Below, piece by piece: positions 1 to 64,000 of a stretch of DNA of 64,000 nucleotides (position 1 is the first letter of the stretch; each line of letters starts with the position of its first letter). A program made the position numbers and the translations under genes. Source of the DNA: Meiothermus rufus DSM 22234 (GTDB lineage: Bacteria; Deinococcota; Deinococci; Deinococcales; Thermaceae); NCBI RefSeq assembly GCF_000423425.1, contig NZ_AUHY01000005.1:1-64000 (forward strand), written 5' to 3'. The notes beneath the pieces are model-generated. The model was given only the letters and a program-made list of their open reading frames with translations, had not been told where the DNA came from and did no database searches.

Positions 1-77
1 CCTGCTTTGGCCTCGGCCAGCCTCTGTGCTTGTCTAGCGCCTTGCCATATCTCTCGGCCAACGGTGGTAAACTGCAC
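1..77 (-). CDS. Unidentified protein, N-terminus only (runs off left edge)
   Basis: Only the first 25 codons are visible, starting at a GTG at 77 and reading leftwards out of the window without a stop. A strong AAGGAGG ribosome site lies 8 nt upstream of the GTG, which is what makes this a credible gene start. The peptide begins MQFTTVGREIWQ and continues as a basic, probably helical stretch. Too little is present to assign a family. Its promoter must lie in the 78-176 interval, where I see no convincing -35/-10 pair. Confidence 0.5.
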   Translation of the reverse strand, partial: MQFTTVGREIWQGARQAQRLAEAKA

Positions 78-176
78 CTGGGGAACCTCCTTTCTTGGTT
101 GGTTCCCCTCTTTTTATCCCAGCTTAGAGTCTCACATGTGTTTGTCCGGGTTCATCCGCTCATGGGGCTGTGCCAT

Positions 177-203
177 AAAAAGCCGCCCCGGTTCGGGGCG
201 GCT
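177..203 (-). terminator. Rho-independent terminator of the acyl-CoA dehydrogenase gene
   Basis: A perfect 9-bp GC-rich stem (181-189 with 195-203) and a 5-nt loop is followed on the minus strand by a run of five T residues (A at 177-181). It sits just downstream of the fadE-type stop codon at 220. Confidence 0.85.
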
Positions 204-219
204 GCTGAGGCGGTTCAGT

Positions 220-1962
220 TTAGCGCGGCTGGGGGTAGCCGTCGCGCTCGAGCACCACCTGGGCAATGCGGCGGCGCAGGGCTACCAGGTCGAGGGGGTC
301 GTGCTTGGTCAGGCGGCGGGCCGCCGAGGCCAGCACCCGCATATCATCCCCCTCGGCCAGCCGCGGCAGGATGGAAAGGGCAGCAGCCTGGGCCCGGTCG
401 AGGGCCTGGTAGAGGTAAAGCTGGGCCATCTCGGCGTACACCTGATCCGACAAGCGGCGCGCGCGCAGCAGGGCGCTTTCTGCTGCATAAACATCGATCA
501 GGATATCGGCAGCTACTGCCAGCACCTCCTGCTCCTCCTCCACCTTCTTGCCGTATTTGAGCGCGGCCAGGCCCATCACTGCTAGCGCCAGTTTCTTGAG
601 GCCCTCGAGCTGGGCCAGCTCTTTGTCCTCCGGCTCCTCGAAGCTGGGTTCCAAAAGCTCCTTTTGCAGCTTCATGGCCGCATCAAACAGCGGCAGTTCA
701 CCCTTGGTCGCCCGTCGCAAGAGCATGCCTGGGATGAGCAGGCGGTTGATCTCGTTGGTGCCCTCGAAGATGCGGTTGATGCGGCTGTCGCGGTATGCCC
801 GCTCGATCTCATACTCGGCGGAGTAGCCGTAGCCGCCGTGAATCTGCACCCCTTCGTCAACCACGTAGTCCAGGATTTCCGAACCTAGCACCTTGATGAT
901 GCTAGCCTCCACCGCATACTCCTCGATGCCAGCTAGCACCGCCTCGGCGGCATTGGCTTTGTCCAGGTGGGTCAGGGCCTGGTCAATCAGGCCCATGGTG
1001 CGGTAGACCGCGCTCTCCCCCGCGAAGATGCGGCTGGCCATCTCAGCCAGCTTGTGCTGGATCAGACCAAAGTTGGCGATGGGCTGGCCAAAGGCCACCC
1101 GTTCCTTGGCGTACTTGGCCGAGAGGGCCAAGGCCCCCTTAGCTCCCCCAATAGCCCCGGCACCCAGCTTGTAGCGGCCCACGTTGAGCACGTTGAAGGC
1201 GATTTTGTGCCCCTTGCCCAGCTCGCCCAGCACGTTTTCCTTAGGTACCTTTACGTCTTCCAGGAAGACCTGCCGGGTGCTGGAGGCCTTGATGCCCATC
1301 TTCTTCTCCTCGCCGCCAAAGCGCAGGCCGGGGGTGTCCCGCTCGACCAAGAAGGCCGTTAGGCCCTCGGGGGTCTTGGCAAACACGGTGAAGAGGTGGG
1401 CAAAGCCTGCGTTGCTGATCCACATCTTGGTGCCGTTGAGGATGTAGTGGGTGCCGTCGGGGGAAAGCTCGGCCCGGGTCTTGGCCCCCATGGCATCCGA
1501 GCCGGACTGGGGCTCGGTAAGGCAGTAGGCCGCGATCAGCTCGCCGGAGACCAGCTTGGCTAGGTATTTGTCCTTTTGTTCTTTAGTCCCCCAGTAGACC
1601 AAGGGCAGCAGGCCGATGGAGGTCTGCACCCCATAGGTCACGCTGAAGCCGCCGGTGCCGGCCAGGGCCTCGGCGATGACCGTAGAGACGGTCTTGGGTA
1701 AGTCCAGACCGCCGTATTCCTCGCTGACCTCTACCCCTAAGAGGCCCAGTTCGCCACACTTGCGCAGCAGGGGAATGTTGTGCTCGAGGGCGCCATGCTC
1801 CATGGCCTCGGCCACCGGGCGGTACTCCTTCTCCACGAACTGCCGCACGGTCTCCTGGATCATGCGGGTGGTCTCGTCGAAGTCCTCTGGGGTACACACC
1901 GATTCGGGACGCTCCAGGAGCCAGCCGCCGCCTTTGGTGGAGAGCTTCTTATCTGCAATCAT
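220..1962 (-). CDS. fadE: Acyl-CoA dehydrogenase, long FadE type
   Basis: FAD-dependent acyl-CoA dehydrogenase of 580 residues, catalysing the first step of beta-oxidation in the cytoplasm. The acyl-CoA dehydrogenase signature TEPQSGSDA lies near residue 150 and the FEGTNEI segment near residue 400. At 580 residues it is about 200 longer than classic short-chain enzymes and matches the FadE/ACAD9-like group with an extra C-terminal helical domain. I chose the ATG at 1962 because GAGGTG precedes it by 4 nt. A GTG at 1974 is in frame but lies inside that ribosome site. It is transcribed alone, ends at a terminator, and its promoter resembles that of the fadN operon at 8.3 kb, so the two are probably co-regulated. 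Confidence 0.93.
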   Translation of the reverse strand: MIADKKLSTKGGGWLLERPESVCTPEDFDETTRMIQETVRQFVEKEYRPVAEAMEHGALEHNIPLLRKCGELGLLGVEVSEEYGGLDLPKTVSTVIAEALAGTGGFSVTYGVQTSIGLLPLVYWGTKEQKDKYLAKLVSGELIAAYCLTEPQSGSDAMGAKTRAELSPDGTHYILNGTKMWISNAGFAHLFTVFAKTPEGLTAFLVERDTPGLRFGGEEKKMGIKASSTRQVFLEDVKVPKENVLGELGKGHKIAFNVLNVGRYKLGAGAIGGAKGALALSAKYAKERVAFGQPIANFGLIQHKLAEMASRIFAGESAVYRTMGLIDQALTHLDKANAAEAVLAGIEEYAVEASIIKVLGSEILDYVVDEGVQIHGGYGYSAEYEIERAYRDSRINRIFEGTNEINRLLIPGMLLRRATKGELPLFDAAMKLQKELLEPSFEEPEDKELAQLEGLKKLALAVMGLAALKYGKKVEEEQEVLAVAADILIDVYAAESALLRARRLSDQVYAEMAQLYLYQALDRAQAAALSILPRLAEGDDMRVLASAARRLTKHDPLDLVALRRRIAQVVLERDGYPQPR

Positions 1963-1984
1963 GGGGCACCTCACTTGCCTGAAA

Positions 1985-2030
1985 ACTTGTACCGAGTATA
2001 AAGTTTAGCCGAGGCGCCAGCCAGCGTCAA
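1985..2030 (-). promoter_or_regulatory. fadE promoter with putative fatty-acid repressor site
   Basis: Minus-strand -35 TTGACG (2025-2030) and -10 TAAACT (2002-2007) are separated by exactly 17 nt. Just downstream, over the expected start point, lies the plus-strand octamer TACCGAGT (1990-1997), also flanked by an ACTT/AAGT inverted repeat. The same -10, spacing and octamer occur before fadN. Thermus PfmR (TetR family) is known to bind a palindrome starting TACCGA, so a PfmR-like repressor is my inference. Confidence 0.6.
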
Positions 2031-2099
2031 CCGGGTGCGCCACAGTGGGGCGGTACTGCGCGGAAACGCCCAGACTTGGGGGATTGCCGAATACCTAAC

Positions 2100-2128
2100 T
2101 TGATTTTTTAGAGCGCTATGATTATTAT
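2100..2128 (+). promoter_or_regulatory. Promoter of the dioxygenase/esterase operon
   Basis: TTGATT (2100-2105), a 17-nt spacer and TATTAT (2123-2128) give a good sigma-A-type promoter ending 18 nt before the start codon at 2147. A ribosome site AAGAGGT (2133-2139) lies in between. Confidence 0.6.
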
Positions 2129-2146
2129 TGCACAAGAGGTATCGCT

Positions 2147-3112
2147 ATGCACGAAGCAATGGAAGGCGTCACCGGACTCCATCACGTTACCGCGATGGCC
2201 ACCCAGGCCCAGCGCAACCTAGACTTTTACGCCGGGGTGTTGGGGATGCGGCTGGTGAAGAAGAGCGTCAACCAGGACGACCCCAGCACCTACCACCTCT
2301 TCTACGCCGATGCCGAGGGGCGGCCCGGCACCGACCTCACCTTCTTCCCCTGGGAGAACCTGGCCGCCCCGCGCAAGGGCACCGGCCTGGCGGTGGAGGT
2401 GCAGCTCGCCGTACCCGAGGGCAGCCTGGCCTATTGGGGCGGGCGCCTGGGGCGCTACGGGGTCAGGCTGGGCGAGGTAGAGGTGCGCTTCGGGGAACGG
2501 GCCCTGCCCTTCCAGGACCCCGACGGCCTCGAGCTGGCCCTGGTGGAAACCGGCCCCCGCCCCTTCACCCCTTGGGAGAAAAGCCCCATCCCCGAGGACA
2601 AGCAGATCATGGGCCTGCACGGCGCACGGCTGTGGGAGCGTGAACTCTACCCCACTGCGCAGTTTTTGAGCCAGGCTTTGGGTTTCGTGAGCGCAGGGCA
2701 AGAAAAGGGTTGGCACCGCTTTGTGGTCAAGGGGGGCGGATCGGGACGTTTCCTCGAGATCAAAGAGTTGCCCAACCTGCCCCCAGGCCGCTGGGGCCGG
2801 GGCAGCATCCACCACCTGGCCTGGCGGGTGGAAGACACCCCCCACCAGCTAGCGGTGCGTCGTCGCATTGAGGAAAGCGGGGTGCGGGCCACGCCGCAGA
2901 TCGACCGCTTCTGGTTCAAGTCGGTCTACTTCAACGAGCCGGGCGGCGCCCTCTTCGAGCTGGCCACCGACGGCCCCGGCTTCGCCGTGGACGAAGACCC
3001 CGCCCACCTGGGCGAGAAGCTGGTGCTGCCGCCGTGGCTCGAGGCCCAGCGCTCGCGCATCGAGGCCGTACTGCCCGAGCTGCGCCTGCCCGAAGTCGAG
3101 GTGCGGCCATGA
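2147..3112 (+). CDS. Ring-cleaving dioxygenase, MhqO-like (VOC superfamily)
   Basis: A 321-residue protein with two tandem vicinal-oxygen-chelate modules: the first opens with GLHHVT near residue 9, the second with IHHLAW near residue 220 and ends with GALFELATD. These give the expected two His and one Glu metal ligands. Length and order match the MhqO/LinE-like family, Fe(II) enzymes that detoxify hydroquinones and quinones. The downstream gene overlaps by ATGA and is an MhqD-like esterase, the same pairing as Bacillus mhqO/mhqD. No MarR-type MhqR regulator is adjacent. The exact substrate cannot be told from sequence. Confidence 0.85.
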   Translation: MHEAMEGVTGLHHVTAMATQAQRNLDFYAGVLGMRLVKKSVNQDDPSTYHLFYADAEGRPGTDLTFFPWENLAAPRKGTGLAVEVQLAVPEGSLAYWGGRLGRYGVRLGEVEVRFGERALPFQDPDGLELALVETGPRPFTPWEKSPIPEDKQIMGLHGARLWERELYPTAQFLSQALGFVSAGQEKGWHRFVVKGGGSGRFLEIKELPNLPPGRWGRGSIHHLAWRVEDTPHQLAVRRRIEESGVRATPQIDRFWFKSVYFNEPGGALFELATDGPGFAVDEDPAHLGEKLVLPPWLEAQRSRIEAVLPELRLPEVEVRP

Positions 3113-3753
3113 GCGCCGAGCTGGGCTTTGTCCACCGCTTCGAGCCGGGGAGCTCGGCGGCCACGCTGCTCCTGCTGCACGGCACCGGGGGCAACGAGCA
3201 CGATCTGATCGGGCTGGCCCACGCGCTCGCCCCCACCGCCCGGCTACTCTCGCCCAGGGGGAGGGTGCTCGAGAACGGCGCTCCCCGCTTCTTCCGGCGG
3301 CTGGCCCCAGGCGTATTCGACCAGGCCGACCTCGAGGCCCAGGCCGCCGACCTCGCGCGCTTCGTGCAGGAGGCCGCCGAGCATTATGGCTTCGACGCGG
3401 GCCGGGTGTACGCCCTGGGCTACTCCAATGGGGCCAACATGGCCGCTGCGCTGATGCTGATCTATCCCAAGACCCTGGCTGGGGGCGTGTTGCTACGCCC
3501 AATGCTTCCCTTAAAGCCCCCTACCCTCCCAGACCTCCGGGGCAAGGCCCTCTTCCTGGCCGCAGGCCGCCATGACCCTTGGGTTCCCGTAGGGCAGGTC
3601 GAGGCCCTGGCCGACTACCTCGAGCGGGCCGGGGCCCAGGTTGAGCTGCGCTGGCAGGAAGCCGGTCACGAACTTTACCCGGAGGAACTCGCGGCGGCCC
3701 AAGCCTGGCTGGCCCGGCACACCCCTTTGCTCAGGGAGACTGGGTCAGGGTAA
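3109..3753 (+). CDS. Phospholipase/carboxylesterase family hydrolase, MhqD-like
   Basis: Alpha/beta hydrolase of 214 residues. The oxyanion segment HGTGGNE is at residues 24-30, the nucleophile elbow GYSNG carries Ser106, and Asp156 (GRHDPW) and His187 (AGHEL) complete the triad. The ATG at 3109 overlaps the stop of the dioxygenase gene (ATGA), indicating translational coupling, so longer in-frame upstream sequence is not coding here. The family acts on short esters; with MhqO it is linked to quinone and electrophile resistance. Its end overlaps the convergent lipoprotein gene by 23 nt. Confidence 0.88.
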   Translation: MSAELGFVHRFEPGSSAATLLLLHGTGGNEHDLIGLAHALAPTARLLSPRGRVLENGAPRFFRRLAPGVFDQADLEAQAADLARFVQEAAEHYGFDAGRVYALGYSNGANMAAALMLIYPKTLAGGVLLRPMLPLKPPTLPDLRGKALFLAAGRHDPWVPVGQVEALADYLERAGAQVELRWQEAGHELYPEELAAAQAWLARHTPLLRETGSG

Positions 3754-4303
3754 AGCGCCGGTCTTCCTCGGCGAGAAGCTGGTTTCCCTCCCATAGCTGC
3801 CAGGCCAGCCGGTAGGTACCGGGGGCCACCAGGGGCATCTCGAAGCGGTAGAGCACCTCGAGCCAGGTGGTATAGCGCAACACCTCGAGGCCCCCCTCGA
3901 GACGCTCGAAGGGGCCGCAGCGCAGGCGGTAGCGGGCCTTCTCCAGGTACACGGCAAAGCCGGGGGGAAGCTCGAGGGGTACCAGGCGCACCTCGGCAGC
4001 GGGCCGCTCATCTGCGCTTGCAAAGCGGCAGCTAAACACCGGGTCGGGAAAGGGCGGGGTGGGCCTGGCGGGCAGACCGAACTCGAGGGTGATGAAAAAG
4101 CCCAGCCTCCCCCCCGCCCCCCGGGCCACCGCCGTCCCGCGCTGTTCCAGGTAGCGCCGCTGCCCATACAGGGGGGCCCCCGCCGGGCTGGTGAAGACGG
4201 GAAAATCGTCCAGGTCGTAGGGGTGGTAGGGGACGCTGCCCAGGTAGGTAGGGGCACAAGCCCCTGCAACCAGGGCCAGCAGGCCTAGCCACCATCTGCC
4301 CAC
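3731..4303 (-). CDS. Small lipoprotein of unknown function
   Basis: A 190-residue protein starting at a GTG (4303) that lies 6 nt after TAAACT (4310-4315), a leaderless-type promoter. The N-terminus is a lipoprotein signal: a hydrophobic stretch followed by the lipobox VAGAC, so it should be acylated and anchored to a membrane. The rest is predicted beta-rich secreted protein with a single pair of further cysteines (FSCRF near 112, RLRCGPF near 147). I do not recognise the family. It lies between the fad operon and the dioxygenase operon and probably has its own transcript. Confidence 0.75.
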   Translation of the reverse strand: MGRWWLGLLALVAGACAPTYLGSVPYHPYDLDDFPVFTSPAGAPLYGQRRYLEQRGTAVARGAGGRLGFFITLEFGLPARPTPPFPDPVFSCRFASADERPAAEVRLVPLELPPGFAVYLEKARYRLRCGPFERLEGGLEVLRYTTWLEVLYRFEMPLVAPGTYRLAWQLWEGNQLLAEEDRRFTLTQSP

Positions 4304-4342
4304 GCCCCTAGTTTAGCCAGCCCGGCCCTAAGAGGGGTGAGG

Positions 4343-5515
4343 CTAGGCCCTGGGGTAGACCTCGAAAATCCCCGCCGCCCCCATGCCGCCGCCGATGCAC
4401 ATGGTCACCATGCCCAGCCCGCCTCCGCGCTGGCCTAGCTCGTGCACCAGCTGGGTGGTGAGCTTGGCCCCGGTGGCCCCCAAGGGGTGCCCCAGGGCAA
4501 TGGCCCCACCGTTGACGTTGACCTTATCGGGGTTCATGCCCAGCTCGCCCATTACCGCCAGCACCTGGGCGGCAAAGGCCTCGTTGAACTCGATGAGCTT
4601 AAGGTCGTCGAGGCCAATCCCGGCCTTGGCCAGGGCCTTGGGCACGGCCTTGATGGGCCCTACGCCCATGATGTCGGGGTCTACCCCACCGGTGGCAAAG
4701 GTGACAAACCGGGCTAGGGGTTTGAGGCCTAGGGCCTGGGCCTTCTCGGCGCTCATCACCAAGAGGGCCGCGGCCCCATCGGAGTAGGGCGAGGCGTTGC
4801 CCGCGGTCACGGTGCCCCCCTCCTTGAAAGCAGGGCGCAGCTTGGCTAGGCGCTCGAGGCTGGTGTCGGCCCGGGGCAGCTCGTCCTTGCGGAAAAGCCA
4901 CTCCTCCACGCTTTTCTTACTGCCCTTCCAGCTCACTTTCTTCACCGGAATCGGCACAATCTGGCCGTCGAAGGCCCCCCGGGCCTGGGCCTCCAAGGCC
5001 TTCTGGTGGCTGCGCAAAGCCCAGGCGTCCTGGTCTTCCCGGCTCACCCCCCAGCGCTGGGCCACCCGCTCAGCGGTGAAACCCATCCCGATGTAGGCCT
5101 CGGTCAGCTCGGGGTGCAGCTCGGTGTGGTAACCCGACATAGGCACCCGGCTCATCATCTCTACCCCACCGGCCAGCACCACCTCATTCATGCCCGAGAG
5201 GATGGCTTGCGCGGCGTAGGCTACGCTCTGCAGCCCCGAGGAGCAGAAGCGGTTGATGGTGGCCGCCGTCACCTCCACCGGGAAGCCCGCTCGGAGCATG
5301 GCCAGACGGGCAATGTTCAGGCCCTGGCTGGCCTCGGGCATGGCACAGCCCCACTGGATGTCCTCGATCAGGGCCGGGTCTACCCCAGCCTGCTCCACCG
5401 CCGCCCGCATCACCGCCGCCGACAGATCGATGGGGTGCACCGTGGCCAGGGCCCCGTCGCTCTTGCCCCGGGCCACCGCGCTACGCACCGCACTCACGAT
5501 TACCGCTTCTCTCAT
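4343..5515 (-). CDS. fadA: Acetyl-CoA C-acyltransferase (3-ketoacyl-CoA thiolase)
   Basis: Thiolase of 390 residues that performs the last step of beta-oxidation, releasing acetyl-CoA. The acyl-accepting cysteine is Cys91 in NRFCSSG; the C-terminal GHPLGATG motif and CIGGGMGAA carry the catalytic His and second Cys. AAGGAG is 5 nt upstream of the ATG at 5515. Reading-frame sequence further upstream belongs to the preceding gene and has no family similarity. It is the last gene of the fadN operon, 10 nt after the DUF4442 gene, so the operon encodes steps two to four of the cycle. Confidence 0.95.
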
Positions 5516-5525
5516 CGCCACTCCT

Positions 5526-6008
5526 TCAAGCAGATTTCTTGCGTATGTAGAGGGTTTTCTCGCAGAAAGCGTGCACCTGCCCCTGGCGGTCGACCAGCTC
5601 CACCGGATACACCCGCTCCAGCGAGGGCTGGGTTTCGGCCAGGCGGCGCACATAGACCAGTTCTTCTTCACGCAGCACAAACCGCGCGTACAGGGTCTGG
5701 CGCCCTGGACGTTTGAACTGGATGCAGGCTGCCTTGTCCCAGACCACGTAGCCCGGCCCCAGGTTTTTGATCAGCATGAGCATGTAGATGGGGTCGAGGG
5801 CCGCGTACATGCTGCCGCCGAAAAGGGTGCCCACATAGTTGCGGGTACGCCAGGACAGCGGCAAAGCCAGGTGAACCTCGCGCCAGTCGGGGGCAATGTA
5901 GGTGAGTACGCCCCCGGTGCCAAAGTAAACCGGGGTGAGGTTCATGGCGTAGCGGAAAAGCCGGGTCTGCCAGGACTCGGGCTTGGGCCGGGGGAAAACC
6001 GCCTGCAT
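5526..6008 (-). CDS. DUF4442 hotdog-fold protein, probable acyl-CoA thioesterase
   Basis: A 160-residue protein with the DUF4442 pattern: an N-terminal amphipathic helix, then [15 protein letters not shown] around residue 75, the position of the hotdog-fold helix, and a beta-rich C-terminal half. These proteins are predicted thioesterases related to YiiD/PaaI. It starts at ATG 6008, 5 nt after AAGGAGG and 10 nt after the fadN stop. Being wedged between fadN and fadA supports a role in clearing dead-end acyl-CoAs, which is inference. Confidence 0.78.
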
Positions 6009-6018
6009 CCAGGCCTCC

Positions 6019-8310
6019 TTAGTTGCGCAGGGGCTTGCCAGTCTTGAGGGTATGGGCGATGCGCTCCTGGGTTTTGCGGGTACCCAGAAGCTTGAGGAAG
6101 CCCTCACGCTCGAGGTCTAGGATGTCCTGCTCGCTCACCTCCCGCACCGGCCCATCGCCCCCACACAGTACGTAGGCCACCTGGTTGCCGATGAAGACAT
6201 CGTGCTCGCTGGCCTGGCCGGCCTCCTGGAACTGCCACAGCGCATAGCGCAGGTTACCCAGGCCACTGGCCCCCAAGGCCCGCACCCGCAGGGGGGGCTG
6301 GGGCACGAAGTCGGGGGCCATGAAGAGCACCCGCCGCTTGGCATCGGCAATCAGCCGGTCGCGGTTCATGCTGATCCCATCGGAAGGGCGCAGAAAGCCC
6401 ATGTTGCGGGCCTCGAGGGCGCTGGTCGAGGTCTGGGCCAGCATGATGAGCTGGAAGGCCCGCTTGACCCCCTCGAAGAGGTCGATCTCGCTGCCGTAGG
6501 CCGAGAGCTCCTGGGTAAAGCGGAAGAGCATCTCCTTAGTACCCCCACCCCCCGGCAGCAGGCCCACCCCCACCTCCACCAGGCCCATGTAGAGCTCGGC
6601 GTGGGCCTGGATGGCGCTGGCGTGCAGGCTGAACTCGGCCCCTCCGCCCAGGGTAAGGCCAAAGGGGGCCGCCACCACCGGGAAGGGGGCCCGGCGCAGG
6701 CGCATGGAGGTCTGCTGGAAGCGGCGGGTGGCTAGCTCGAGGTCGTCCCAGGCCCCCTCCTGGGCCGCCATCAGCACCAAAGCCAGGTTGGCCCCCGCAC
6801 TGAAGGTACGGGGGTCTTCCCCCCCCATCACCAATCCCGCGTAGCCCTGGGCCTCCACCCAGTCCAAAGCCTTGTGCAACCCCGAGATAGAACCCTCGCC
6901 CCAGGTGCCCATCTTGGCCCGGTTCTCGAAGAGGGCCACCCCGTCGCCCAGGTCTATGAGGGCATACTCCTTACCCTCGAGCAGGGTCCGGCCTGCGGCC
7001 TTGAGGGGGGCCAGCCGGATCACCCCTTCCTCGGCGGGGATGGGGTGGTACTGCCCGTCGAAGCCCAGGTAGTGCCCGTTTTTGTAGAAGCTGCCCTGGG
7101 CTTTCTGCAAGAGCTCAGGCTCGGGCAGGCCCAGCTCGGCAAAGCCCTGGCGCAGGTAGTCCAGGCCCACCGCGTCCATGTTCTTGAAGGGCCCCTGCTC
7201 CCAGGCAAAACCCCACTCCAACGCCCGATCCACCGAGACGATGTCGTAGGCGATCTCCTGGGCTTTTTCCAGGGCGTAGTGGGCCGTGGTGAGGAAGAGC
7301 TTCTTAGCAAAGGCCCCATACTTGCCGGGCAGCTCGCCCACCTTGCGCAAGCGCTCGCCCAGCGGCAGCTCCTTGATGGCAGCGATCTCGTCCAGGCGCA
7401 GCTTCTGCTGGGGCTTGTACTCGCCCGTGGTGTAGTCGTAGGTCAGGATTTCCTTGCCCACCTTCTTGTAAAAGCCGGCCCCGGTCTTCTCCCCCAGGTG
7501 GCCCTGGGCGATAAGCCCTTCGACCCACTCGGGCATGGCGAAGTTCTCGCCGGTGGTGTGGGATAGCTCGGTGGAGACCAGCTTGAGCACATCCAGGCCG
7601 GAGATGTCGCCGGTGCGGAAGGTGGCCGACTTGGGCCGGCCCACCAGGGGGCCGGTGAGGGCATCGACCTCGTCGATGCTGAGGCCCTCCTCCATCATCA
7701 GCCGCATGGCCTGGCTCATACCGTAGACCCCCAGCCGGTTGGCGATGAAGCCTGGGGCGTCCTTGCAAAGCACCGTGCCCTTACCCAGGATGCGCTCGGC
7801 AAACTGCTGCATGGTTTGCAGCACCGTCGGGTCGGTGTCTGGGGTGGGAATTAGCTCCAGCAGGTGCAAGTAGCGCACCGGAGCGAAGAAGTGGGTCCCC
7901 AGAAAACGCCGGCGGAAGGCCTCGCCCCGGCCCTCGAGCAGGGTTTTCATGGGAATCCCCGAGGTGTTGGAGCTCACGATGGCCCCGGTACCCAAAGCCT
8001 CGAGGCGGGCGAAGAGGGCCTGCTTGGGCTCCACCTTCTCCACGATGACCTCAACGATCCAGTCGCAGTCTTTGAGCTTCTCCAGCTCCTCGGTGGTGCC
8101 TAGCTCGATCAGGCTGGCCCGGCCTTTGTCCATGAAGGACGCGGGCTTGCTTTCTAGCTGGCGCTTCAGGCCCTTACGCACCACCTCGAGCCGATCCTCC
8201 TGGCCGGGCAGGTCGAGCATCACCACCGGCACCCCCGCCGAAGCGCACAGTGCCGCGATGGCGCCCCCCATGGTTCCCGAACCCACTACACCTACCTTCT
8301 TGATTCGCAT
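6019..8310 (-). CDS. fadN: Bifunctional 3-hydroxyacyl-CoA dehydrogenase / enoyl-CoA hydratase
   Basis: A 763-residue fusion. The N-terminal NAD-binding Rossmann loop GSGTMGG is at residues 10-16, the dehydrogenase C-domain follows (PGFIANRLG near 205), and an enoyl-CoA hydratase module fills the C-terminal third with the oxyanion segment LPGGGGTKE near 605. This order is the reverse of E. coli FadB and matches Bacillus FadN. TGGAGG precedes the ATG at 8310. It heads the fadN-DUF4442-fadA operon and shares promoter architecture with fadE. Confidence 0.94.
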   Translation of the reverse strand: MRIKKVGVVGSGTMGGAIAALCASAGVPVVMLDLPGQEDRLEVVRKGLKRQLESKPASFMDKGRASLIELGTTEELEKLKDCDWIVEVIVEKVEPKQALFARLEALGTGAIVSSNTSGIPMKTLLEGRGEAFRRRFLGTHFFAPVRYLHLLELIPTPDTDPTVLQTMQQFAERILGKGTVLCKDAPGFIANRLGVYGMSQAMRLMMEEGLSIDEVDALTGPLVGRPKSATFRTGDISGLDVLKLVSTELSHTTGENFAMPEWVEGLIAQGHLGEKTGAGFYKKVGKEILTYDYTTGEYKPQQKLRLDEIAAIKELPLGERLRKVGELPGKYGAFAKKLFLTTAHYALEKAQEIAYDIVSVDRALEWGFAWEQGPFKNMDAVGLDYLRQGFAELGLPEPELLQKAQGSFYKNGHYLGFDGQYHPIPAEEGVIRLAPLKAAGRTLLEGKEYALIDLGDGVALFENRAKMGTWGEGSISGLHKALDWVEAQGYAGLVMGGEDPRTFSAGANLALVLMAAQEGAWDDLELATRRFQQTSMRLRRAPFPVVAAPFGLTLGGGAEFSLHASAIQAHAELYMGLVEVGVGLLPGGGGTKEMLFRFTQELSAYGSEIDLFEGVKRAFQLIMLAQTSTSALEARNMGFLRPSDGISMNRDRLIADAKRRVLFMAPDFVPQPPLRVRALGASGLGNLRYALWQFQEAGQASEHDVFIGNQVAYVLCGGDGPVREVSEQDILDLEREGFLKLLGTRKTQERIAHTLKTGKPLRN

Positions 8311-8344
8311 GCTGCCTCCAGAAGTTTTTGTTGAGGTATTTTTA

Positions 8345-8384
8345 TACCGAGTCAAAGTTTATAACAAGACCCCAGCGCCGTCTA
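8345..8384 (-). promoter_or_regulatory. fadN operon promoter with the same putative operator as fadE
   Basis: Minus-strand -35 TAGACG (8379-8384), 17-nt spacer, -10 TAAACT (8356-8361). The octamer TACCGAGT (8345-8352) follows 3 nt downstream of the -10, the same arrangement as at 1985-2030 apart from a 1-nt difference. The leader to the start codon is about 40 nt. Confidence 0.58.
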
Positions 8385-8399
8385 GCCAGAGAGCCCTTC

Positions 8400-9158
8400 T
8401 TAAAGCAGGGGCTCGAGGGCCTTTACTCGGCGGTATCGGCCTGGAGCCAAAAACTCCAGCAGACCCAGGTCCCGTAGCCCTTGCAGCTGCTGGCGAATCT
8501 TGTCTTTGGGGTGCCGGTTGTTGGGATAGGCTTGAGCAGCCAGGGGTAACAACTGTTGGTAGGCCTGCGCCAGGGTAAACTCCTCCGGCAGGCGGGCTAC
8601 CCCCTGGATGGTAAGGCGCAACCAGCCAGCAAAAGCTACCTGCAACGCCTCTATGGGCACTTCCACAGGCACCCGCACACGAGGAAGACGCCGTTCCGCT
8701 GCCCACTGCGCATAACGCCTTAGCTGTTGGGTGCTCCAGGGGTAGGGCTGGGCTCCCTCCAGAGTTTGGAGGATCTGCTGAGCAATAGAGCTGTCCTGGG
8801 CAGCCAGACCGACCTCGAGGTTGGAGCGCCAGCCGCTATGGGTGGGGTTAGCCGAGGTCACCAGAACCTCTTCTTCGTCTATCAGGTAAATCTTGGCGTG
8901 GAGGTGGGGAATGCTCTGTATTTGCACGCGGCTTTCAGCCAGTTCACAGATGGCTCCAATATCGGTGGATCCACTCAACACCTCGCTTAGCCTGAGGCTG
9001 GTGACCACGCGGGCCTGAACCTTTTTATGTCGCAGGCGCAATAGTGTCCCTAGCACCTTGCCCACATAGGGTGCTGCGACCACCACCGATTTTTGCGCCC
9101 GCTCTACACGACTGCGAAACCATTCTTCCGTGCTTTGCGGCGAGGTGACCAGGGTCAT
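8400..9158 (-). CDS. Phospholipase D-like nuclease with C-terminal winged helix
   Basis: A 252-residue protein. One complete HKD motif is present: H87-x-K89, D94, then S102 and N104. Single-HKD proteins such as Nuc and the restriction enzyme BfiI work as dimers. Residues about 205-250 (PNNRHPKDKIRQQLQ followed by LRDLGLLEFL) resemble the winged-helix domain of DpnI and Dam-replacing restriction proteins. There is no signal peptide. A restriction-like or DNA-end-processing role is inferred. The start at 9158 follows TATAGT (9169-9174) by 10 nt with no good ribosome site. No methyltransferase gene is adjacent, and it sits alone between the fad operon and a Nudix gene. Confidence 0.75.
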   Translation of the reverse strand: MTLVTSPQSTEEWFRSRVERAQKSVVVAAPYVGKVLGTLLRLRHKKVQARVVTSLRLSEVLSGSTDIGAICELAESRVQIQSIPHLHAKIYLIDEEEVLVTSANPTHSGWRSNLEVGLAAQDSSIAQQILQTLEGAQPYPWSTQQLRRYAQWAAERRLPRVRVPVEVPIEALQVAFAGWLRLTIQGVARLPEEFTLAQAYQQLLPLAAQAYPNNRHPKDKIRQQLQGLRDLGLLEFLAPGRYRRVKALEPLL

Positions 9159-9180
9159 TGCCCTACCAACTATACCCCAC

Positions 9181-9747
9181 TCAGCCAACGTCCCTAAGCC
9201 AGTCGGCCACCCGCTTCGACCAGTCCTCGAGGCCCTCGTACACCGCCCAGATTTCCTCCAGGCCGCACAAACGGCCCTCGAGCTTATCCCGCTCCACCAC
9301 CGCGGGCTCTTCCTCGGCCTCCACCACAAAGACCACCCCGGCGTGCACCCGGCTCACCGGGGTATCGTCCAGCACAATCAGCCCTACCGCCCGCGCGGTG
9401 TAGCGCTGCAGGCCCACCTCTTCGTATAGCTCGCGCCCAAGGGCGGTCTCTACCGGGTTTTCCCCCGCATCCTCTGGGTTGATGTGCCCCCCCACGCCCA
9501 GGGTGAAGCGGTCGAAGAGCCGGGCCTCACCCCCGGCCCGCTTGCGCCGCATCAGGAGGTACTGCCCGGCGTAGCGCACCAGGGCGTAGGGGATGACCTG
9601 ACGGTAGGCAGGGTTCTCTTCGGCCTCAAGGCGGGGCAGAAAAAAGCCTTCGCGCTCGAGGTAGCGAAGAAACGGGGCCTCCAGCGGGAGTAGCCGGTCT
9701 TGCGCTTTGGGAAAGGCCCTGGCCGGAAGAACGTACACCTGTTCCAC
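9181..9747 (-). CDS. Nudix hydrolase (predicted MutT-family phosphoesterase)
   Basis: A 188-residue protein with the Nudix core RELYEEVGL around residue 125 preceded by GGHINPEDAG; the spacing between the conserved Gly and the REUXEE segment is a few residues longer than the textbook box. The arrangement GGEARLFDRFTLGVGGHI is typical of the COG4112 group. Members hydrolyse a nucleoside diphosphate linked to another moiety; the substrate is not predictable here. I place the start at the GTG at 9747, 7 nt after TATTCT (9755-9760), because upstream sequence in frame has no family similarity and overlaps a hepT relic. Confidence 0.78.
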   Translation of the reverse strand: MEQVYVLPARAFPKAQDRLLPLEAPFLRYLEREGFFLPRLEAEENPAYRQVIPYALVRYAGQYLLMRRKRAGGEARLFDRFTLGVGGHINPEDAGENPVETALGRELYEEVGLQRYTARAVGLIVLDDTPVSRVHAGVVFVVEAEEEPAVVERDKLEGRLCGLEEIWAVYEGLEDWSKRVADWLRDVG

Positions 9748-9764
9748 AGCCTGAAGAATACCAG

Positions 9765-9923
9765 CTACAAAAAGCGAGCAAAGACCCGCCCTATGGGCCG
9801 ACGATCTAGCTCGAGGTAGTCGTGCACCAGCAGGTTGCGAAACCCAATCATCCTGTACCATCGCTCGGCCAGAGCCTCATCTACAAGGCCCGCCGCAGGT
9901 CGCGGGCTCGCGCAAAGGTGCCC
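9765..9923 (-). pseudogene. Relic of a HepT-like (DUF86) toxin, C-terminal part
   Basis: In the frame ending at a TAG at 9765-9767 the peptide reads DEALAERWYRMIGFRNLLVH followed by DYLELDRRPIGRVF. This contains the HepT signature RN-x3-H at 9816-9839 and the usual Y-x3-D downstream. Upstream of about 9905 the HepT reading is lost, and there is no start codon or ribosome site, nor an MNT antitoxin gene next to it. I interpret it as a decayed toxin gene lying between guaD and the Nudix gene. Confidence 0.6.
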
Positions 9924-9951
9924 CAGCGTTGATCGGCAACCGGATGCACCC

Positions 9952-11244
9952 CTAGGTTAGCACGGCCTCCTGCCCATCCAGCCAGACCCGCACCACCCGG
10001 GCCTCGCCGTGCAGGGTGAAGAGGGCCCCCAGAAGCTCTTCCACCGAGGCGGCGTGGCGGAAGTGCACCTCGAGGCTGCTCCCCGGCTGGGGCTCGAGGT
10101 AGACCAGATCGGCCTGTTTGCCCGGGCTCAGGTCGCCAATCTGGCCCTCCAGGCCCAACGCCTCGGCCCCGGCCCGGGTGGCCAGGTAGAGCAGATGGGC
10201 CGGCCCCAAAGCCACCCCATCGGGCCGCAGGCGCTGGGCGATATAGGCCATGAAGCCCTCCTTGATCAGGCTGAAACCGGTGCCGCCGCCCACGTCCGAG
10301 CCCAGGGCGAAGCGCACCCCGTGGTGCAGGTGCTTTTGCATGGGGAAAAGGCCGCTACCGATGAAGGCGTTGGAGCTGGGGCAGTGGGCCACTGCGGCGC
10401 GGGCCTCGGCCAGGCGCAAAAGCTCGGGCTCGGTGGGGTGAACGTTGTGGGCCAACACCGAGCGCTGGCCCACCAGGCCGAAGCGGTCGTAGGTGTGGAG
10501 GTAGTGGGCACTCCAGGGAAAAAGCTCGGCCACGGTGCGAATCTCCTGGGTGTTTTCGTTGAGGTGAGAGGTGAAGTAGAGGTCGGGGTGTTCGTAGAGT
10601 AAGCTCTGGCAGACCTCGAGCAAAGCCTCGGAGGCCGAGAGGGCGAAGCGCGGGGTGAGGGCGTAGCGTAGCTTGCCCCGCCCATGAAAGCGCTGGATGA
10701 GCATCTTCTGCTCGGCATAGCTTCGCTCTGGGGTGGTGTGCAGCTCGGGCCTGAGCAGCCGATCCGAGCAGACCTGCCCGGCGATGATCCGCAAGCCCAC
10801 CTCCTCCGCCGCTCCGAACAGGTTGGCCGTGGCCCCCTGGAAATGCGAGCCAAAGACCAGCGCGGTGGTGGTACCGTTGCGCAGCAAGAGCCGCACGAAC
10901 TCCCGGGCCAGCTCGCGGGCCAGCTTGTTGTCGGAAAGGCGGGCTTCCTGAGGCAGGGTGCGCTGTTCCAGCCAGTCCAGCAGGGTATAGCCCATGGCCC
11001 CCATCACCCGGGTCTGGGGGTAGTGCACGTGGGTGTCCACCAGGCCCGGCAGCAATAGACCCGCCCGGCAGTCCTCGAGGGGGGCCTGGGGATAGGCCCG
11101 ACGCACCTGAGGGTAGGGCCCCAGGGCGACAATCCTGCCCCCCTCGAGGGCAATAGCCCCATCGGCATAGGCTTCCAGGGCTTTTTCCTCACGGAAGGGG
11201 TTTTGTGGCGTGTGCACTACTAGGCCGCGCAGAAGCAGGGTCAT
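9952..11244 (-). CDS. guaD: Guanine deaminase
   Basis: Amidohydrolase of 430 residues converting guanine to xanthine and ammonia. The zinc motif is H72-x-H74 in PGLVDTHVHYPQ; the later ligands lie in SHLNE near 228 and GSDVGGG near 318. The start at 11244 is 6 nt after TAGAAT (11251-11256) and lacks a ribosome site, so it may be both read from the upstream ade transcript (18-nt gap) and initiated independently. Together with ade and pyrF it forms a nucleobase gene group. Confidence 0.92.
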   Translation of the reverse strand: MTLLLRGLVVHTPQNPFREEKALEAYADGAIALEGGRIVALGPYPQVRRAYPQAPLEDCRAGLLLPGLVDTHVHYPQTRVMGAMGYTLLDWLEQRTLPQEARLSDNKLARELAREFVRLLLRNGTTTALVFGSHFQGATANLFGAAEEVGLRIIAGQVCSDRLLRPELHTTPERSYAEQKMLIQRFHGRGKLRYALTPRFALSASEALLEVCQSLLYEHPDLYFTSHLNENTQEIRTVAELFPWSAHYLHTYDRFGLVGQRSVLAHNVHPTEPELLRLAEARAAVAHCPSSNAFIGSGLFPMQKHLHHGVRFALGSDVGGGTGFSLIKEGFMAYIAQRLRPDGVALGPAHLLYLATRAGAEALGLEGQIGDLSPGKQADLVYLEPQPGSSLEVHFRHAASVEELLGALFTLHGEARVVRVWLDGQEAVLT

Positions 11245-11261
11245 GGCAGGATTCTACCGGC

Positions 11262-13007
11262 CTACTCCACCGCCAGCGGCACCAGCCGGCCCTGGCGCAC
11301 GTCCACCAGGCCAAAGTCGGTCAGACGCAGCTCGGGAATCACCGCCAGGCCCAAAAAGGAGAGCACCATATAGGGGTCGGGAAGACTCACCCCCAGATGG
11401 CGGGCCGCGGCCTCGAGGGCCTCCATCTTCTGGTGCACCTCCTCCAGAGGCTCGTCGGTGATGAGGCCCGCGATAGGCAGGGCCAGCTCGGCTAGGATTT
11501 CCCCATCGCAGACGGCGATCATCCCCCCACCTAAAGCCTCTAGGCGCCGGGCCGCTAGCAGGATGTCGGCGTCCGAGACCCCCACCGCCATCAGGTTGTG
11601 GTGGTCGTGGCCCACCGTGCAGGCCAGGGCCCCTTTTTGCAGGCCAAAGGCGGTCACCAGGCCTTTGCCCACCCGGCCCTGCTGGCCATAGCGCTCGAGG
11701 CAGACCAGCTTGGCCAGGTCGCGCCCGGGGTCGGCCACGATGGCCCCATCCCGCAGCGTGGGATAAAGGCGCTCCTCGGCGGTGAGCACCTGGTGGGGAA
11801 TGGCCCGGATCACCCGCACCAAGCCGGCCACAGCCGGAATGCGCAGGTCCTCCAGGCTAAGCTCGGGCAGCCGCACCGTGCGGGAGACCGCCGCTGAGGC
11901 CGGGGTTCGGGGCAGCTTTAGCAAAAGCCGCCCCCCCTCGGCCACCCGGCGCCCCCGCTGGTAGACCAGGGCCGCGGTAAAGCGCTCCAGGTCGTCCAGA
12001 ACCACCAGATCGGCCTGGAAACCGGGGGCCACCGCCCCCCGGCGGGGCAGGCGGTAGTGGCGGGCCACGTTCCAGCTTCCGGCCCGGATGGCGTACAGGG
12101 GGTCGGCCCCCAGGGCGATGGCCTTGCGCACCAGGAAGTCCACCCCACCCTCACGCAGCAGATCGGAGGGCAGCCGGTCGTCGGTGACCAGGCCGATGCG
12201 GTCGGCGTGCTTGGGCACCAGCAGAGGGGCCAGGACCTCCAGGTTGCGGGTGGTGGAGCCTTCCCGCACCATCAGAAAACAGCCGGCCTCGAGCTTGGCC
12301 CGGCCCTCGGCCAGGGTGGTGCTCTCGTGGTCGGAGGCGATGCCGGTAGCCAGGTAGGCCTGCAAGGAAGGGCCCATCAGGGTGGGGGCGTGCCCCTCGG
12401 GGGTCTTGCGCCAGTGCTCGGCCAGCCTCACCTTGGAAAGCTCCTGGGCCTCCCCCGCCAGAATGGCCGGGAAGCTCATCAACTCGGCCACCCCTACCAC
12501 CCGGGGGTGGGCCAGCAGGCGCTCCATCTCGGCCAGGCCCAGCACCGCCCCGCTGGTCTCGAGGGGGGTGGAGGGCACCGAGGAGGGCACCGTGACCCAG
12601 ACTTCCAGCGGCAGCCCCTCGCTGGCCTCGAGCAGCCACTCCACCCCGGCCACCCCGGCCACATTGGCGATCTCGTGGGGGTCGGTGACCACCCCGGTCA
12701 CCCCCCGCGGCACCACGCCCCGGGCGTACTCGGCGGGCGAGACCAGCGAACTCTCCAGGTGCACGTGGCCATCGATCAGGCCAGGGGCCACCACCCGCCC
12801 CTCTAGGTCGAGCACCGTCTCGGCCTCGGCCTGGGCGTACTCCGGCCCCACCGCTGCCACCAGCGGCCCGGCCAAAAGGATGTGGGCAGGCTGAAGCTCG
12901 AGGCTAAACACATTGACCAGGCGGGCATTCTTGAGTAGGAGGCTCCCCGCACGGCGGCCCATGGCCACCTCGACCGCATACTGGAGCTGGGAGAGTTCTG
13001 GCAACAT
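11262..13007 (-). CDS. ade: Adenine deaminase
   Basis: A 581-residue amidohydrolase that converts adenine to hypoxanthine and ammonia. The metal motif LIDGHVHLESS appears near residue 80, TDPHEIANV near 110, and GHDHHNLM near 470, all typical of bacterial adenine deaminases. A GGGGTG ribosome site lies about 5 nt before ATG 13007, so this gene is translated as an internal cistron 24 nt after pyrF. Full length compared with the family. Confidence 0.94.
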   Translation of the reverse strand: MLPELSQLQYAVEVAMGRRAGSLLLKNARLVNVFSLELQPAHILLAGPLVAAVGPEYAQAEAETVLDLEGRVVAPGLIDGHVHLESSLVSPAEYARGVVPRGVTGVVTDPHEIANVAGVAGVEWLLEASEGLPLEVWVTVPSSVPSTPLETSGAVLGLAEMERLLAHPRVVGVAELMSFPAILAGEAQELSKVRLAEHWRKTPEGHAPTLMGPSLQAYLATGIASDHESTTLAEGRAKLEAGCFLMVREGSTTRNLEVLAPLLVPKHADRIGLVTDDRLPSDLLREGGVDFLVRKAIALGADPLYAIRAGSWNVARHYRLPRRGAVAPGFQADLVVLDDLERFTAALVYQRGRRVAEGGRLLLKLPRTPASAAVSRTVRLPELSLEDLRIPAVAGLVRVIRAIPHQVLTAEERLYPTLRDGAIVADPGRDLAKLVCLERYGQQGRVGKGLVTAFGLQKGALACTVGHDHHNLMAVGVSDADILLAARRLEALGGGMIAVCDGEILAELALPIAGLITDEPLEEVHQKMEALEAAARHLGVSLPDPYMVLSFLGLAVIPELRLTDFGLVDVRQGRLVPLAVE

Positions 13008-13031
13008 ACATCACCCCGTGTTTCGGCCCGG

Positions 13032-13823
13032 CTAGGGCGAGTCCTGCAAGGCTTCCAAATACACCTGGGCCTGGCGCAGGGCAGCCTCGAGGTCGGGCTT
13101 CCCCCCAGGGTAGTACAAGGCCCGACTGGCCGCATTGAGCAGGCCCGGCCCCCGTAGCGGACGCCCCCCCTGGGCCCCCAGCCCCGGCAGCAACAGCAGC
13201 GCGTGGGGCATAAGGCGGCGCATCTCGGCCACCTGTTCGGGGTAGGTCGCCCCCACCACCGCTCCAACGCGCGAATACGCCCCCACCCGCTGGGCCTGGG
13301 CGGCCTGGGCCAGGTGCTGGGCCAGGTGCTGGGAAAGGGTGCCCCCCTGGGCCAGGGCCAGGTCCTGGAAAACCCCCGAACCGGGGTTGGAGGTTTTGAC
13401 CAGCACGAAAACCGCCCCACCGCTTCGCTGGGCAGCCCGGAAAAAAGGCTCCAGGGTATCGGGGCCTAGGTAGGGGTTGACGGTCAGGGCGGCCCCAGGG
13501 TAGGCCTCGAGGTAGGCCCGGGCATAGGCCTCGGCGGTAGAGCCGATATCCCCCCGCTTGGCATCCACAATCACCGGCAGGGAAAGCACCCGGGCCCCGG
13601 CCAGTAGCTCGTGCATCAGGGCGAACCCCTCCGGGCCCATGGCCTCAAAAAAGGCCGCCTGAACCTTAACCGCGGCCAGCCTTGGGGCCAAAGCCTCCAT
13701 CAGCTCGAGGGTGTAGCGGCGGATATGGGCCAACGGTGCTGGGCCGTGCCACTCGGGCCGGGGGTCCACTCCCAGCACCAAAGGAGGGCGGGCAACCACC
13801 TCCTCAACGAACTCGCCTCGCAT
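13032..13823 (-). CDS. pyrF: Orotidine 5'-phosphate decarboxylase
   Basis: A 263-residue enzyme making UMP in the last step of pyrimidine synthesis. The catalytic segment VDAKRGDIG near residue 87 is characteristic of the type 2 (longer) PyrF family, as are [13 protein letters not shown] and [11 protein letters not shown]. The ATG at 13823 is 7 nt after TAGACT (13831-13836), suggesting a leaderless transcript that may continue into ade and guaD. The asparaginase gene ends 10 nt upstream. Confidence 0.94.
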
Positions 13824-13833
13824 GGGGAATAGT

Positions 13834-14826
13834 CTAAACCCAGGCCAGCTCGAGCCGGGCCTCGAGGTGCCCCACCTCGAGGCCCCGCACGTTGTGGATC
13901 ACCGGCCGCCGCCAGGGTAGCTCCACCTCGGGCAAAAGGCCCAGCTCCTCCAACAACCGCACCACCATCGGTTCGCGGGCCTCGTTGGCCCCGCTTTCCA
14001 CCTTGAGCGCAACCCCAATAGGCCCCCAGCGGGTCTCCCGCAGGGCCATACCGTAGTAGCCATCGGCCCCCCGCTTGGCCACCAACCCCGGCACTTGCTG
14101 CATCAACACGGTATCTATGCTGCGAGGGCCCGCCACCAGCTCGGGGTGCTGGCGCATGGCCTGGAAAACCCCTTCCAAGCCCGCACGGTAGCGTTCCGGC
14201 GCGGCTTGGGGCTGGGCCAAAAGGGCGAACATCCGGGCGGCTGGGGCCAGCGGCAACACAAAGGTGGGCACGCTGCACCCGTCTATCGCATAGGGAATCC
14301 GCTGCTGGCCGGAAAGCTCGCGCAGGGTTTGCAGGTTGAGCTGCTGCACCGGGTGCTCTGGCTGTTCGTAGCCCTCTGGGCTATGCCCCAAGGCCAGGGC
14401 TACGGCCAGCATCCCAGTGTGCTTGCCCGAGCAGTTGTTGTGCAGCACACTGGGGGCCTGGCTGGCCTGTTGCAGGGCCTTGCGGGCCAGGGGGTCGAAG
14501 GGCGGGTGGGCCCCACAGGCCAGGTAGCCCGGGTTCAGCCCAATCCGGCGCAGGTAGCCTTCCACCAAAGCCACGTGCTCCTCCAGGCCGTCGTGCGAAG
14601 CACAGGTCAGGGCCACCTCGGCGGGGGTGATCCCGAAGCGCTCTACGGCCCCGCTAAGGTAGAGGGCCAGGGCCTGGAAGGGCTTGGCCGAGGAGCGCAT
14701 GGGCACCGCCAGGTAGGGGTTGCCGCAGTAGGCCAGCAGGTGGCCGCTGGGGCTCAGGATGGCTAGCGAAACCCGGTGCCGGTTTTCCAAAAGGCCGCCC
14801 CGGTAGGCGTAGGTATAGGCGTTCAT
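13834..14826 (-). CDS. L-asparaginase, AnsA/Rhizobium-etli type
   Basis: A 330-residue protein of the asparaginase II family (PF06089, class 3), unrelated to the E. coli enzymes. Visible family motifs are [11 protein letters not shown] near residue 45, whose Ser-x2-Lys is the proposed nucleophile pair, TCASHDG near 75 and [11 protein letters not shown] near 125. There is no signal peptide, so it acts in the cytoplasm. The ATG at 14826 lies 7 nt after TAGGCT (14834-14839); an in-frame upstream extension runs into a terminator hairpin and is unlikely to be coding. Confidence 0.88.
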
Positions 14827-14863
14827 GGCCCATAGCCTATCCCTTCCGGCCCCAAAGCACACC

Positions 14864-14885
14864 GCCCCCGGGCTTCCCCGGGGGC
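14864..14885 (-). terminator. Probable terminator hairpin after the lipoprotein gene
   Basis: A perfect 9-bp stem (14864-14872 with 14877-14885) with a CTTC loop lies 31 nt beyond the lipoprotein stop. The minus-strand sequence after it has only a short T run (GCTTTGG), so it may be an inefficient or factor-assisted terminator. Confidence 0.5.
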
Positions 14886-14915
14886 CTGGATGACTGGATT
14901 CAGCCTCCGATGTTG

Positions 14916-15998
14916 TTAGATTTCAATGACAATGGTAATCGTTACACCTTTGGTTTTTATGGTGATTGTGATGATGATTTTCAGCGCATTCGGATTTTCG
15001 GGGTCGGGTTCCTGGCCAATGTAGATGCCTTCTGGCGTCTCGGGGCTAGCCCACTGGGCGGGGAGAGAGAGCACACGATCTTCAATAGGCCGGCCTGTAG
15101 AGGGGTCTAAGGGGGTAAGCTGTACCTGGTCGCCTTCCAGCCGAACCACCCAGGGGAGATCAGGCCCCTTGCAGGGCTTGGGCCAAGGGAAGGGCCAGGG
15201 GAAGCGGGGAGGCCATGGGGTGCACCCTCCATCGGTAACCGCTGAGGTGAAGAGGATGGGGTCGTTATCCCCTGGCATGGTCATGAGGGCCAGGCGCAGG
15301 GCCTTGCCGGGGTGGTCGGCCAGGGGAAGAAGGGTAGCGGTGGTGACGTTTTGCGGTCGCCCCCACTTGCTGCTTTTGTTCTTGATGGTGACGGCGGGAA
15401 TGGCTATGCGGCCCTGGTAGGGACTCCAGGCAATGCCCTCCAAAGGTATAGGGGCCACACAGCGGCGGAAGGTGCGCGCGAATTGTATCTCTATGCTGAT
15501 TTCTACGTAGTCTTTGCCGAAGCGAATGTCAAACCTAACCCCTATGCGTCGCTCTACCTGCCCCGGCAGGTCGGTGTCTTGGCAGGTCATAGGGACTTCT
15601 CTGCCTGCCAGATTCAGTAGAGTGCGTCCATCCTGGGTTATCGTGAGGGTGGGCCGATCCTTCCAGATCTGCAGGCCGTTCGGCCCTTCCCTCAAGAAGA
15701 GCAACACCAGGGGTCGATGTTCCCCAACCTGGCGGGGGTCAAAGTCCAGCACCCCTCCGGCTACCAGCCCACCTACCTCCTGGCCATCCAGCCGGATTTT
15801 TCCAGAGACCATCTTGATGTCTTGCAGCCCGGTGCTTTGTGCAGCCAGCCCTTCCAGCTCCTCCAGGACGGCCTGCTGGTTCTGGGCCAGAAGCTCGGCC
15901 ATACCCGCCTCATCCAGGCTGGCTGGGGCGGCAGGGCTCGAGCAGGCTGCCAGCAAGGCAGCGAGTGCTAAAGCCAACAACCACTGAACCTTACCCAT
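14916..15998 (-). CDS. Secreted lipoprotein of unknown function
   Basis: A 360-residue protein with a clear lipoprotein signal (hydrophobic core and lipobox LLAAC around residue 19), then a short helical region, a long beta-rich body, a Trp/Pro/Phe-rich low-complexity segment near residue 270, and an unusual C-terminus of alternating Ile and Thr that looks like a beta hairpin. I do not recognise a domain. AAGGAGA precedes ATG 15998. The promoter region carries three 11-bp-spaced CTTAAC repeats, so it is probably controlled by an OmpR/PhoB-type response regulator. Confidence 0.8.
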   Translation of the reverse strand: MGKVQWLLALALAALLAACSSPAAPASLDEAGMAELLAQNQQAVLEELEGLAAQSTGLQDIKMVSGKIRLDGQEVGGLVAGGVLDFDPRQVGEHRPLVLLFLREGPNGLQIWKDRPTLTITQDGRTLLNLAGREVPMTCQDTDLPGQVERRIGVRFDIRFGKDYVEISIEIQFARTFRRCVAPIPLEGIAWSPYQGRIAIPAVTIKNKSSKWGRPQNVTTATLLPLADHPGKALRLALMTMPGDNDPILFTSAVTDGGCTPWPPRFPWPFPWPKPCKGPDLPWVVRLEGDQVQLTPLDPSTGRPIEDRVLSLPAQWASPETPEGIYIGQEPDPENPNALKIIITITIKTKGVTITIVIEI

Positions 15999-16035
15999 GG
16001 CCTTCTCCTTTCTGAAGCTTGGCGCTTCGGAAAGA

Positions 16036-16081
16036 AGGGTAGCCTGGGGGGGCTTAACGCGGCCTTAACGCTGGCTTAACA
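16036..16081 (-). promoter_or_regulatory. Response-regulator-type triple direct repeat and -10 box
   Basis: Plus-strand heptamers CTTAACG (16053-16059), CTTAACG (16064-16070) and CTTAACA (16075-16081) repeat with an exact 11-bp period and 4-nt gaps. On the minus strand the array ends 11 nt before a -10-like TACCCT (16036-16041), the placement used by PhoB/PhoP-activated promoters that lack a -35. The lipoprotein gene starts at 15998. Confidence 0.6.
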
Positions 16082-16102
16082 GGGCCCGGCCGCGCAGCGG
16101 GC

Positions 16103-16672
16103 CTAGGAACCAATGCCGATGTTGGGCTCGTTGCCAGGCCGCCACTTGATGGTGCAGCCGATGGCGTCGGCCCGGCTCGAGGGGGGCTCGAGGCCTTGCA
16201 CCAGAGCCTCCAACACCTGGGCTAAGGTGTGTTCGGTCACGCTAGCAGGCTCTTTGGGCCGGTCGTTCACCCGCCCGTGGTAGCGCAGCTTGCGCTGGCT
16301 ATCGAAAACAAAGGCTTCCGGGGTACGCAAAGCCTGGTAAGCCTTGGCTACAGCCTGGCTCTCGTCGAGTAAATAGGGAAAGTTGAGGCCATGCTGGGCC
16401 GCAAAGGCCCGCATGCCCTCGGGGGAGTCCTCGGGGTAGCGGGTGTAGTCGTTGGGGTTAATACCGACGAAGGCCGCCTGGCCGCGGTACTTTTCCGCCA
16501 GCTCCACAATTTCCTGGATAGAGCCCTTGACGTAGGGGCAGTGGTTGCAGATGAACAGAACCACCAAAAGGGGCTCGCTAAACTGGGAAAGCCGCCACAA
16601 GCGGCCCTCGAGGTCGGGCAGCTCAGCATCGATCAGGTCGGCCCCGATGGGCAGTTCAGGGTATTGCAGCAT
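16103..16672 (-). CDS. Thioredoxin-fold (AhpC/TSA-like) redox protein
   Basis: A 189-residue cytoplasmic protein with the redox motif CNHCPYVKG near residue 42, typical of the thioredoxin-family proteins that carry CxxCP followed by a conserved Lys-Gly. GINPND near 72 and RTPEAFVFD near 115 (with the cis-proline) complete the fold. The function is a predicted thiol-disulfide oxidoreductase or peroxiredoxin-like protein. Start ATG 16672 is 6 nt after TAGCCT (16679-16684). A basic, Cys-containing tail ([11 protein letters not shown]) is also a family feature. Confidence 0.85.
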
Positions 16673-16729
16673 GCCCTTAGGCTAGCAACCCCGCCCCCAC
16701 CTTGCCAAGCCCAAAAGCAAAACCTGGGC

Positions 16730-17689
16730 TTATATCCGCAGGTGGGCCGGGTACCCCTCCAGCCACGCCGGGGGAGGCACGAAGGCCCCTAGAAACTGGG
16801 CCTGGCCCCATAGCCCGAGGGTCTTCCCTGCCCCCAGCAGCAGGGTATCGCCCCAGGAAAGCGGCCCCTCGGCCCACTCGGCCTGGCCCACCACCAAGGT
16901 CAACAGCACAAAGCTCTCCGCCGGGGCCCTCAGGGTAAGCTGGCCTTGCAGGGCGTAGCGCTCCAACACAAAGGCCTCACCCGCCAACAAGATTTCCTTT
17001 TGGTGGGCCGGGAGAGGGGTAGGGCGGGGCAAGGGGGTGGGCTCGAGCCGGGCCACCGCCAGAGCCTTTTCCAGGTGTAGCGCACGGGGCCGGCCATAAT
17101 CGTAAAGCCGGTAGGTCAGGTCGGAGCGCTGCTGCACCTCGTAGAGCAAAAGCCCAGGGCCCAGCGCGTGCAGCGTACCCGCCGGTACCGGCACCACCTG
17201 CCCAGGCCTTACCCGTTCGCGCTGTAGGTAGTCCCAGATTGTGCCCTCTTGCGCCGCTTTAGCCAGCGTCTCGGGCCTCACGGCCTCCCGCAGCCCGTAG
17301 ACAATTTCCCCTTCCCCCTCCAGCACATACCAGGCCTCGGTCTTACCGTGAAACCCGCTGACTGCTTCCACCTGGTGGGCGTAGGCGTCATCAGGGTGCA
17401 CCTGCACCGAAAGCCAGTCGGCCGTATCGAGAAACTTGACCAGCAAAGGCAGCTCGAGGCCATAACGGCGGTAGGGCACCGGGCCGATAAACCCCGGGCC
17501 TAGCCCAGGCAGCACCTCAGCCAAAACCCGCCCGGCCAAGGGCCCCGAGCGGATGCGGTTCTGGTCGTAGGCCAGCCAGACCTCACCGACGGGGTCTGGA
17601 TGGGCTATCCCCCAACGTTGGCTCAAGCGAACCCCACCCCATACCCGGGGCATGGGCTGGGCCTCGAGGTAGAGGGCTACGGGTTCCAC
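16730..17689 (-). CDS. manA: Mannose-6-phosphate isomerase, type I
   Basis: A 319-residue zinc enzyme interconverting mannose 6-phosphate and fructose 6-phosphate. Zinc ligands sit in VQVHPDD near residue 98, KTEAW near 117 and GTLHALG near 173. Its length matches the short Firmicutes-type enzyme. I place the start at the GTG at 17689 because TAGTAT (17697-17702) lies 7 nt upstream with a TTGCAG -35; earlier in-frame sequence is Cys-rich and lacks similarity. Confidence 0.88.
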   Translation of the reverse strand: MEPVALYLEAQPMPRVWGGVRLSQRWGIAHPDPVGEVWLAYDQNRIRSGPLAGRVLAEVLPGLGPGFIGPVPYRRYGLELPLLVKFLDTADWLSVQVHPDDAYAHQVEAVSGFHGKTEAWYVLEGEGEIVYGLREAVRPETLAKAAQEGTIWDYLQRERVRPGQVVPVPAGTLHALGPGLLLYEVQQRSDLTYRLYDYGRPRALHLEKALAVARLEPTPLPRPTPLPAHQKEILLAGEAFVLERYALQGQLTLRAPAESFVLLTLVVGQAEWAEGPLSWGDTLLLGAGKTLGLWGQAQFLGAFVPPPAWLEGYPAHLRI

Positions 17690-17696
17690 CAGGTCG

Positions 17697-17724
17697 ATAC
17701 TAACGCCTTTTCCCCACTCTGCAA
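17697..17724 (-). promoter_or_regulatory. manA promoter
   Basis: Minus-strand TTGCAG (17719-17724), 16-nt spacer and TAGTAT (17697-17702), ending 7 nt before the GTG start, so the mRNA is predicted to be leaderless. Confidence 0.55.
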
Positions 17725-17810
17725 GCGGTCTTTGGCTTTGACAAAAGCGCAGGCCGGCATAGACTGTGTTCAAGCAGAATTCAAGGCGGTGCCAACAGGA
17801 ACACCTCGCC

Positions 17811-18437
17811 ATGCGCCTTCTAGCCCTTTCCGACCAGGTTCACCCCTTCATCTACCAGGAGCGTTTCCCTTGCAACCTCCCCCCTGTCGACCTGGTACTC
17901 ATAGCGGGCGACCTACCCGGCAGTTACATCGAGTTTGTGGCCACCAAAGTGCGGGTTCCCGTGGTCTACGTGCACGGCAACCACAAAGAGGAGTACGTGC
18001 AGGACTACCTAGGCCACCTGAGCCCACCTGGGGGGGCCATCCCAGCCCACGGACGCCTGGTGGAGGTGGCCGGACTACGGATTGCTGGCTGGGGGGGCTG
18101 CCCCCGCTACAACGAGCGCGAGGTTGGCCAGTACAGCGAGAGTGAGGCCACGGCCCGCTTCCTCTCCTGGTTTCCCCTGCTCATGGCCCGCCGGCTGACC
18201 CAAGGACACGGGGTAGACATTCTGCTCAGCCATGCTCCGCCCCCTGGCCCTCATGCCGGCCGCGATTTCGCCCACCGGGGCAGCCGCGCTCTGGGGCTAT
18301 TCCATCGGCTATACCGGCCCCGGCTGCATATCCACGGGCACATCCACCTCTACGAGGCCCAGCCCCGGCGAAAGTACCTGAGCCCGGAAGGGGTACGGGT
18401 AGTCAATGCATTCGAGTACACTCTAATCGAGCTATGA
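17811..18437 (+). CDS. Metallophosphoesterase
   Basis: A 208-residue calcineurin-like phosphoesterase. Metal-binding motifs occur in order: LALSD near residue 4, IAGDLPG near 33, GNHKE near 59, LLSHAPP near 138 and HGHIH near 176. Start ATG 17811 follows AGGAAC by about 10 nt. The stop overlaps the start of the SDR gene (ATGA), so the two are co-translated. Substrate unknown; related proteins are cytosolic phosphodiesterases. Confidence 0.85.
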   Translation: MRLLALSDQVHPFIYQERFPCNLPPVDLVLIAGDLPGSYIEFVATKVRVPVVYVHGNHKEEYVQDYLGHLSPPGGAIPAHGRLVEVAGLRIAGWGGCPRYNEREVGQYSESEATARFLSWFPLLMARRLTQGHGVDILLSHAPPPGPHAGRDFAHRGSRALGLFHRLYRPRLHIHGHIHLYEAQPRRKYLSPEGVRVVNAFEYTLIEL

Positions 18438-19237
18438 ACATCGCCGGCAGCCTGTGTGTGGTCAGCGGGGCCAGCAGCGGCATTGGTCGGGCCTGCGCCC
18501 TCGAGCTGGCCCAGCGCCAAGCCCAGGTGGTTCTGGTGGCCCGCCGAGAAGCGGTGCTCGAGGATTTAGCCCGGCAAATACGGGCCGCTGGGGGGCAGGC
18601 CTGGGCCTTCCCCGCCGACCTCAGCCAGCCCGAGGAAGCCCAGCGCTTAGGCCAGCAGGTGTTGCACCGGCTGGGCCCTCCCCACATCCTCATCCACAGC
18701 GCTGGGGCGGGGGCTTGGCGCTTTTTAGAGGAGACCCCTTTTGAAGAGATACCCCGGCTAATGGCGGTGCCCTACTTCGCCGCGGCCTACCTGACCCGGG
18801 CCTTCCTACCGGCCATGCTGGCGCAAAATCGCGGCTTCATCCTTTCGGTCTGCTCGCCCGCCAGCCGGCTGGCCTGGCCTGGGGCTACGGGCTATGTGGC
18901 TGCCCGTTGGGCCCTACAGGGCCTTACCGAGGCCCTGCGGGCCGACCTCTACCCTACCCGGCTGCGGGTTTGCGCCTTCTTTCCCGGCCAAATCCGCGAC
19001 AGCGAGTACTTTAGCCGCAACCCCGGTAGCCTCGAGCGCATCCCCCGCATCGGGCGCCTGATTCCCACCATCACTGCCCGCCAGGCCGCTTTGGGCATCG
19101 TGCGGGCCATCGAGCTCGAGGCCCGGATTTGCTTCGTCCCCTGGCCGCTATACCTGTTCGACCGGGTAGCCCACTGGCTGCCCCGCCTGGCCGAACACCT
19201 GGCCTGGAGCACGGGGGCCCGGCGGACCAGCCCGTAG
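18434..19237 (+). CDS. Short-chain dehydrogenase/reductase with Arg in the catalytic Lys position
   Basis: A 267-residue Rossmann-fold oxidoreductase. The cofactor motif GASSGIG is at residues 11-17, HSAGAG near 90 and a serine in the strand ILSVCSP near 137. The usual Tyr-x3-Lys appears as YVAAR near 154-158, so the catalytic lysine is replaced by arginine. It overlaps the upstream phosphoesterase by 4 nt. C-terminal residues (IELEARICFVPWPLYLFDR) suggest membrane association, as in DltE-like SDRs. Substrate unknown. Confidence 0.85.
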   Translation: MNIAGSLCVVSGASSGIGRACALELAQRQAQVVLVARREAVLEDLARQIRAAGGQAWAFPADLSQPEEAQRLGQQVLHRLGPPHILIHSAGAGAWRFLEETPFEEIPRLMAVPYFAAAYLTRAFLPAMLAQNRGFILSVCSPASRLAWPGATGYVAARWALQGLTEALRADLYPTRLRVCAFFPGQIRDSEYFSRNPGSLERIPRIGRLIPTITARQAALGIVRAIELEARICFVPWPLYLFDRVAHWLPRLAEHLAWSTGARRTSP

Positions 19238-19266
19238 CCTGGGCCAAGCGATTTGGTTTTTCGTCA

Positions 19267-19295
19267 TTGACGCCCATAGACAGGGTGGTTAGGAT
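19267..19295 (+). promoter_or_regulatory. TRAP transporter operon promoter
   Basis: TTGACG (19267-19272), 17-nt spacer and TAGGAT (19290-19295). The leader of about 70 nt contains a 14-codon open frame (19330-19374) preceded by GAGGT, whose TGA overlaps the dctQ start codon. Confidence 0.6.
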
Positions 19296-19369
19296 AAGCC
19301 GAGTTTGTCTAAAAGGCGAGGTACAGCCATGACCAATCGTCGAACAGGCTCTATTGCAGGAGGTGGGGC

Positions 19370-19927
19370 ATGAAGGCACTTTTGGCCGTGTCCCGGGTCA
19401 TCGATGCCCTCAACGAGTGGGTAGGCCGGGTGGTCTTGTGGCTGGTGGTGCCCATGGTGGCCATCGGCGCGTACAACGCCATCGGGCGAACCCTGGACAA
19501 GTATGCCGGCACCCGGCTTTCTTACAGCACCTACTTTGAGCTTCAGTGGTACATCTTCTCCCTCATCTTCCTGTTCATGGCCGGGTATGTGCTCAAACAC
19601 AATGGGCACATCCGGGTAGACGCCATCTATGCCCACCTAGGGGCCCGGGGCCGGGCCTGGGTCAACCTGCTGGGTTCTATTCTGTTTTTGGTACCCTCGG
19701 TGTTGATTCTCTTCTACGTCACCCTGCCCCTGGTGGCCTTCTCGGTACAGGTGCGGGAGATGTCGCCCGACGCTGGGGGGCTACCCCGCTGGCCGCTTAA
19801 GCTAGCCATGCTGCCGGCTTTTGTTCTGCTAGCCTTGCAGGGCTTCTCTGAGTTCGTCAAGAACCTGGCCTACCTGCGGGGCCACCTACCAGCCTTGCCC
19901 GGTGAGGCCGAAGGGGAGGTGGCCTGA
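19370..19927 (+). CDS. dctQ: TRAP transporter small permease (DctQ)
   Basis: A 185-residue inner-membrane protein with four predicted transmembrane segments (near 20-40, 60-78, 95-118 and 140-160). It is the small membrane subunit of a tripartite ATP-independent periplasmic transporter that imports organic acids by sodium symport. An AGGAGGTG ribosome site lies just before ATG 19370. dctM follows with a 1-nt overlap. A DctP binding protein is not present in the neighbourhood, so it must be encoded elsewhere. Confidence 0.88.
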   Translation: MKALLAVSRVIDALNEWVGRVVLWLVVPMVAIGAYNAIGRTLDKYAGTRLSYSTYFELQWYIFSLIFLFMAGYVLKHNGHIRVDAIYAHLGARGRAWVNLLGSILFLVPSVLILFYVTLPLVAFSVQVREMSPDAGGLPRWPLKLAMLPAFVLLALQGFSEFVKNLAYLRGHLPALPGEAEGEVA

Positions 19928-21351
19928 TGGTCTTGCAAGGTGGGGGCATTGAGCTTCTGGGTGGGGCCATGTTCCTGGGGGCGCTGGTGTTCATCTTCAC
20001 CGGCTACCCGGTGGCCTTTGCCCTGGGGGGGGTGGCCCTCTTCTTTGGGGCCATCGGGATCGCCATTGGCGAGTTTGACCTGCGTTTCGTGGGCAGCCTG
20101 CCCCAGCGTATCTTCGGCATCATGTCCAACTACACCCTGCTGGCCATCCCCTACTTCATCTTTCTGGGGCTGATTTTGGAAAAATCCAAGCTGGCCGAGC
20201 AGCTTTTAGACACGGTGGGCCAGCTTTTCGGCCCGGTGCGGGGTGGGGTGGCGATTGCGGTGGTGCTGGTGGGCACCCTGCTGGCCGCCACCACCGGGGT
20301 GGTGGCGGCGACTGTGGTGGCCATGGGTCTGATCTCCCTGCCCATCATGCTCAGGTACGGCTACAGCAAGCCTTTGGCCACCGGGGTCATCGCGGCCTCG
20401 GGAACCCTAGGCCAGATCATCCCCCCCAGCATCGTGCTGGTGGTACTGGGTGACCAGCTCGGGGTAAGCGTGGGGGACCTTTTCCTGGGGGCCCTCATTC
20501 CCGGGCTGATTCTCTCGGGAGGGTTGGCCTTGTGGGTGGCCCTGGTGGCCCTGGTACGCCCCAAAATGGCCCCAGCCCTGCCCCCAGAAGCCCGACCCTA
20601 CCAAGGCTGGGAGCTCTGGCGGCGGGCCTTGGTGGCCTTGGTGCCTCCGGTGCTGCTGATTCTGTTCGTGTTGGGCAGCATCTTCTTCGGCATCGCCACC
20701 CCCACCGAGGCCGGGGCGGTGGGGGCGGTGGCAGCCATCGTCATGGCCGCGGCCTACCGACGGCTTACCTGGAAAATCTTCCACGAGGCCGTGGTGGAAA
20801 CCGCCCGTTTTACCAGCATGGTCATCTTCATCCTGATTGGGGCCACCGCCTTCAGCCTGATCTTCCGCGGCCTGGAAGGCGATAAGCTGGTCAAGGACGT
20901 GCTGGTGGCTTTGCCGGGGGGCGAGCTGGGCTTCATCATCTTCGTGATGCTGCTGGTCTTTATCCTGGGCTTCTTCATCGATTTCTTCGAGATTTGCTTC
21001 ATCATCGTTCCCCTGATTCTGCCCGCCGCCACCGCCATCTGGACGGCCCAGGCCGAGGCTTTGCAGATGGCCGGCCACTACGACCTCTCCATCGAGGGCT
21101 TCGTGCAGCAAAAGCTGCTCTGGTTCGGCATCATTCTGGCCATGAACCTACAGACCAGCTTTCTCACGCCGCCTTTTGGCTTCGCCCTCTTTTACCTGCG
21201 CGGGGTAGCCCCGCCCGAGGTCAAGACCACCGACATCTACCGGGGGGTGATCCCCTTTATCGCGGTACAGCTCCTTGTGTTGATTTTGGTCATCGCCTTC
21301 CCTGGCCTCAGTAGCTGGCTGCCCTCGATGCGGGGTATCTCCGGGGGATAG
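19927..21351 (+). CDS. dctM: TRAP transporter large permease (DctM)
   Basis: A 474-residue, very hydrophobic protein with about a dozen membrane helices, the ion-coupled translocation subunit. Recognisable features are FIFTGYPVAFALGG near residue 20, TGVVAATVVAMGLISLP near 122 and ASGTLGQIIPPS near 158, the DctM signature. The length and the tail (TPPFGFALFYLRG) match the mannitol/chloroaromatic TRAP subgroup. It starts within the dctQ stop codon (TGATG). Confidence 0.93.
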   Translation: MVLQGGGIELLGGAMFLGALVFIFTGYPVAFALGGVALFFGAIGIAIGEFDLRFVGSLPQRIFGIMSNYTLLAIPYFIFLGLILEKSKLAEQLLDTVGQLFGPVRGGVAIAVVLVGTLLAATTGVVAATVVAMGLISLPIMLRYGYSKPLATGVIAASGTLGQIIPPSIVLVVLGDQLGVSVGDLFLGALIPGLILSGGLALWVALVALVRPKMAPALPPEARPYQGWELWRRALVALVPPVLLILFVLGSIFFGIATPTEAGAVGAVAAIVMAAAYRRLTWKIFHEAVVETARFTSMVIFILIGATAFSLIFRGLEGDKLVKDVLVALPGGELGFIIFVMLLVFILGFFIDFFEICFIIVPLILPAATAIWTAQAEALQMAGHYDLSIEGFVQQKLLWFGIILAMNLQTSFLTPPFGFALFYLRGVAPPEVKTTDIYRGVIPFIAVQLLVLILVIAFPGLSSWLPSMRGISGG

Positions 21352-21364
21352 GCTTGGGGCGAGT

Positions 21365-22327
21365 TCAGGGCAAAAGCAGCACCTTGCCGGTGGTCTGGCG
21401 GCCTTGCAAGGCGCGGTGGGCTAGGGCCGCCTGCTCGAGGGGAAACTCCGCCCCAATACGCACCTTTAGGCTGCCCTCCTGAATCCAACGCAGCACATCG
21501 CCGGCCCGCCATAAGAGCTCCTGGCGGGTCTGGGTATAGTGCCACAAGGAGGGCCGGGTAAGGTAGAGGCCCCCCTTCTGGTTGAGCACCTGGGGGTTGA
21601 AGGGCAGTACCGGCCCGCTGCTCTGGCCATAGAGGGCCAGCATCCCGCGAATCCGCAGGCTATTCAGACTGCCCTCCCAGGTGGCCTGCCCCACCCCGTC
21701 GTAGACCACATCCACCCCCCGGCCCTCGGTGATTTCGCGCACCCGTTGATCAAAGCCTTCGTAGGGCAGGGTGTGGTCGGCCCCGGCCTCCCGGGCCAAG
21801 GCCCGCTTCTCCTCGGTGGAGGCGGTAGCAATCACGGTAGCCCCCAGCCGCTTGGCCATCTGGATGAGCAGGAGCCCTACCCCTCCAGCCCCGGCGTGGA
21901 TTAAGCAGGTCTCCCCTGCTCTGAGGGGGTAGGTGCTGTGCACCAGGTAGTGGGCGGTCATGCCCTGGAGCATACCGGCCACCGCCTGTTTGGCCTCGAG
22001 GCCCTCCGGCACCCTTACCAGCTTATCGGCAGCCACCAAGGCGTACTCGGCATAACTCCCCTGGACGTTGCAGTACACCACCTTTTCCCCGGGGCGTACC
22101 TCTTCCACCCCTGGCCCCACCGCCTCGACCACCCCGGCCCCTTCCTCGCCTAAGGTGAAGGGGGTGGGCACGCGGTACAGGCCGGAGCGCTTATAGGTGT
22201 CGATGTAGTTGACCCCGATGGCCTGCAGCCGCACCAAAGCCTCCCCCTCGCCAGGGGTGGGGATAGGGAGCTCTTCCAGCACCATAGCCTCGAGGCCGCC
22301 CGGTTGATGCACGCGAATGGCTTTCAT
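21365..22327 (-). CDS. NADPH:quinone oxidoreductase (zinc-free medium-chain dehydrogenase)
   Basis: A 320-residue MDR-family enzyme. GEEGAGVV near residue 63 and the nucleotide-binding loop HAGAGGVG near 145 are visible; zinc-binding cysteines are absent, as in quinone oxidoreductases. The start is ATG 22327, 6 nt after TAAGCT (22334-22339); a second ATG two codons upstream is possible. It reduces quinones with NADPH, probably for detoxification. It follows nagZ by 12 nt on the same strand. Confidence 0.9.
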   Translation of the reverse strand: MKAIRVHQPGGLEAMVLEELPIPTPGEGEALVRLQAIGVNYIDTYKRSGLYRVPTPFTLGEEGAGVVEAVGPGVEEVRPGEKVVYCNVQGSYAEYALVAADKLVRVPEGLEAKQAVAGMLQGMTAHYLVHSTYPLRAGETCLIHAGAGGVGLLLIQMAKRLGATVIATASTEEKRALAREAGADHTLPYEGFDQRVREITEGRGVDVVYDGVGQATWEGSLNSLRIRGMLALYGQSSGPVLPFNPQVLNQKGGLYLTRPSLWHYTQTRQELLWRAGDVLRWIQEGSLKVRIGAEFPLEQAALAHRALQGRQTTGKVLLLP

Positions 22328-22339
22328 ACCCATAGCTTA

Positions 22340-23857
22340 TCAGCGGAGCCGAAAAGGCCGCCTCCCCCTGGCCTGGGCCCCGGCCAACACCCGCACCAGG
22401 GCCTTCAGGGTGGGGGTGCGAAAGCCATAGGTCAGGAAGGCCGGCTGGCGCAGGCTCAGGATGGGGTAGGGGTTCCACAGGGCGATGTGGGCCGCGGGTT
22501 TACCCAAGGCAAAGGCGCGCCTGAGCAGGCGGGCCTCTTCTGGGCTTAGGCTATCCCGGCTGACCGAGACCACCAGCACATAGTCGGCCCCAAGGGCGGC
22601 CTCCTCCAGCCGGCTCATTTCCGCACCCGCTTTGTGCCGGTCGTAAACCCACGAGTGAACCAGAGCAAAGCGGGCCTCGAGGAGGTGGGCCAGCTCGGCC
22701 ACCGCTAGGGTCTCGCCGTAGGGGCCACCGGCGTAGCTTTGCCCCGCCGAGACCAGCAGGATTCGGTCTTGGGGTTTGGGCCGTGGCGGCTGTCGGTAAG
22801 CGGTGATGCTCTGCAGGGCTACCTGATCCATGAGGGCCTGGTCGCGCCGCTGCTGGGCCGGGGAGTAGGGCCGCACCTGGCCGGGGAAATGCTGGGCCGC
22901 CTCTTGCAGGCGCTGCAGGCTGCGCTGGGCCTGGCCTGGGGGAAGCACCCCCTCCTCTAAGGCTTGCTGGATGGCCCGGGCCTGGGCGATCTGCACCTCG
23001 GGCCCCCCCAGCGAGAGGATCAGGTCGGCCCCGGCCTGAAGGCTTCTGACCGCGGCCTCGCCGATGGAGTAGTTTTTGGTGATGGCTTTCATATCCAGCG
23101 CATCGGTCACGATGATGCCCTGAAAGCCCAGCTTATCCCTGAGGAAACGGGTCAGTATGGCCTCGGAAAGGGTGGCGGGGTACTGGGCATCCAGGGCCGG
23201 GTAGAGGATATGGGCGGTCATGATCGAGCGAATACCAGCTTCCACCGCTTTGCGGAAAGGGTACAGCTCGAGCCTTTCCAGTTCCTCCAGGGGCTTGTTC
23301 ACCACAGGTAAATCCAGGTGGGAGTCCAGCACGGTGTCGCCGTGGCCAGGGAAGTGCTTGGCCGTGCCCATCACCCCGGCCTCCTCGAGGCCCCGGGCCC
23401 AGGCCAGACCCAGCCGGGCCACTTTTTTGGGGTCGGAACCAAAACTGCGCTCGCCGATCACCGGGTTTTTGGGGTTGGTATTCACATCCAGCGAGGGGGC
23501 GAAGTTCCAGTTGATGCCCAAAGCGGCGAGGGCCCGGCCCACCGCGGCCCCCACGGCCCGGGCCACGCCCGCATCCCCTACCGCCCCCAGGGCCATGGGT
23601 GCGGGGGCCTGGGCGAACTCCAGCACCCGCTGCACCGCCCCCCCCTCCTGGTCAATTGCAATCCAGGCCTCCTCGCCCAGCAGCTCCCGGATATCGGCCA
23701 CCAGACCGCGCACCTGCTCGGGGCTTTGGATGTTCCGGCGGAAGAGGCAGACCCCCGCAAAACGGTAGCGCTTTAGGTGGGCGCGAGTGGTGGCATCCAG
23801 GCTGGGGCCGGGAAGGTCCACCATCATCAGGCCGGTCGCCAGGTGCAGGCTGTCCAT
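22340..23857 (-). CDS. nagZ: Beta-N-acetylhexosaminidase, GH3 (NagZ-like)
   Basis: A 505-residue glycoside hydrolase family 3 protein. KHFPGHGDT followed by DSHLDLP near residue 165 gives the NagZ-specific Asp/His acid-base dyad, and IVTDALDM near 250 carries the nucleophile Asp. It removes N-acetylglucosamine from muropeptides. It is longer than the 340-residue Gram-negative form because of a C-terminal domain (about 355-505). No signal peptide is seen, so recycling would be cytoplasmic. ATG 23857 is downstream of TAGAAT. It is divergent from nagA, with which it forms an amino-sugar pathway. Confidence 0.9.
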   Translation of the reverse strand: MDSLHLATGLMMVDLPGPSLDATTRAHLKRYRFAGVCLFRRNIQSPEQVRGLVADIRELLGEEAWIAIDQEGGAVQRVLEFAQAPAPMALGAVGDAGVARAVGAAVGRALAALGINWNFAPSLDVNTNPKNPVIGERSFGSDPKKVARLGLAWARGLEEAGVMGTAKHFPGHGDTVLDSHLDLPVVNKPLEELERLELYPFRKAVEAGIRSIMTAHILYPALDAQYPATLSEAILTRFLRDKLGFQGIIVTDALDMKAITKNYSIGEAAVRSLQAGADLILSLGGPEVQIAQARAIQQALEEGVLPPGQAQRSLQRLQEAAQHFPGQVRPYSPAQQRRDQALMDQVALQSITAYRQPPRPKPQDRILLVSAGQSYAGGPYGETLAVAELAHLLEARFALVHSWVYDRHKAGAEMSRLEEAALGADYVLVVSVSRDSLSPEEARLLRRAFALGKPAAHIALWNPYPILSLRQPAFLTYGFRTPTLKALVRVLAGAQARGRRPFRLR

Positions 23858-23908
23858 AGCCACCGTATTCTACGCCTCCATCTTTCGGGTAAAGTCTGGG
23901 TGGGTTGT

Positions 23909-24997
23909 ATGGCGACCTGGCTGGAGGGCCTCCTCTGCACCCCCCAGGCCACCTTTGCTGGCCGGGTGGTCTTTGGCTCGTATATCGAGGCCATCGAGCC
24001 CCTGCCCGTCACCCCGTCCCGCTACATCCTGCCCGGCTTGGTGGACCTGCACGTCCACGGCGGGGGCGGGGCCGACTGCATGGAGGGCGAGGCGGCGGTG
24101 CGGCAGATGGCCCGTTTCCATGCCCAGCACGGCACCACCGCGCTGCTGGCCACCACCGTCACCGCGCCCTTAGCCGACCTCGAGGCCGCCCTCAAGGGCA
24201 TCGCCCGGGTCATTGAGCACCCCGGGCCAGGCGAAGCCCGGGTGCTGGGGGTACACCTGGAGGGCCCCTTCATCAGCCCAAACCGGCTGGGGGCCCAGCC
24301 CCCCTATGCCCTACCCCCCAGCCTGGAGGTCATGGCACACCTGCTCGAGCTAGCCCCCATCCGGGTGGTGACCCTGGCCCCCGAGCTGCCCGGCGCGTTG
24401 GCCCTGGTACGCTTCCTTAAAAAGCGGGGGGTGCGGGTACAGCTAGGCCACACCGACGCCACCTACGCCGAGGCCAAAGCGGCCCTAAAAGCTGGTGCGC
24501 AGGGCTTTACCCATTTCTACAACGCCATGACCCCCCTGCACCACCGCGAGCCGGGGGTGGTGGGCCTAGGCCTGGCCCAGGGCCAGTGGGCCGAGGTCAT
24601 CCCCGATGGGCGGCACGTCCACCCTGCCGCGCTAGAGGCCCTTTGCCGGGCGGTGCCCCAGACCTATGCCGTCACCGACGCGGTGGCCGCCGCGGGTATG
24701 CCCGAAGGGGCCTACCGGCTGGGCCGGCAGCGGGTCTATAAAAAAGGCGGGGGGGTCTACCTCCCCGAGGGCACCCTGGCGGGGAGCACCCTGACCATGG
24801 CAGAGGCCCTGAAGAACCTGAAGGGTTGGGGCTACCCCTTGGCCCAGATCGTGGCGATGACCGCAAGCCGCCCCGCCCAGTACCTGGGCCTGGCGGGCGG
24901 TCTGGCGGTGGGGCAGCCCGCCGACCTGGTGGTGCTGCGGGAAAACTTCACCCTGGAAGCCGTTTATATTGGAGGGAAAAAGGTAGGTGCCGCGTGA
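23909..24997 (+). CDS. nagA: N-acetylglucosamine-6-phosphate deacetylase
   Basis: A 362-residue amidohydrolase making glucosamine 6-phosphate and acetate. Metal and catalytic motifs are LVDLHVHGGGG near residue 47, HLEGPFISP near 117, LGHTDAT near 183, HFYNAM near 205 and the catalytic Asp in AVTDAVA near 260. The start at 23909 follows GGGTGGG; longer in-frame upstream sequence lies antisense to nagZ. Its stop overlaps the GTG of the SIS gene (GTGA), so the two enzymes are made together. Confidence 0.92.
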   Translation: MATWLEGLLCTPQATFAGRVVFGSYIEAIEPLPVTPSRYILPGLVDLHVHGGGGADCMEGEAAVRQMARFHAQHGTTALLATTVTAPLADLEAALKGIARVIEHPGPGEARVLGVHLEGPFISPNRLGAQPPYALPPSLEVMAHLLELAPIRVVTLAPELPGALALVRFLKKRGVRVQLGHTDATYAEAKAALKAGAQGFTHFYNAMTPLHHREPGVVGLGLAQGQWAEVIPDGRHVHPAALEALCRAVPQTYAVTDAVAAAGMPEGAYRLGRQRVYKKGGGVYLPEGTLAGSTLTMAEALKNLKGWGYPLAQIVAMTASRPAQYLGLAGGLAVGQPADLVVLRENFTLEAVYIGGKKVGAA

Positions 24998-26037
24998 ACG
25001 CCGCCGAAAGCAAGTTGTTCCAGGAAGCCCACCAGGCCCCCAGCGTGGTGGAGCAGACCCTGCGGGAAAATCAACGCGAGATCGCCCAGCTAGGGGCCTT
25101 TTTGCGCCGCCACCCTCCCCCTTTCGTCCTCACCGTGGCCCGGGGCAGCTCCGACCACGCCGCCTTATACGGCAAGTACCTCTTCGAGACCCTACTGGGC
25201 CGGGTCTGTTCCCCGGCCACCCCTTCCGTGCACACCGTCTATGGGCAGCGCCTAGCCCTAAACCGGGCTTTGCTCATCGCCATCTCCCAGTCGGGCCAGA
25301 GCCCCGACCTGATCGAGGTTACCCGCCAGGCCCGGCGCGAGGGGGCCCTTACCCTGGCCTTGGTCAACCAGAGCGAATCCCCCCTGGCCCAGGCTGCCGA
25401 GGTGGTGCTGCCCCTTCTGGCCGGCCCCGAGGAGGCCGTGGCCGCCAGCAAAAGTTACCTGGCCTCGGTGGCCCTGCTGGCCCAGCTCGCCGCCGCCTGG
25501 GCCGAGGACAAACCCCTCCAGGAAGCCCTGGCCCGGCTGCCCGAGGCCTTGCACCAGGCCCTACAAGCCGACTGGCAAGCCGGCCTCGAGGCCCTCTTGG
25601 AGGCCGAGCGCGGCCTGGTGGTGGGCCGGGGTTACGCCTTTGCCGTGGCCCAGGAGCTGGCCCTCAAGCTCAAGGAGACCAGCGCCTTCCAGGCCGAGGC
25701 CCTCTCCGCCGCCGAGCTTTGGCACGGCCCACTGGCCCTGGTCGAGGAGGGTTTTCCCCTGCTGGTGCTGGCCCCGCGGGATAAACCCCTGCCCGGCCTA
25801 CTGGAGGGGCTAGAAACCCTGCGGGGCAAGGAGGCGCACCTGCTGGTGGCCTCCTCCGAGGCCGAGGCGTTGGCCCTGGCCCATACCCCGCTGCCCCTGC
25901 CCATCCGGCTTTACCCGGTGCTCGACCCTATCCTGCTGGCCCAGGCCTTCTACCCCTTCGCGGTTCAGCTCGCCCTGGCCCGGGGCCGCAACCCCGACGC
26001 TCCGCGCCACCTGTCCAAGGTCACCCGCACCCGGTAG
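24994..26037 (+). CDS. SIS-domain sugar isomerase, probable glucosamine-6-phosphate deaminase (NagB-II type)
   Basis: A 347-residue protein with two SIS modules, like the isomerase half of GlmS without the glutaminase half. ARGSSDHA near residue 46, SQSGQSPD near 92 and VAASKSY near 148 are sugar-phosphate-binding loops; the C-terminus PRHLSKVTRT is the family hallmark. It starts at GTG 24994 inside the nagA stop. Following NagA it most likely deaminates glucosamine 6-phosphate to fructose 6-phosphate; no hexamer-type NagB is present. Confidence 0.85.
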   Translation: MNAAESKLFQEAHQAPSVVEQTLRENQREIAQLGAFLRRHPPPFVLTVARGSSDHAALYGKYLFETLLGRVCSPATPSVHTVYGQRLALNRALLIAISQSGQSPDLIEVTRQARREGALTLALVNQSESPLAQAAEVVLPLLAGPEEAVAASKSYLASVALLAQLAAAWAEDKPLQEALARLPEALHQALQADWQAGLEALLEAERGLVVGRGYAFAVAQELALKLKETSAFQAEALSAAELWHGPLALVEEGFPLLVLAPRDKPLPGLLEGLETLRGKEAHLLVASSEAEALALAHTPLPLPIRLYPVLDPILLAQAFYPFAVQLALARGRNPDAPRHLSKVTRTR

Positions 26038-26046
26038 GATTAGGGC

Positions 26047-26919
<873 letters not shown>

Positions 26920-26993
26920 CCCTGCTGTACAACCACGTAACGCCATCGGCCTACGCTTTGGTCAAATATCACAACCTCCACCCGCGCAAAGGC

Positions 26994-27090
26994 TATACTT
27001 AGCCCTGGAGTTCGGGAATTGGCCCGCTCCCTCGAGGCCCTAAGCCCTCTGCACTACCCATACCGCACCTATACCCATATCCCGGTGCGG
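26994..27090 (+). promoter_or_regulatory. Pilin promoter -10 and long leader with hairpin
   Basis: TATACT at 26994-26999 is the best -10 in the 190-nt gap before the pilin gene; no good -35 is visible. The leader of roughly 100 nt ends in a hairpin with a perfect 7-bp stem (27063-27069 with 27084-27090, 14-nt loop) just upstream of the TAGGAGAAA ribosome site, a position suited to translational or attenuation control. Confidence 0.45.
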
Positions 27091-27109
27091 CCCCTTTAGG
27101 AGAAAGACC

Positions 27110-27490
27110 ATGAAGAAAAGCGGTTTCACCCTGATCGAGCTTCTGATTGTGATTGCCATCATCGGCATCCTGGCCGCGGTGCTGGTACCCAACCTGCTCA
27201 ACGCCCGCCGCACCGCCCAGGTTCGCGCCGAGGAGGCCTACGCCCAGAACGTCTATAAGGCCGCCAACGCTGCCATCGCGGAAGACCCCAACATCGCTGC
27301 AACTGAAATTCAGAAAAGCTGCAAAAATGGCTATTCAGTTGCTATCACTGGCGGTGGTACCTACGATGCAGGTAGCGCTCCTGGAACAATCTCAAATGGG
27401 GGCGATTGCAATGTTACCTACAATGCCACAACGCAGACTGTAAGCGTTACCTACAACGGAGCCACGAGCCCTGCAAAAACCATCCCATAA
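27110..27490 (+). CDS. Type IV pilin (major-pilin-like)
   Basis: A 126-residue prepilin: a short basic leader MKKSG, the prepilin peptidase site G/FTLIEL, a hydrophobic helix to about residue 30, then a small globular domain with two cysteines (KSCKNG and GGDCNV) likely to form a disulfide. It would be cleaved by the PilD encoded at 40.0 kb and assembled by PilF. Strong TAGGAGAAA ribosome site. The second half is markedly poorer in G+C than the first (25 of 60 bases at 27301-27360 against 43 of 60 at 27181-27240). Confidence 0.93.
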   Translation: MKKSGFTLIELLIVIAIIGILAAVLVPNLLNARRTAQVRAEEAYAQNVYKAANAAIAEDPNIAATEIQKSCKNGYSVAITGGGTYDAGSAPGTISNGGDCNVTYNATTQTVSVTYNGATSPAKTIP

Positions 27491-27508
27491 GGTATCAATC
27501 TTCTATCT

Positions 27509-27537
27509 TGGGTGGGATTGGGTTGCAATCCCACCCA
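27509..27537 (+). repeat. Strong intercistronic hairpin between the two pilin genes
   Basis: A perfect 12-bp stem (27509-27520 with 27526-27537) closes a 5-nt loop between the tandem pilin genes. No T tract follows, so it is more likely an mRNA-stabilising or processing structure that raises the level of the first pilin than a full terminator. Confidence 0.7.
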
Positions 27538-27559
27538 TTCCCACATAAGGAGCACCCCG

Positions 27560-27913
27560 ATGCAGCAAAGAGGCTTCACGCTCATCGAACTGCTGATCGT
27601 GATAGCCATCATTGGAATTCTCGCTGCCGTACTGGTGCCTAGCTTGCTAGGTGCCAGGCGAACCGCCGAAGACCGCGCCGCCCTAGCCCATGCCCAGAAT
27701 GTCTCCAAAGCGGCCTTTGCCTATGTGGCCGAAGACCCCAGCCGGTCGGTTATTACCACCAACAATTGCACCGGGGGATACACAGCGGGCGGCTATATTG
27801 CGCCAAGCCCAGGCTCATCTGTAAGTGCCTGTACCGTATCGGACTCCAACAATGATGGCATCCCGGAAGTTTCGGTTACAAGCCGGTTGGGAACCACCTA
27901 TACCCTACCCTAA
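27560..27913 (+). CDS. Second type IV pilin, paralogue of the upstream gene
   Basis: A 117-residue prepilin beginning MQQRGFTLIEL with nearly the same N-terminal helix as the upstream pilin but a different globular half, again with two cysteines (NNCTGG and SACTVS). AAGGAG precedes ATG 27560; an in-frame upstream extension is ruled out because it covers the hairpin and ribosome site. The tandem pair could encode two alternative filaments, as Thermus does with PilA4 and PilA5, but this is inference. A terminator follows. Confidence 0.92.
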   Translation: MQQRGFTLIELLIVIAIIGILAAVLVPSLLGARRTAEDRAALAHAQNVSKAAFAYVAEDPSRSVITTNNCTGGYTAGGYIAPSPGSSVSACTVSDSNNDGIPEVSVTSRLGTTYTLP

Positions 27914-27933
27914 AGCACTAGATGCCTTAGTGG

Positions 27934-27961
27934 GCCTCCCTTGCGGGAGGCTCGTTCTTTT
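27934..27961 (+). terminator. Terminator of the pilin operon
   Basis: GCCTCCC (27934-27940), loop TTGC and GGGAGGC (27945-27951) are followed by a T-rich tail ending in four T residues. Confidence 0.88.
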
Positions 27962-28002
27962 ACCCCCCGGACTCCCACGCCGCAAACTTGCTCGGGAGAA
28001 TA

Positions 28003-28419
28003 TCATCCATAGACCCGCCCTCGACGGCGGATGTCCTCTAATATTGGCCGCCGCTCTTCTTGCAAATAGGCATACTCTTTCAGCACACGGATTTCAAACA
28101 AATCGCAGCGGAGCCGATTCGCACAATACACGCGCCAACCCTGCGTCACGACTCTAGCCCTAAGCGCTGGGGGCGCAGTGGCTAAATCCACCAGGTCAAC
28201 CTCAGGCTGGGACTCCTGGAGCACAACCAAATCCTGGGCTAACACAAACAGCGCCCAGGGGTCGTAGGGCGCGCTGCCCAAAACAGCAATATCCAGGTCG
28301 CTACCGGGCTGGGCCTGCCCTTCGGCCTGGGAGCCAAAAAGGTATATGGCCAGTGGCGACAGCCGCTCTCGGATAAGGGCGACAATGGATTCCAGGGTCT
28401 CACCAGCCAGGGTCGCCAT
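28003..28419 (-). CDS. MNT-type nucleotidyltransferase (MntA-like antitoxin), orphan
   Basis: A 138-residue minimal nucleotidyltransferase. GSQAEGQ at residues 29-35 and PGSDLDIAVL near 38-47 form the catalytic GS-x10-D-x-D signature. In MNT/HepT systems this protein AMPylates and silences the HepT toxin. No HepT gene follows; the pilin terminator lies directly downstream. Start ATG 28419 is 6 nt after TAGAAT (28426-28431). Its upstream edge abuts the duplicated rhomboid tail. Confidence 0.8.
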   Translation of the reverse strand: MATLAGETLESIVALIRERLSPLAIYLFGSQAEGQAQPGSDLDIAVLGSAPYDPWALFVLAQDLVVLQESQPEVDLVDLATAPPALRARVVTQGWRVYCANRLRCDLFEIRVLKEYAYLQEERRPILEDIRRRGRVYG

Positions 28420-28457
28420 AGCGCCATTCTATCAGCCCTGCACCCCGCCCCTGCGCT

Positions 28458-28557
28458 TCAGCGCCGCTGCCATCCAGGTTTTGGCGCACCGCACGCAAAC
28501 CACCAAGTAAGCACCGCCCCCGCCACAAAAACCGCCAATATGCGCCCAGAAAGCGAC
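28458..28557 (-). pseudogene. Duplicated 3' end of the rhomboid protease gene
   Basis: The region from about 28420 to 28557 aligns by eye with 29366-29503, the tail of the intact rhomboid gene, with only scattered substitutions and one or two indels. In the fragment the reading FVAGAVLTWWF and GAPKPGWQRR corresponds to FVAGVVLIRWF and GAPKPGRQRR of the real gene, ending at the equivalent stop (28458 against 29404). The rest of the gene is missing. The two copies flank the MNT/HepT pair. Confidence 0.75.
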
Positions 28558-28580
28558 ACCTTGGGGCCAGCGCAGCTAGG

Positions 28581-28610
28581 CCCCTTTCCAGCCGAAAAGC
28601 TGAAAAGGGG
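28581..28610. repeat. Inverted repeat upstream of the MNT/HepT operon
   Basis: CCCCTTT (28581-28587) pairs with AAAGGGG (28604-28610), with an inner CAGC/GCTG stem (28589-28592 with 28599-28602). It lies between the truncated rhomboid copy and the MNT start, and could be an old terminator or the edge of the inserted segment. Confidence 0.5.
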
Positions 28611-28653
28611 GCACAGACATTCGGTGCTCCTTAAGGCTAAAATAAAACCAACC

Positions 28654-28953
28654 ATGGCTTTGTCAGCGCCCGTCCCTACCCAGGCCCTGGCGGAGATCTG
28701 CCAGCGGTACGGGGTTCGGCGGCTCCTCTTCTTCGGCTCCTTTGCGCGGGGAGAGGCCGACGAGGAAAGCGACCTGGACCTCCTGGTGGAGTTCTTCCCC
28801 GGGCGCACCCCGGGCCTGGGTTTCGTCAGACTTCAGAAGGAGCTGGCCCTCCTTTTCGGACGCAAGGTAGATCTTCACACCCCGGGAAGCCTGAGCCCTT
28901 ACCTCCGGGAAGCGGTTCTGAGGGAGGCCCGCCCCCTGCATGAGGCGGCGTAG
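28654..28953 (+). CDS. mntA: MNT-type nucleotidyltransferase antitoxin (MntA-like)
   Basis: A 99-residue minimal nucleotidyltransferase with GSFARGEADEESDLDLLV near residues 30-47, the full GS-x10-D-x-D catalytic motif. It starts at ATG 28654, 10 nt after TAAAAT (28638-28643); in-frame upstream sequence crosses the hairpin and lacks family features. It overlaps the HepT gene by 14 nt, the classic arrangement of an MNT/HepT toxin-antitoxin pair in which the enzyme AMPylates HepT. Confidence 0.88.
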   Translation: MALSAPVPTQALAEICQRYGVRRLLFFGSFARGEADEESDLDLLVEFFPGRTPGLGFVRLQKELALLFGRKVDLHTPGSLSPYLREAVLREARPLHEAA

Positions 28954-29302
28954 CCTTTCCGATCGCGTCCGGCTCCTGCACATGCGGGACGCCTGCAGGC
29001 GCGCCCTGGAAATCGCCCAGGGCAAAGACCTCAGCGCCCTTTCGCCCGAGGAGGAAGCGTCCCTCGCCCTCGTTCGCCTTCTGGAGATTCTCGGTGAAGC
29101 GGCCAGGGGCGTTTCCGAGGACCTCAAGAGCCTTCAGCCCGAAATCCCCTGGCGGGAGATCGTGGCCACCCGCAATCTCCTTATCCACGAGTACTTCGGC
29201 GTGGACATGGAGGTGGTGGCAGCCATTCTCGAACAAGACCTTCCCTCCCTGCTGGAGCGTTTGGAAGCTATCCTGCAAACCATGGACCATTCTGGGCCTT
29301 AG
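28940..29302 (+). CDS. hepT: HepT-like ribonuclease toxin (DUF86)
   Basis: A 120-residue all-helical HEPN protein. The catalytic RNLLIH, with Arg and His in the R-x4-6-H pattern, followed by EYFGVD, lies at residues 78-88. ILGEAARGVSEDL in the middle is the conserved DUF86 helix. It starts inside the end of mntA, so the toxin is translated only with its neutraliser. The pair sits between an intact rhomboid gene and a broken copy of its tail, consistent with recent insertion. Confidence 0.9.
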   Translation: MRRRSLSDRVRLLHMRDACRRALEIAQGKDLSALSPEEEASLALVRLLEILGEAARGVSEDLKSLQPEIPWREIVATRNLLIHEYFGVDMEVVAAILEQDLPSLLERLEAILQTMDHSGP

Positions 29303-29403
29303 GCAGGGAGGCTTTTGGCAGGCTCAACCGCGCCTCCAGGCCAAACTTCAGGTAGGCTAGCCACAGCGCTATGGCTATCAGCCCTGCACCCCGCCCCTGC
29401 GCT

Positions 29404-30048
29404 TCAGCGCCGCTGCCGTCCAGGTTTTGGCGCCCCACGCTCGAACCACCGAATGAGCACCACCCCCGCCACAAAACCGCCGATGTGTGCCCAGAAGGCG
29501 ATGCCCTCCTCGCCCATAAAATCGCCCACAAACTGGATTAGAAGCCAGTAGCCCAGGTAAAGAATGGCTGGAATGGGTACAGGAATCCAGCCCACCAGCG
29601 AGAGGATCAGGGCCCTGGGGTACAGCACAATATAAGCGCCCAGCAGGGCCGAGATGGCCCCTGAGGCCCCAATCATGGGCACGTCGCTGGAAAAGCCGCT
29701 CACCAGGCCCTGAATTAACGCTGCAGCAACCCCGCCCAGCAGGTAGAACAACAAAAAACGCCCGTGGCCCAGGCGGTCTTCGATGTTGTCGCCGAAGACC
29801 CACAAAAACCACATATTGCCCAGAATGTGTAAAAGGCTACCGTGCAAAAACATGCTGCTGAAGAGCGTGATCCACTCGCCAAAGGGATCGGCCATAAAGC
29901 GGGCCGGCACAAAGCCATAGGCCCCGATCACCACGGCGGGGTCGGTGAGGCCAAAGGTGTACACAAAGCCCACAAGGTTCAGCACCACCAGCAGATAGAC
30001 CATATACGGGCGGCGGTGGGCCCGGTTGATGTCGTGCAGCGGGAACAT
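29404..30048 (-). CDS. Rhomboid family intramembrane serine protease
   Basis: A 214-residue membrane protease with six predicted helices. The catalytic dyad is Ser129 in GASGAIS and His188 in HIGGF; Asn78 (HILGNMWF) supplies the oxyanion site. Such enzymes cleave transmembrane segments; the substrate is unknown. ATG 30048 is 6 nt after TAACCT (30055-30060). The C-terminal RWFERGAPKPG tail is the portion duplicated at 28.5 kb. Confidence 0.92.
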   Translation of the reverse strand: MFPLHDINRAHRRPYMVYLLVVLNLVGFVYTFGLTDPAVVIGAYGFVPARFMADPFGEWITLFSSMFLHGSLLHILGNMWFLWVFGDNIEDRLGHGRFLLFYLLGGVAAALIQGLVSGFSSDVPMIGASGAISALLGAYIVLYPRALILSLVGWIPVPIPAILYLGYWLLIQFVGDFMGEEGIAFWAHIGGFVAGVVLIRWFERGAPKPGRQRR

Positions 30049-30073
30049 GCCCACAGGTTACAGCAAGAACAGC

Positions 30074-30096
30074 AAAAAACCCCCGCCAAGCGGGGG
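30074..30096 (-). terminator. Terminator of hsp20
   Basis: CCCCCGC (30080-30086) and GCGGGGG (30090-30096) with a 3-nt loop, followed on the minus strand by six T residues. Confidence 0.88.
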
Positions 30097-30115
30097 CAGG
30101 TGGTGGTTACAAACT

Positions 30116-30529
30116 TTAGGGATTGACCCGTACCTCAATGCGGCGGGGCTGGGCCGCTTCGGCCTTGGGGATATCGAGGTAGAGGATGCCGTGCTTGAAG
30201 GTGGCCTCAATTTTACCTAGGTCGAAGGTATTGGGAATAACGAAGCTGCGCTCGAACTTACCGTAAGGCCCCTCGAGCCGCCACTGGTTGGCATTTTCCG
30301 GCTTGTTGAAGGGGCGCTCGGCCCGGATGGTGAGGGTGTTGTTCTCAGCGGTTACCTCGACCTGCGAGGGCTCCACACCCGGCAGGTAAACGGCCAGGTG
30401 CACGCCCTGGGCATCCTCGAGCGCGTCCACCAAGGGGGTATGGGCGCTTTCAGCGGTGGGGGTGAAAAAGTTGCGCAGCAGTGCGTTTTGCAGTTGTTCA
30501 ATCTCGCGGAAAGGGTTGTATCGAATCAT
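30116..30529 (-). CDS. Small heat-shock protein, Hsp20/alpha-crystallin family
   Basis: A 137-residue holdase chaperone. After an N-terminal arm (MIRYNPFREIEQL) the alpha-crystallin domain spans about 40-125, with VYLPGVE and GRLxxAxF-like positions represented by KIEATFKHGILYLDIPK; the C-terminal PRRIEV provides the IxI-type oligomer contact. AAGGAGG precedes ATG 30529. It is transcribed alone from a HAIR-controlled promoter and ends at a terminator. Confidence 0.94.
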   Translation of the reverse strand: MIRYNPFREIEQLQNALLRNFFTPTAESAHTPLVDALEDAQGVHLAVYLPGVEPSQVEVTAENNTLTIRAERPFNKPENANQWRLEGPYGKFERSFVIPNTFDLGKIEATFKHGILYLDIPKAEAAQPRRIEVRVNP

Positions 30530-30551
30530 AGCAACCTCCTTTACGTAGGAG

Positions 30552-30581
30552 AGTATAAAACTTGAGTGTACTATTGTCAAG
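30552..30581 (-). promoter_or_regulatory. hsp20 promoter overlapped by a HAIR (HspR) operator
   Basis: Minus-strand TTGACA (30575-30580), 17-nt spacer and TATACT (30552-30557) make a near-consensus promoter. The plus-strand CTTGAGT-N7-TGTCAAG at 30561-30581 matches the HAIR inverted repeat bound by the HspR repressor, and covers the -35 and most of the spacer. HspR is known to control hsp20 and clpB in Deinococcus. Confidence 0.8.
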
Positions 30582-30601
30582 TAGTTTTAGTAGTTTATAG
30601 A

Positions 30602-31048
30602 TTAGACCAGCCTGACGGATAGCCCTTCGGCCTGCGCCGCCCCGGCCTGGTCACGGTCTGCTGTCCAGAACTCCAGCGCCCCAACCTCGAGGCCGCTTAC
30701 CCGAACCACCACCAGGGCCGTGGCCAGTTGTAGGGCATCGTAGGCCCGCAGCTTATAGCGCAAAAGGAGGCGTTTGGCCTCACGGTACACCGGGGGTTTG
30801 GGCGATACCAGGCGGTACTGCAGCGCGGTGTGAGCCTCCAACACCTCCACGGCCAGGCGCACCTCCTCCGCACTGAAAACCCCGCTTCGTTGCTTCATGC
30901 GGAAGGCGGAAACCGCCTCTACTGGGGTTAAGGCGCTCGTGAGTATCACCCTCGTCTCTTCCAGCCGGGCCACCACAGCCCCGGCCCCGGGCTCCTGGGG
31001 ATCGTAGCGCTTGATGAGGGCCGAGGTATCCAGGTACGGAGGGATCAC
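30602..31048 (-). CDS. PIN-domain ribonuclease toxin (VapC-like)
   Basis: A 148-residue PIN protein. Acidic active-site residues appear in YLDTSAL (Asp7), PVEAVSA (Glu near 43), AYDALQLA (Asp near 104) and TADRDQ (Asp near 128). It starts 4 nt inside the antitoxin gene. VapC toxins cleave tRNA or rRNA when the antitoxin is lost. It ends just upstream of the hsp20 promoter. Confidence 0.88.
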   Translation of the reverse strand: MIPPYLDTSALIKRYDPQEPGAGAVVARLEETRVILTSALTPVEAVSAFRMKQRSGVFSAEEVRLAVEVLEAHTALQYRLVSPKPPVYREAKRLLLRYKLRAYDALQLATALVVVRVSGLEVGALEFWTADRDQAGAAQAEGLSVRLV

Positions 31049-31335
31049 CGACCCTCCCGTCCCTCGATAACCGCCTGGGACAGCCCCAATCTGCGCTTCC
31101 CTACCCGTGCCAGATAAAGCTGAAAAACTTCCTGGGCTTTAGCCGGTGTGCAGGGGCGCTCCGGAAACTCCAGCAAGCCCTCCTGCGCCAGGTTGAGCAA
31201 CACGGGGGCTTCTTCCTCCGGGAGAAGGTCGAGGCTCAGGCGAATGATTTCGGCCTCGGTACGCCCGGTCGCTTGCGCCAGACGCTTGAGCTTGGCGTCT
31301 TCTTCTGGTGTCAGGTAAACTTGCTTGCGGAGCAT
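31045..31335 (-). CDS. Ribbon-helix-helix antitoxin (VapB-like)
   Basis: A 96-residue protein whose first 35 residues fit a ribbon-helix-helix DNA-binding domain: MLRKQVYLTPEEDAKL forms the strand and first helix, TGRTEAEIIRLSL the turn and second helix. The C-terminal part would bind the PIN toxin. It overlaps vapC by 4 nt. The ATG at 31335 lies 8 nt after TATATT (31344-31349) inside a pair of direct repeats, which fits autoregulation. Confidence 0.82.
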   Translation of the reverse strand: MLRKQVYLTPEEDAKLKRLAQATGRTEAEIIRLSLDLLPEEEAPVLLNLAQEGLLEFPERPCTPAKAQEVFQLYLARVGKRRLGLSQAVIEGREGR

Positions 31336-31353
31336 ACATCATAAATATACATC
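31334..31353 (-). promoter_or_regulatory. vapBC promoter with direct-repeat operator
   Basis: ATACATC occurs at 31334-31340 and 31347-31353, 13 bp apart, bracketing the minus-strand -10 TATATT (31344-31349). Ribbon-helix-helix repressors usually bind such short repeats over their own promoter. Confidence 0.5.
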
Positions 31354-31387
31354 AGGCCACCCCTCAGCGCTGGGGAGGGATGGCCTG
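31353..31387 (-). terminator. Possible terminator of the clpB-trxC operon
   Basis: CAGGCCA (31353-31359) pairs with TGGCCTG (31381-31387) and an inner CCCC/GGGG stem (31360-31363 with 31372-31375). The minus-strand sequence that follows is AT-rich but lacks a clean T run. Confidence 0.4.
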
Positions 31388-31410
31388 TGCTCCACTGGAG
31401 GAGCCGCTTG

Positions 31411-31833
31411 CTAGAGGTGGGGCTGGAGTTTTTGCAGGAGCATATGCTTGGGCGCGGCCCCCACAATGCGCTCAACCGGCTGGCCGTTTTTGAACAGGAT
31501 CAGGGTGGGGATGCCCTGCACGTGGTAGGCGCTCTGGGCCAGGGGGTGATGATCCACGTTCAGCTTGACCACCTTGAGCCGGCCAGCGTACTCGCGGGCG
31601 ATCTCCTCGAGCACCGGGGCAATCATCTTGCAGGGCCCGCACCACTCGGCCCAGAAATCCACCAGCACCGGCACGCTGGCCTGAAGCTCGGGGGTCAGGC
31701 CCTGGGTGGCGTTCACCAGCCAGGGCAGGGGCTTTTTGCAGGCCCCGCAGACCGGAACCTGGCCTGTGGGGGGGTTGCCCAAGCGGTTTTTTGCACCGCA
31801 GTGGATACAGGTGATGATGTTGTCGCTTGCCAT
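31411..31833 (-). CDS. trxC: Thioredoxin with N-terminal zinc ribbon (thioredoxin 2 type)
   Basis: A 140-residue disulfide reductase. The N-terminus carries two CxxC pairs, Cys9/Cys12 and Cys29/Cys32, the zinc ribbon seen in TrxC; the redox site WCGPC is at residues 64-68 and the cis-proline in GIPTL near 106. It starts 7 nt after the clpB stop, so it is expressed with the disaggregase under heat-shock control, coupling refolding and thiol repair. The zinc-ribbon type is itself associated with oxidative stress. Confidence 0.93.
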
Positions 31834-31840
31834 AATCGTT

Positions 31841-34405
31841 TTATGCCAGCGCAGCCTGCCGAACCTCGAAGGTGAGTCCCAGGGGGCCGGTGTTCACATA
31901 CAGATGAGCGCCATCGGGCACCTCACCCGCCAGGATTTTGCGCGAGAGGGGGGTCTCCAGTTCCCGCTGGATTACCCGCTTCAGGGGCCGGGCCCCAAAG
32001 ACCGGGTCGTAGCCGCGTTGGGCCAGGAAGTCGAGGGCCTCTTGCGAGAGCTCGAGGGTAATCCGGCGTTCGGCCAGGCGTTTACGCACCGCCTCGAGCT
32101 GTATCTGCACGATGGCCGCAATCTGCTCTTTGGCCAGCGGACGGAAGACCACAATCTCGTCCAGGCGGTTCAAAAACTCGGGGCGGAAGTTCTGCTGCAG
32201 CACCCCAAACACCCGTTCGCGGATGGCCTCGTAGCTCTGGCCCGACTGAATGCCCTCGAAGATGAGGGGCGAGCCGATGTTGGAGGTGAGGATGATGACG
32301 GTGTTGCGGAAGTCCACCGTGCGGCCCTGCCCGTCGGTCAGGCGACCGTCGTCGAGCACCTGCAACAGCACGTTGAACACATCGGGGTGGGCCTTCTCGA
32401 TCTCGTCGAAGAGGATCACCGCGTAGGGCCGGCGGCGCACCGCCTCGGTGAGCTGGCCGCCCTCCTCGTAGCCCACGTAGCCGGGAGGGGCCCCGATCAG
32501 GCGGGCCACGGTGTGCTTCTCCTGGTACTCCGACATGTCGATGCGCACCATGTTCTCTTCGCTGTCGAAGAGGCTGGCCGCCAGGGTTTTGGCCAGCTCG
32601 GTCTTACCCACCCCGGTAGGCCCTAGGAAGAGGAAGGAACCAATGGGCCGGTTGGGGTCTTTGAGGCCGGCGCGGGCCCGCCGGATGGCATCGGCCACCG
32701 CCACGATGGCCTCATCCTGGCCCACCACCCGCTTGTGCAGTTCGTCCTCGAGGCGCAGGAGCTTCTCGCGCTCACCCTCCATCAGCTTAGCCACCGGGAT
32801 GCCCGTCCAGCGCGAGACAATGGCGGCGATGTCCTCCTCGGTCACCATGGGCCGCACAAACTGGGCCCCGGCCATGCGGTCGGCCAGTTCGTTGACCTCC
32901 TGCTCGAGCTTTGGCAGCTCGCCGTAGCGAAGCTGGGCGGCTTTGTTCAGGTCGTAGGCCCGCTCGGCCTGCTCGATCTGGGTGCGCACCTCGTCCAGGC
33001 GCTGCTGGGCCGCGCGGAGCTTCTGCATAATCTCGCGCTCGGCCTCCCACTCGGCCTGCTGCTTGCGAATTTCCTCTTCCAGATCTGCAATTTCTTTTTC
33101 CAGTTCGCCCAGCCTGAACTTGCTCTCGGCGTCGGTCTCCTTTTTCAGGGCCTCGCGCTCGATCTCGAGCTGGAGCTTCCGGCGGTTCAGGGCATCAATG
33201 CTTTCGGGGCTGCTCTCGAGGGCCATGCGCAGCCGGGCCGCCGCCTCGTCCACCAGGTCGATGGCCTTGTCGGGCAGCTTGCGGTCGGCGATGTAGCGGT
33301 GCGAAAGCTGGGCTGCCGCGATGAGCGCCGGGTCGGAGATGCGCACCCCGTGGTGCACCTCGTATTTTTCCTTGATACCCCGCAGGATGGAGATGGTATC
33401 CTCCACGCTGGGCTCATCCACAAACACTGGCTGGAAGCGGCGCTCGAGGGCCGCGTCTTTTTCAATCTCGCGGTACTCCTCTAAGGTGGTGGCCCCGATC
33501 AGGTGCAGCTCACCCCGGGCCAGCGCCGGCTTGAGCATATTGCCGGCGTCTACCGCCCCCTCGGCCTTGCCGGCCCCCACCACGGTGTGCAGCTCGTCGA
33601 TGAAGAGGATGATCTGCCCTGCGCTTTGGACAGTCTCCTGAATCACCGCCTTGAGGCGCTCTTCGAACTCGCCCCGGTACTTGGCCCCGGCCAGAAGCGA
33701 GCCCATCTGCAAACTCACGATGCGCTTGCCCTTGAGTCCTTCGGGCACATCGCCCTTTACGATGCGCTGGGCCAGCCCCTCCACGATGGCGGTCTTGCCT
33801 ACCCCGGGCTGGCCAATCAGCACCGGGTTGTTTTTGGTGCGGCGCAAGAGAATCTGGATGACCCGGCGGATCTCCTCATCCCGCCCGATCACCGGGTCTA
33901 GCTTGCCTTCCTCGGCCTGGCGGGTCAGGTCGAGGCCGTACTGTTCTAGGGCTTGGTAGGTGCTCTCGGCATGTTCGCTACTCACAGTCTTTCCTCCCCG
34001 TATCTCCTGGAGGGCTGCCTTGACCGCCTGGGCCTCCAGCCCAGCATAGCCGCTTTCGGCCAAGGCCAACGTCAGGGTATCCAGGGCCACAAAGCGGTCT
34101 TTGAACTCCTCGGCCAGTTTCTCGGCCCGCTCGAGCACCCGGTTGAGCCCGCTCGAGAGGTACTGCCCCCCTTCTGCCCCCGAGACCTTGGGGTAGCGCC
34201 CCAGGTCGCGGCTGGCGGCTTGCTGTATGGCGGAAAGATTCAAGCCCGCCTTTTGCAAAAGACGTGCTGGCAACCCCGCGGGGTCGCGGAACAGCACCGC
34301 TGCCAGGTGGCCTAGGTCTATCTGTGGGTTGGCGTTCTCCCGGGCCAGGGTCTGGGCCTGGGCCAGGGCTTGACGGGCTTGTTCGGTCCAGCGCTCCAGG
34401 TTCAT
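31841..34405 (-). CDS. clpB: ATP-dependent disaggregase ClpB
   Basis: A 854-residue hexameric AAA+ chaperone that pulls proteins out of aggregates with DnaK. The N-domain begins [15 protein letters not shown]; the first Walker A GQPGVGKT is near 203, the coiled-coil middle domain spans about 400-520 (rich in Lys/Glu/Arg), and the second Walker A GPTGVGKT is near 602. Length and N-terminus match the Thermus thermophilus protein. ATG 34405 has no ribosome site and lies 9 nt after the -10, so the mRNA is nearly or fully leaderless. In-frame upstream codons lie inside the promoter. Confidence 0.97.
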
Positions 34406-34414
34406 ACTGAGTAT

Positions 34415-34444
34415 ATTATGAAACTTGAGCCTAATATTGTCAAG
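34415..34444 (-). promoter_or_regulatory. clpB promoter overlapped by a HAIR (HspR) operator
   Basis: Minus-strand TTGACA (34438-34443), 17-nt spacer and CATAAT (34415-34420). CTTGAGC-N7-TGTCAAG at 34424-34444 is a HAIR element with one mismatch, placed exactly as in front of hsp20. Confidence 0.8.
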
Positions 34445-34454
34445 CAAGATGAGC

Positions 34455-34480
34455 AAAAAACCCGCTCTATTGAGAGCGGG
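34455..34480 (-). terminator. Terminator of the M20 peptidase gene
   Basis: An 8-bp stem (34461-34468 with 34473-34480), 4-nt loop and six T residues on the minus strand, lying between the peptidase stop and the clpB operator. Confidence 0.9.
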
Positions 34481-34495
34481 CCGCCTCCAATAGGA

Positions 34496-35857
34496 TTATC
34501 GCGCCAGCCGGCCCAGCAACATGGCGTAGCCCTGCTTGCCCTTCTCGAAGCTGGAAAGCCGGAAGAACTCGTTGGGGGAGTGAATCCGCTCGTCTTCCAA
34601 GCCAAAACCAAAGCTCACCGGGTCGTGCCCCAGCAGGGCCTTGAGGGTGGAAAGGATGGGCACCGAGCCCCCGAACATGGTCTCCACTGGGGGCACCCCG
34701 TATAACTCGGTGAGCACCTCCTTGGCTGCCTGGCAGCCGGGGTGGTCGGGGGCCATGCGGAAGGCCGGGGCCCCGGCCTCGCGCACATGCACCGCTAGCC
34801 TTACCCCTTTGGGGCAGTGGGCCTCGAGGTGGGCCTTCACCAGGGCCACGATCTTCTCGGGGTTCTGGTGGGGCACCAAGCGGCAAGTAATCTTAGCGTG
34901 GGCCGAGGAAGGGATCACGGTCATGGTGCCAGGGCCGGTATAGCCACCCCACATCCCGTTGACCTCGAGGGTGGGCCGGCCGGTCATGCGCTCCCAGGGG
35001 GTGTAGCCTTCCTCGCCGAAAAACTCGTCCACCCCCAGCTTGCGCTTGGCCTCTTCCTCGTCCCAGGGGATTTTTTTGTACCACTCGCGCAGCGTGGGGC
35101 TAAGTGGCTCCACCTCGTCGTAGAAACCCGCCACCGCCACGCGGCCATCGGGGCTGTGCAGCGAGGCGACCAGCTCGGCTATGGCGTGCAGGGGGTTTTG
35201 CACCTGGCCGCCCCAGGTGCCGGAGTGCAGGTCGTGGCTGGGGCCTACCAGGTCGAACTCGAGGGCGCAGATGCCCCGCACCCCTAAAGCCAACAGGGGG
35301 GTGGTCTCGGAGAGCTGGCCGCTGTCCCCGTTGATGATGTAGTCCGAACGCAAGAGCTCGCGGTGGGCCTGGATGAAACCCGGCAGGCTTGGACTGCTGA
35401 TCTCCTCCTCCCCCTCGATCAAGACCTTCAGATTTACCGCTAGCGTCCCGGTTTGAATAAGGGCCTCGGCGGCCAGTAAAAAGGCCATGACCTGGCCCTT
35501 CATGTCTGAGGCTCCCCGGGCTACGATGCGCCCGTCCACCACGGTAGGCTGGAAGGGGGGGGTGTCCCAGCGCTCGGGGTTATCGGCGGGTTGCACATCG
35601 TAGTGGCCGTAGTAGAGCACCGTAGGCTTTCCCGGGAAAGGGGTGTGCTCGGCATAGACCACCGGATGCCCGGCGGTGGGCATGACCTGGGCCTGGGCAA
35701 AGCCAGCCCGACGAAAACGCTCGGCTAGCCAGGCGGCCGCTCGCCGCACGTCCTCGGCATGGGCTGGCTGGGCCGAGATGCTGGGGATGGAAAGAAAGGT
35801 GCGGAACTCCTCGAGGTGGGTGGCTTGGTGCTGGGCAAGGTAGTCTTTCCAGTTCAT
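34496..35857 (-). CDS. M20 family metallopeptidase (dipeptidase)
   Basis: A 453-residue di-zinc peptidase. YYGHYDVQPAD near residue 83 and RGASDMKGQ near 115 hold the first zinc ligands and bridging Asp, and EGEEEISSPS near 148 carries the catalytic Glu pair. The insert domain (about 190-330) is the dimerisation lid. It belongs to the carnosinase-like/CNDP group that cleaves short peptides. ATG 35857 is 10 nt after TAGAAT. It ends at a strong terminator. Confidence 0.92.
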   Translation of the reverse strand: MNWKDYLAQHQATHLEEFRTFLSIPSISAQPAHAEDVRRAAAWLAERFRRAGFAQAQVMPTAGHPVVYAEHTPFPGKPTVLYYGHYDVQPADNPERWDTPPFQPTVVDGRIVARGASDMKGQVMAFLLAAEALIQTGTLAVNLKVLIEGEEEISSPSLPGFIQAHRELLRSDYIINGDSGQLSETTPLLALGVRGICALEFDLVGPSHDLHSGTWGGQVQNPLHAIAELVASLHSPDGRVAVAGFYDEVEPLSPTLREWYKKIPWDEEEAKRKLGVDEFFGEEGYTPWERMTGRPTLEVNGMWGGYTGPGTMTVIPSSAHAKITCRLVPHQNPEKIVALVKAHLEAHCPKGVRLAVHVREAGAPAFRMAPDHPGCQAAKEVLTELYGVPPVETMFGGSVPILSTLKALLGHDPVSFGFGLEDERIHSPNEFFRLSSFEKGKQGYAMLLGRLAR

Positions 35858-35891
35858 ACCAAGGCCGATTCTACCCTTTTAGCCCAGAGCA

Positions 35892-38549
35892 CTACTCGTT
35901 GGTGCGGGCCATCACCTCTTCCAGGGTGGTAATGCCCAGGAAAGCCTTCTGGATTCCATCTTCCCGCAGGGTCTTCATCCCGTTCTTGCGGGCGATTTCC
36001 TTAATCTGGGTGGCCGACTGCCCCTCCACAATAGCCCGGCGGATCTCGTCGTCCAGCACCATTAGCTCGTGAATAGCGGTGCGGCCTTTGTAGCCAGAGC
36101 CGCCACACTTATCACAACCGGTACCCTTGTACAGGTTCTTGCCCCGTACATCCTCCAAGGAAAGCCCCAAGCGGCGCAACACCATGGGGTCGGGCTCGAC
36201 CTGAATCTTGCAATTCTCGCAGATACGGCGCACCAAGCGCTGGGCCAACACCCCCACCAGCGCGGCGGAAATGTTGAACAGCTCCACCCCCATCTCGTCC
36301 AGCCGGGTGACCGCCCCCGCCGCATCGTTGGTGTGCAGAGTGGCGATCACCAGGTGGCCCGTAAGGGCGGCCTCGGTAGCGATTTTGGCGGTTTCCGAGT
36401 CGCGAATCTCCCCCACCATGATGATATCCGGGTCTTGCCGCAGGAAGCTGCGCAAGGCCTTGGCAAAGGTGAGGCCAGCCACCGGGTTGACCTGGGTCTG
36501 GTTGATGCCGGGAATTTCGTACTCCACGGGGTCTTCAATGGTGGTGGTGTTTTTGTCTGGGGTGGCGATGCGCTTCAGGATGGAAAAGGTGGTGAACGAC
36601 TTACCCGAGCCGGTAGGGCCGGTAATCAGAAAGATGCCGTAGGGCTTGGAAATCACATCCTCAAAGCGCTGGAAAACGTCCGGGGCAAAGCCGAGCTGCT
36701 CGATCTCGGGGATATCGGTAGCCTTGCGCAAGAGGCGCATGACGACTTTTTCCCCGTAAACGGTGGGCAAGGTGGAAAGGCGCAAGTCCAGGTCAATCGC
36801 CCGGTCGCGGTAGCGCACCCGACCATCCTGGGGCAGGCGTTTTTCCGCGATGTCCAGGTTGGCCATAATCTTGATGCGTGAGGCAATGGCTGGGCCAGCC
36901 CCCTTGGGCAGACGCATGTACTCCCGCAGGGTTCCATCGATGCGAATGCGCACCAAAATATCGCCTTGGCGCGGCTCAATGTGAATATCCGAGGCTTCCT
37001 GCAAGTAGGCCTCGCGGATGATGCTGTTGACCAGCTTGACCACTGCATTGTCGTCGAGGGCGCTGGTATCGGTGGTCTCCTCCTCCTTACGCTTGCCCTC
37101 GAACTCGCGGGCCAGCTCCTCCACCCCGGTGGTGCCCCCATAGAAGCGCTCGATCAGTTTAACGATGGCCGCTTCCGCCGAGACCGCAGGGGTGATCTCC
37201 CGCTTGGTCAGCATGCGTAGATCATCGATGGCCAGGATGTTGCGGGGGTCTTTCATCAAGACCACCAGCGCATTACCCTCGAGGTGGTGCGGGAAGACGG
37301 TGTAGCGGCGCACAGTGGACTCCGGCACCATGGTCAGCACCGAGGGGTCGGGTGGGGCATCGGTGGGGTCGATGTACGGATAGCCCAGCTGGGTGGCCAG
37401 GCTTTTGGCCAGCATTTCCGGCTTGATCTTGCCCGACTGCACCAGGGTGTCTTCCAACCGCCCCCCGCCTTGGCGCTGCTTGGCCAGAGCTTCCTCGATG
37501 TCCTCGCTGGTCACATAGCCCAGCTCCACCAGCACCTCACCCAGTGGGCGGGTCTTGCCCATGCGCCGTTGCACCGAAAGGGCGTCTTGTAAGGCCGCCC
37601 GGGCCAGCTTGCCTTCCTGCACCAGGGCCTCGCCCAAGCGGCTTTTCTCGGGGTACATCTTGTTGAAGAGGGTCTCCCAAACCTTGGGCAGGGTCAGCAC
37701 AAACTGGGCAGGGCGCCCGAGCATCTGGGCCACCACGTGGCGGTGGCGTGGGTCGGCCAGGGCCACCCACACCTTTTGCTCCTCTTGGCGCAGGGGCACC
37801 GCCTGGTAGCGCAGGGCATCGGGGCGCAGCAGGAGGGCGGAAACCTCGCTTTGCAGCTCGAGGTTCTCGAAGTCGAGGCGGAACTCTAAGCCGGCTTGCT
37901 CGGCCAAAGCACGGTAGAGCTTCTCCTCTTCCAAGCCGTATTTGTGCACCAGCAAGCGGCCCAGAAGCTCCCCGGTTTTTTCCTGCTCCACCAAGGCGGC
38001 CTCGAGGTCGTCACGGCTCAGCCACCCCCTGCTCACCAGGATTTCGCCCAACTGCATGTCGCTGGGCGAAACATCCGAGGGCGGGGGCGGTATTTCCAAA
38101 CCCAGCTCGGGGTAGTGCACGGCTAGGGCGTAGCGGAAGGAGGAAGGAGTAGCCAAATAGGGCTCGATAATCTGACCGGTCAGGTCCTCCAGTTCCTCCA
38201 GCACCAGGTTATCCAAGGGGTTCAAGAGGGCCACCCGCAGGGTACCCCCTTCCAGACTGAAGGGGATGGCCCCTAAGTCGCGGGCTCGCTCGGCGGGAAC
38301 CAGGGCTTTGGCCTCGGGAGCAATCTCCATACCCACCAGATCAACCATGGGTATGCCGAAGGTCTCCTCGATGGCTTGGGCAATGCGCCGCTCGGAAAGC
38401 AGACCCAGCTCCACAATGACATCGGAAAGGTTGCCCCCCACCTCGCGGTGCTGCTCCAAGGCCCGCTGAAGTTCTTCGTCCCCCAATAGGCCCATGTCCA
38501 GGAGGGCCGCGCCCAGTCGCTTATCCCCAATGGTCAAGGTATTTGCCAT
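35892..38549 (-). CDS. pilF: Type IV pilus assembly ATPase PilF (PilB/GspE family)
   Basis: A 885-residue secretion ATPase powering pilus extension and DNA uptake. Three GspE_N-like modules occupy about 1-450, each opening with a pattern like LGEALVQEGK or LGAALLDMGLL, as in Thermus PilF and unlike PilB of proteobacteria, which has one. The Walker A GPTGSGKS lies near 650, HTNDAAGAV near 745, and the zinc-binding Cys pairs CENC and CDKCGG near 780-825. AGGAGG precedes ATG 38549. It works with the pilins at 27 kb and PilD at 40 kb. Confidence 0.95.
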   Translation of the reverse strand: MANTLTIGDKRLGAALLDMGLLGDEELQRALEQHREVGGNLSDVIVELGLLSERRIAQAIEETFGIPMVDLVGMEIAPEAKALVPAERARDLGAIPFSLEGGTLRVALLNPLDNLVLEELEDLTGQIIEPYLATPSSFRYALAVHYPELGLEIPPPPSDVSPSDMQLGEILVSRGWLSRDDLEAALVEQEKTGELLGRLLVHKYGLEEEKLYRALAEQAGLEFRLDFENLELQSEVSALLLRPDALRYQAVPLRQEEQKVWVALADPRHRHVVAQMLGRPAQFVLTLPKVWETLFNKMYPEKSRLGEALVQEGKLARAALQDALSVQRRMGKTRPLGEVLVELGYVTSEDIEEALAKQRQGGGRLEDTLVQSGKIKPEMLAKSLATQLGYPYIDPTDAPPDPSVLTMVPESTVRRYTVFPHHLEGNALVVLMKDPRNILAIDDLRMLTKREITPAVSAEAAIVKLIERFYGGTTGVEELAREFEGKRKEEETTDTSALDDNAVVKLVNSIIREAYLQEASDIHIEPRQGDILVRIRIDGTLREYMRLPKGAGPAIASRIKIMANLDIAEKRLPQDGRVRYRDRAIDLDLRLSTLPTVYGEKVVMRLLRKATDIPEIEQLGFAPDVFQRFEDVISKPYGIFLITGPTGSGKSFTTFSILKRIATPDKNTTTIEDPVEYEIPGINQTQVNPVAGLTFAKALRSFLRQDPDIIMVGEIRDSETAKIATEAALTGHLVIATLHTNDAAGAVTRLDEMGVELFNISAALVGVLAQRLVRRICENCKIQVEPDPMVLRRLGLSLEDVRGKNLYKGTGCDKCGGSGYKGRTAIHELMVLDDEIRRAIVEGQSATQIKEIARKNGMKTLREDGIQKAFLGITTLEEVMARTNE

Positions 38550-38628
38550 TCGACCTATCCTCCTACGCCGAAGCAATGCTGGGTGTGGTCTGGCTCAGGC
38601 TTGCTAGAGACATACTTCGCTTCCTTCC

Positions 38629-39168
38629 CTACTCTTTCATTGTGGGCCCTCGCGGGGATTCTTTAAGGTCAAATGCCTCGCCGGTTCCGGAAGCCGGGTT
38701 TTGCAACACCCAGCGCTCGAGCCGCCGTACCCACCGGGTATACCCCAGCTCCTCCTTAGAAAGAGGAGGAACCAGCACCGTGTAGGCCCCTACCAGGTTA
38801 CCCCCTAACACATCGGTGAAGAGCTGGTCGCCAACCACAGCTACCTCGCGGGCTTTGAGACCCAAGCGCCGCAGGGCCCGGCCAAAACCGAACCAAGGCT
38901 TACCCGCAGGGCCCAGGCCAGGAATCCCCAACTTCTCGCTCCAGTAGCGCACCCGGCGCGGAGTGGCATTGGAAAGCAGCATCAGGGATAGCCCAGCTCC
39001 CTCCAGGGTACGCAGCCAGTCGAGCAGCTCCGTAGGAGGCTCACCATAGGTTTTGTAGGGAACCAGGGTGTTATCCAAGTCAAGCAAAACCGCCTTAAGC
39101 CCCCGTTCACGCAGCCACTGGGGGGTGATGCAGGTCACCGAAGGAAAGCGAGCCCGGGGCCTGAGCAC
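38629..39168 (-). CDS. HAD superfamily phosphatase, YqeG type
   Basis: A 179-residue HAD subfamily IIIA hydrolase. The nucleophile loop LLDLDNTLVPY near residue 30, LSNAT near 67 and GDQLFTDVLGGN near 120 are motifs I, II and IV. The start is a GTG at 39168, 6 nt after TAAACT (39175-39180). The family includes the phosphatidylglycerophosphate phosphatase group and YqeG; the substrate is not fixed by sequence. Confidence 0.88.
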   Translation of the reverse strand: MLRPRARFPSVTCITPQWLRERGLKAVLLDLDNTLVPYKTYGEPPTELLDWLRTLEGAGLSLMLLSNATPRRVRYWSEKLGIPGLGPAGKPWFGFGRALRRLGLKAREVAVVGDQLFTDVLGGNLVGAYTVLVPPLSKEELGYTRWVRRLERWVLQNPASGTGEAFDLKESPRGPTMKE

Positions 39169-39221
39169 CCCCTCAGTTTAGCGAAAACGTATGAAAGACT
39201 GTAGCAACCCTCCTAGGGGGC

Positions 39222-40004
39222 CTACCCGTCCGGCAGCATAATCACCGCCCACATCCGGCCTGTTTGGCCGCGGTCGCGCCGGTGCGAGAAGAAGAGGGGG
39301 TCAGCGTAGGTACAACGCCCCAGGGCCCAGTAGTGTTTTGGGGCTACACCACCAGCTTGGGCCTGGGCCCGGATGGCCTGTGGCAAATCCAGTAGGTAGC
39401 GGCCCGACTGGTTTGGATCGGGGTAGTAAAAAGCCAGCCCGGCGGCGGCAAACTGCTCTACCACCTCTGGCCCTACCTGGAAATGCGCCCCGCTGATACC
39501 TGGCCCCACCGCCACCCGAACGTCCTCCGGGCGGGAGGCAAACTGGCTGTACATCTGTTCTAGCGCCCGGGGCAGAATACCGGCTACCACTCCCCGCCAA
39601 CCGGCATGCAAAGCCCCCACCACCCTTTGCACCGGGTCGTATAGCAGAATGGGGTAGCAGTCGGCCACGCTCACCCGTAGCAGCAGCCCCGGGGTAGCAG
39701 TGAGCAGGCCATCCCCCTCCCACTCTCCAGGCCCCTCGACCCTGTGCACGGTAGGGCCGTGTACCTGAAGGAGGCCGGCTTGGGGCGGGTGGCCAAAAAC
39801 GGCCAGCACCCGCCGGCGGTTCTCGAGCACGTTTCGGGGGCTATCGGCGGTAGAAAGCCCTAGGTTCAGGCTGTCGTAGGGAGGCGGCGAGACTCCTCCT
39901 TCGCGGGTGGTAAAGCCGTGGGGTATGGGCAGCAAGGGGCTGTGCAGCAAGCCCCCCCTCTTTGGCCAGGGCAAGGAGGGGTTTGGGTTTTCTTTGGCCT
40001 GCAT
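39222..40004 (-). CDS. YfiH/LACC1 family purine nucleoside phosphorylase (DUF152)
   Basis: A 260-residue protein of the former polyphenol-oxidase (DUF152) family, now known as a multifunctional purine nucleoside enzyme. The zinc site residues are in VHGPTVH near 82, ADCYPILLYD near 115 and LHAGWRG near 133. A perfect TATAAT (40011-40016) lies 6 nt before ATG 40004, so the mRNA should be leaderless. It is divergent from pilD, their -10 boxes being only 4 nt apart. Confidence 0.9.
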   Translation of the reverse strand: MQAKENPNPSLPWPKRGGLLHSPLLPIPHGFTTREGGVSPPPYDSLNLGLSTADSPRNVLENRRRVLAVFGHPPQAGLLQVHGPTVHRVEGPGEWEGDGLLTATPGLLLRVSVADCYPILLYDPVQRVVGALHAGWRGVVAGILPRALEQMYSQFASRPEDVRVAVGPGISGAHFQVGPEVVEQFAAAGLAFYYPDPNQSGRYLLDLPQAIRAQAQAGGVAPKHYWALGRCTYADPLFFSHRRDRGQTGRMWAVIMLPDG

Positions 40005-40010
40005 TGGGGG

Positions 40011-40026
40011 ATTATACCCCTAGAAT
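40011..40026. promoter_or_regulatory. Back-to-back leaderless promoters of yfiH and pilD
   Basis: Minus-strand TATAAT (40011-40016) and plus-strand TAGAAT (40021-40026) are separated by four C residues. Each is exactly 6 nt from its start codon (ATG 40004 and GTG 40033). The two polymerases cannot bind at once, so the genes probably compete. Confidence 0.65.
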
Positions 40027-40032
40027 AACGGG

Positions 40033-41196
40033 GTGGACGGGTTCCCTTTACCCCTACAGGTGGTGTTCGCTTTTCTTTTAGGCAGCCTCTTGGGCTCGTT
40101 TTTAAACGTGGTGATCTATCGCCTTCCCGCCGGCCTTTCGGTGGTGCGGCCCCGCTCGCGCTGTCCTAGGTGCGGGCAGGTACTCTCCCCCCTCGAGCTC
40201 ATCCCCATCGTTTCCTGGGTGGTACAACGGGGCCGCTGCCGCAGCTGCCAGGCCCCCATCTCCCCCCGTTATCCCCTGGTCGAGGCTCTGACCGCCATGC
40301 TGTTCAGCCTGGCCGCCCTTTGGCGCCCGGCCTTGCCCGAATTACTCTTCATATGGGCTTTTATCGCCCTTTTAATCGCGCTTTCCTTCATCGACATCGA
40401 CACCCAAACCCTGCCCAACAGCCTCAACTTCGGCGGCATTTTCCTGGGAATGCTGGGGGCTTTGCTGCTGGGCTTCCCCCTACCCTGGCCAGAGGCCCTC
40501 GAGGGGGGCCTTTTAGGGGCTGGGCTGGTGGCCTTGCTGGCGGGCTATGGTGGCCTGCTCTACAACCGCCTCAAGGACAGCCCACGCGAAGGCCCTTTTG
40601 GCGTACACCTGGTTCACCTGGCGGCCATGGTGGGGGCCTGGGGGGGCCTGCTGGGCACGGTGGGTGGGGTCTGGCTAGGTAGCCTAGGCCTGGTGGTGGG
40701 CCTGCTCAACGCCTCGCTCAACGCCCGCCTGGGCAGAGTCCTGGCCCTCCCCGACGCCCTGACCCTAGGGCTGGCCGCTTTGGCCCCTCTGGCAGCTTTG
40801 GGGCTGGGTCTTTCCCCCTTGGAAAGCCTGCGCGGTCTGCTGCTCAGCGCAGGGGGCCTAGCCCTGGCCGGCATGTTTTATTGGTGGCTGCGCAACCCTT
40901 CCGATAAGGTAGACCTCGAGGCAGAAGCGCAAAGCGCCAGCGGCTACGTGAGCGTGATGGGCTACGGGGATGTGGTGCTGGCTGGCTTTCTGGGGGTTTG
41001 GCTGGGCTGGGCCCAGCTATTGCTCGCGCTGTTCGTGGCCGTGCTGGCCGGAGCAGTGGTGGGCCTGGTGCGGCAAAGGCTGGGGGGCAACAACCAGATA
41101 CCCTTTGGGCCCTACCTGGCCCTCGGCGGGCTGGTGGCCTTTTTCTGGGGGGAGACCCTGGTACGGTGGTATCTGGGGTACATTGGCCTAGCCTGA
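40033..41196 (+). CDS. pilD: Prepilin peptidase and N-methyltransferase PilD
   Basis: A 387-residue polytopic aspartyl protease that cleaves and N-methylates type IV prepilins. The cytoplasmic zinc ribbon uses Cys44, Cys47, Cys69 and Cys72; the catalytic aspartates lie in FIDIDTQTLPN (121/123) and GYGD (313). These are about 190 residues apart because of a large hydrophobic insertion, which makes the protein roughly 100 residues longer than classic PilD. The GTG at 40033 is 6 nt after its -10. Partners are the pilins at 27 kb. Confidence 0.93.
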   Translation: MDGFPLPLQVVFAFLLGSLLGSFLNVVIYRLPAGLSVVRPRSRCPRCGQVLSPLELIPIVSWVVQRGRCRSCQAPISPRYPLVEALTAMLFSLAALWRPALPELLFIWAFIALLIALSFIDIDTQTLPNSLNFGGIFLGMLGALLLGFPLPWPEALEGGLLGAGLVALLAGYGGLLYNRLKDSPREGPFGVHLVHLAAMVGAWGGLLGTVGGVWLGSLGLVVGLLNASLNARLGRVLALPDALTLGLAALAPLAALGLGLSPLESLRGLLLSAGGLALAGMFYWWLRNPSDKVDLEAEAQSASGYVSVMGYGDVVLAGFLGVWLGWAQLLLALFVAVLAGAVVGLVRQRLGGNNQIPFGPYLALGGLVAFFWGETLVRWYLGYIGLA

Positions 41197-41219
41197 GGCC
41201 CTAATAAGCAGCCCTGATG

Positions 41220-42282
<1,063 letters not shown>

Positions 42283-42293
42283 GGAGGGACAGG

Positions 42294-43481
42294 GTGCGCA
42301 CACTCAAGGACTTCAGCGCGGCGGGAAAACGGGTGCTGGTTCGGGTAGATTTCAACGTGCCCATCAAAGAAGGCCAGGTTAAGGACGAGACCCGGATCGA
42401 GGCCGCCATTCCCACCCTAAAGCACCTGCTGCAGCAGGGGGCTACCCTGGTGTTGTTCTCCCACCTGGGGCGGCCCAAGGGTGGCTACGAGGCGGCGAGC
42501 AGCCTGGCCCCGGTGGCCCCAGTGTTGCAAAAACACCTAGGCCATCCCGTCACCTTTATCGGCGGTTCCCCCGAGCTAACCCCGGCCAGCGAGGCCACGC
42601 TGGAAAAGGTCAATGCTGCGCCCGGTGGTTCGGTGATTTTGCTGGACAACGTGCGCTTTGAGCCCGGCGAGGAGAAAAACGACCCCGCCTTAGCCCAGAA
42701 GTACGCCCGACTGGGCGAGGCCTTTGTGCTGGATGCCTTCGGCTCGGCCCACCGGGCCCACGCCTCGGTAACCGGGGTGGCCCAGTACCTGCCGAGCTAC
42801 GCGGGTTTCCTGATGGAAAAAGAGGTCGAGAGCATTGGCAAGGTTCTGCACAACCCCGAGAAGCCCTACTGGGTGGTGCTGGGCGGAGCCAAAGTCTCGG
42901 ACAAGATTGGGGTAATCGAGAACCTGCTGCCCAAGGTAACGGGCATGGTGATCGGCGGGGCCATGGCCTTTACCTTTATCAAGGCCCAGGGCGGCCAGGT
43001 GGGCCAAAGCCTGGTGGAGGACGACAAGCTCGAGCTAGCCCGTGACCTGCTAAAGCGGGCTTCCGCGCTAGGGGTGAAGCTGCTGCTGCCCAGCGATGTG
43101 GTGGCGGCACAAAAGATTGAGGCGGGGGCCGAGAAGCGCATCATGCCGGCGCACCAAATTGAGGCGGGCTGGATGGGCCTGGACATTGGCCCCGAGAGTG
43201 CCAAAACCTTTGCCGAGGCCCTCCAGGGGGCCAAGACCGTGCTTTGGAACGGCCCCATGGGGGTCTTTGAGGTGGACGACTTCGCCCAGGGGACGCTGGC
43301 CGTAGGCGAGGCCATCGCCCGGCTTCAGGGAGCCTTTACCGTGATTGGGGGGGGCGACTCGGTGGCTGCAGCCAACAAGCTGGGCATGGCCGACCGCTTC
43401 AGCCACGTTTCCACTGGGGGCGGGGCCAGCCTCGAGCTCTTGGAACTCGGCACCCTGCCCGGCATCGAGGCCCTGCGCTAG
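42294..43481 (+). CDS. pgk: Phosphoglycerate kinase
   Basis: A 395-residue enzyme generating ATP from 1,3-bisphosphoglycerate. RVDFNVPI near residue 19 is the N-domain substrate signature, SHLGRPKG near 59 follows, and GGGDSVAA near 353 binds nucleotide. The GTG at 42294 has GAGGAGGGA a few nt upstream, within 11 nt of the gap stop. Full length. Confidence 0.97.
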
Positions 43482-43521
43482 CCCACACTCCTTCGCCCTT
43501 ACCCAGGGTAGCCTTAGGCCC

Positions 43522-44472
43522 GTGAGCGACCTGTTGGCCTACTACCAGCGCCGCGCCAGTGTGCGCAAGTTCAAACCCGAGCCCCTGCGCGAGGGCGACC
43601 TGGAAAAGCTGCTCCTGGCCGCCCAGCGGGCCCCCACCGACGCCACCGCGCAGCTCTACAGCCTGCTGCGCATCAGCGACCCTGGGTTGCGCCGGGCAAT
43701 CTCGAGTCACTCCGGCCAGAACCCCCAGATCGAGACCTGCGCCGAGTTTTTCCTGGTGCTGGCCGATGTACACCGGCTGCGCCGACTGGTGGAGCACCGG
43801 GGCGGGCGCTTCGGCCACTGGCCCCGCACTGCGGCCCACTTCGCCATTGTGGATGCGGTGCTAGCCGGCAGCGCCCTGGCCACCATGGCCGAGAACCTGG
43901 GCTATGGCATCGTCTGGATCGGCGGGGTGCTGAACGGCATCCGGCAGATTAGCGCCCTATGCCGCCTGCCGGAAGGAGTCTTCCCGGTAGCCGGGCTGTG
44001 TGTGGGGGTGCCCGACGAGGCCCCAGCCCCCCGCCCCCGGCTCCGCCGCGAGCTGGTGGTGCACGAGAACCACTACCCCACCTACACCCCCGAGCAGCTC
44101 GAGCAGGCCTACGCTGATATGGCCCCCATGGCCCGCGGCGACTGGTACCGGCTACTCGAGCGCTACTTCGCCCAGGGGGGCACCATGGAAAAGCGGGAAG
44201 GGGCCTACCAGGTGCTTTTGGCCCGGCAGGGCTTCGACCCCGACCTGCCGGCAGCGCTTCTGGCCGAGCTGGAAGCCCAGGGCCGGGAGGCCGGCTCGCT
44301 GGGTCAGCTCATCCAAAGGGCCTTTGCCCAGGGCTTCCGCAGCATCCAGTTCCACCGCCAGGGCCACGCCTGGATCGAGAAAGAACCCCAGGCCTACCGG
44401 GGCGAGGGGGCTCCGGGCGAGGCTTTGGCCCAGGCTTTACTGCAAGCCCCTGAGGAGCGGCTTATACCTTGA
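43522..44472 (+). CDS. Nitroreductase-family flavoprotein with extra C-terminal domain
   Basis: A 316-residue protein. The first 220 residues are a nitroreductase fold: RRASVRKFKPEPL near 10-22 binds FMN phosphate, AAQRAPT near 35 and NLGYGIVWIGG near 130 are typical NfsA-like positions. The last 100 residues (after RGDWYRLLERYFAQGG) are not part of the known fold and I do not recognise them. The GTG start at 43522 is 7 nt after TAGCCT (43509-43514). Its end overlaps a convergent minus-strand gene by 79 nt. Confidence 0.82.
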   Translation: MSDLLAYYQRRASVRKFKPEPLREGDLEKLLLAAQRAPTDATAQLYSLLRISDPGLRRAISSHSGQNPQIETCAEFFLVLADVHRLRRLVEHRGGRFGHWPRTAAHFAIVDAVLAGSALATMAENLGYGIVWIGGVLNGIRQISALCRLPEGVFPVAGLCVGVPDEAPAPRPRLRRELVVHENHYPTYTPEQLEQAYADMAPMARGDWYRLLERYFAQGGTMEKREGAYQVLLARQGFDPDLPAALLAELEAQGREAGSLGQLIQRAFAQGFRSIQFHRQGHAWIEKEPQAYRGEGAPGEALAQALLQAPEERLIP

Positions 44473-44768
44473 CCTGGTAAATCCGGACGGCCCCCCGAGT
44501 CCGCCTTGACCAGGCGGCTAAATAGCCGGCTCAGCTGGCTTTCAGGGTAGTAGGTGGTGCGGTACAAAACGGTGGCCTCGAGCCAGGCTGCAGCCAGCAA
44601 GCGGCTTTGCGGACGCAGCCGGGGCAGGCTGGAACGTAGTTCGTTTTCCAGCGCCCAAAGCCCCACCTGGCCTTTGCGGTTGTCCAGCTCGATGAGGATG
44701 TTCAGCACATCGCTGGGATGGGCCCTCCCCTGCCCGATACTCCGCCAGACTTTTTCGCTCAGGCTCAT
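44394..44768 (-). CDS. Unidentified small protein
   Basis: A 124-residue reading frame starting at ATG 44768 with AGGAGA 7 nt upstream, divergent from an XRE regulator gene. The first 85 residues look like a real, helical, soluble protein ([36 protein letters not shown]). The last 40, which overlap the nitroreductase gene on the other strand, are low in helix and rich in Ser/Gly/Pro. No family recognised. A small partner of the XRE protein is possible from position only. Confidence 0.55.
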
Positions 44769-44840
44769 TTTCTGGTCTCCTATTCTGATTTTAGCAGAAT
44801 CTATCTGCATAAGGCAATACCCCTCGGGGGGCATTACGCC

Positions 44841-44869
44841 TTGACCATACAAAGCTTATGTGCTACCGT
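44841..44869 (+). promoter_or_regulatory. XRE regulator promoter
   Basis: TTGACC (44841-44846), 17-nt spacer and TACCGT (44864-44869), followed by 7 nt and ATG 44877, hence leaderless. Divergent minus-strand TAAAAT for the neighbour lies about 50 nt away, so one regulator could control both. Confidence 0.6.
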
Positions 44870-44876
44870 CAGAAGC

Positions 44877-45269
44877 ATGACCCTAGCCGAACGTCTGCGC
44901 GAGCTGCGCACCCAGCGGGGCTGGCGCCTGAAGGACTTGTCCGAAAAAAGCGGGCTCTCGGTGCCCTACCTTTCCGACCTCGAGCGGGGCCGCACCAACC
45001 CCTCCCTCGATACCCTGCAAACCCTGGCTGCCGCCTATAGCCTCTCGGTGAACGACCTACTCGCCCCGGTAGACTTCTACGGCCAGCGCACCGAGGCCTC
45101 CCTACCCAAGGGCCTGGCCGAGCTGGTCGCCGACCCGGTTTTAGGTGCCGAGATTACCCCCGAGTGGCAGCAAACCCTAGCCCGCATTGAGTTGCGCGGC
45201 AAGCGCCCGGAGTCCAAGCGCGACTGGTACGAAATCTTCCTGCACCTCAAGCGGGTGCTGGAGGGCTAA
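44877..45269 (+). CDS. XRE-family helix-turn-helix regulator
   Basis: A 130-residue protein with a classic lambda-repressor-like domain at residues 3-62: [36 protein letters not shown] as the two DNA-binding helices, and [22 protein letters not shown]. The C-terminal half (about 70-130) is a short helical domain without an enzyme or cupin signature, and may be a dimerisation module. Target genes unknown; the divergent small gene and its own promoter are candidates. Confidence 0.85.
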
Positions 45270-45344
45270 GCCAAGCCTCTGGCTGGCCTATACCTGCCAT
45301 AAAGGCCGATTCTCACCCAGGCGGGGCGTATACTTCCCACTGGG

Positions 45345-46361
45345 ATGCTGCAACGCTATCTACTGCGCGAGACGTTGTCGCTGTATCTGCTGGGTGTTTT
45401 GCTATTCGTCGGGCTCATCACCTTCGATCTGCTCTCCTCGCTCTCAGGGGCCTTCTTGAGGGCCAAAACCCCCGTGGGCGAAATTGCCCAGATGGTGGCC
45501 TACCGTGTCCCCTACACCCTGGGCATCGCCCTGCCGCTGGGGCTGGTGTTCGCCTTGCTGGTGGCTCTGGCCCGCTGGATTCGCCAGTCCGAACTCAAGG
45601 CCACCTACGCCAGCGGGGTTCCGCCCAAGGTCTTTATTGGGCCGGTGGTCGGGCTGGCCCTGGGAGTAGGCGCGGTGGTGCTGGTCAACGAGGGCTGGAT
45701 TAAGCCCATCGCCCAGGAACGCTTCGAGGCCCTGCAGTACAAAATCTACTACGGCTCGGAGCCTTCCGGCGTTCTCACCGAGCGCACCTACACCCCCCAG
45801 GGCCTAGGGGTTTACTACGCGCAGCGCATCTACCCGCCCCCTCAGGGTGGGGTGGGCTCGAGGCTGGAGGGCATCCGGGTGGTGGAGCCAGGGGGCTCGG
45901 TCTGGAGCGCCGAGCAGGGGGTCTGGGTCAACGGGGCCTGGCGGCTGGAAAAAGCCTACCGGGTGGACCCCAACGGGATCATCTACCAGGAGGCCGAGCA
46001 CCCCCTGCCCTTCCCGGTGGGGGTAGCGCCCAAGGCCGTTTCCTACGAGGCCATGCGGATGGAGGAGCTGCAAGCCGCGGCCCAGGCCGACCCCGCCGCC
46101 CACTTCCCCCTGGCCCGCCGTTACGCCAACGCTGCCGGCACGGTGGTACTGGCCTGGCTGGCGGTGGTGATTGGCCTTTCGCTGCGCGAATCAGCCTGGG
46201 CTTTCATCGCTGTGGTAGGGCTTATCTTTGGCTACTGGACCCTATTCACCTTCTCGGCCCAGCTAGCCCGCTTCGACCTGCTGGGGGCTTTTGCGGCCTG
46301 GCTGCCCAACCTTGTGTATGGTGGGCTGGCCCTTTGGGGAACCTGGAGGCTTGCCCGGTGA
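45345..46361 (+). CDS. lptF: LptF/LptG family permease (first paralogue)
   Basis: A 338-residue inner-membrane protein of the YjgP/YjgQ family: a cluster of membrane helices in the first 110 residues, a periplasmic beta-jellyroll of about 125 residues, and three C-terminal helices. These form the LptB2FG transporter that moves glycolipid to the outer membrane. A TATACT -10 (45329-45334) lies 10 nt before ATG 45345. It overlaps the next gene by GTGA. Confidence 0.88.
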   Translation: MLQRYLLRETLSLYLLGVLLFVGLITFDLLSSLSGAFLRAKTPVGEIAQMVAYRVPYTLGIALPLGLVFALLVALARWIRQSELKATYASGVPPKVFIGPVVGLALGVGAVVLVNEGWIKPIAQERFEALQYKIYYGSEPSGVLTERTYTPQGLGVYYAQRIYPPPQGGVGSRLEGIRVVEPGGSVWSAEQGVWVNGAWRLEKAYRVDPNGIIYQEAEHPLPFPVGVAPKAVSYEAMRMEELQAAAQADPAAHFPLARRYANAAGTVVLAWLAVVIGLSLRESAWAFIAVVGLIFGYWTLFTFSAQLARFDLLGAFAAWLPNLVYGGLALWGTWRLAR

Positions 46362-47398
46362 ACACCCTCGACCGCTATCTGAGCAAGGAGGTGGGGGCCT
46401 ACCTCCTGGGGGCCTTGGCGGTGGTGGTTCTGGCTTTGCTGGGGGGGGCTTTGTACGAGGTACTGGCCCCGTTGCTGGCGAGGGGGGCCGACCCTTGGGT
46501 GGTGAGCCAGTACCTGGCCTACCGGGTGCCCGAGGCGCTGGTGCGGGGGATGCCGCTGGCCTTCTTGTTCGCCCTTTTGCTGGTGCTCTCGCGCATGGGC
46601 GAGGAGTCCGAACTTAAGGCCATGCTGGCCGGCGGGGTTTCCAAGCTGCGGGTGCTGTTTCCGCTATTGTTGCTGGGCAGTGTGCTGTTTGTGGTGTGCC
46701 TACTGGCCGCCGACAGCCTGGTGCCGCGCAGCCTGCAGCAAGGGCAGAATGTCCTGCGCCAGGCGGTTTTGCAAAAACCTCGAGCCCTCTTGCAGCCGGG
46801 CACCAAGCTGGTGGACGCCTACGGGCGCATCGTGTATGTGGGCCAGGTCGGCCAGAGCGGCATCGGCCAGGTGCGGGTACTCACCGCCGAGGAGGTGCTG
46901 ATCGCAGAGGAGGGCCGCTTCGAAGAGGGCACACTGGTCCTCTCCCAGGGGCTACGGGTGACCTACGGGGGGGCTCGCCCGCGCACGGTGGCCCGCTTCG
47001 AGCGGGCAGTGGTGCCGCTGGTGGAACTATCCCTCGAGCCACCCGGGGGCCTTTTCACCCTGAGTGTAGCCGAACTGCGCCAGCGCATCGCCCAGTACCG
47101 GGCCCAGGGGCTGCCCTACCACGCCGAGCTAACCGCTTTGCAGCGCAAATGGGCCGAGCCTGCGGCGGTCTACTCCTTTGCCCTCTTTGCCGTGGGGCTG
47201 GCCTTTTACCTGCTGGGGGGTAGCCGCAGCCTGGGCATGCTGGGGGTGGTGGTGCTGACCTTCATCTACTATGCCACCTGGAGCGTAGGGCGGATTATGG
47301 GGGAGCAGGGGGTGCTACACCCGGTGCTGGCCGCCTGGGGGCCCAACCTGCTCTACGCCATGGCCGGGCTGGCTTTATTGCGGCTGGGGAAACGATGA
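46358..47398 (+). CDS. lptG: LptF/LptG family permease (second paralogue)
   Basis: A 346-residue permease of the same family, starting at GTG 46358 (GGAGG 8 nt upstream) inside the first paralogue's stop. Residues SELKAMLAGGVSKLRVL near 95 form the coupling helix for the LptB ATPase. The two paralogues plus the following LptD-like gene form a transport operon, although LptB and LptA are not in this window. Whether these bacteria export LPS or another glycolipid is not known from sequence. Confidence 0.88.
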   Translation: MNTLDRYLSKEVGAYLLGALAVVVLALLGGALYEVLAPLLARGADPWVVSQYLAYRVPEALVRGMPLAFLFALLLVLSRMGEESELKAMLAGGVSKLRVLFPLLLLGSVLFVVCLLAADSLVPRSLQQGQNVLRQAVLQKPRALLQPGTKLVDAYGRIVYVGQVGQSGIGQVRVLTAEEVLIAEEGRFEEGTLVLSQGLRVTYGGARPRTVARFERAVVPLVELSLEPPGGLFTLSVAELRQRIAQYRAQGLPYHAELTALQRKWAEPAAVYSFALFAVGLAFYLLGGSRSLGMLGVVVLTFIYYATWSVGRIMGEQGVLHPVLAAWGPNLLYAMAGLALLRLGKR

Positions 47399-50283
47399 GG
47401 AGCGGGGTACTGGGGCACTGGCAGGGAGGATGGCTTATTCTCCTATTGCTCCTGCTCTGCACACCCGCCCTGGCCCAGGAAACGAGCGGAGGTAAGAAGC
47501 TGAAAATCCTCGAGGCCCTTCGCCTGGAGCTGCGCAACGAGGGGGGCGAAGAACTGCTCATCCTGGTGGGCGACCCGGTCAAGATGGATCGGGATGGCGA
47601 GCGTATCGAGGCCGAACGGGTAATCTACAACCGCCAGCAAAAGCGCCTGCTGATGATGGGCAAGGTGCGCTACCAGGACAAGCAGGGCCAGCTCATCGAG
47701 GCCGAGGAACTCGAGCTCTTCACCGACGACGAAAGCTTCGAGGCCCTCGAGGTCAAAATCGAGTCCGGCGAGGTTTACCTAGAAGGGCCGGTCTGCCAGC
47801 GGGCCGCCGGGCAAATTTTGCTGCAAGAGGGCTACCTGACCCCCTGTCAGCGCTGTGAGCAGGAGGTGGCCGACTACGCCTTTCAGGCCCGCGAGGTGGT
47901 GCTCTACCCCGGCGACCGCATCATCGCCCGGGGCGTGTGGGTGCTCTTGCGCGGGGAACGCACCTTGTACCTGCCGGTGCTGCTGCTGTTCCTGAACGAG
48001 CGCCGTCCCAAGCTCGAGTTTGGCCAAAGCGATACCGAGGGGGTTTTTATTAGCGCCGACCTGCCCTATGTCTCCGACTTTGGCCTCGGCTTTACCTTGC
48101 TGCGCTACTTTGAGCGGCGCGGCTGGGGCTTTGGCTTCGACCACTACGGGGTGGGCGCGGCCCAGGAGCGGTACCAGTTCTTGTACCTGCCCCCGCCCGC
48201 TGGGCTGGTGCTGCCCGACAGCGACCCGCGCAAGGACGGGATTTTCAAGTACCGCCTGAGCTACAAGCTGGAGGAGCCCGACTGGCGGTTGGAAGGGTTG
48301 GTGCTGCGCGACGATAGCCCTCAGGCTGAGCCGCGCTTTTTGCAGGGGGCGGGGGGCCAGCCCGACTACACCACCTTCTTGATTGAGGCCGCCACCCGGC
48401 AGACCCCCACCAACCCCGAGCCCCTCTACCGCCTGACTTTGGACGGCTACCTCGACCACAACCCCCTGGCCCTGCCTAACGAGCGCACCACCCCCCAGCG
48501 GTTGCCCGAGGCCGAGGTGAGTTTCCCCAGAGGCCTCGAGGGGGAGCTGCGCCTCAACGGGCGGGTGTTGCTGGGCTACTACCAGGCCCCCTCCAACCCC
48601 CTCAACCGCAGCGCCCGGCGGCTGGGGCCCTACATTGGTGCAGGGCGGCTGTGGGTGGAGCACCGCGAGAGCTACCGCCCCGCCACCCCCCCCTGGCCAG
48701 GTTTTAGCTTTAGCGTGGAGAATACCTTTATCGGGCGCTACTACAGCACGCAGAACTTCGACATAGAGGGCAACCCTACCGAGTTCGAGCGCCTCGTTCG
48801 CTGGGATACCCGGGCCAGCCTAGGCCAGAGCCTGGGGGCCTTTAGCCTGAACCTGAGCGTAAGCCGCAACGTGGTGGAGGGCGAGACCCCCTTTCAGTTC
48901 GACTTCGAGCGTCCCCAGCGCAACAGCCGCCTCGAGGGTTAGTTCGGCTTCAACCCCGATCCCCTCTTTGCCTTCACCGCCCGAGTCTCGCGCGACCTCG
49001 AGCGCGGCCTCTTCGACCCTCTGGCCAGCTTCACCCTGGCCTCGCGTCCTTGGCCCTGGTTTAGCCTGTCCACCAGCGCTAGCCGCGACCTCGAGCAAGG
49101 CCGCTGGGGCTTTCTGCGGGCCAACCTGGCCCTCTCCCCAGCCCCTTTCAACCTAAACCTAGCCTACGAGCGGCAGCTCGAGCTAGGGCTGGATCGGCTC
49201 CTCACCCTGAGTACCGCCTACAACCCCCAGCCCTTCAACTTCTCGCTGCGCACCGGCTACCGCTACTGGGACGTGCAGGAAAAAGAAACCCGGCCCATCG
49301 CCCAGATACCCCTGATTGCCCGCTACGACCCCCTCGAGCTAGCGGCCAGCTACAACCCCCCCGGCAACACCACCGCGCTTGCCCACAGCCGCGACCTGAA
49401 CAACGGGCAGGCCATCCGCACCGAGCTAAACGTGGTCTTGCAAGAGCCCCCCGACAGTTTCCGCTTGCGCCAGACCTTCACCCACCTCTATGCCCCCCTG
49501 CCCTCGGCAGCCAACCCCAACCCCGTGCTCACCCCAGCCCTGCTGGACGGCCTGGCCCAGCTCACCCTGAGCCTGCACACCTTCGTCTTTACCCACACCC
49601 TCGGCTTTAGCCCCGGCAGCGAGAGCCGCTTCCGCCTGGGCTACCAGTACAGCGCCGACCTATTGCAGGCCGATTTGCTGTGGGCCTACCGCGAGGGCAC
49701 GCTGCGCAACCCCCGCCTGGTGCTAAGGGCCCAAGTGCGCGAGCCCGAGGTGTTCATCAACGAGGTCTCGGCAGAGGTTCACCTGCCCGAAAGCGAAAAC
49801 CCCCTCACCCTGGAGGACGACACCCAGGCCTTCCTGCGCTTTTTACGCTTTAGCGGCGAGCTGGAAATTCTCCCGGCGCCTTTGCGCCCGGAAGACCCCC
49901 CCGGCCTCTCCTTGCAGGGGTTTGTGGCCCTCGAGCGCCTCCCCGGCACCAGCGGGCGCTTCCGCCTGACCCTGCGCGAGTTTGGCCCCACCTTCAGCTT
50001 TATGGGCAGCGAAAAAACCCGCCTGTTCTATCGCATTGTGTGGAACGCCCCCGAGAGCGGACGGGAGTTCTTTCTACCCAACCTCGAGGGCACCATCCTG
50101 CGCCCCCGCTTCGACCTGGTCATCGACCGCTGCTGCTGGGCTTTCAAGGCCAGCGCCGACACCCTCAAGCAAGAACTCCGCTTTGCCTTTGCCTTGGGCG
50201 GCCAGGCTGCCGAGTTTTTGTTCAGCCCCAGCGAGTTTGTGCTGCCCGGCGGTATCCGGCTGCCCACCCCAGGAGGACGCTGA
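47395..50283 (+). pseudogene. lptD: LptD/OstA-like outer-membrane assembly protein interrupted by an in-frame TAG
   Basis: One continuous frame of 962 codons is split by a TAG at 48940-48942 (codon 516) into 47395-48939 and 48943-50283; there is no frameshift and no other stop. The first part has a signal peptide (cleavage after TPALA), an OstA N-domain (about 30-150) with CQRCEQE near 155, and the start of a barrel. The rest is amphipathic beta strands to the end. The TAG is one C-to-T change from the Gln codon CAG. It could be a nonsense mutation, a readthrough site or a sequencing error. ATG overlaps the lptG stop. Confidence 0.85.
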
Positions 50284-51395
50284 TGAAATGGTTCTGGCTA
50301 TCCCTTGGTCTACTTCTGGCCCTCTGGGCCTGTACCGGCAGCCGCGAGGAACCCACCCGTGCCTTGCTGGCCGCAGCCATTAACAACCCCAGCGGCAACA
50401 CCTACCAGATTCGCTTTTTCCAGGGCAGCACCCTCCAGCCAGGCAATTTCGACCAGCCCCGGCTGGTGGGAAGCTGGAGCCAGGAGGAGCCGATCGTCAC
50501 CCTGCTCTACCGCCGCAGCCTAGGGGTGGGCAACGACCAACTCTGGGTACTCACCCCCAGCCGCCTGCGCCGCTACATCGCCAACACTCTCACCGTAGAC
50601 GAGGTGGGAACCCCCCAGCTCGACGGTTTCGACCAGGAACTGGGGGTGGATTGCAGCCGGGGTTACCTAAGGCAGGGGCAGAGCAACCTCTTGCTGGTTT
50701 GTCCACCCCCACCCGCCACCCCACCCCGCCCCCTCGAGGAGTACCGGGCCTGGATTATCCCTTTTACAGCCACCACCCTTCCAACCCCAATCGATTTTCT
50801 CGACCCCAACCTGGTGCGCCTGACCGCTCCCGTGCGGCTGGCCCTAGGCCCCGCCGATCAGCTCCTCTACCTGACCCCCACGCAGGTGGGCCTGTACGAC
50901 TTCGTCAACCCCTTTATCGAGCGCCCCCTGAGCCTGAGCACCTCGAGCCCTTCCGATCTGATTTTTGTGGGCGGCCAGGCCCTGGGCCTCTTCGACGACA
51001 ACGACCCCAACACCACCGACACCACCCTGGCCTCCTGGAACCTCGGGGCTACCAGCGAGGTGGGCCTTAGCCGGGATAGCAACATCGCCGCACGGCAGTT
51101 TGCCCGGGGTGCCCCACCCATCCTTGTGCTGGGCACCGGGCTGGCCCGCTTTGAAGGAGGGTTCCAGCTACCCCGCGAAAGCGAAACCGGGCTATTGCGT
51201 ACGTTTGCCTATAGCACCGCTACGGTGGGCCTCGACCAGTTTCTCTACACCGCAGCCCAAAGCAGCCCCACCCTGCGGGTGATCGACCTGACCGCCAACA
51301 TCGCCAGCAGCCTCACCAGCGCCGGGGTGCGCTCCAGCACGCTGGGTAGCTTCCAGGAAAGCATTGTCAGCCTGGCCTTTATCCCGGTGGAATAG
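50283..51395 (+). CDS. Lipoprotein of unknown function (LptD operon)
   Basis: A 370-residue protein with a lipoprotein signal (lipobox LWAC at residues 14-17). The body is rich in short beta strands and Pro/Thr/Leu, with repeats of the type LVRLTAPVRLALGPADQLLYLTP that suggest a beta-propeller-like fold. I see no catalytic motif. AGGAGG precedes the ATG, which overlaps the lptD stop by 1 nt, so it is co-translated with the transport operon and may be an outer-membrane partner of the LptD-like protein. Confidence 0.78.
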   Translation: MKWFWLSLGLLLALWACTGSREEPTRALLAAAINNPSGNTYQIRFFQGSTLQPGNFDQPRLVGSWSQEEPIVTLLYRRSLGVGNDQLWVLTPSRLRRYIANTLTVDEVGTPQLDGFDQELGVDCSRGYLRQGQSNLLLVCPPPPATPPRPLEEYRAWIIPFTATTLPTPIDFLDPNLVRLTAPVRLALGPADQLLYLTPTQVGLYDFVNPFIERPLSLSTSSPSDLIFVGGQALGLFDDNDPNTTDTTLASWNLGATSEVGLSRDSNIAARQFARGAPPILVLGTGLARFEGGFQLPRESETGLLRTFAYSTATVGLDQFLYTAAQSSPTLRVIDLTANIASSLTSAGVRSSTLGSFQESIVSLAFIPVE

Positions 51396-51427
51396 TGTGC
51401 TTGGGCCAGTTGGGGTAGTTTGGAGGC

Positions 51428-51817
51428 ATGGAGATTCACCACATTGGCATCGCGGTACACGACTTGGAAGAGAGCGCCCAGCCCTACCTAAAGCTGGGCT
51501 ACACCCTCGAGGCCCAGGGCCGGGTGGAAAGCCAAAAGGTCGAGGTCTGGATGCTCAACAGCGGCCATAGCCGGCTGGAGCTGCTGCGGGCCACCCACCC
51601 AGAGTCGGCCATTGCCCGCTTCATCGAGAAACGAGGGCCAGGGCTGCACCATATGGCCCTCGCCACCTCCGATATTCGGGCCGAGTTAAAGCGTCTCGAG
51701 GATCAGGGGGCCTTGCTCATCGATACCAGCCCCCGTCCTGGTTTCGGTGGCCATCTGGTGGCCTTTGTTCACCCCAAATGGTCTGGTGGCGTGCTGCTCG
51801 AGCTGGTTGAGCCTTAG
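51428..51817 (+). CDS. mce: Methylmalonyl-CoA epimerase
   Basis: A 129-residue VOC-fold protein. HHIGIAV at residues 4-10 and GPGLHHMAL near 70-78 supply the metal histidines, and the C-terminal VLLELVEP the glutamate. It epimerises (S)- and (R)-methylmalonyl-CoA for propionate and odd-chain fatty acid use. GGAGG precedes ATG 51428. The mutase genes are not in this window. The stop overlaps that of the convergent DedA gene. Confidence 0.9.
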   Translation: MEIHHIGIAVHDLEESAQPYLKLGYTLEAQGRVESQKVEVWMLNSGHSRLELLRATHPESAIARFIEKRGPGLHHMALATSDIRAELKRLEDQGALLIDTSPRPGFGGHLVAFVHPKWSGGVLLELVEP

Positions 51818-52425
51818 GGCAGCTCCTGGCCCTCGACAGGGCGGGGCGCCTTGCGCCAGCGCAGACGGCCTGCCCGCCAGGCCGCCAGCAACACGGCAAA
51901 GCCAACCCCGGCCAGCAAAATCAGGTAGATGTACTTTTCCAGGTCGGGAATCTGCGAGCCCACGTAGTAGGCCACCAGGGTCAGGCCCTGGGTCCACAGC
52001 AGACTGCCCAGCAGGCTAAGAGGAAAAAAGCGGGGCCAGGGCATACGCACCGTGCCACACAGAAAAGGCACCACCGCACGAAAGACCGGTACATAGGGCC
52101 CGATCAGGATGGAGATGGGGCCAAAGCGGGCCATGAACCGCCGGGTACGCTCGAGGTCTTCTGGCTTGACCCGGGCCTTATGCAGCAGTGGAAGCCCCCA
52201 GCGGCGGCCCAGGTAGTAACCCAGATTATTCCCCAGCACCGAGCCCAGGAAAAGGGCTAGCAACGCCAGGGATAGCTCCATTTTTTTGGCCGCGGCCAGC
52301 AACCCCACCGCAATTAGAAGCGAATCGCCAGGAAGAAAAAACCCCACCAACAAGCCTGTTTCCACCAAAACCGTGGCAAAAATACCCAGGTACCCCACTG
52401 CCTGCACGTAGGCCGCTACATCCAT
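51814..52425 (-). CDS. DedA family membrane protein
   Basis: A 203-residue protein with four to five membrane helices. The family motifs FLPGDSLL near residue 31, GNNLGYYLGRRWG near 66 and the Arg/Pro segment RFGPISILIGPYVPVFRAVVP near 100 are present. DedA proteins flip lipid carriers and maintain membrane homeostasis. ATG 52425 is 7 nt after TAGGGT (52433-52438). Confidence 0.9.
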   Translation of the reverse strand: MDVAAYVQAVGYLGIFATVLVETGLLVGFFLPGDSLLIAVGLLAAAKKMELSLALLALFLGSVLGNNLGYYLGRRWGLPLLHKARVKPEDLERTRRFMARFGPISILIGPYVPVFRAVVPFLCGTVRMPWPRFFPLSLLGSLLWTQGLTLVAYYVGSQIPDLEKYIYLILLAGVGFAVLLAAWRAGRLRWRKAPRPVEGQELP

Positions 52426-52508
52426 GCTCTCTACCCTACGGCATAAGCATGAGAAAGGCCAAGCCCAAATGAACATGGGCCCGGCCTACACCTTTACCCA
52501 CAAGAAGC

Positions 52509-52877
52509 TTAGGCTGACCAAAGGTAAAGCAACATCAGCACCGCCCCCAGCAAGGCCAGGTTTTTCATGAAGTTAACCATCTCCCCCATCCGCTGCATGG
52601 GGTCGGGTATACTCCAGAAGTTGTGCATCCAGGGGGTTACGAAGAGCAAAAACACCACCAGCAGCCATAACCCCACCTGCACATACAGGCCGGTCAGGAT
52701 GGCCAGCCCTCCCAAAAGCAGCATCAGACCGGTCACGTACACGGCCAGCGCTGGAAAAGGCACCTTTTTGCTTTGGGCATAGGGCACCATCTGGCGGGCC
52801 TGGGTGAAGTGGTTGAGACCGTTGAGGATGAAAAACCCACCCAAAAGGATGCGTCCAATCCAGAACAAAGCTTCCAT
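52509..52877 (-). CDS. DoxX family membrane protein
   Basis: A 122-residue protein with four predicted transmembrane helices and the DoxX pattern GRILLGGFFILNGLNHF near residues 7-21. Its role is unclear; relatives associate with thiosulfate:quinone or redox complexes. GGAGG lies 5 nt before ATG 52877. It has its own promoter at 52940-52967. Confidence 0.85.
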   Translation of the reverse strand: MEALFWIGRILLGGFFILNGLNHFTQARQMVPYAQSKKVPFPALAVYVTGLMLLLGGLAILTGLYVQVGLWLLVVFLLFVTPWMHNFWSIPDPMQRMGEMVNFMKNLALLGAVLMLLYLWSA

Positions 52878-52939
52878 GCGCACCTCCGCGAGGAAGAAGG
52901 CAGGCCTGAAAGCGGGTTTGTAGGCCCTCTTACTTGGAA

Positions 52940-52967
52940 TTTTTACCCACCTACTTTTAAATGTCAA
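52940..52967 (-). promoter_or_regulatory. doxX-family gene promoter
   Basis: Minus-strand TTGACA (52962-52967), 16-nt AT-rich spacer and TAAAAA (52940-52945), with a leader of about 55 nt. Confidence 0.55.
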
Positions 52968-52998
52968 GCAGTTTGTTTTTCAAAAATGGCCGAAAACG

Positions 52999-53700
52999 CT
53001 AGCGGGGGGGGAAGATGGGCAGCTCGAGCAGGCGGCCCCGGGGGCTGCGGCTGGCGGCGAAAACCAGGCTCTCGCCGATCTCGAGGGGGTCTACCCAGCT
53101 CATGGGGTCGGCCTCGGGCATCCCCTGGCGGTTGGCCGGTGTATCTACCGCGCCCATGGGGTAGATAACGGCCACCCGTATGGCCGTGCCCCCCAGTTCA
53201 GCATCCAGCGAGCGCAAGTAGGTGGCCAAAGCGGCCTTGGCCGCAGCGTAGAGGGCTATCCCAGGCCCAGCCCCACTCCAGGCAGCGGCAGCCGCGATGC
53301 CAGCGATAAAGCCGTCCTTCTGGCTCAGCAACTCGGGCAACACCGCACGACTGGCGTAGAACAAGCTGCGCATGTTGAGGTCGAACATCCGGTCGTAAAG
53401 GCTGGGCTCGGCCTCTTTGATGGGGGCATAGGCAAACCCCCCCACACAGTGAATAAGGCCATCTATCCGGCCCATCTGGGCTTTGACCTGGCGCACCACA
53501 GCCTCGGCATCGGGGTAGTGGGTCAGGTTGGCCTGGTAGGCCCGTGCGCCAAACTCCTGGGCTCGTTGTTGGATACTCCCCTCATAGGCATCCACCAGGG
53601 CCAGCCGGGCCCCAGCCCGGGTAAAAGCCTGGGCAATGGCCTGGGCTATTCCACCTCCAGCCCCGGTGAGGATGTAGACTTTTCCCTCGAGCGTCGACAT
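52999..53700 (-). CDS. Short-chain dehydrogenase/reductase
   Basis: A 233-residue Rossmann-fold oxidoreductase. GAGGGIAQAIA at residues 13-23 binds cofactor, CVGGFAYA near 85 follows, and the catalytic Tyr-x3-Lys is LYAAAKAAL near 150. Substrate unknown. ATG 53700 is 6 nt after CATAAT (53707-53712), a leaderless-type promoter divergent from the OsmC gene. Confidence 0.88.
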   Translation of the reverse strand: MSTLEGKVYILTGAGGGIAQAIAQAFTRAGARLALVDAYEGSIQQRAQEFGARAYQANLTHYPDAEAVVRQVKAQMGRIDGLIHCVGGFAYAPIKEAEPSLYDRMFDLNMRSLFYASRAVLPELLSQKDGFIAGIAAAAAWSGAGPGIALYAAAKAALATYLRSLDAELGGTAIRVAVIYPMGAVDTPANRQGMPEADPMSWVDPLEIGESLVFAASRSPRGRLLELPIFPPR

Positions 53701-53844
53701 GAACCCATTATGCCTCCCCGAAGCAACCTGCGACTATTGCCCCGCCCATGTTTTATCCCCTGGTCTGCCCAATGGGGCATTTTTACCCAGGCACTGGGAT
53801 ATCATCGGCTCGAGGGTTGGGGATGTCCAACCCATAGGAGGTTT

Positions 53845-54273
53845 ATGGCAACCAAGAAAGTAGTCCTGCACCGCCTGGTAGGCCACCGCTTTGTAGGCAT
53901 CAACGAACAGGGCGATAAGGTGATGATCGACGGCGACCAGCCGGCTACAGGCATGCGCCCTATGGAGCTGTTGCTGGCCGCGCTGGCCGGCTGCACCGCT
54001 TACGATGTAGTGGACATCATGGAGAAGAAGCGCCAGCCTTTGGCCCGCTACCGGGTAGAGGTGGTAGGCGAGCGGGCCGAGGAGCACCCTAAGCGCTACA
54101 CCCATATTGTGGTCACGCACTACGGAGCCGGGCCCAACGTAACCCTGGAGGCTTTGCAGCGGGCTGTGGAGCTATCGCACACCAAGTACTGCTCGGTCTC
54201 GGCCACCCTGAACGCCCAGATTGAAACCCGGGTGGTGCTCGAGCCCTGGCCGGAGGAGGTGCAAAAAGCCTAG
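53845..54273 (+). CDS. OsmC/Ohr family peroxide-reducing protein
   Basis: A 142-residue thiol peroxidase-fold protein. The two reactive cysteines are in LAGCTAYD near residue 51 and KYCSVSATL near 117, the YhfA/OsmC subgroup pattern. It reduces organic hydroperoxides or acts on acyl thiols. TAGGAGG precedes ATG 53845; earlier in-frame sequence lies antisense to the SDR gene and is not coding. The gene ends 4 nt inside the convergent addA end. Confidence 0.88.
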   Translation: MATKKVVLHRLVGHRFVGINEQGDKVMIDGDQPATGMRPMELLLAALAGCTAYDVVDIMEKKRQPLARYRVEVVGERAEEHPKRYTHIVVTHYGAGPNVTLEALQRAVELSHTKYCSVSATLNAQIETRVVLEPWPEEVQKA

Positions 54274-56981
54274 GGCATAGCCTCGCGCAGGGCAGCCTGC
54301 AAAAGCGCTGGCTCGAGCCGCACCACCTGGCCGAAGCGCAGGTAGACCAGCCGCACCTGGGGCTCTAGGCCCCAGGCTTCCCGTACCGCAGCCAGGTAAA
54401 CCGCAAGCTGGAAGTGGTAGCGCTCTGGCTTGACCTCGTGATCAGTCTTGTAGTCCTCCAAATACCACTGCGCCCCCACCCGGTACAGCCGGTCGATCAC
54501 CCCCTGCCAGACGGTGCTGCCCAAGGGCAAGGCTACGGCAAACTCGGGGTAGTCCTCCTCGCGGGGCCAGGGTAGGGCGTGGCCCAGGAGGCTTTGGTAG
54601 GCAAGGAGCAGTTCCCTGACCTCAGCCATAATGCCCTCGCGCTCGCTGGGGTCGAAGGGAAACATCACCTCCTGGGCCTCGAGGTTGGCCAGGTGGGCGG
54701 GGTTGTCGGCCTGCCAGTTCTGTCCGATGGCGTAGTGCACCAGGGTACCAATCGCCCTGGCCCGGCCCGGCAGGGCCTCGCCCTCCTCGGGATCGGGCAA
54801 TAGCAGGGGTTCGGGCTCCCACTCCTGGCGCTTGAAGGCCGAAGGCGAAAAAAGCGGGGGAAAAGGCGCGGGGGCAAAGCGGGCCGCAAGCCAGGGGGGA
54901 GCCTCGAGGCCAGCCTTTGGGGCTTGCCCTGGGGAGGCCGGTGCCAACGGTCGGTAGCGCCAGGTTTGGTGCAGGTAGTCGCTGCGGTCGAAGGGCTGGC
55001 CGTCGGCCCCCAACCCCATGGCCTCCAGCACCCGGGCCCAGCCCTCCGGCTGCCCTCGGCTAAGGCTAGCGCTTAGGATTAGGGTATCGCGGGCCCGCGA
55101 AGCCGCCACGTAGAATAAGCGGTAGCTTTCCTCTTCCTCCAGGGCTTTCTGCCGCTGTTTGAAGCGCTCGAAAGCCGGCGTGCCCGCAAGGGCCACCTGC
55201 TGTACCAGGGCCATTCCCTCGGCAGGGCAGAGGTACAGTGGAACAGATGGGTGGGGTTCCCGGCGCCCCAGATCGAACACCGCCACCAAAGGCCACTCCA
55301 GCCCCTTGGCCCGATGAACGGTGAGGATTTGCACTCCCTCGCCGGACTGGGGCACGTCGCCGGCGTCGGCCTGACGGGAGAGCAGTTCCAGGCGCTCGAG
55401 CAGGGCCTCGAGGCTCTGGGGTGGGCGAGGGGCAAAGTAGAACAGCAGGGCATCCACGTTCTCCCGCGCCCGGGGCTCCAGGAAATCGTGGTAGGCTCGG
55501 CCTGCCATCAGGGGTTCGCGGATAAGAAACTTCAGGGCCTCTAAGGGGGGCATGGTGCGCAGCCGGGTCTGAATCTGGTGAAGCCGCTGATAGACCTCAG
55601 GGAAGTCGCGCTCCAGGGTCTTGAGCGGGTCGCTCGAGCGCAGCACAGCTTCCACCTGGGCCAGCTCGAGCTGCCCAAAGGGGCTGCGCAGCCAGGCGGC
55701 CAGGGAAAGCCCTCGGGGGTCCAGGGCGGCCCGCAGGGCGTGGTACAGGTCGCGCACCTCCTGCCGCTCGTAGTAGCCCCGCCCCTGCTGCAACACGTAG
55801 GGAATCTCAGCCCGCGCAAAGGCCTCCTCCAGGAAGCGCACACTGCTGTACGAGCGTACCAGCACCGCCATCTCGGAGTAACGGGTTGTTTGCGATAGAG
55901 CGCTTAGCCGCTGGGCCAGCACCCAGGCTTCCTGCTTGCGCAGGTCATCGAGGGCCACCTCACCCTCTACCCAGTGGATCTCCAGCCGCCCCCGCGAGGG
56001 CCGAACCCCCTCCACCGGGGGAGCCTCCTCGAGGCTGAAACCCCAGCCCCGCTGGGCCAGGGTCTCGGTCAAGCGGTTCAAAAAGCGCACTAAGGTCTGG
56101 CTATGGCGGTAGGAGCGCTTAAGTGGGGGCAGCACCTCTCCTTCCCGTAAGGCCTGGCGAAAGACCGCCACATCGGCCTGGCGGAAGGCGTAGATGGACT
56201 GCTTGGGGTCGCCCACCACCTCGACATGCAAGCCAGCCCCCTCCAAAGCCGCAAAAAAGCCCCCCTGCAAAGGGTTCACGTCCTGGTACTCGTCCACCAG
56301 CAAGACCTGAACTCGCTCCAAAACCCGCTTTACAGCACGGGGATTGCGGGTGAGCTCGAGGGCCTTGCGCTCCAGCTCCGAGGGCGAGAGCAAACGGGCC
56401 CCCAGCCGGGCTTCGTAAGCGGCATAAACGGCCTGGTAAACCCGCAGCAAGCGCTGGTTTTCTTCCCCGTCAGCAGGCTCGAAGGCTTCGGCCAAGGAGC
56501 GTTTGGCGAAGAGGTGCAAAACCGGCTCGGTCAGCTCGTCGGTGGCCATGCCGTGAAGCAGGTGGCTCGGGTCGAGGGCCAGGTAGCGGAGGGTGTGCCA
56601 CTCCTCCTCGAACAAAGCCACCGCCTCCCAGTCGCCCAACATAGAAAAGTCGGGGTCGAGGGCCAACATAGGAGCAACCAGCCGCAGGCACTGGGCCATG
56701 AAGCCGTGGATGGTACTGAGGGTAGCCCCCGAGACCTCGCGCAGGGCCTCTTGGAACAAGGGCCGGCTTTCCTCCGGGGCCACGAACTCCAGGTGCCGCC
56801 CCTTTTCCAGCACCTCCTCTAGCGCCTGCCCCACCCGCACCCGCAGCTCGTCGGCGGCCTTGCGGGTGAAGGTCACCCCAGCGATGCGGCGCAGCGGGGT
56901 GCCGGAGGCGATGAGCTCGAGGTAGCGCAAGACCAGGCTGGCGGTCTTGCCGGTTCCGGCGGAAGCGATGCGTACTTTCAC
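54270..56981 (-). CDS. addA: AddA/RecB-like helicase-nuclease, compact form
   Basis: A 903-residue UvrD-type helicase fused to a PD-(D/E)XK nuclease. Walker A SAGTGKT is at residues 7-13, TFTRKAADEL near 37, VDEYQDVNP near 232, GDPKQSIYAFRQAD near 258, VHRAKGLEWPLV near 555, and the nuclease GVIDRLYR followed by EDYKTD near 840. It should unwind and trim double-strand ends. It is about 300 residues shorter than Bacillus AddA. The GTG at 56981 is 7 nt after TACGCT (56989-56994). Its presumed partner AddB is 1.4 kb upstream. Confidence 0.88.
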   Translation of the reverse strand: MKVRIASAGTGKTASLVLRYLELIASGTPLRRIAGVTFTRKAADELRVRVGQALEEVLEKGRHLEFVAPEESRPLFQEALREVSGATLSTIHGFMAQCLRLVAPMLALDPDFSMLGDWEAVALFEEEWHTLRYLALDPSHLLHGMATDELTEPVLHLFAKRSLAEAFEPADGEENQRLLRVYQAVYAAYEARLGARLLSPSELERKALELTRNPRAVKRVLERVQVLLVDEYQDVNPLQGGFFAALEGAGLHVEVVGDPKQSIYAFRQADVAVFRQALREGEVLPPLKRSYRHSQTLVRFLNRLTETLAQRGWGFSLEEAPPVEGVRPSRGRLEIHWVEGEVALDDLRKQEAWVLAQRLSALSQTTRYSEMAVLVRSYSSVRFLEEAFARAEIPYVLQQGRGYYERQEVRDLYHALRAALDPRGLSLAAWLRSPFGQLELAQVEAVLRSSDPLKTLERDFPEVYQRLHQIQTRLRTMPPLEALKFLIREPLMAGRAYHDFLEPRARENVDALLFYFAPRPPQSLEALLERLELLSRQADAGDVPQSGEGVQILTVHRAKGLEWPLVAVFDLGRREPHPSVPLYLCPAEGMALVQQVALAGTPAFERFKQRQKALEEEESYRLFYVAASRARDTLILSASLSRGQPEGWARVLEAMGLGADGQPFDRSDYLHQTWRYRPLAPASPGQAPKAGLEAPPWLAARFAPAPFPPLFSPSAFKRQEWEPEPLLLPDPEEGEALPGRARAIGTLVHYAIGQNWQADNPAHLANLEAQEVMFPFDPSEREGIMAEVRELLLAYQSLLGHALPWPREEDYPEFAVALPLGSTVWQGVIDRLYRVGAQWYLEDYKTDHEVKPERYHFQLAVYLAAVREAWGLEPQVRLVYLRFGQVVRLEPALLQAALREAMP

Positions 56982-57063
56982 CAACTAAAGCGTATCATCG
57001 CTCGTATCCAAACCACAGGTATCCCGCAGCGAGCATCGGCCTTATCCGAACTGCGACGGACTC

Positions 57064-57277
57064 TTCCCATTACTAAAGTAGGGTATGCATCCGCCCCACC
57101 CACTGGACGCGCAGGAGCGTGCAAGGCACTATCCAGAAGACCCCGATCTTTTATGCCGGGCGCTCCCCCTGCCTCCTCAATAACCACGCAGTACAGCTTC
57201 TCTAGGTAAGCAACGGTGGGGCAATGCCGACCACGGTAGCGATACCCGAAGGTGTCTTTAGAGCTTGGCGAGGGCAC
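57064..57277 (-). pseudogene. Truncated Doc-type (Fic-fold) toxin
   Basis: From GTG 57277 the frame encodes PTVAYLEKLYCVVIEEAGG, then GIKDRGLLDSALHAPARPVG and ADAYPTL, the N-terminal half of Doc toxins. The conserved HPF-x-DGNKR Fic motif that should follow is absent; after about 57064 the frame reads unrelated sequence to a stop at 56978. It overlaps the small gene 57258-57419 by 20 nt, as a toxin follows its antitoxin. I interpret it as an inactive relic. Confidence 0.65.
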
Positions 57278-57419
57278 GTATTATCTTTGAATGCTTTTTC
57301 ACGACGACCTGCGCCGAGACCTGGGCTTCCTCTGGGGTCATGTGAAGAAGGCGATCCTCTAGCGAAACGCTTTTCTTGGCCGCCTTTAGTCTGGTTTCGA
57401 CTGCCCTCTGCGTTCCCAT
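57258..57419 (-). CDS. Small 53-residue protein, probable antitoxin of the Doc relic
   Basis: A complete 53-codon frame from ATG 57419 (AGGA 6 nt upstream) to TAA at 57258. It is charged and helical: QRAVETRLKAAKKS, LEDRLLHMTPEEAQ and KKHSKIIRALAKL. This kind of peptide precedes Doc/PIN toxins in Deinococcus-Thermus. The downstream toxin is broken, so this may be an orphan antitoxin with a residual neutralising or regulatory role. No DNA-binding motif is obvious. Confidence 0.5.
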   Translation of the reverse strand: MGTQRAVETRLKAAKKSVSLEDRLLHMTPEEAQVSAQVVVKKHSKIIRALAKL

Positions 57420-57476
57420 AAAGTCCTACACAGCAGGATAGCAAAATCTGCTAAGCTGGCGCTTTGAGGAGTTCTT

Positions 57477-58331
57477 GTGCGGTACGCCAACATCAACGGT
57501 AAGGTCGTCGAGTATGCCCAGGCCAGTGTGCACATCAGCGACCTGGGTCTTAGGCGGGGCTATGCGGCTTTCGAGTTTTTCCGGATTCTAGGTGGCATTC
57601 CGGTTTTTCTGGAAGACCACCTCGAGCGCTTTGCCAACAGCGCCCGGATGTTAGAACTCGAGCTTCCCTTTAGCCAGGCGGCGCTGGAGGGCTATATCCG
57701 TGAACTCATCCGGCTGAACGAGGTGCAAGAGGGCGGCCTTCAGATGCTCCTCACCGGGGGCTACTCCCCCGATGCCTTCACCCCCAGCCGGCCCAACCTG
57801 ATCCTGGCCCCCCTCGAGGTCAAGCCACCCCCGGCCCAGCTCTACCAGCAGGGGGCCAAGATTATCCTGCACCCCAACCGGCGCGAGCTGCCCGAGGCCA
57901 AAAGCACCGACTACCTGGTAGCGGTTCGCCTGAGCCGCCGGGTGCGGGCCGAGGGGGCTACCGAGGTGGTCTACCACGACGGGCACACCGTCTACGAGGG
58001 GGGTCGTAGCAGTCTGTGCCTGATCAAAGACGGGGTGCTCCTCACCGCCCAAGAAGGGGTGCTGCCCGGCATCACCCGCAAGCACCTGTTGCAGGTGGCC
58101 CGGCCCCTGCTACCCATCCGGGAGGCCCCCCTAACCCTGGAAGACCTCTTTGGCGCCGACGAGGTGCTGCTCACCGGGGCCACCCGGCAGGTCATGCCCA
58201 TCACCCAGATCGAGGACAGGCTGGTGGGCAACGGTCAGGTTGGCCCCTGGGCCAAGGTTCTGATGCGGGCTTTCCAGGAACACCTCGAGGCCTACCTGGC
58301 CCGCCAGGAAGCAACGGGCCCCTCCACCTGA
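57477..58331 (+). CDS. Class IV aminotransferase (branched-chain / D-amino-acid type)
   Basis: A 284-residue PLP enzyme of fold type IV. RRGYAAFEFFRI near residue 27, the PLP lysine in EAKSTDYL near 141 (K143) and EGGRSSLCL near 177 fit the family that includes IlvE, Dat and PabC; sequence alone does not separate these. GAGGAG is 5 nt before GTG 57477. It is a plus-strand gene lying between the minus-strand addB and addA. Confidence 0.85.
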   Translation: MRYANINGKVVEYAQASVHISDLGLRRGYAAFEFFRILGGIPVFLEDHLERFANSARMLELELPFSQAALEGYIRELIRLNEVQEGGLQMLLTGGYSPDAFTPSRPNLILAPLEVKPPPAQLYQQGAKIILHPNRRELPEAKSTDYLVAVRLSRRVRAEGATEVVYHDGHTVYEGGRSSLCLIKDGVLLTAQEGVLPGITRKHLLQVARPLLPIREAPLTLEDLFGADEVLLTGATRQVMPITQIEDRLVGNGQVGPWAKVLMRAFQEHLEAYLARQEATGPST

Positions 58332-58358
58332 GGGGCAAAGACCCCTGGCACGCCTTGC

Positions 58359-60701
58359 TCAATCCCGCCTTCCCTCACGGCAGACGTCTTTGACCCGGCA
58401 ACTGCGGCAGTGGTAGCCCGGTTTGGGCAGCACCACACCCGTTTTGTAGTGGCCATGAACCTCCTCGGCAGTTTTCTGAAGCTGCTTGAGGACACCCCAA
58501 AGCTTTTCGATGGGTTTGCCATAGACCAGCACCGGCGCACCCAACACCGGCCAGGCCCAAAGGTGCACCCGCTGAATCTGCCCAGGATACCGCGAGAGCA
58601 GGTAGAAAGCCGCCCAACGCTCACTCCAGCGCCGGCGCACCTCCTTCTCGGCTTCTTTGGGCGGGGTATGGGGGGCCACAAAGCGGTAAAGATGGGCCTC
58701 GCTTCCCCGGCGCACAACCCCATCCAGGCGCACCTCCAGGCCCTGGTGGACCAGCCGGTAGCCTAGGGAAAGCACACCTAGCAAGGCGTAGTGGTGGCGC
58801 ATCCAGCCCTCGGCCTGAGGAAAGCGCTGACTCAAGGCCTCGAGCCGAGCCGGTACCAGCTTCCCCGCCTGGCGCAAAGCCTCCACCCACTGCCGCCACC
58901 ACTCCGGTTGGGCGGAAGGAGGCTCGAGGCGCTCGGCCCAGTAGCGCAGGCCACATTCATCGTAGTAGCGCAGATCTTCCAGTCGGGCTGGGCCCAGGTT
59001 TACCGGGCCTAAGGGGGCCTTGTACCCTTCGCCGCAGGCCACCTCCAGCGGGCTGGCCGGGGGCAGAGGAGGTAGGGGTGCTGGTGTGGCCCCCACCAGC
59101 ATAGGCTCGGGCTCCAAGAGGCCTTCTTGGCTAGCCTCGGGGTAGGTGACCACCACCTCGTCGGCCAGGGCCCGAAGCTCTTGCAAGAGTGGGCCATCCC
59201 GCCCTAAAAAGCGCCGCGGCAGCACCCCCCCGGCTTGGCGCAGCGCTTCCTCTAGGCTCACCCGCAGCTCCTCGGGAATGAAGTAATCTTCCTGCTCGCC
59301 GGTGCTGTAGCCCCCCTCCACGGCGTAGGTTAGGTAGAGCTTTTGCCAACGCTGTCCCGAGGCCAGGTTGGGGGTGAGCAGAGCCACGCCCCCAGGCGGG
59401 CGGTGGAGCAGGTAGGTCTCGGCCAGCAGGGCCGCCCACCAGTGGCGAAAATCGGCCCCATGGGCGATGCGGTGGGCTTCGCGTGCCCGCTCCATCAGGC
59501 TGGCCCGCCGAGGGCTGTGGCGCACCTCGGGCAAGGCCTCGAGGAGTTCCTTGGCCCAGGCCAGCTCGGGGGGCAGGCCTGGGGAGGGTAGGTTAAGGGG
59601 GAAGGAAGCCCCCTCCTCCCCCGGGGGCTTTAAGCGGGCCAGCCAGGAAGCCCAAACCGCCTCTAGCCCCAGCTCCCGGGCCAGCCGGTGGACGGCCTCG
59701 AGGCCCACCAGGCCACGCTCTAAGGCCGCCTGACCCAGCGGAACCAGCTCAGGAATGGCCAGCAGGCGGGTGGGGGTAGGATAGTCGGGTAGCTCCAAAA
59801 GCTCGAGCAAAAGCCGTCCCTCTGGCGTTTCCGCCGCGGTAGGTGCGGTCTGGTCGAACAGGGGCAGGCCGTACTCATCGGCCAGGGTAAGCAAAGCGGG
59901 AATCCGCGACTCCGGCGCAACCACAGCGATCTCTAGCGGCGACAGGCCTAACGCCAGGTCGCGCTTGATCGAGCGCAGCACCCAGCGAGCCTCGCTCACC
60001 GGATTGGGCGCGCGGTAGGTCTGAAGCCGGGTGGCCCGAGGCGGCAACACCTGGCTGGGCGCCAGACCATAAGGGGCCTGGGGCAGCCCCAACCAGAGCG
60101 GCACTCGCTGAGCCAAAGCGCGAAAAAAGCGCAGTTCCAAAGGGCTTAGTTCACGGAAACCGTCCACCACCACCAGGTCGGCCTCGAGGTGCCAAGGTTC
60201 GGCTTTTTCCTGCAAAAGGCGCAAAGCCGCACTACGGAAGTCGTCGTAGTCCCAGCGCCCCCAGGACGATTTGAGTTCCTCGTAGCGGGCATAGACCCGC
60301 TGCAAGCGCCAGGCCTCGGGGCTGATGGCCGGAATTTGCTGGGGTTCAACCCCGTGGCGCTTGGCCTCGGCAATGGCCCGGGCAAACAGCCGGGCCTCGC
60401 CCGGCTGGGGCAGTGGCCCGCCCTCGGCCAAAGCCTCGCCCACCAAGGCTACCCGGCCCGGCCCGGTCAGGATGGGCTTAAGGCCCAGGTGGGCGGCCAG
60501 CAAGCGGTAGTAAAGCTGCTGAGTGGAGAGCACCTCGAGGCCCAGCACCGCGCCTCCCTGGGTGGCCCGGCGGTACACATAGGCTTTTTGCGCCGGCAAA
60601 CATACCCACCAGACCCGCTTGCGCTGGCGCAGAAAGGACTGGGCCACCTCGAGCAAGCGGGTGGTCTTACCGGAGGCCGGGGGGCCCACCACCAGCTTCA
60701 T
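58359..60701 (-). CDS. addB: AddB-like helicase/nuclease subunit, compact, nuclease motif degenerate
   Basis: A 780-residue protein with Walker A GPPASGKTT at residues 6-14 and the AddB-like helicase-like body (VDGFRELSPLE near 205). Cysteines occur at YDECGLRYW near 617 and in CRSCRVKDVC near 765-775, the C...CxxCx5C pattern of AddB iron-sulfur nucleases. However, the segment after LDGVVRR reads SEAHLYRFV, where the catalytic D-x-K is expected. It is about 390 residues shorter than Bacillus AddB. I chose ATG 60701 because AddB proteins begin just before Walker A; a GTG at 60734, 7 nt after TAAACT, is an alternative. Confidence 0.78.
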   Translation of the reverse strand: MKLVVGPPASGKTTRLLEVAQSFLRQRKRVWWVCLPAQKAYVYRRATQGGAVLGLEVLSTQQLYYRLLAAHLGLKPILTGPGRVALVGEALAEGGPLPQPGEARLFARAIAEAKRHGVEPQQIPAISPEAWRLQRVYARYEELKSSWGRWDYDDFRSAALRLLQEKAEPWHLEADLVVVDGFRELSPLELRFFRALAQRVPLWLGLPQAPYGLAPSQVLPPRATRLQTYRAPNPVSEARWVLRSIKRDLALGLSPLEIAVVAPESRIPALLTLADEYGLPLFDQTAPTAAETPEGRLLLELLELPDYPTPTRLLAIPELVPLGQAALERGLVGLEAVHRLARELGLEAVWASWLARLKPPGEEGASFPLNLPSPGLPPELAWAKELLEALPEVRHSPRRASLMERAREAHRIAHGADFRHWWAALLAETYLLHRPPGGVALLTPNLASGQRWQKLYLTYAVEGGYSTGEQEDYFIPEELRVSLEEALRQAGGVLPRRFLGRDGPLLQELRALADEVVVTYPEASQEGLLEPEPMLVGATPAPLPPLPPASPLEVACGEGYKAPLGPVNLGPARLEDLRYYDECGLRYWAERLEPPSAQPEWWRQWVEALRQAGKLVPARLEALSQRFPQAEGWMRHHYALLGVLSLGYRLVHQGLEVRLDGVVRRGSEAHLYRFVAPHTPPKEAEKEVRRRWSERWAAFYLLSRYPGQIQRVHLWAWPVLGAPVLVYGKPIEKLWGVLKQLQKTAEEVHGHYKTGVVLPKPGYHCRSCRVKDVCREGRRD

Positions 60702-60744
60702 CCCTGCTTCGGGGTCTTCGGCCAGCCGCCTCACAAAAAGCAGT

Positions 60745-63126
60745 TTAGCCCACCACCTCCAGCCGGGCGTAGCGCAAGGCCAGCCGGCGCAGCCCATCGC
60801 CAAAAGCTACCGTGGCCACCCCGTCCTCCAAGCTTACCACCCGTCCAAGGCCATACTGGGCATGCCGCACTTTTTGTCCAGCCCTTATCGACGCTGGGTC
60901 GGAAGAGGGTGGCTTGGGGAGGAAACGCTTTAGGTCGGCAAACTCTCCCGAAGGCCCCTCCCCCGGCGCAACGCCGAAAACCTCCCAGAGGCCCCTGGCC
61001 TCGGCGGTCAGGCCCAACGCCTCCAACCAGTTGTTCCTATCGGCATGGATAAAAAGCCGCAATACCTTGGCCGCAATGGCCTGGGCCTCGCTCGAGTTCC
61101 ACCAGCGGTACAAATAGCGTTCCAGACCCAGCTTGTGCGCCCCTAGAGCCAGGGCCAGGGTCTGAGCGGTAGAAAGCTGGGCCGCGGGCCGGGCTAAGGC
61201 TTCCCCCACCTGCTCGACAGCCCCCAGCACTTGCAGGTGCTCGGCTTCGCGCAGGAAGGGTGAGAGCGGCAGGCTCGAGATAGCGTACAAATAGGTGTGC
61301 TGCGAGCTGCGGGTAAGGGCCACGTAGAACAGGCGGCGCTCCTCCTCGAGGTTTTCTGAACCGCTGTAGGGCAGGGTGCCCTCGTTGCAGTCGGGGATGA
61401 AGACCAGCGGCCACTCCAGCCCTTTGGCCCGGAAGATGGTCATCAGGCTGACCCGATCCTGGCCTTCTCCCTCCAGGTGCTCCTGGGCTAGCTGCCCCAG
61501 GTGCTGTAATAGCGCCGGCACGCTGCCTTTGTCGCGGGTGTACTCGAGGAAAGCCCGTACCCCCTCGGCCTTACCCGCCCCCACCTCGTAGAAACCCGAG
61601 GAGCGCAGCAGATGGCGGCGGTAGTCCAGCCGGGCCTCGAGGGCTTCCAGCAGGGCGTGGGCCGAGTCCCGCTTTAGCGCCCCTTCCAGCCACTCAAACA
61701 GCAGGGCCAGCTCCTCCAGCCGCCGGGCCACCCGTTCCTCGGCCCCGGCCTGGGCCGCCCGCAGCGCCGCCACCAGCGAGGCCCCCTGCTCGACCTGTTG
61801 CCAGACCGACTCGGCCAGGGTGCGGCTCAAGTAGCGCTTGGGGGTGTTGTAGACCTGTAGCCACAACCGCCGGCCCTCTTCCCCCAAAGGTTTTTCCAGG
61901 GCCAGCCGCACGTAGGCCAGCAGGGTGCGCACCTCGGGCCGCTGGTAGAAGGGCTCGCTGCCCACCACCCGGTAGGGAATCTGAGCCTCAATTAGGTACT
62001 GCTCAATGTAGGGGGTCTGGGCATACAGCCGCAGCAGCACCACCATCTCGCTAGGGCGGCGGCCCTGAGCCAGTAGGCGGGCCATCTCCCCCACCAAAGC
62101 CTGGGCCTGGGCCGGGGTATGGGGCTCTAGGCGAAGGTGCACCCCCCCAACAAACCCCTTGGTGAGGCTGAGCTGCTTGGGCGCGCGGTTCTGGTTGTGC
62201 ACGATCACCCGGGCTGCCAGCGCCACCTGCGCCGCAGGGCAACGAAAGGTATCGCGAATCAGGTATTTTTGCGCCCGGTAACGCCCTGCAAACTCGAGGA
62301 TGAAGCGCGGGCTGGCTCCCCGCCACTCGTAGATGGTCTGGTCGTCGTCGCCCACGGCCATGTAGTTGCGGTGCGGGCGGGTAATCAGGTCCAGTAGCTC
62401 CGACTGGGCCAGGTTCACATCCTGAAACTCGTCGACCAGCACTGCCTGAAAGGCCTTTTGCACGGTTTGCAGGATGTCGGGATGGCGCACCAGCACCTCC
62501 CAGCCCAATAACAGCATGTCGTCGAAGGTGAGCAGGCCCTCCTCCTGCCGAACCTGCTCCAGAAGCCTGTAAAGCTCGAGGTACCACTCGAGTTCCCGAG
62601 GCGCGCTGGCCTGCGAGGCCACTTTCAGGGCCTCGGGCGGCAGGCCGGCTGCCTTCAGGTCGGCGTATTGCAGGTTGCCCTTGCAAGCCCCCACATAGCT
62701 TAGAAAATCCTCAGATTCCAGGTTTTCTAGCTCGGGAGCCCAGGGGAGCTTCAGGTCCCTGGCCCGTCGCAGAGCGCGCTGCAACAGGGCCTGCTCGAGG
62801 CCCTCCTCCCAGCCCCGCTTAAGCAGCAAAAGCCCTTCCGCAGCGGCTTTGCGTACAATGCGGTAGCCCAGGGCGTGCAGGGTGGAGAGCTGCACCCCCT
62901 GGGTGTGGGGCCAGCGGGCCAGGGCCCGCCTGAGGTCCTCCACCGCCAGGCGGCTAAAGGAGGTCGCCAAAATTTTGCGCGACTCGAAAACCCGTTCCCG
63001 TACCAGGCGCTCGAGGCGGTGCACCAGGGCGGTAGTCTTGCCCGCGCCGGCCACGGCAAAGACCAAGGCTGGCCCCTGGTCGTGGGCCACGATGGCTCGC
63101 TGTTCGTCGGTTAGGTGCAAGGACAT
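60745..63126 (-). CDS. pcrA: ATP-dependent DNA helicase, UvrD/PcrA family
   Basis: A 793-residue superfamily 1 helicase for repair and replication restart. The motifs run TDEQRAIVAH near 7, Walker A AGAGKTTAL near 28, FDDML near 205, VDEFQDVN near 237, GDDDQTIYEWRGA near 260, FRAKGLEWPLV near 555 and VALTRSS near 595. The last 45 residues (GQKVRHAQYGLGRVV) form the Tudor-like domain that in PcrA contacts RNA polymerase. ATG 63126 is used; upstream in-frame codons have no similarity. addB follows within 43 nt. Confidence 0.93.
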   Translation of the reverse strand: MSLHLTDEQRAIVAHDQGPALVFAVAGAGKTTALVHRLERLVRERVFESRKILATSFSRLAVEDLRRALARWPHTQGVQLSTLHALGYRIVRKAAAEGLLLLKRGWEEGLEQALLQRALRRARDLKLPWAPELENLESEDFLSYVGACKGNLQYADLKAAGLPPEALKVASQASAPRELEWYLELYRLLEQVRQEEGLLTFDDMLLLGWEVLVRHPDILQTVQKAFQAVLVDEFQDVNLAQSELLDLITRPHRNYMAVGDDDQTIYEWRGASPRFILEFAGRYRAQKYLIRDTFRCPAAQVALAARVIVHNQNRAPKQLSLTKGFVGGVHLRLEPHTPAQAQALVGEMARLLAQGRRPSEMVVLLRLYAQTPYIEQYLIEAQIPYRVVGSEPFYQRPEVRTLLAYVRLALEKPLGEEGRRLWLQVYNTPKRYLSRTLAESVWQQVEQGASLVAALRAAQAGAEERVARRLEELALLFEWLEGALKRDSAHALLEALEARLDYRRHLLRSSGFYEVGAGKAEGVRAFLEYTRDKGSVPALLQHLGQLAQEHLEGEGQDRVSLMTIFRAKGLEWPLVFIPDCNEGTLPYSGSENLEEERRLFYVALTRSSQHTYLYAISSLPLSPFLREAEHLQVLGAVEQVGEALARPAAQLSTAQTLALALGAHKLGLERYLYRWWNSSEAQAIAAKVLRLFIHADRNNWLEALGLTAEARGLWEVFGVAPGEGPSGEFADLKRFLPKPPSSDPASIRAGQKVRHAQYGLGRVVSLEDGVATVAFGDGLRRLALRYARLEVVG

Positions 63127-63167
63127 GGCTTTTATGAAGAATGCGAAACTTAACCCCTGCGCATGTT

Positions 63168-64000
63168 CTAGGCAAACCTGTACAGCTTCCCCGCCAGGGT
63201 GGCCACATACAAGGCACCCCGGTAGGGCAAAGGGGGCACCTGGATGGGGCCCAGGCCGGTGGCCTCGAAGCAGACCTGCCCGGTCTGGGTGTTTACCCCC
63301 AGCACCCGGCCTTCCTCGGTACCCAGGTAGAGTACTCCGTGAGCCAAAGAAAGGGCTGCGGTGACCTTGCCGACCTCGAGGCGCCACACCTCGTCGCCAC
63401 TGGCCTGATCCAGGGCGTACAGCCAGCCTGCCCAGCTCGCCGCATACACATACCGCTCATCAGCAGCGGGAGCCCCCCACAGCTCCCCCTCGAGGTCGTA
63501 GCTCCAGCGCACCTCTCGGCTCAAAGGGTCGAAGGCGTGCACCTCCCCGGCCCAGGTAGGGATGAACAACAGCCCCCTTCGGGCCGGAATGGCGGTATGT
63601 ACCGGCCCGGTCTCCACCTTGTAGCGCAGGTGGCCGCTTTGGGGATCGAGGGCGTACAGCCAGCCGTTTTCCCCAGGCACAAACAGCAACCCCCGGTAGA
63701 GGGTGGGGGTGGCAACCAGGGGGCTGCCAGCTTGGAAGCCCCAGCGCAGGGTACCACTGGCATCGAGGGCGTAGAGAAAGCCATCGCGCCCAGCCAGGTA
63801 GATGAGTTCGCTCACCAGGGGAGCCGCGGTAATCTCGGCGCGGGTGGGGAAGCTCAGAATGGGCCGCCCGGAGAGGGTCATCCCGGTCAGGCGGCCATCC
63901 CAGGCGGCCACGTAGACCCGTTCCTCGGTCACCACCGGCGGCGCAGAAACCTCGTCGCCCAGCCGCTGACGGTAGACTGCGCCATCGGTCAGATCCAGCC
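63168..64000 (-). CDS. Beta-propeller (PQQ-like repeat) protein, partial
   Basis: The frame is open from a stop at 63168 to the right edge, so the N-terminus is outside the window. The 277 visible residues are at least six repeats of about 40 residues, each with a pattern like VYAASWAGWLYALD or LYLAGRDGFLYALD followed by G-x-x-x-W, the PQQ/BamB-type propeller blade. BamB-like scaffolding or quinoprotein dehydrogenase are possible; no catalytic or metal residues are recognisable in the visible part. Confidence 0.85.
   Translation of the reverse strand, partial: LDLTDGAVYRQRLGDEVSAPPVVTEERVYVAAWDGRLTGMTLSGRPILSFPTRAEITAAPLVSELIYLAGRDGFLYALDASGTLRWGFQAGSPLVATPTLYRGLLFVPGENGWLYALDPQSGHLRYKVETGPVHTAIPARRGLLFIPTWAGEVHAFDPLSREVRWSYDLEGELWGAPAADERYVYAASWAGWLYALDQASGDEVWRLEVGKVTAALSLAHGVLYLGTEEGRVLGVNTQTGQVCFEATGLGPIQVPPLPYRGALYVATLAGKLYRFA

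Follow-up and report, generated by a model that had tools for sequence, protein, structure and literature searches.

An in-frame TAG in the lptD gene of a Meiothermus draft genome: recent nonsense lesion or sequencing error

The closest described counterparts of the protein discussed here are the LptD/OstA proteins (LPS-assembly proteins of the outer membrane) of E. coli and Klebsiella, whose solved structures (8h1s, 5iv9 and 4q35 among them) pair an N-terminal beta-domain with a large C-terminal beta-barrel. In a survey of atypical diderms that included Deinococcus-Thermus, lptD and lptE were reported to be absent throughout (PMC8871954). For a stop codon within a gene, the described systems are nonsense pseudogenes or alleles, on the one hand, and UAG recoding or amber suppression (pyrrolysine, suppressor tRNAs), on the other. 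Here we analyze such a stop in a divergent lptD gene of Meiothermus, a harmless bacterium of hot springs. The window, i.e. the whole stretch of DNA analyzed, comprises the initial 64 kb of a contig of 78 kb, part of a draft genome of 2.74 Mb (121 contigs; completeness 99.99%, contamination 0.45%).

The gene lies on the forward strand as the third member of a compact operon. The two genes preceding it (45345-46361, 338 aa, and 46334-47398, 354 aa) are intact and encode permeases of the LptF/LptG family (Pfam PF03739, 174.7 and 233.7 bits, respectively). The lptD frame itself (47395-50283), recognized through its orthologues in congeners, its predicted fold and its cysteines, opens with an ATG at 47395, closes with a TGA at 50281-50283 and would encode 962 residues if read through. 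It is followed by a gene for a predicted lipoprotein of 370 aa (50283-51395), which carries a signal peptide with a lipobox-like LWAC motif and has no family match in Pfam or NCBIfam. Each gene overlaps the next: lptF with lptG, lptG with lptD, and the TGA of lptD with the ATG of the lipoprotein gene. A sequence-only reading of this DNA had described a tightly overlapped lptF-lptG-lptD-lipoprotein operon, its other genes intact, with a TAG at codon 516 of lptD, and the gene coordinates bear out both points: the TAG (48940-48942) lies in the frame set by the ATG and is the sole stop within the 962 codons. As written, only the first 515 codons (47395-48942, stop included) are translated, which covers the signal peptide, the N-terminal domain and the beginning of the barrel, and 446 codons (48943-50283) are left as an untranslated remainder. 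Before and after the TAG alike, codon usage points to coding in one and the same frame, and the orthologue is a single unbroken protein in most congeners, at 79-87% identity; on these sequence comparisons, the interrupted frame is more than a chance open frame.

Sequence searches of Pfam, NCBIfam and the PDB put no name on the product. The Pfam LptD model (PF04453) has no match at E<=1 anywhere in the genome, and the N-terminal model LptD_N gives only a sub-threshold match of 14.9 bits; a Pfam match is an aid to detection, however, and not a biological property. An AlphaFold model built from 26 relatives, of medium confidence (pLDDT 72.9, pTM 0.42), predicts an N-terminal beta-domain and a large C-terminal barrel, the arrangement known from LptD structures. 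When this model was compared with the PDB using Foldseek, 36 of the best 40 matches were LptD chains, with E-values down to 7e-10 and a probability of 1.00, the TM-scores being low (about 0.2-0.3). A Cys-Cys-Trp signature at residues 913-915, downstream of the TAG, is invariant in the alignment of all 26 relatives, as are Cys 151 and Cys 154; we take C913, C914, C151 and C154 to match the disulfide cysteines of E. coli LptD. The position of the gene directly downstream of two PF03739 genes adds a genomic link to the Lpt pathway, and LptA/OstA-like genes on contig 32 add another. The lptD label, proposed in the sequence-only reading, thus stands through predicted fold, cysteine motif and gene context, and not through a sequence family. 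A second copy acting as back-up was considered and rejected, as a search of the genome returned a single match.

The origin of the stop was addressed in the 16 other Meiothermus genomes that cover codon 516. All 16 carry a sense codon there, which specifies serine in 15 (TCG in eight, TCC in three, AGC in three and TCA in one) and threonine in the remaining one; neither glutamine (CAG) nor a stop appears among them. The TAG had been noted to lie one transition away from CAG, but a CAG origin is rejected by this comparison. The ancestral codon specified serine and was probably TCG, and the simplest route to the present sequence would be a single C-to-A transversion, from TCG to TAG.

We considered whether the stop might be bypassed. 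Programmed or suppressor-mediated readthrough would yield a full-length LptD and would be in keeping with the 446 codons past the TAG, over which the frame remains open and under constraint, yet we regard it as very improbable. There is no CUA anticodon among the 37 tRNAs found, which include those for Ser, Tyr, Gln, Trp and Leu and form an incomplete set that lacks Phe, Lys and Asp tRNAs; the search for an amber suppressor tRNA, suggested earlier as a check, was thus negative within this catalogue. The gene for RF1 is intact, and loss of this factor is accordingly rejected. TAG is the commonest stop codon, closing 324 of 689 predicted genes; with a strong suppressor at work, roughly one protein in two would run past its normal end. 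Codon 516 is a stop in none of the relatives. Finally, a codon-usage scan for stops flanked on both sides by coding in the same frame, which covered 1.46 Mb (53% of the genome), found no second TAG of similar kind and argues against genome-wide recoding of TAG. We see little chance that a strain with a real TAG nonetheless produces full-length LptD through a UAG-decoding tRNA hidden in an assembly gap or through low-level natural readthrough.

Lower still is the probability we assign to a split LptD, in which two separately translated halves would assemble as one barrel. The break does interrupt the barrel, and barrels cut in two can reassemble in the laboratory. In the scan, however, the lptD TAG was the only stop with no start within the next 60 codons, the others all having one within 28. 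The first in-frame start is a GTG at 49273, 111 codons past the TAG, and the sequence leading up to it has no Shine-Dalgarno-like motif, a result that agrees with the earlier observation that no re-initiation site follows the stop. A C-terminal half made from that point would lack a signal peptide, and no congener has the gene split at codon 516. The RF1 gene, stop codon usage, the tRNA complement, the scan and the absence of a nearby start therefore make readthrough, recoding and a split gene all unlikely. Of the three readings put forward from the sequence alone, recent loss of function and artefact both fit these results, whereas readthrough finds no support in the tRNAs, RF1, TAG usage or the genome scan.

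If the stop is taken at face value, the change of the serine codon (probably TCG) to TAG by a C-to-A transversion would end translation after 515 residues, inside the beta-barrel domain; in the AlphaFold model, codon 516 sits in a predicted barrel strand spanning residues 508-522. The product would lack about half of its barrel strands together with the Cys-Cys pair and the barrel's C-terminal end, and this truncated protein, presumably non-functional, should fail to assemble in the outer membrane and be degraded, which would amount to a null allele. Polarity caused by the early stop could also reduce expression of the downstream lipoprotein gene.

The 446 codons past the TAG provide a measure of how long such a state might have lasted. 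Against 13 congeners, their dN/dS ranges from 0.17 to 0.25, which shows purifying selection, and they contain neither a frameshift nor an extra stop. The ratio of dN in the C-terminal part of lptD to that in the N-terminal part is 1.50 in this genome and 1.25 (s.d. 0.34) among the other congeners; it thus falls within the congener spread and gives no evidence of relaxed selection. Under neutrality, and assuming an indel rate equal to 10% of substitutions, 0.05 substitutions per site would be expected to bring about 1.7 more stops into the remainder, plus indels, and at third positions the branch to this genome measures 0.38-0.60. A constrained remainder without a second lesion, set at the end of so long a branch, implies that the lesion is either young relative to the branch of the species or not real. 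Long-standing decay of lptD, on the other hand, is rejected, the remainder being intact and constrained.

The choice is hence between a recent lesion and a spurious base. We give a little better than an even chance to a recent single-base nonsense lesion that converted serine codon 516 to TAG, truncates LptD inside the barrel and leaves, as written, a null allele; the TAG would then be present in the organism's own DNA. Somewhat short of even stands the prospect of a sequencing or assembly error, in which case the organism would have an intact lptD and the TAG would come from a miscalled base in this 121-contig draft. The fully constrained stretch downstream, free of any second lesion, speaks for an error, and so does the conservation of the gene, which was matched in 59 of the 61 genomes searched and may be needed. 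The genome also contains lpxC with an lpxD-like gene beside it, and lpxA with a weak lpxB-like gene beside it (contig 12, 29567-30313, and contig 56, 14124-15746); together with the conservation of lptD, the presence of these genes suggests that losing it could carry a cost, a point in favour of an artefact. Moreover, G-to-T or C-to-A changes are a known signature of DNA damage, and another conserved gene of this genome, on contig 18, is frameshifted at a run of six A, and sequencing errors can take this form. Against an error, the lptD lesion replaces a single base and does not lie in a homopolymer, and errors of this type are rarer in drafts. The completeness (99.99%) and contamination (0.45%) estimates weigh in the same direction, and no other such nonsense codon was seen in the 53% of the genome scanned. 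In our judgment, a real allele stays slightly ahead of a sequencing or assembly error, and the two are close.

When 54 orthologues were set against a closed congener, the contig 18 gene was the one other gene found broken. Read from its sequence as dihydrodipicolinate-synthase-like, it has its frame shifted at about 35330-35420 (stretch L144, break at ~35,350), where six A stand in place of the five in the closed congener; the gene may be a true pseudogene, the run may be a slippage site, or the assembly may be wrong here. A 'disrupted orthologue' with five stops, also on contig 18, was dropped because the reference ORF was in the wrong frame.

Taken alone, the lptD TAG matters little, being a lone nonsense codon in a single draft genome. 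Should the base be real and the strain healthy, LptD would be dispensable in a Meiothermus that has lpx genes, and this would bear on what the Lpt pathway exports in the Deinococcota. The more useful results are to be found to the side of the lesion. By predicted fold and Cys-Cys-Trp signature, a divergent but clear LptD is present throughout the Thermaceae and goes undetected by PF04453, in contrast with the absence of lptD and lptE in the survey cited above. In Meiothermus, where lpxA and lpxC accompany it in the genome analyzed here, this LptD is a putative exporter of LPS to the outer membrane. Among the 60 relatives searched, LpxC was detected in 16 of 17 Meiothermus and in none of 14 genomes of a sister genus, Thermus by inference, all 14 of which still match LptD. 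The retention of LptD without a detectable LpxC suggests that the Lpt pathway of this sister genus may transport a cargo other than lipid A.

Two further observations concern the same pathway. On contig 32 (L160, 5280-7770), away from the lptFGD operon, three genes lie in a row, the first LptC-like by size and position and the other two LptA/OstA-like. In two genomes of the sister genus (G031, stretch L120, and G034, stretch L119), lptD is frameshifted at runs of C, the run in G034 being C6 and that of relatives in which it is unbroken C7 or C8. These frameshifts may be sequencing indels, real losses or slippage sites; since both fall at C runs and are possibly sequencing indels, they were set aside as cases of parallel lptD loss.

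Compared with LptD/OstA of E. coli and Klebsiella, the Meiothermus protein agrees in its predicted fold with a large C-terminal beta-barrel, in its adjacent C-terminal Cys-Cys pair and two invariant N-terminal cysteines, and in its lptF/lptG neighbours. It differs in its sequence (about 10% identity, no PF04453 match), in the interruption of its gene by a TAG and in its operon, which also includes two permease genes and the gene for a lipoprotein that belongs to no known family. With UAG recoding and amber suppression, the locus shares a UAG that interrupts, in frame, a gene intact in all other respects, and it departs from them in a genome with no CUA tRNA found, an intact RF1, TAG as the main stop and no second case. 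The lptD TAG is thus an ordinary nonsense codon, recent or spurious, with no sign of unusual decoding: a premature stop relative to intact orthologues, with no re-initiation. As in other nonsense pseudogenes and alleles, one base change would have created a stop in a frame that is otherwise intact and shows no added decay, in a single genome; unlike them, the gene affected here is a conserved envelope gene, one that is not clearly dispensable.
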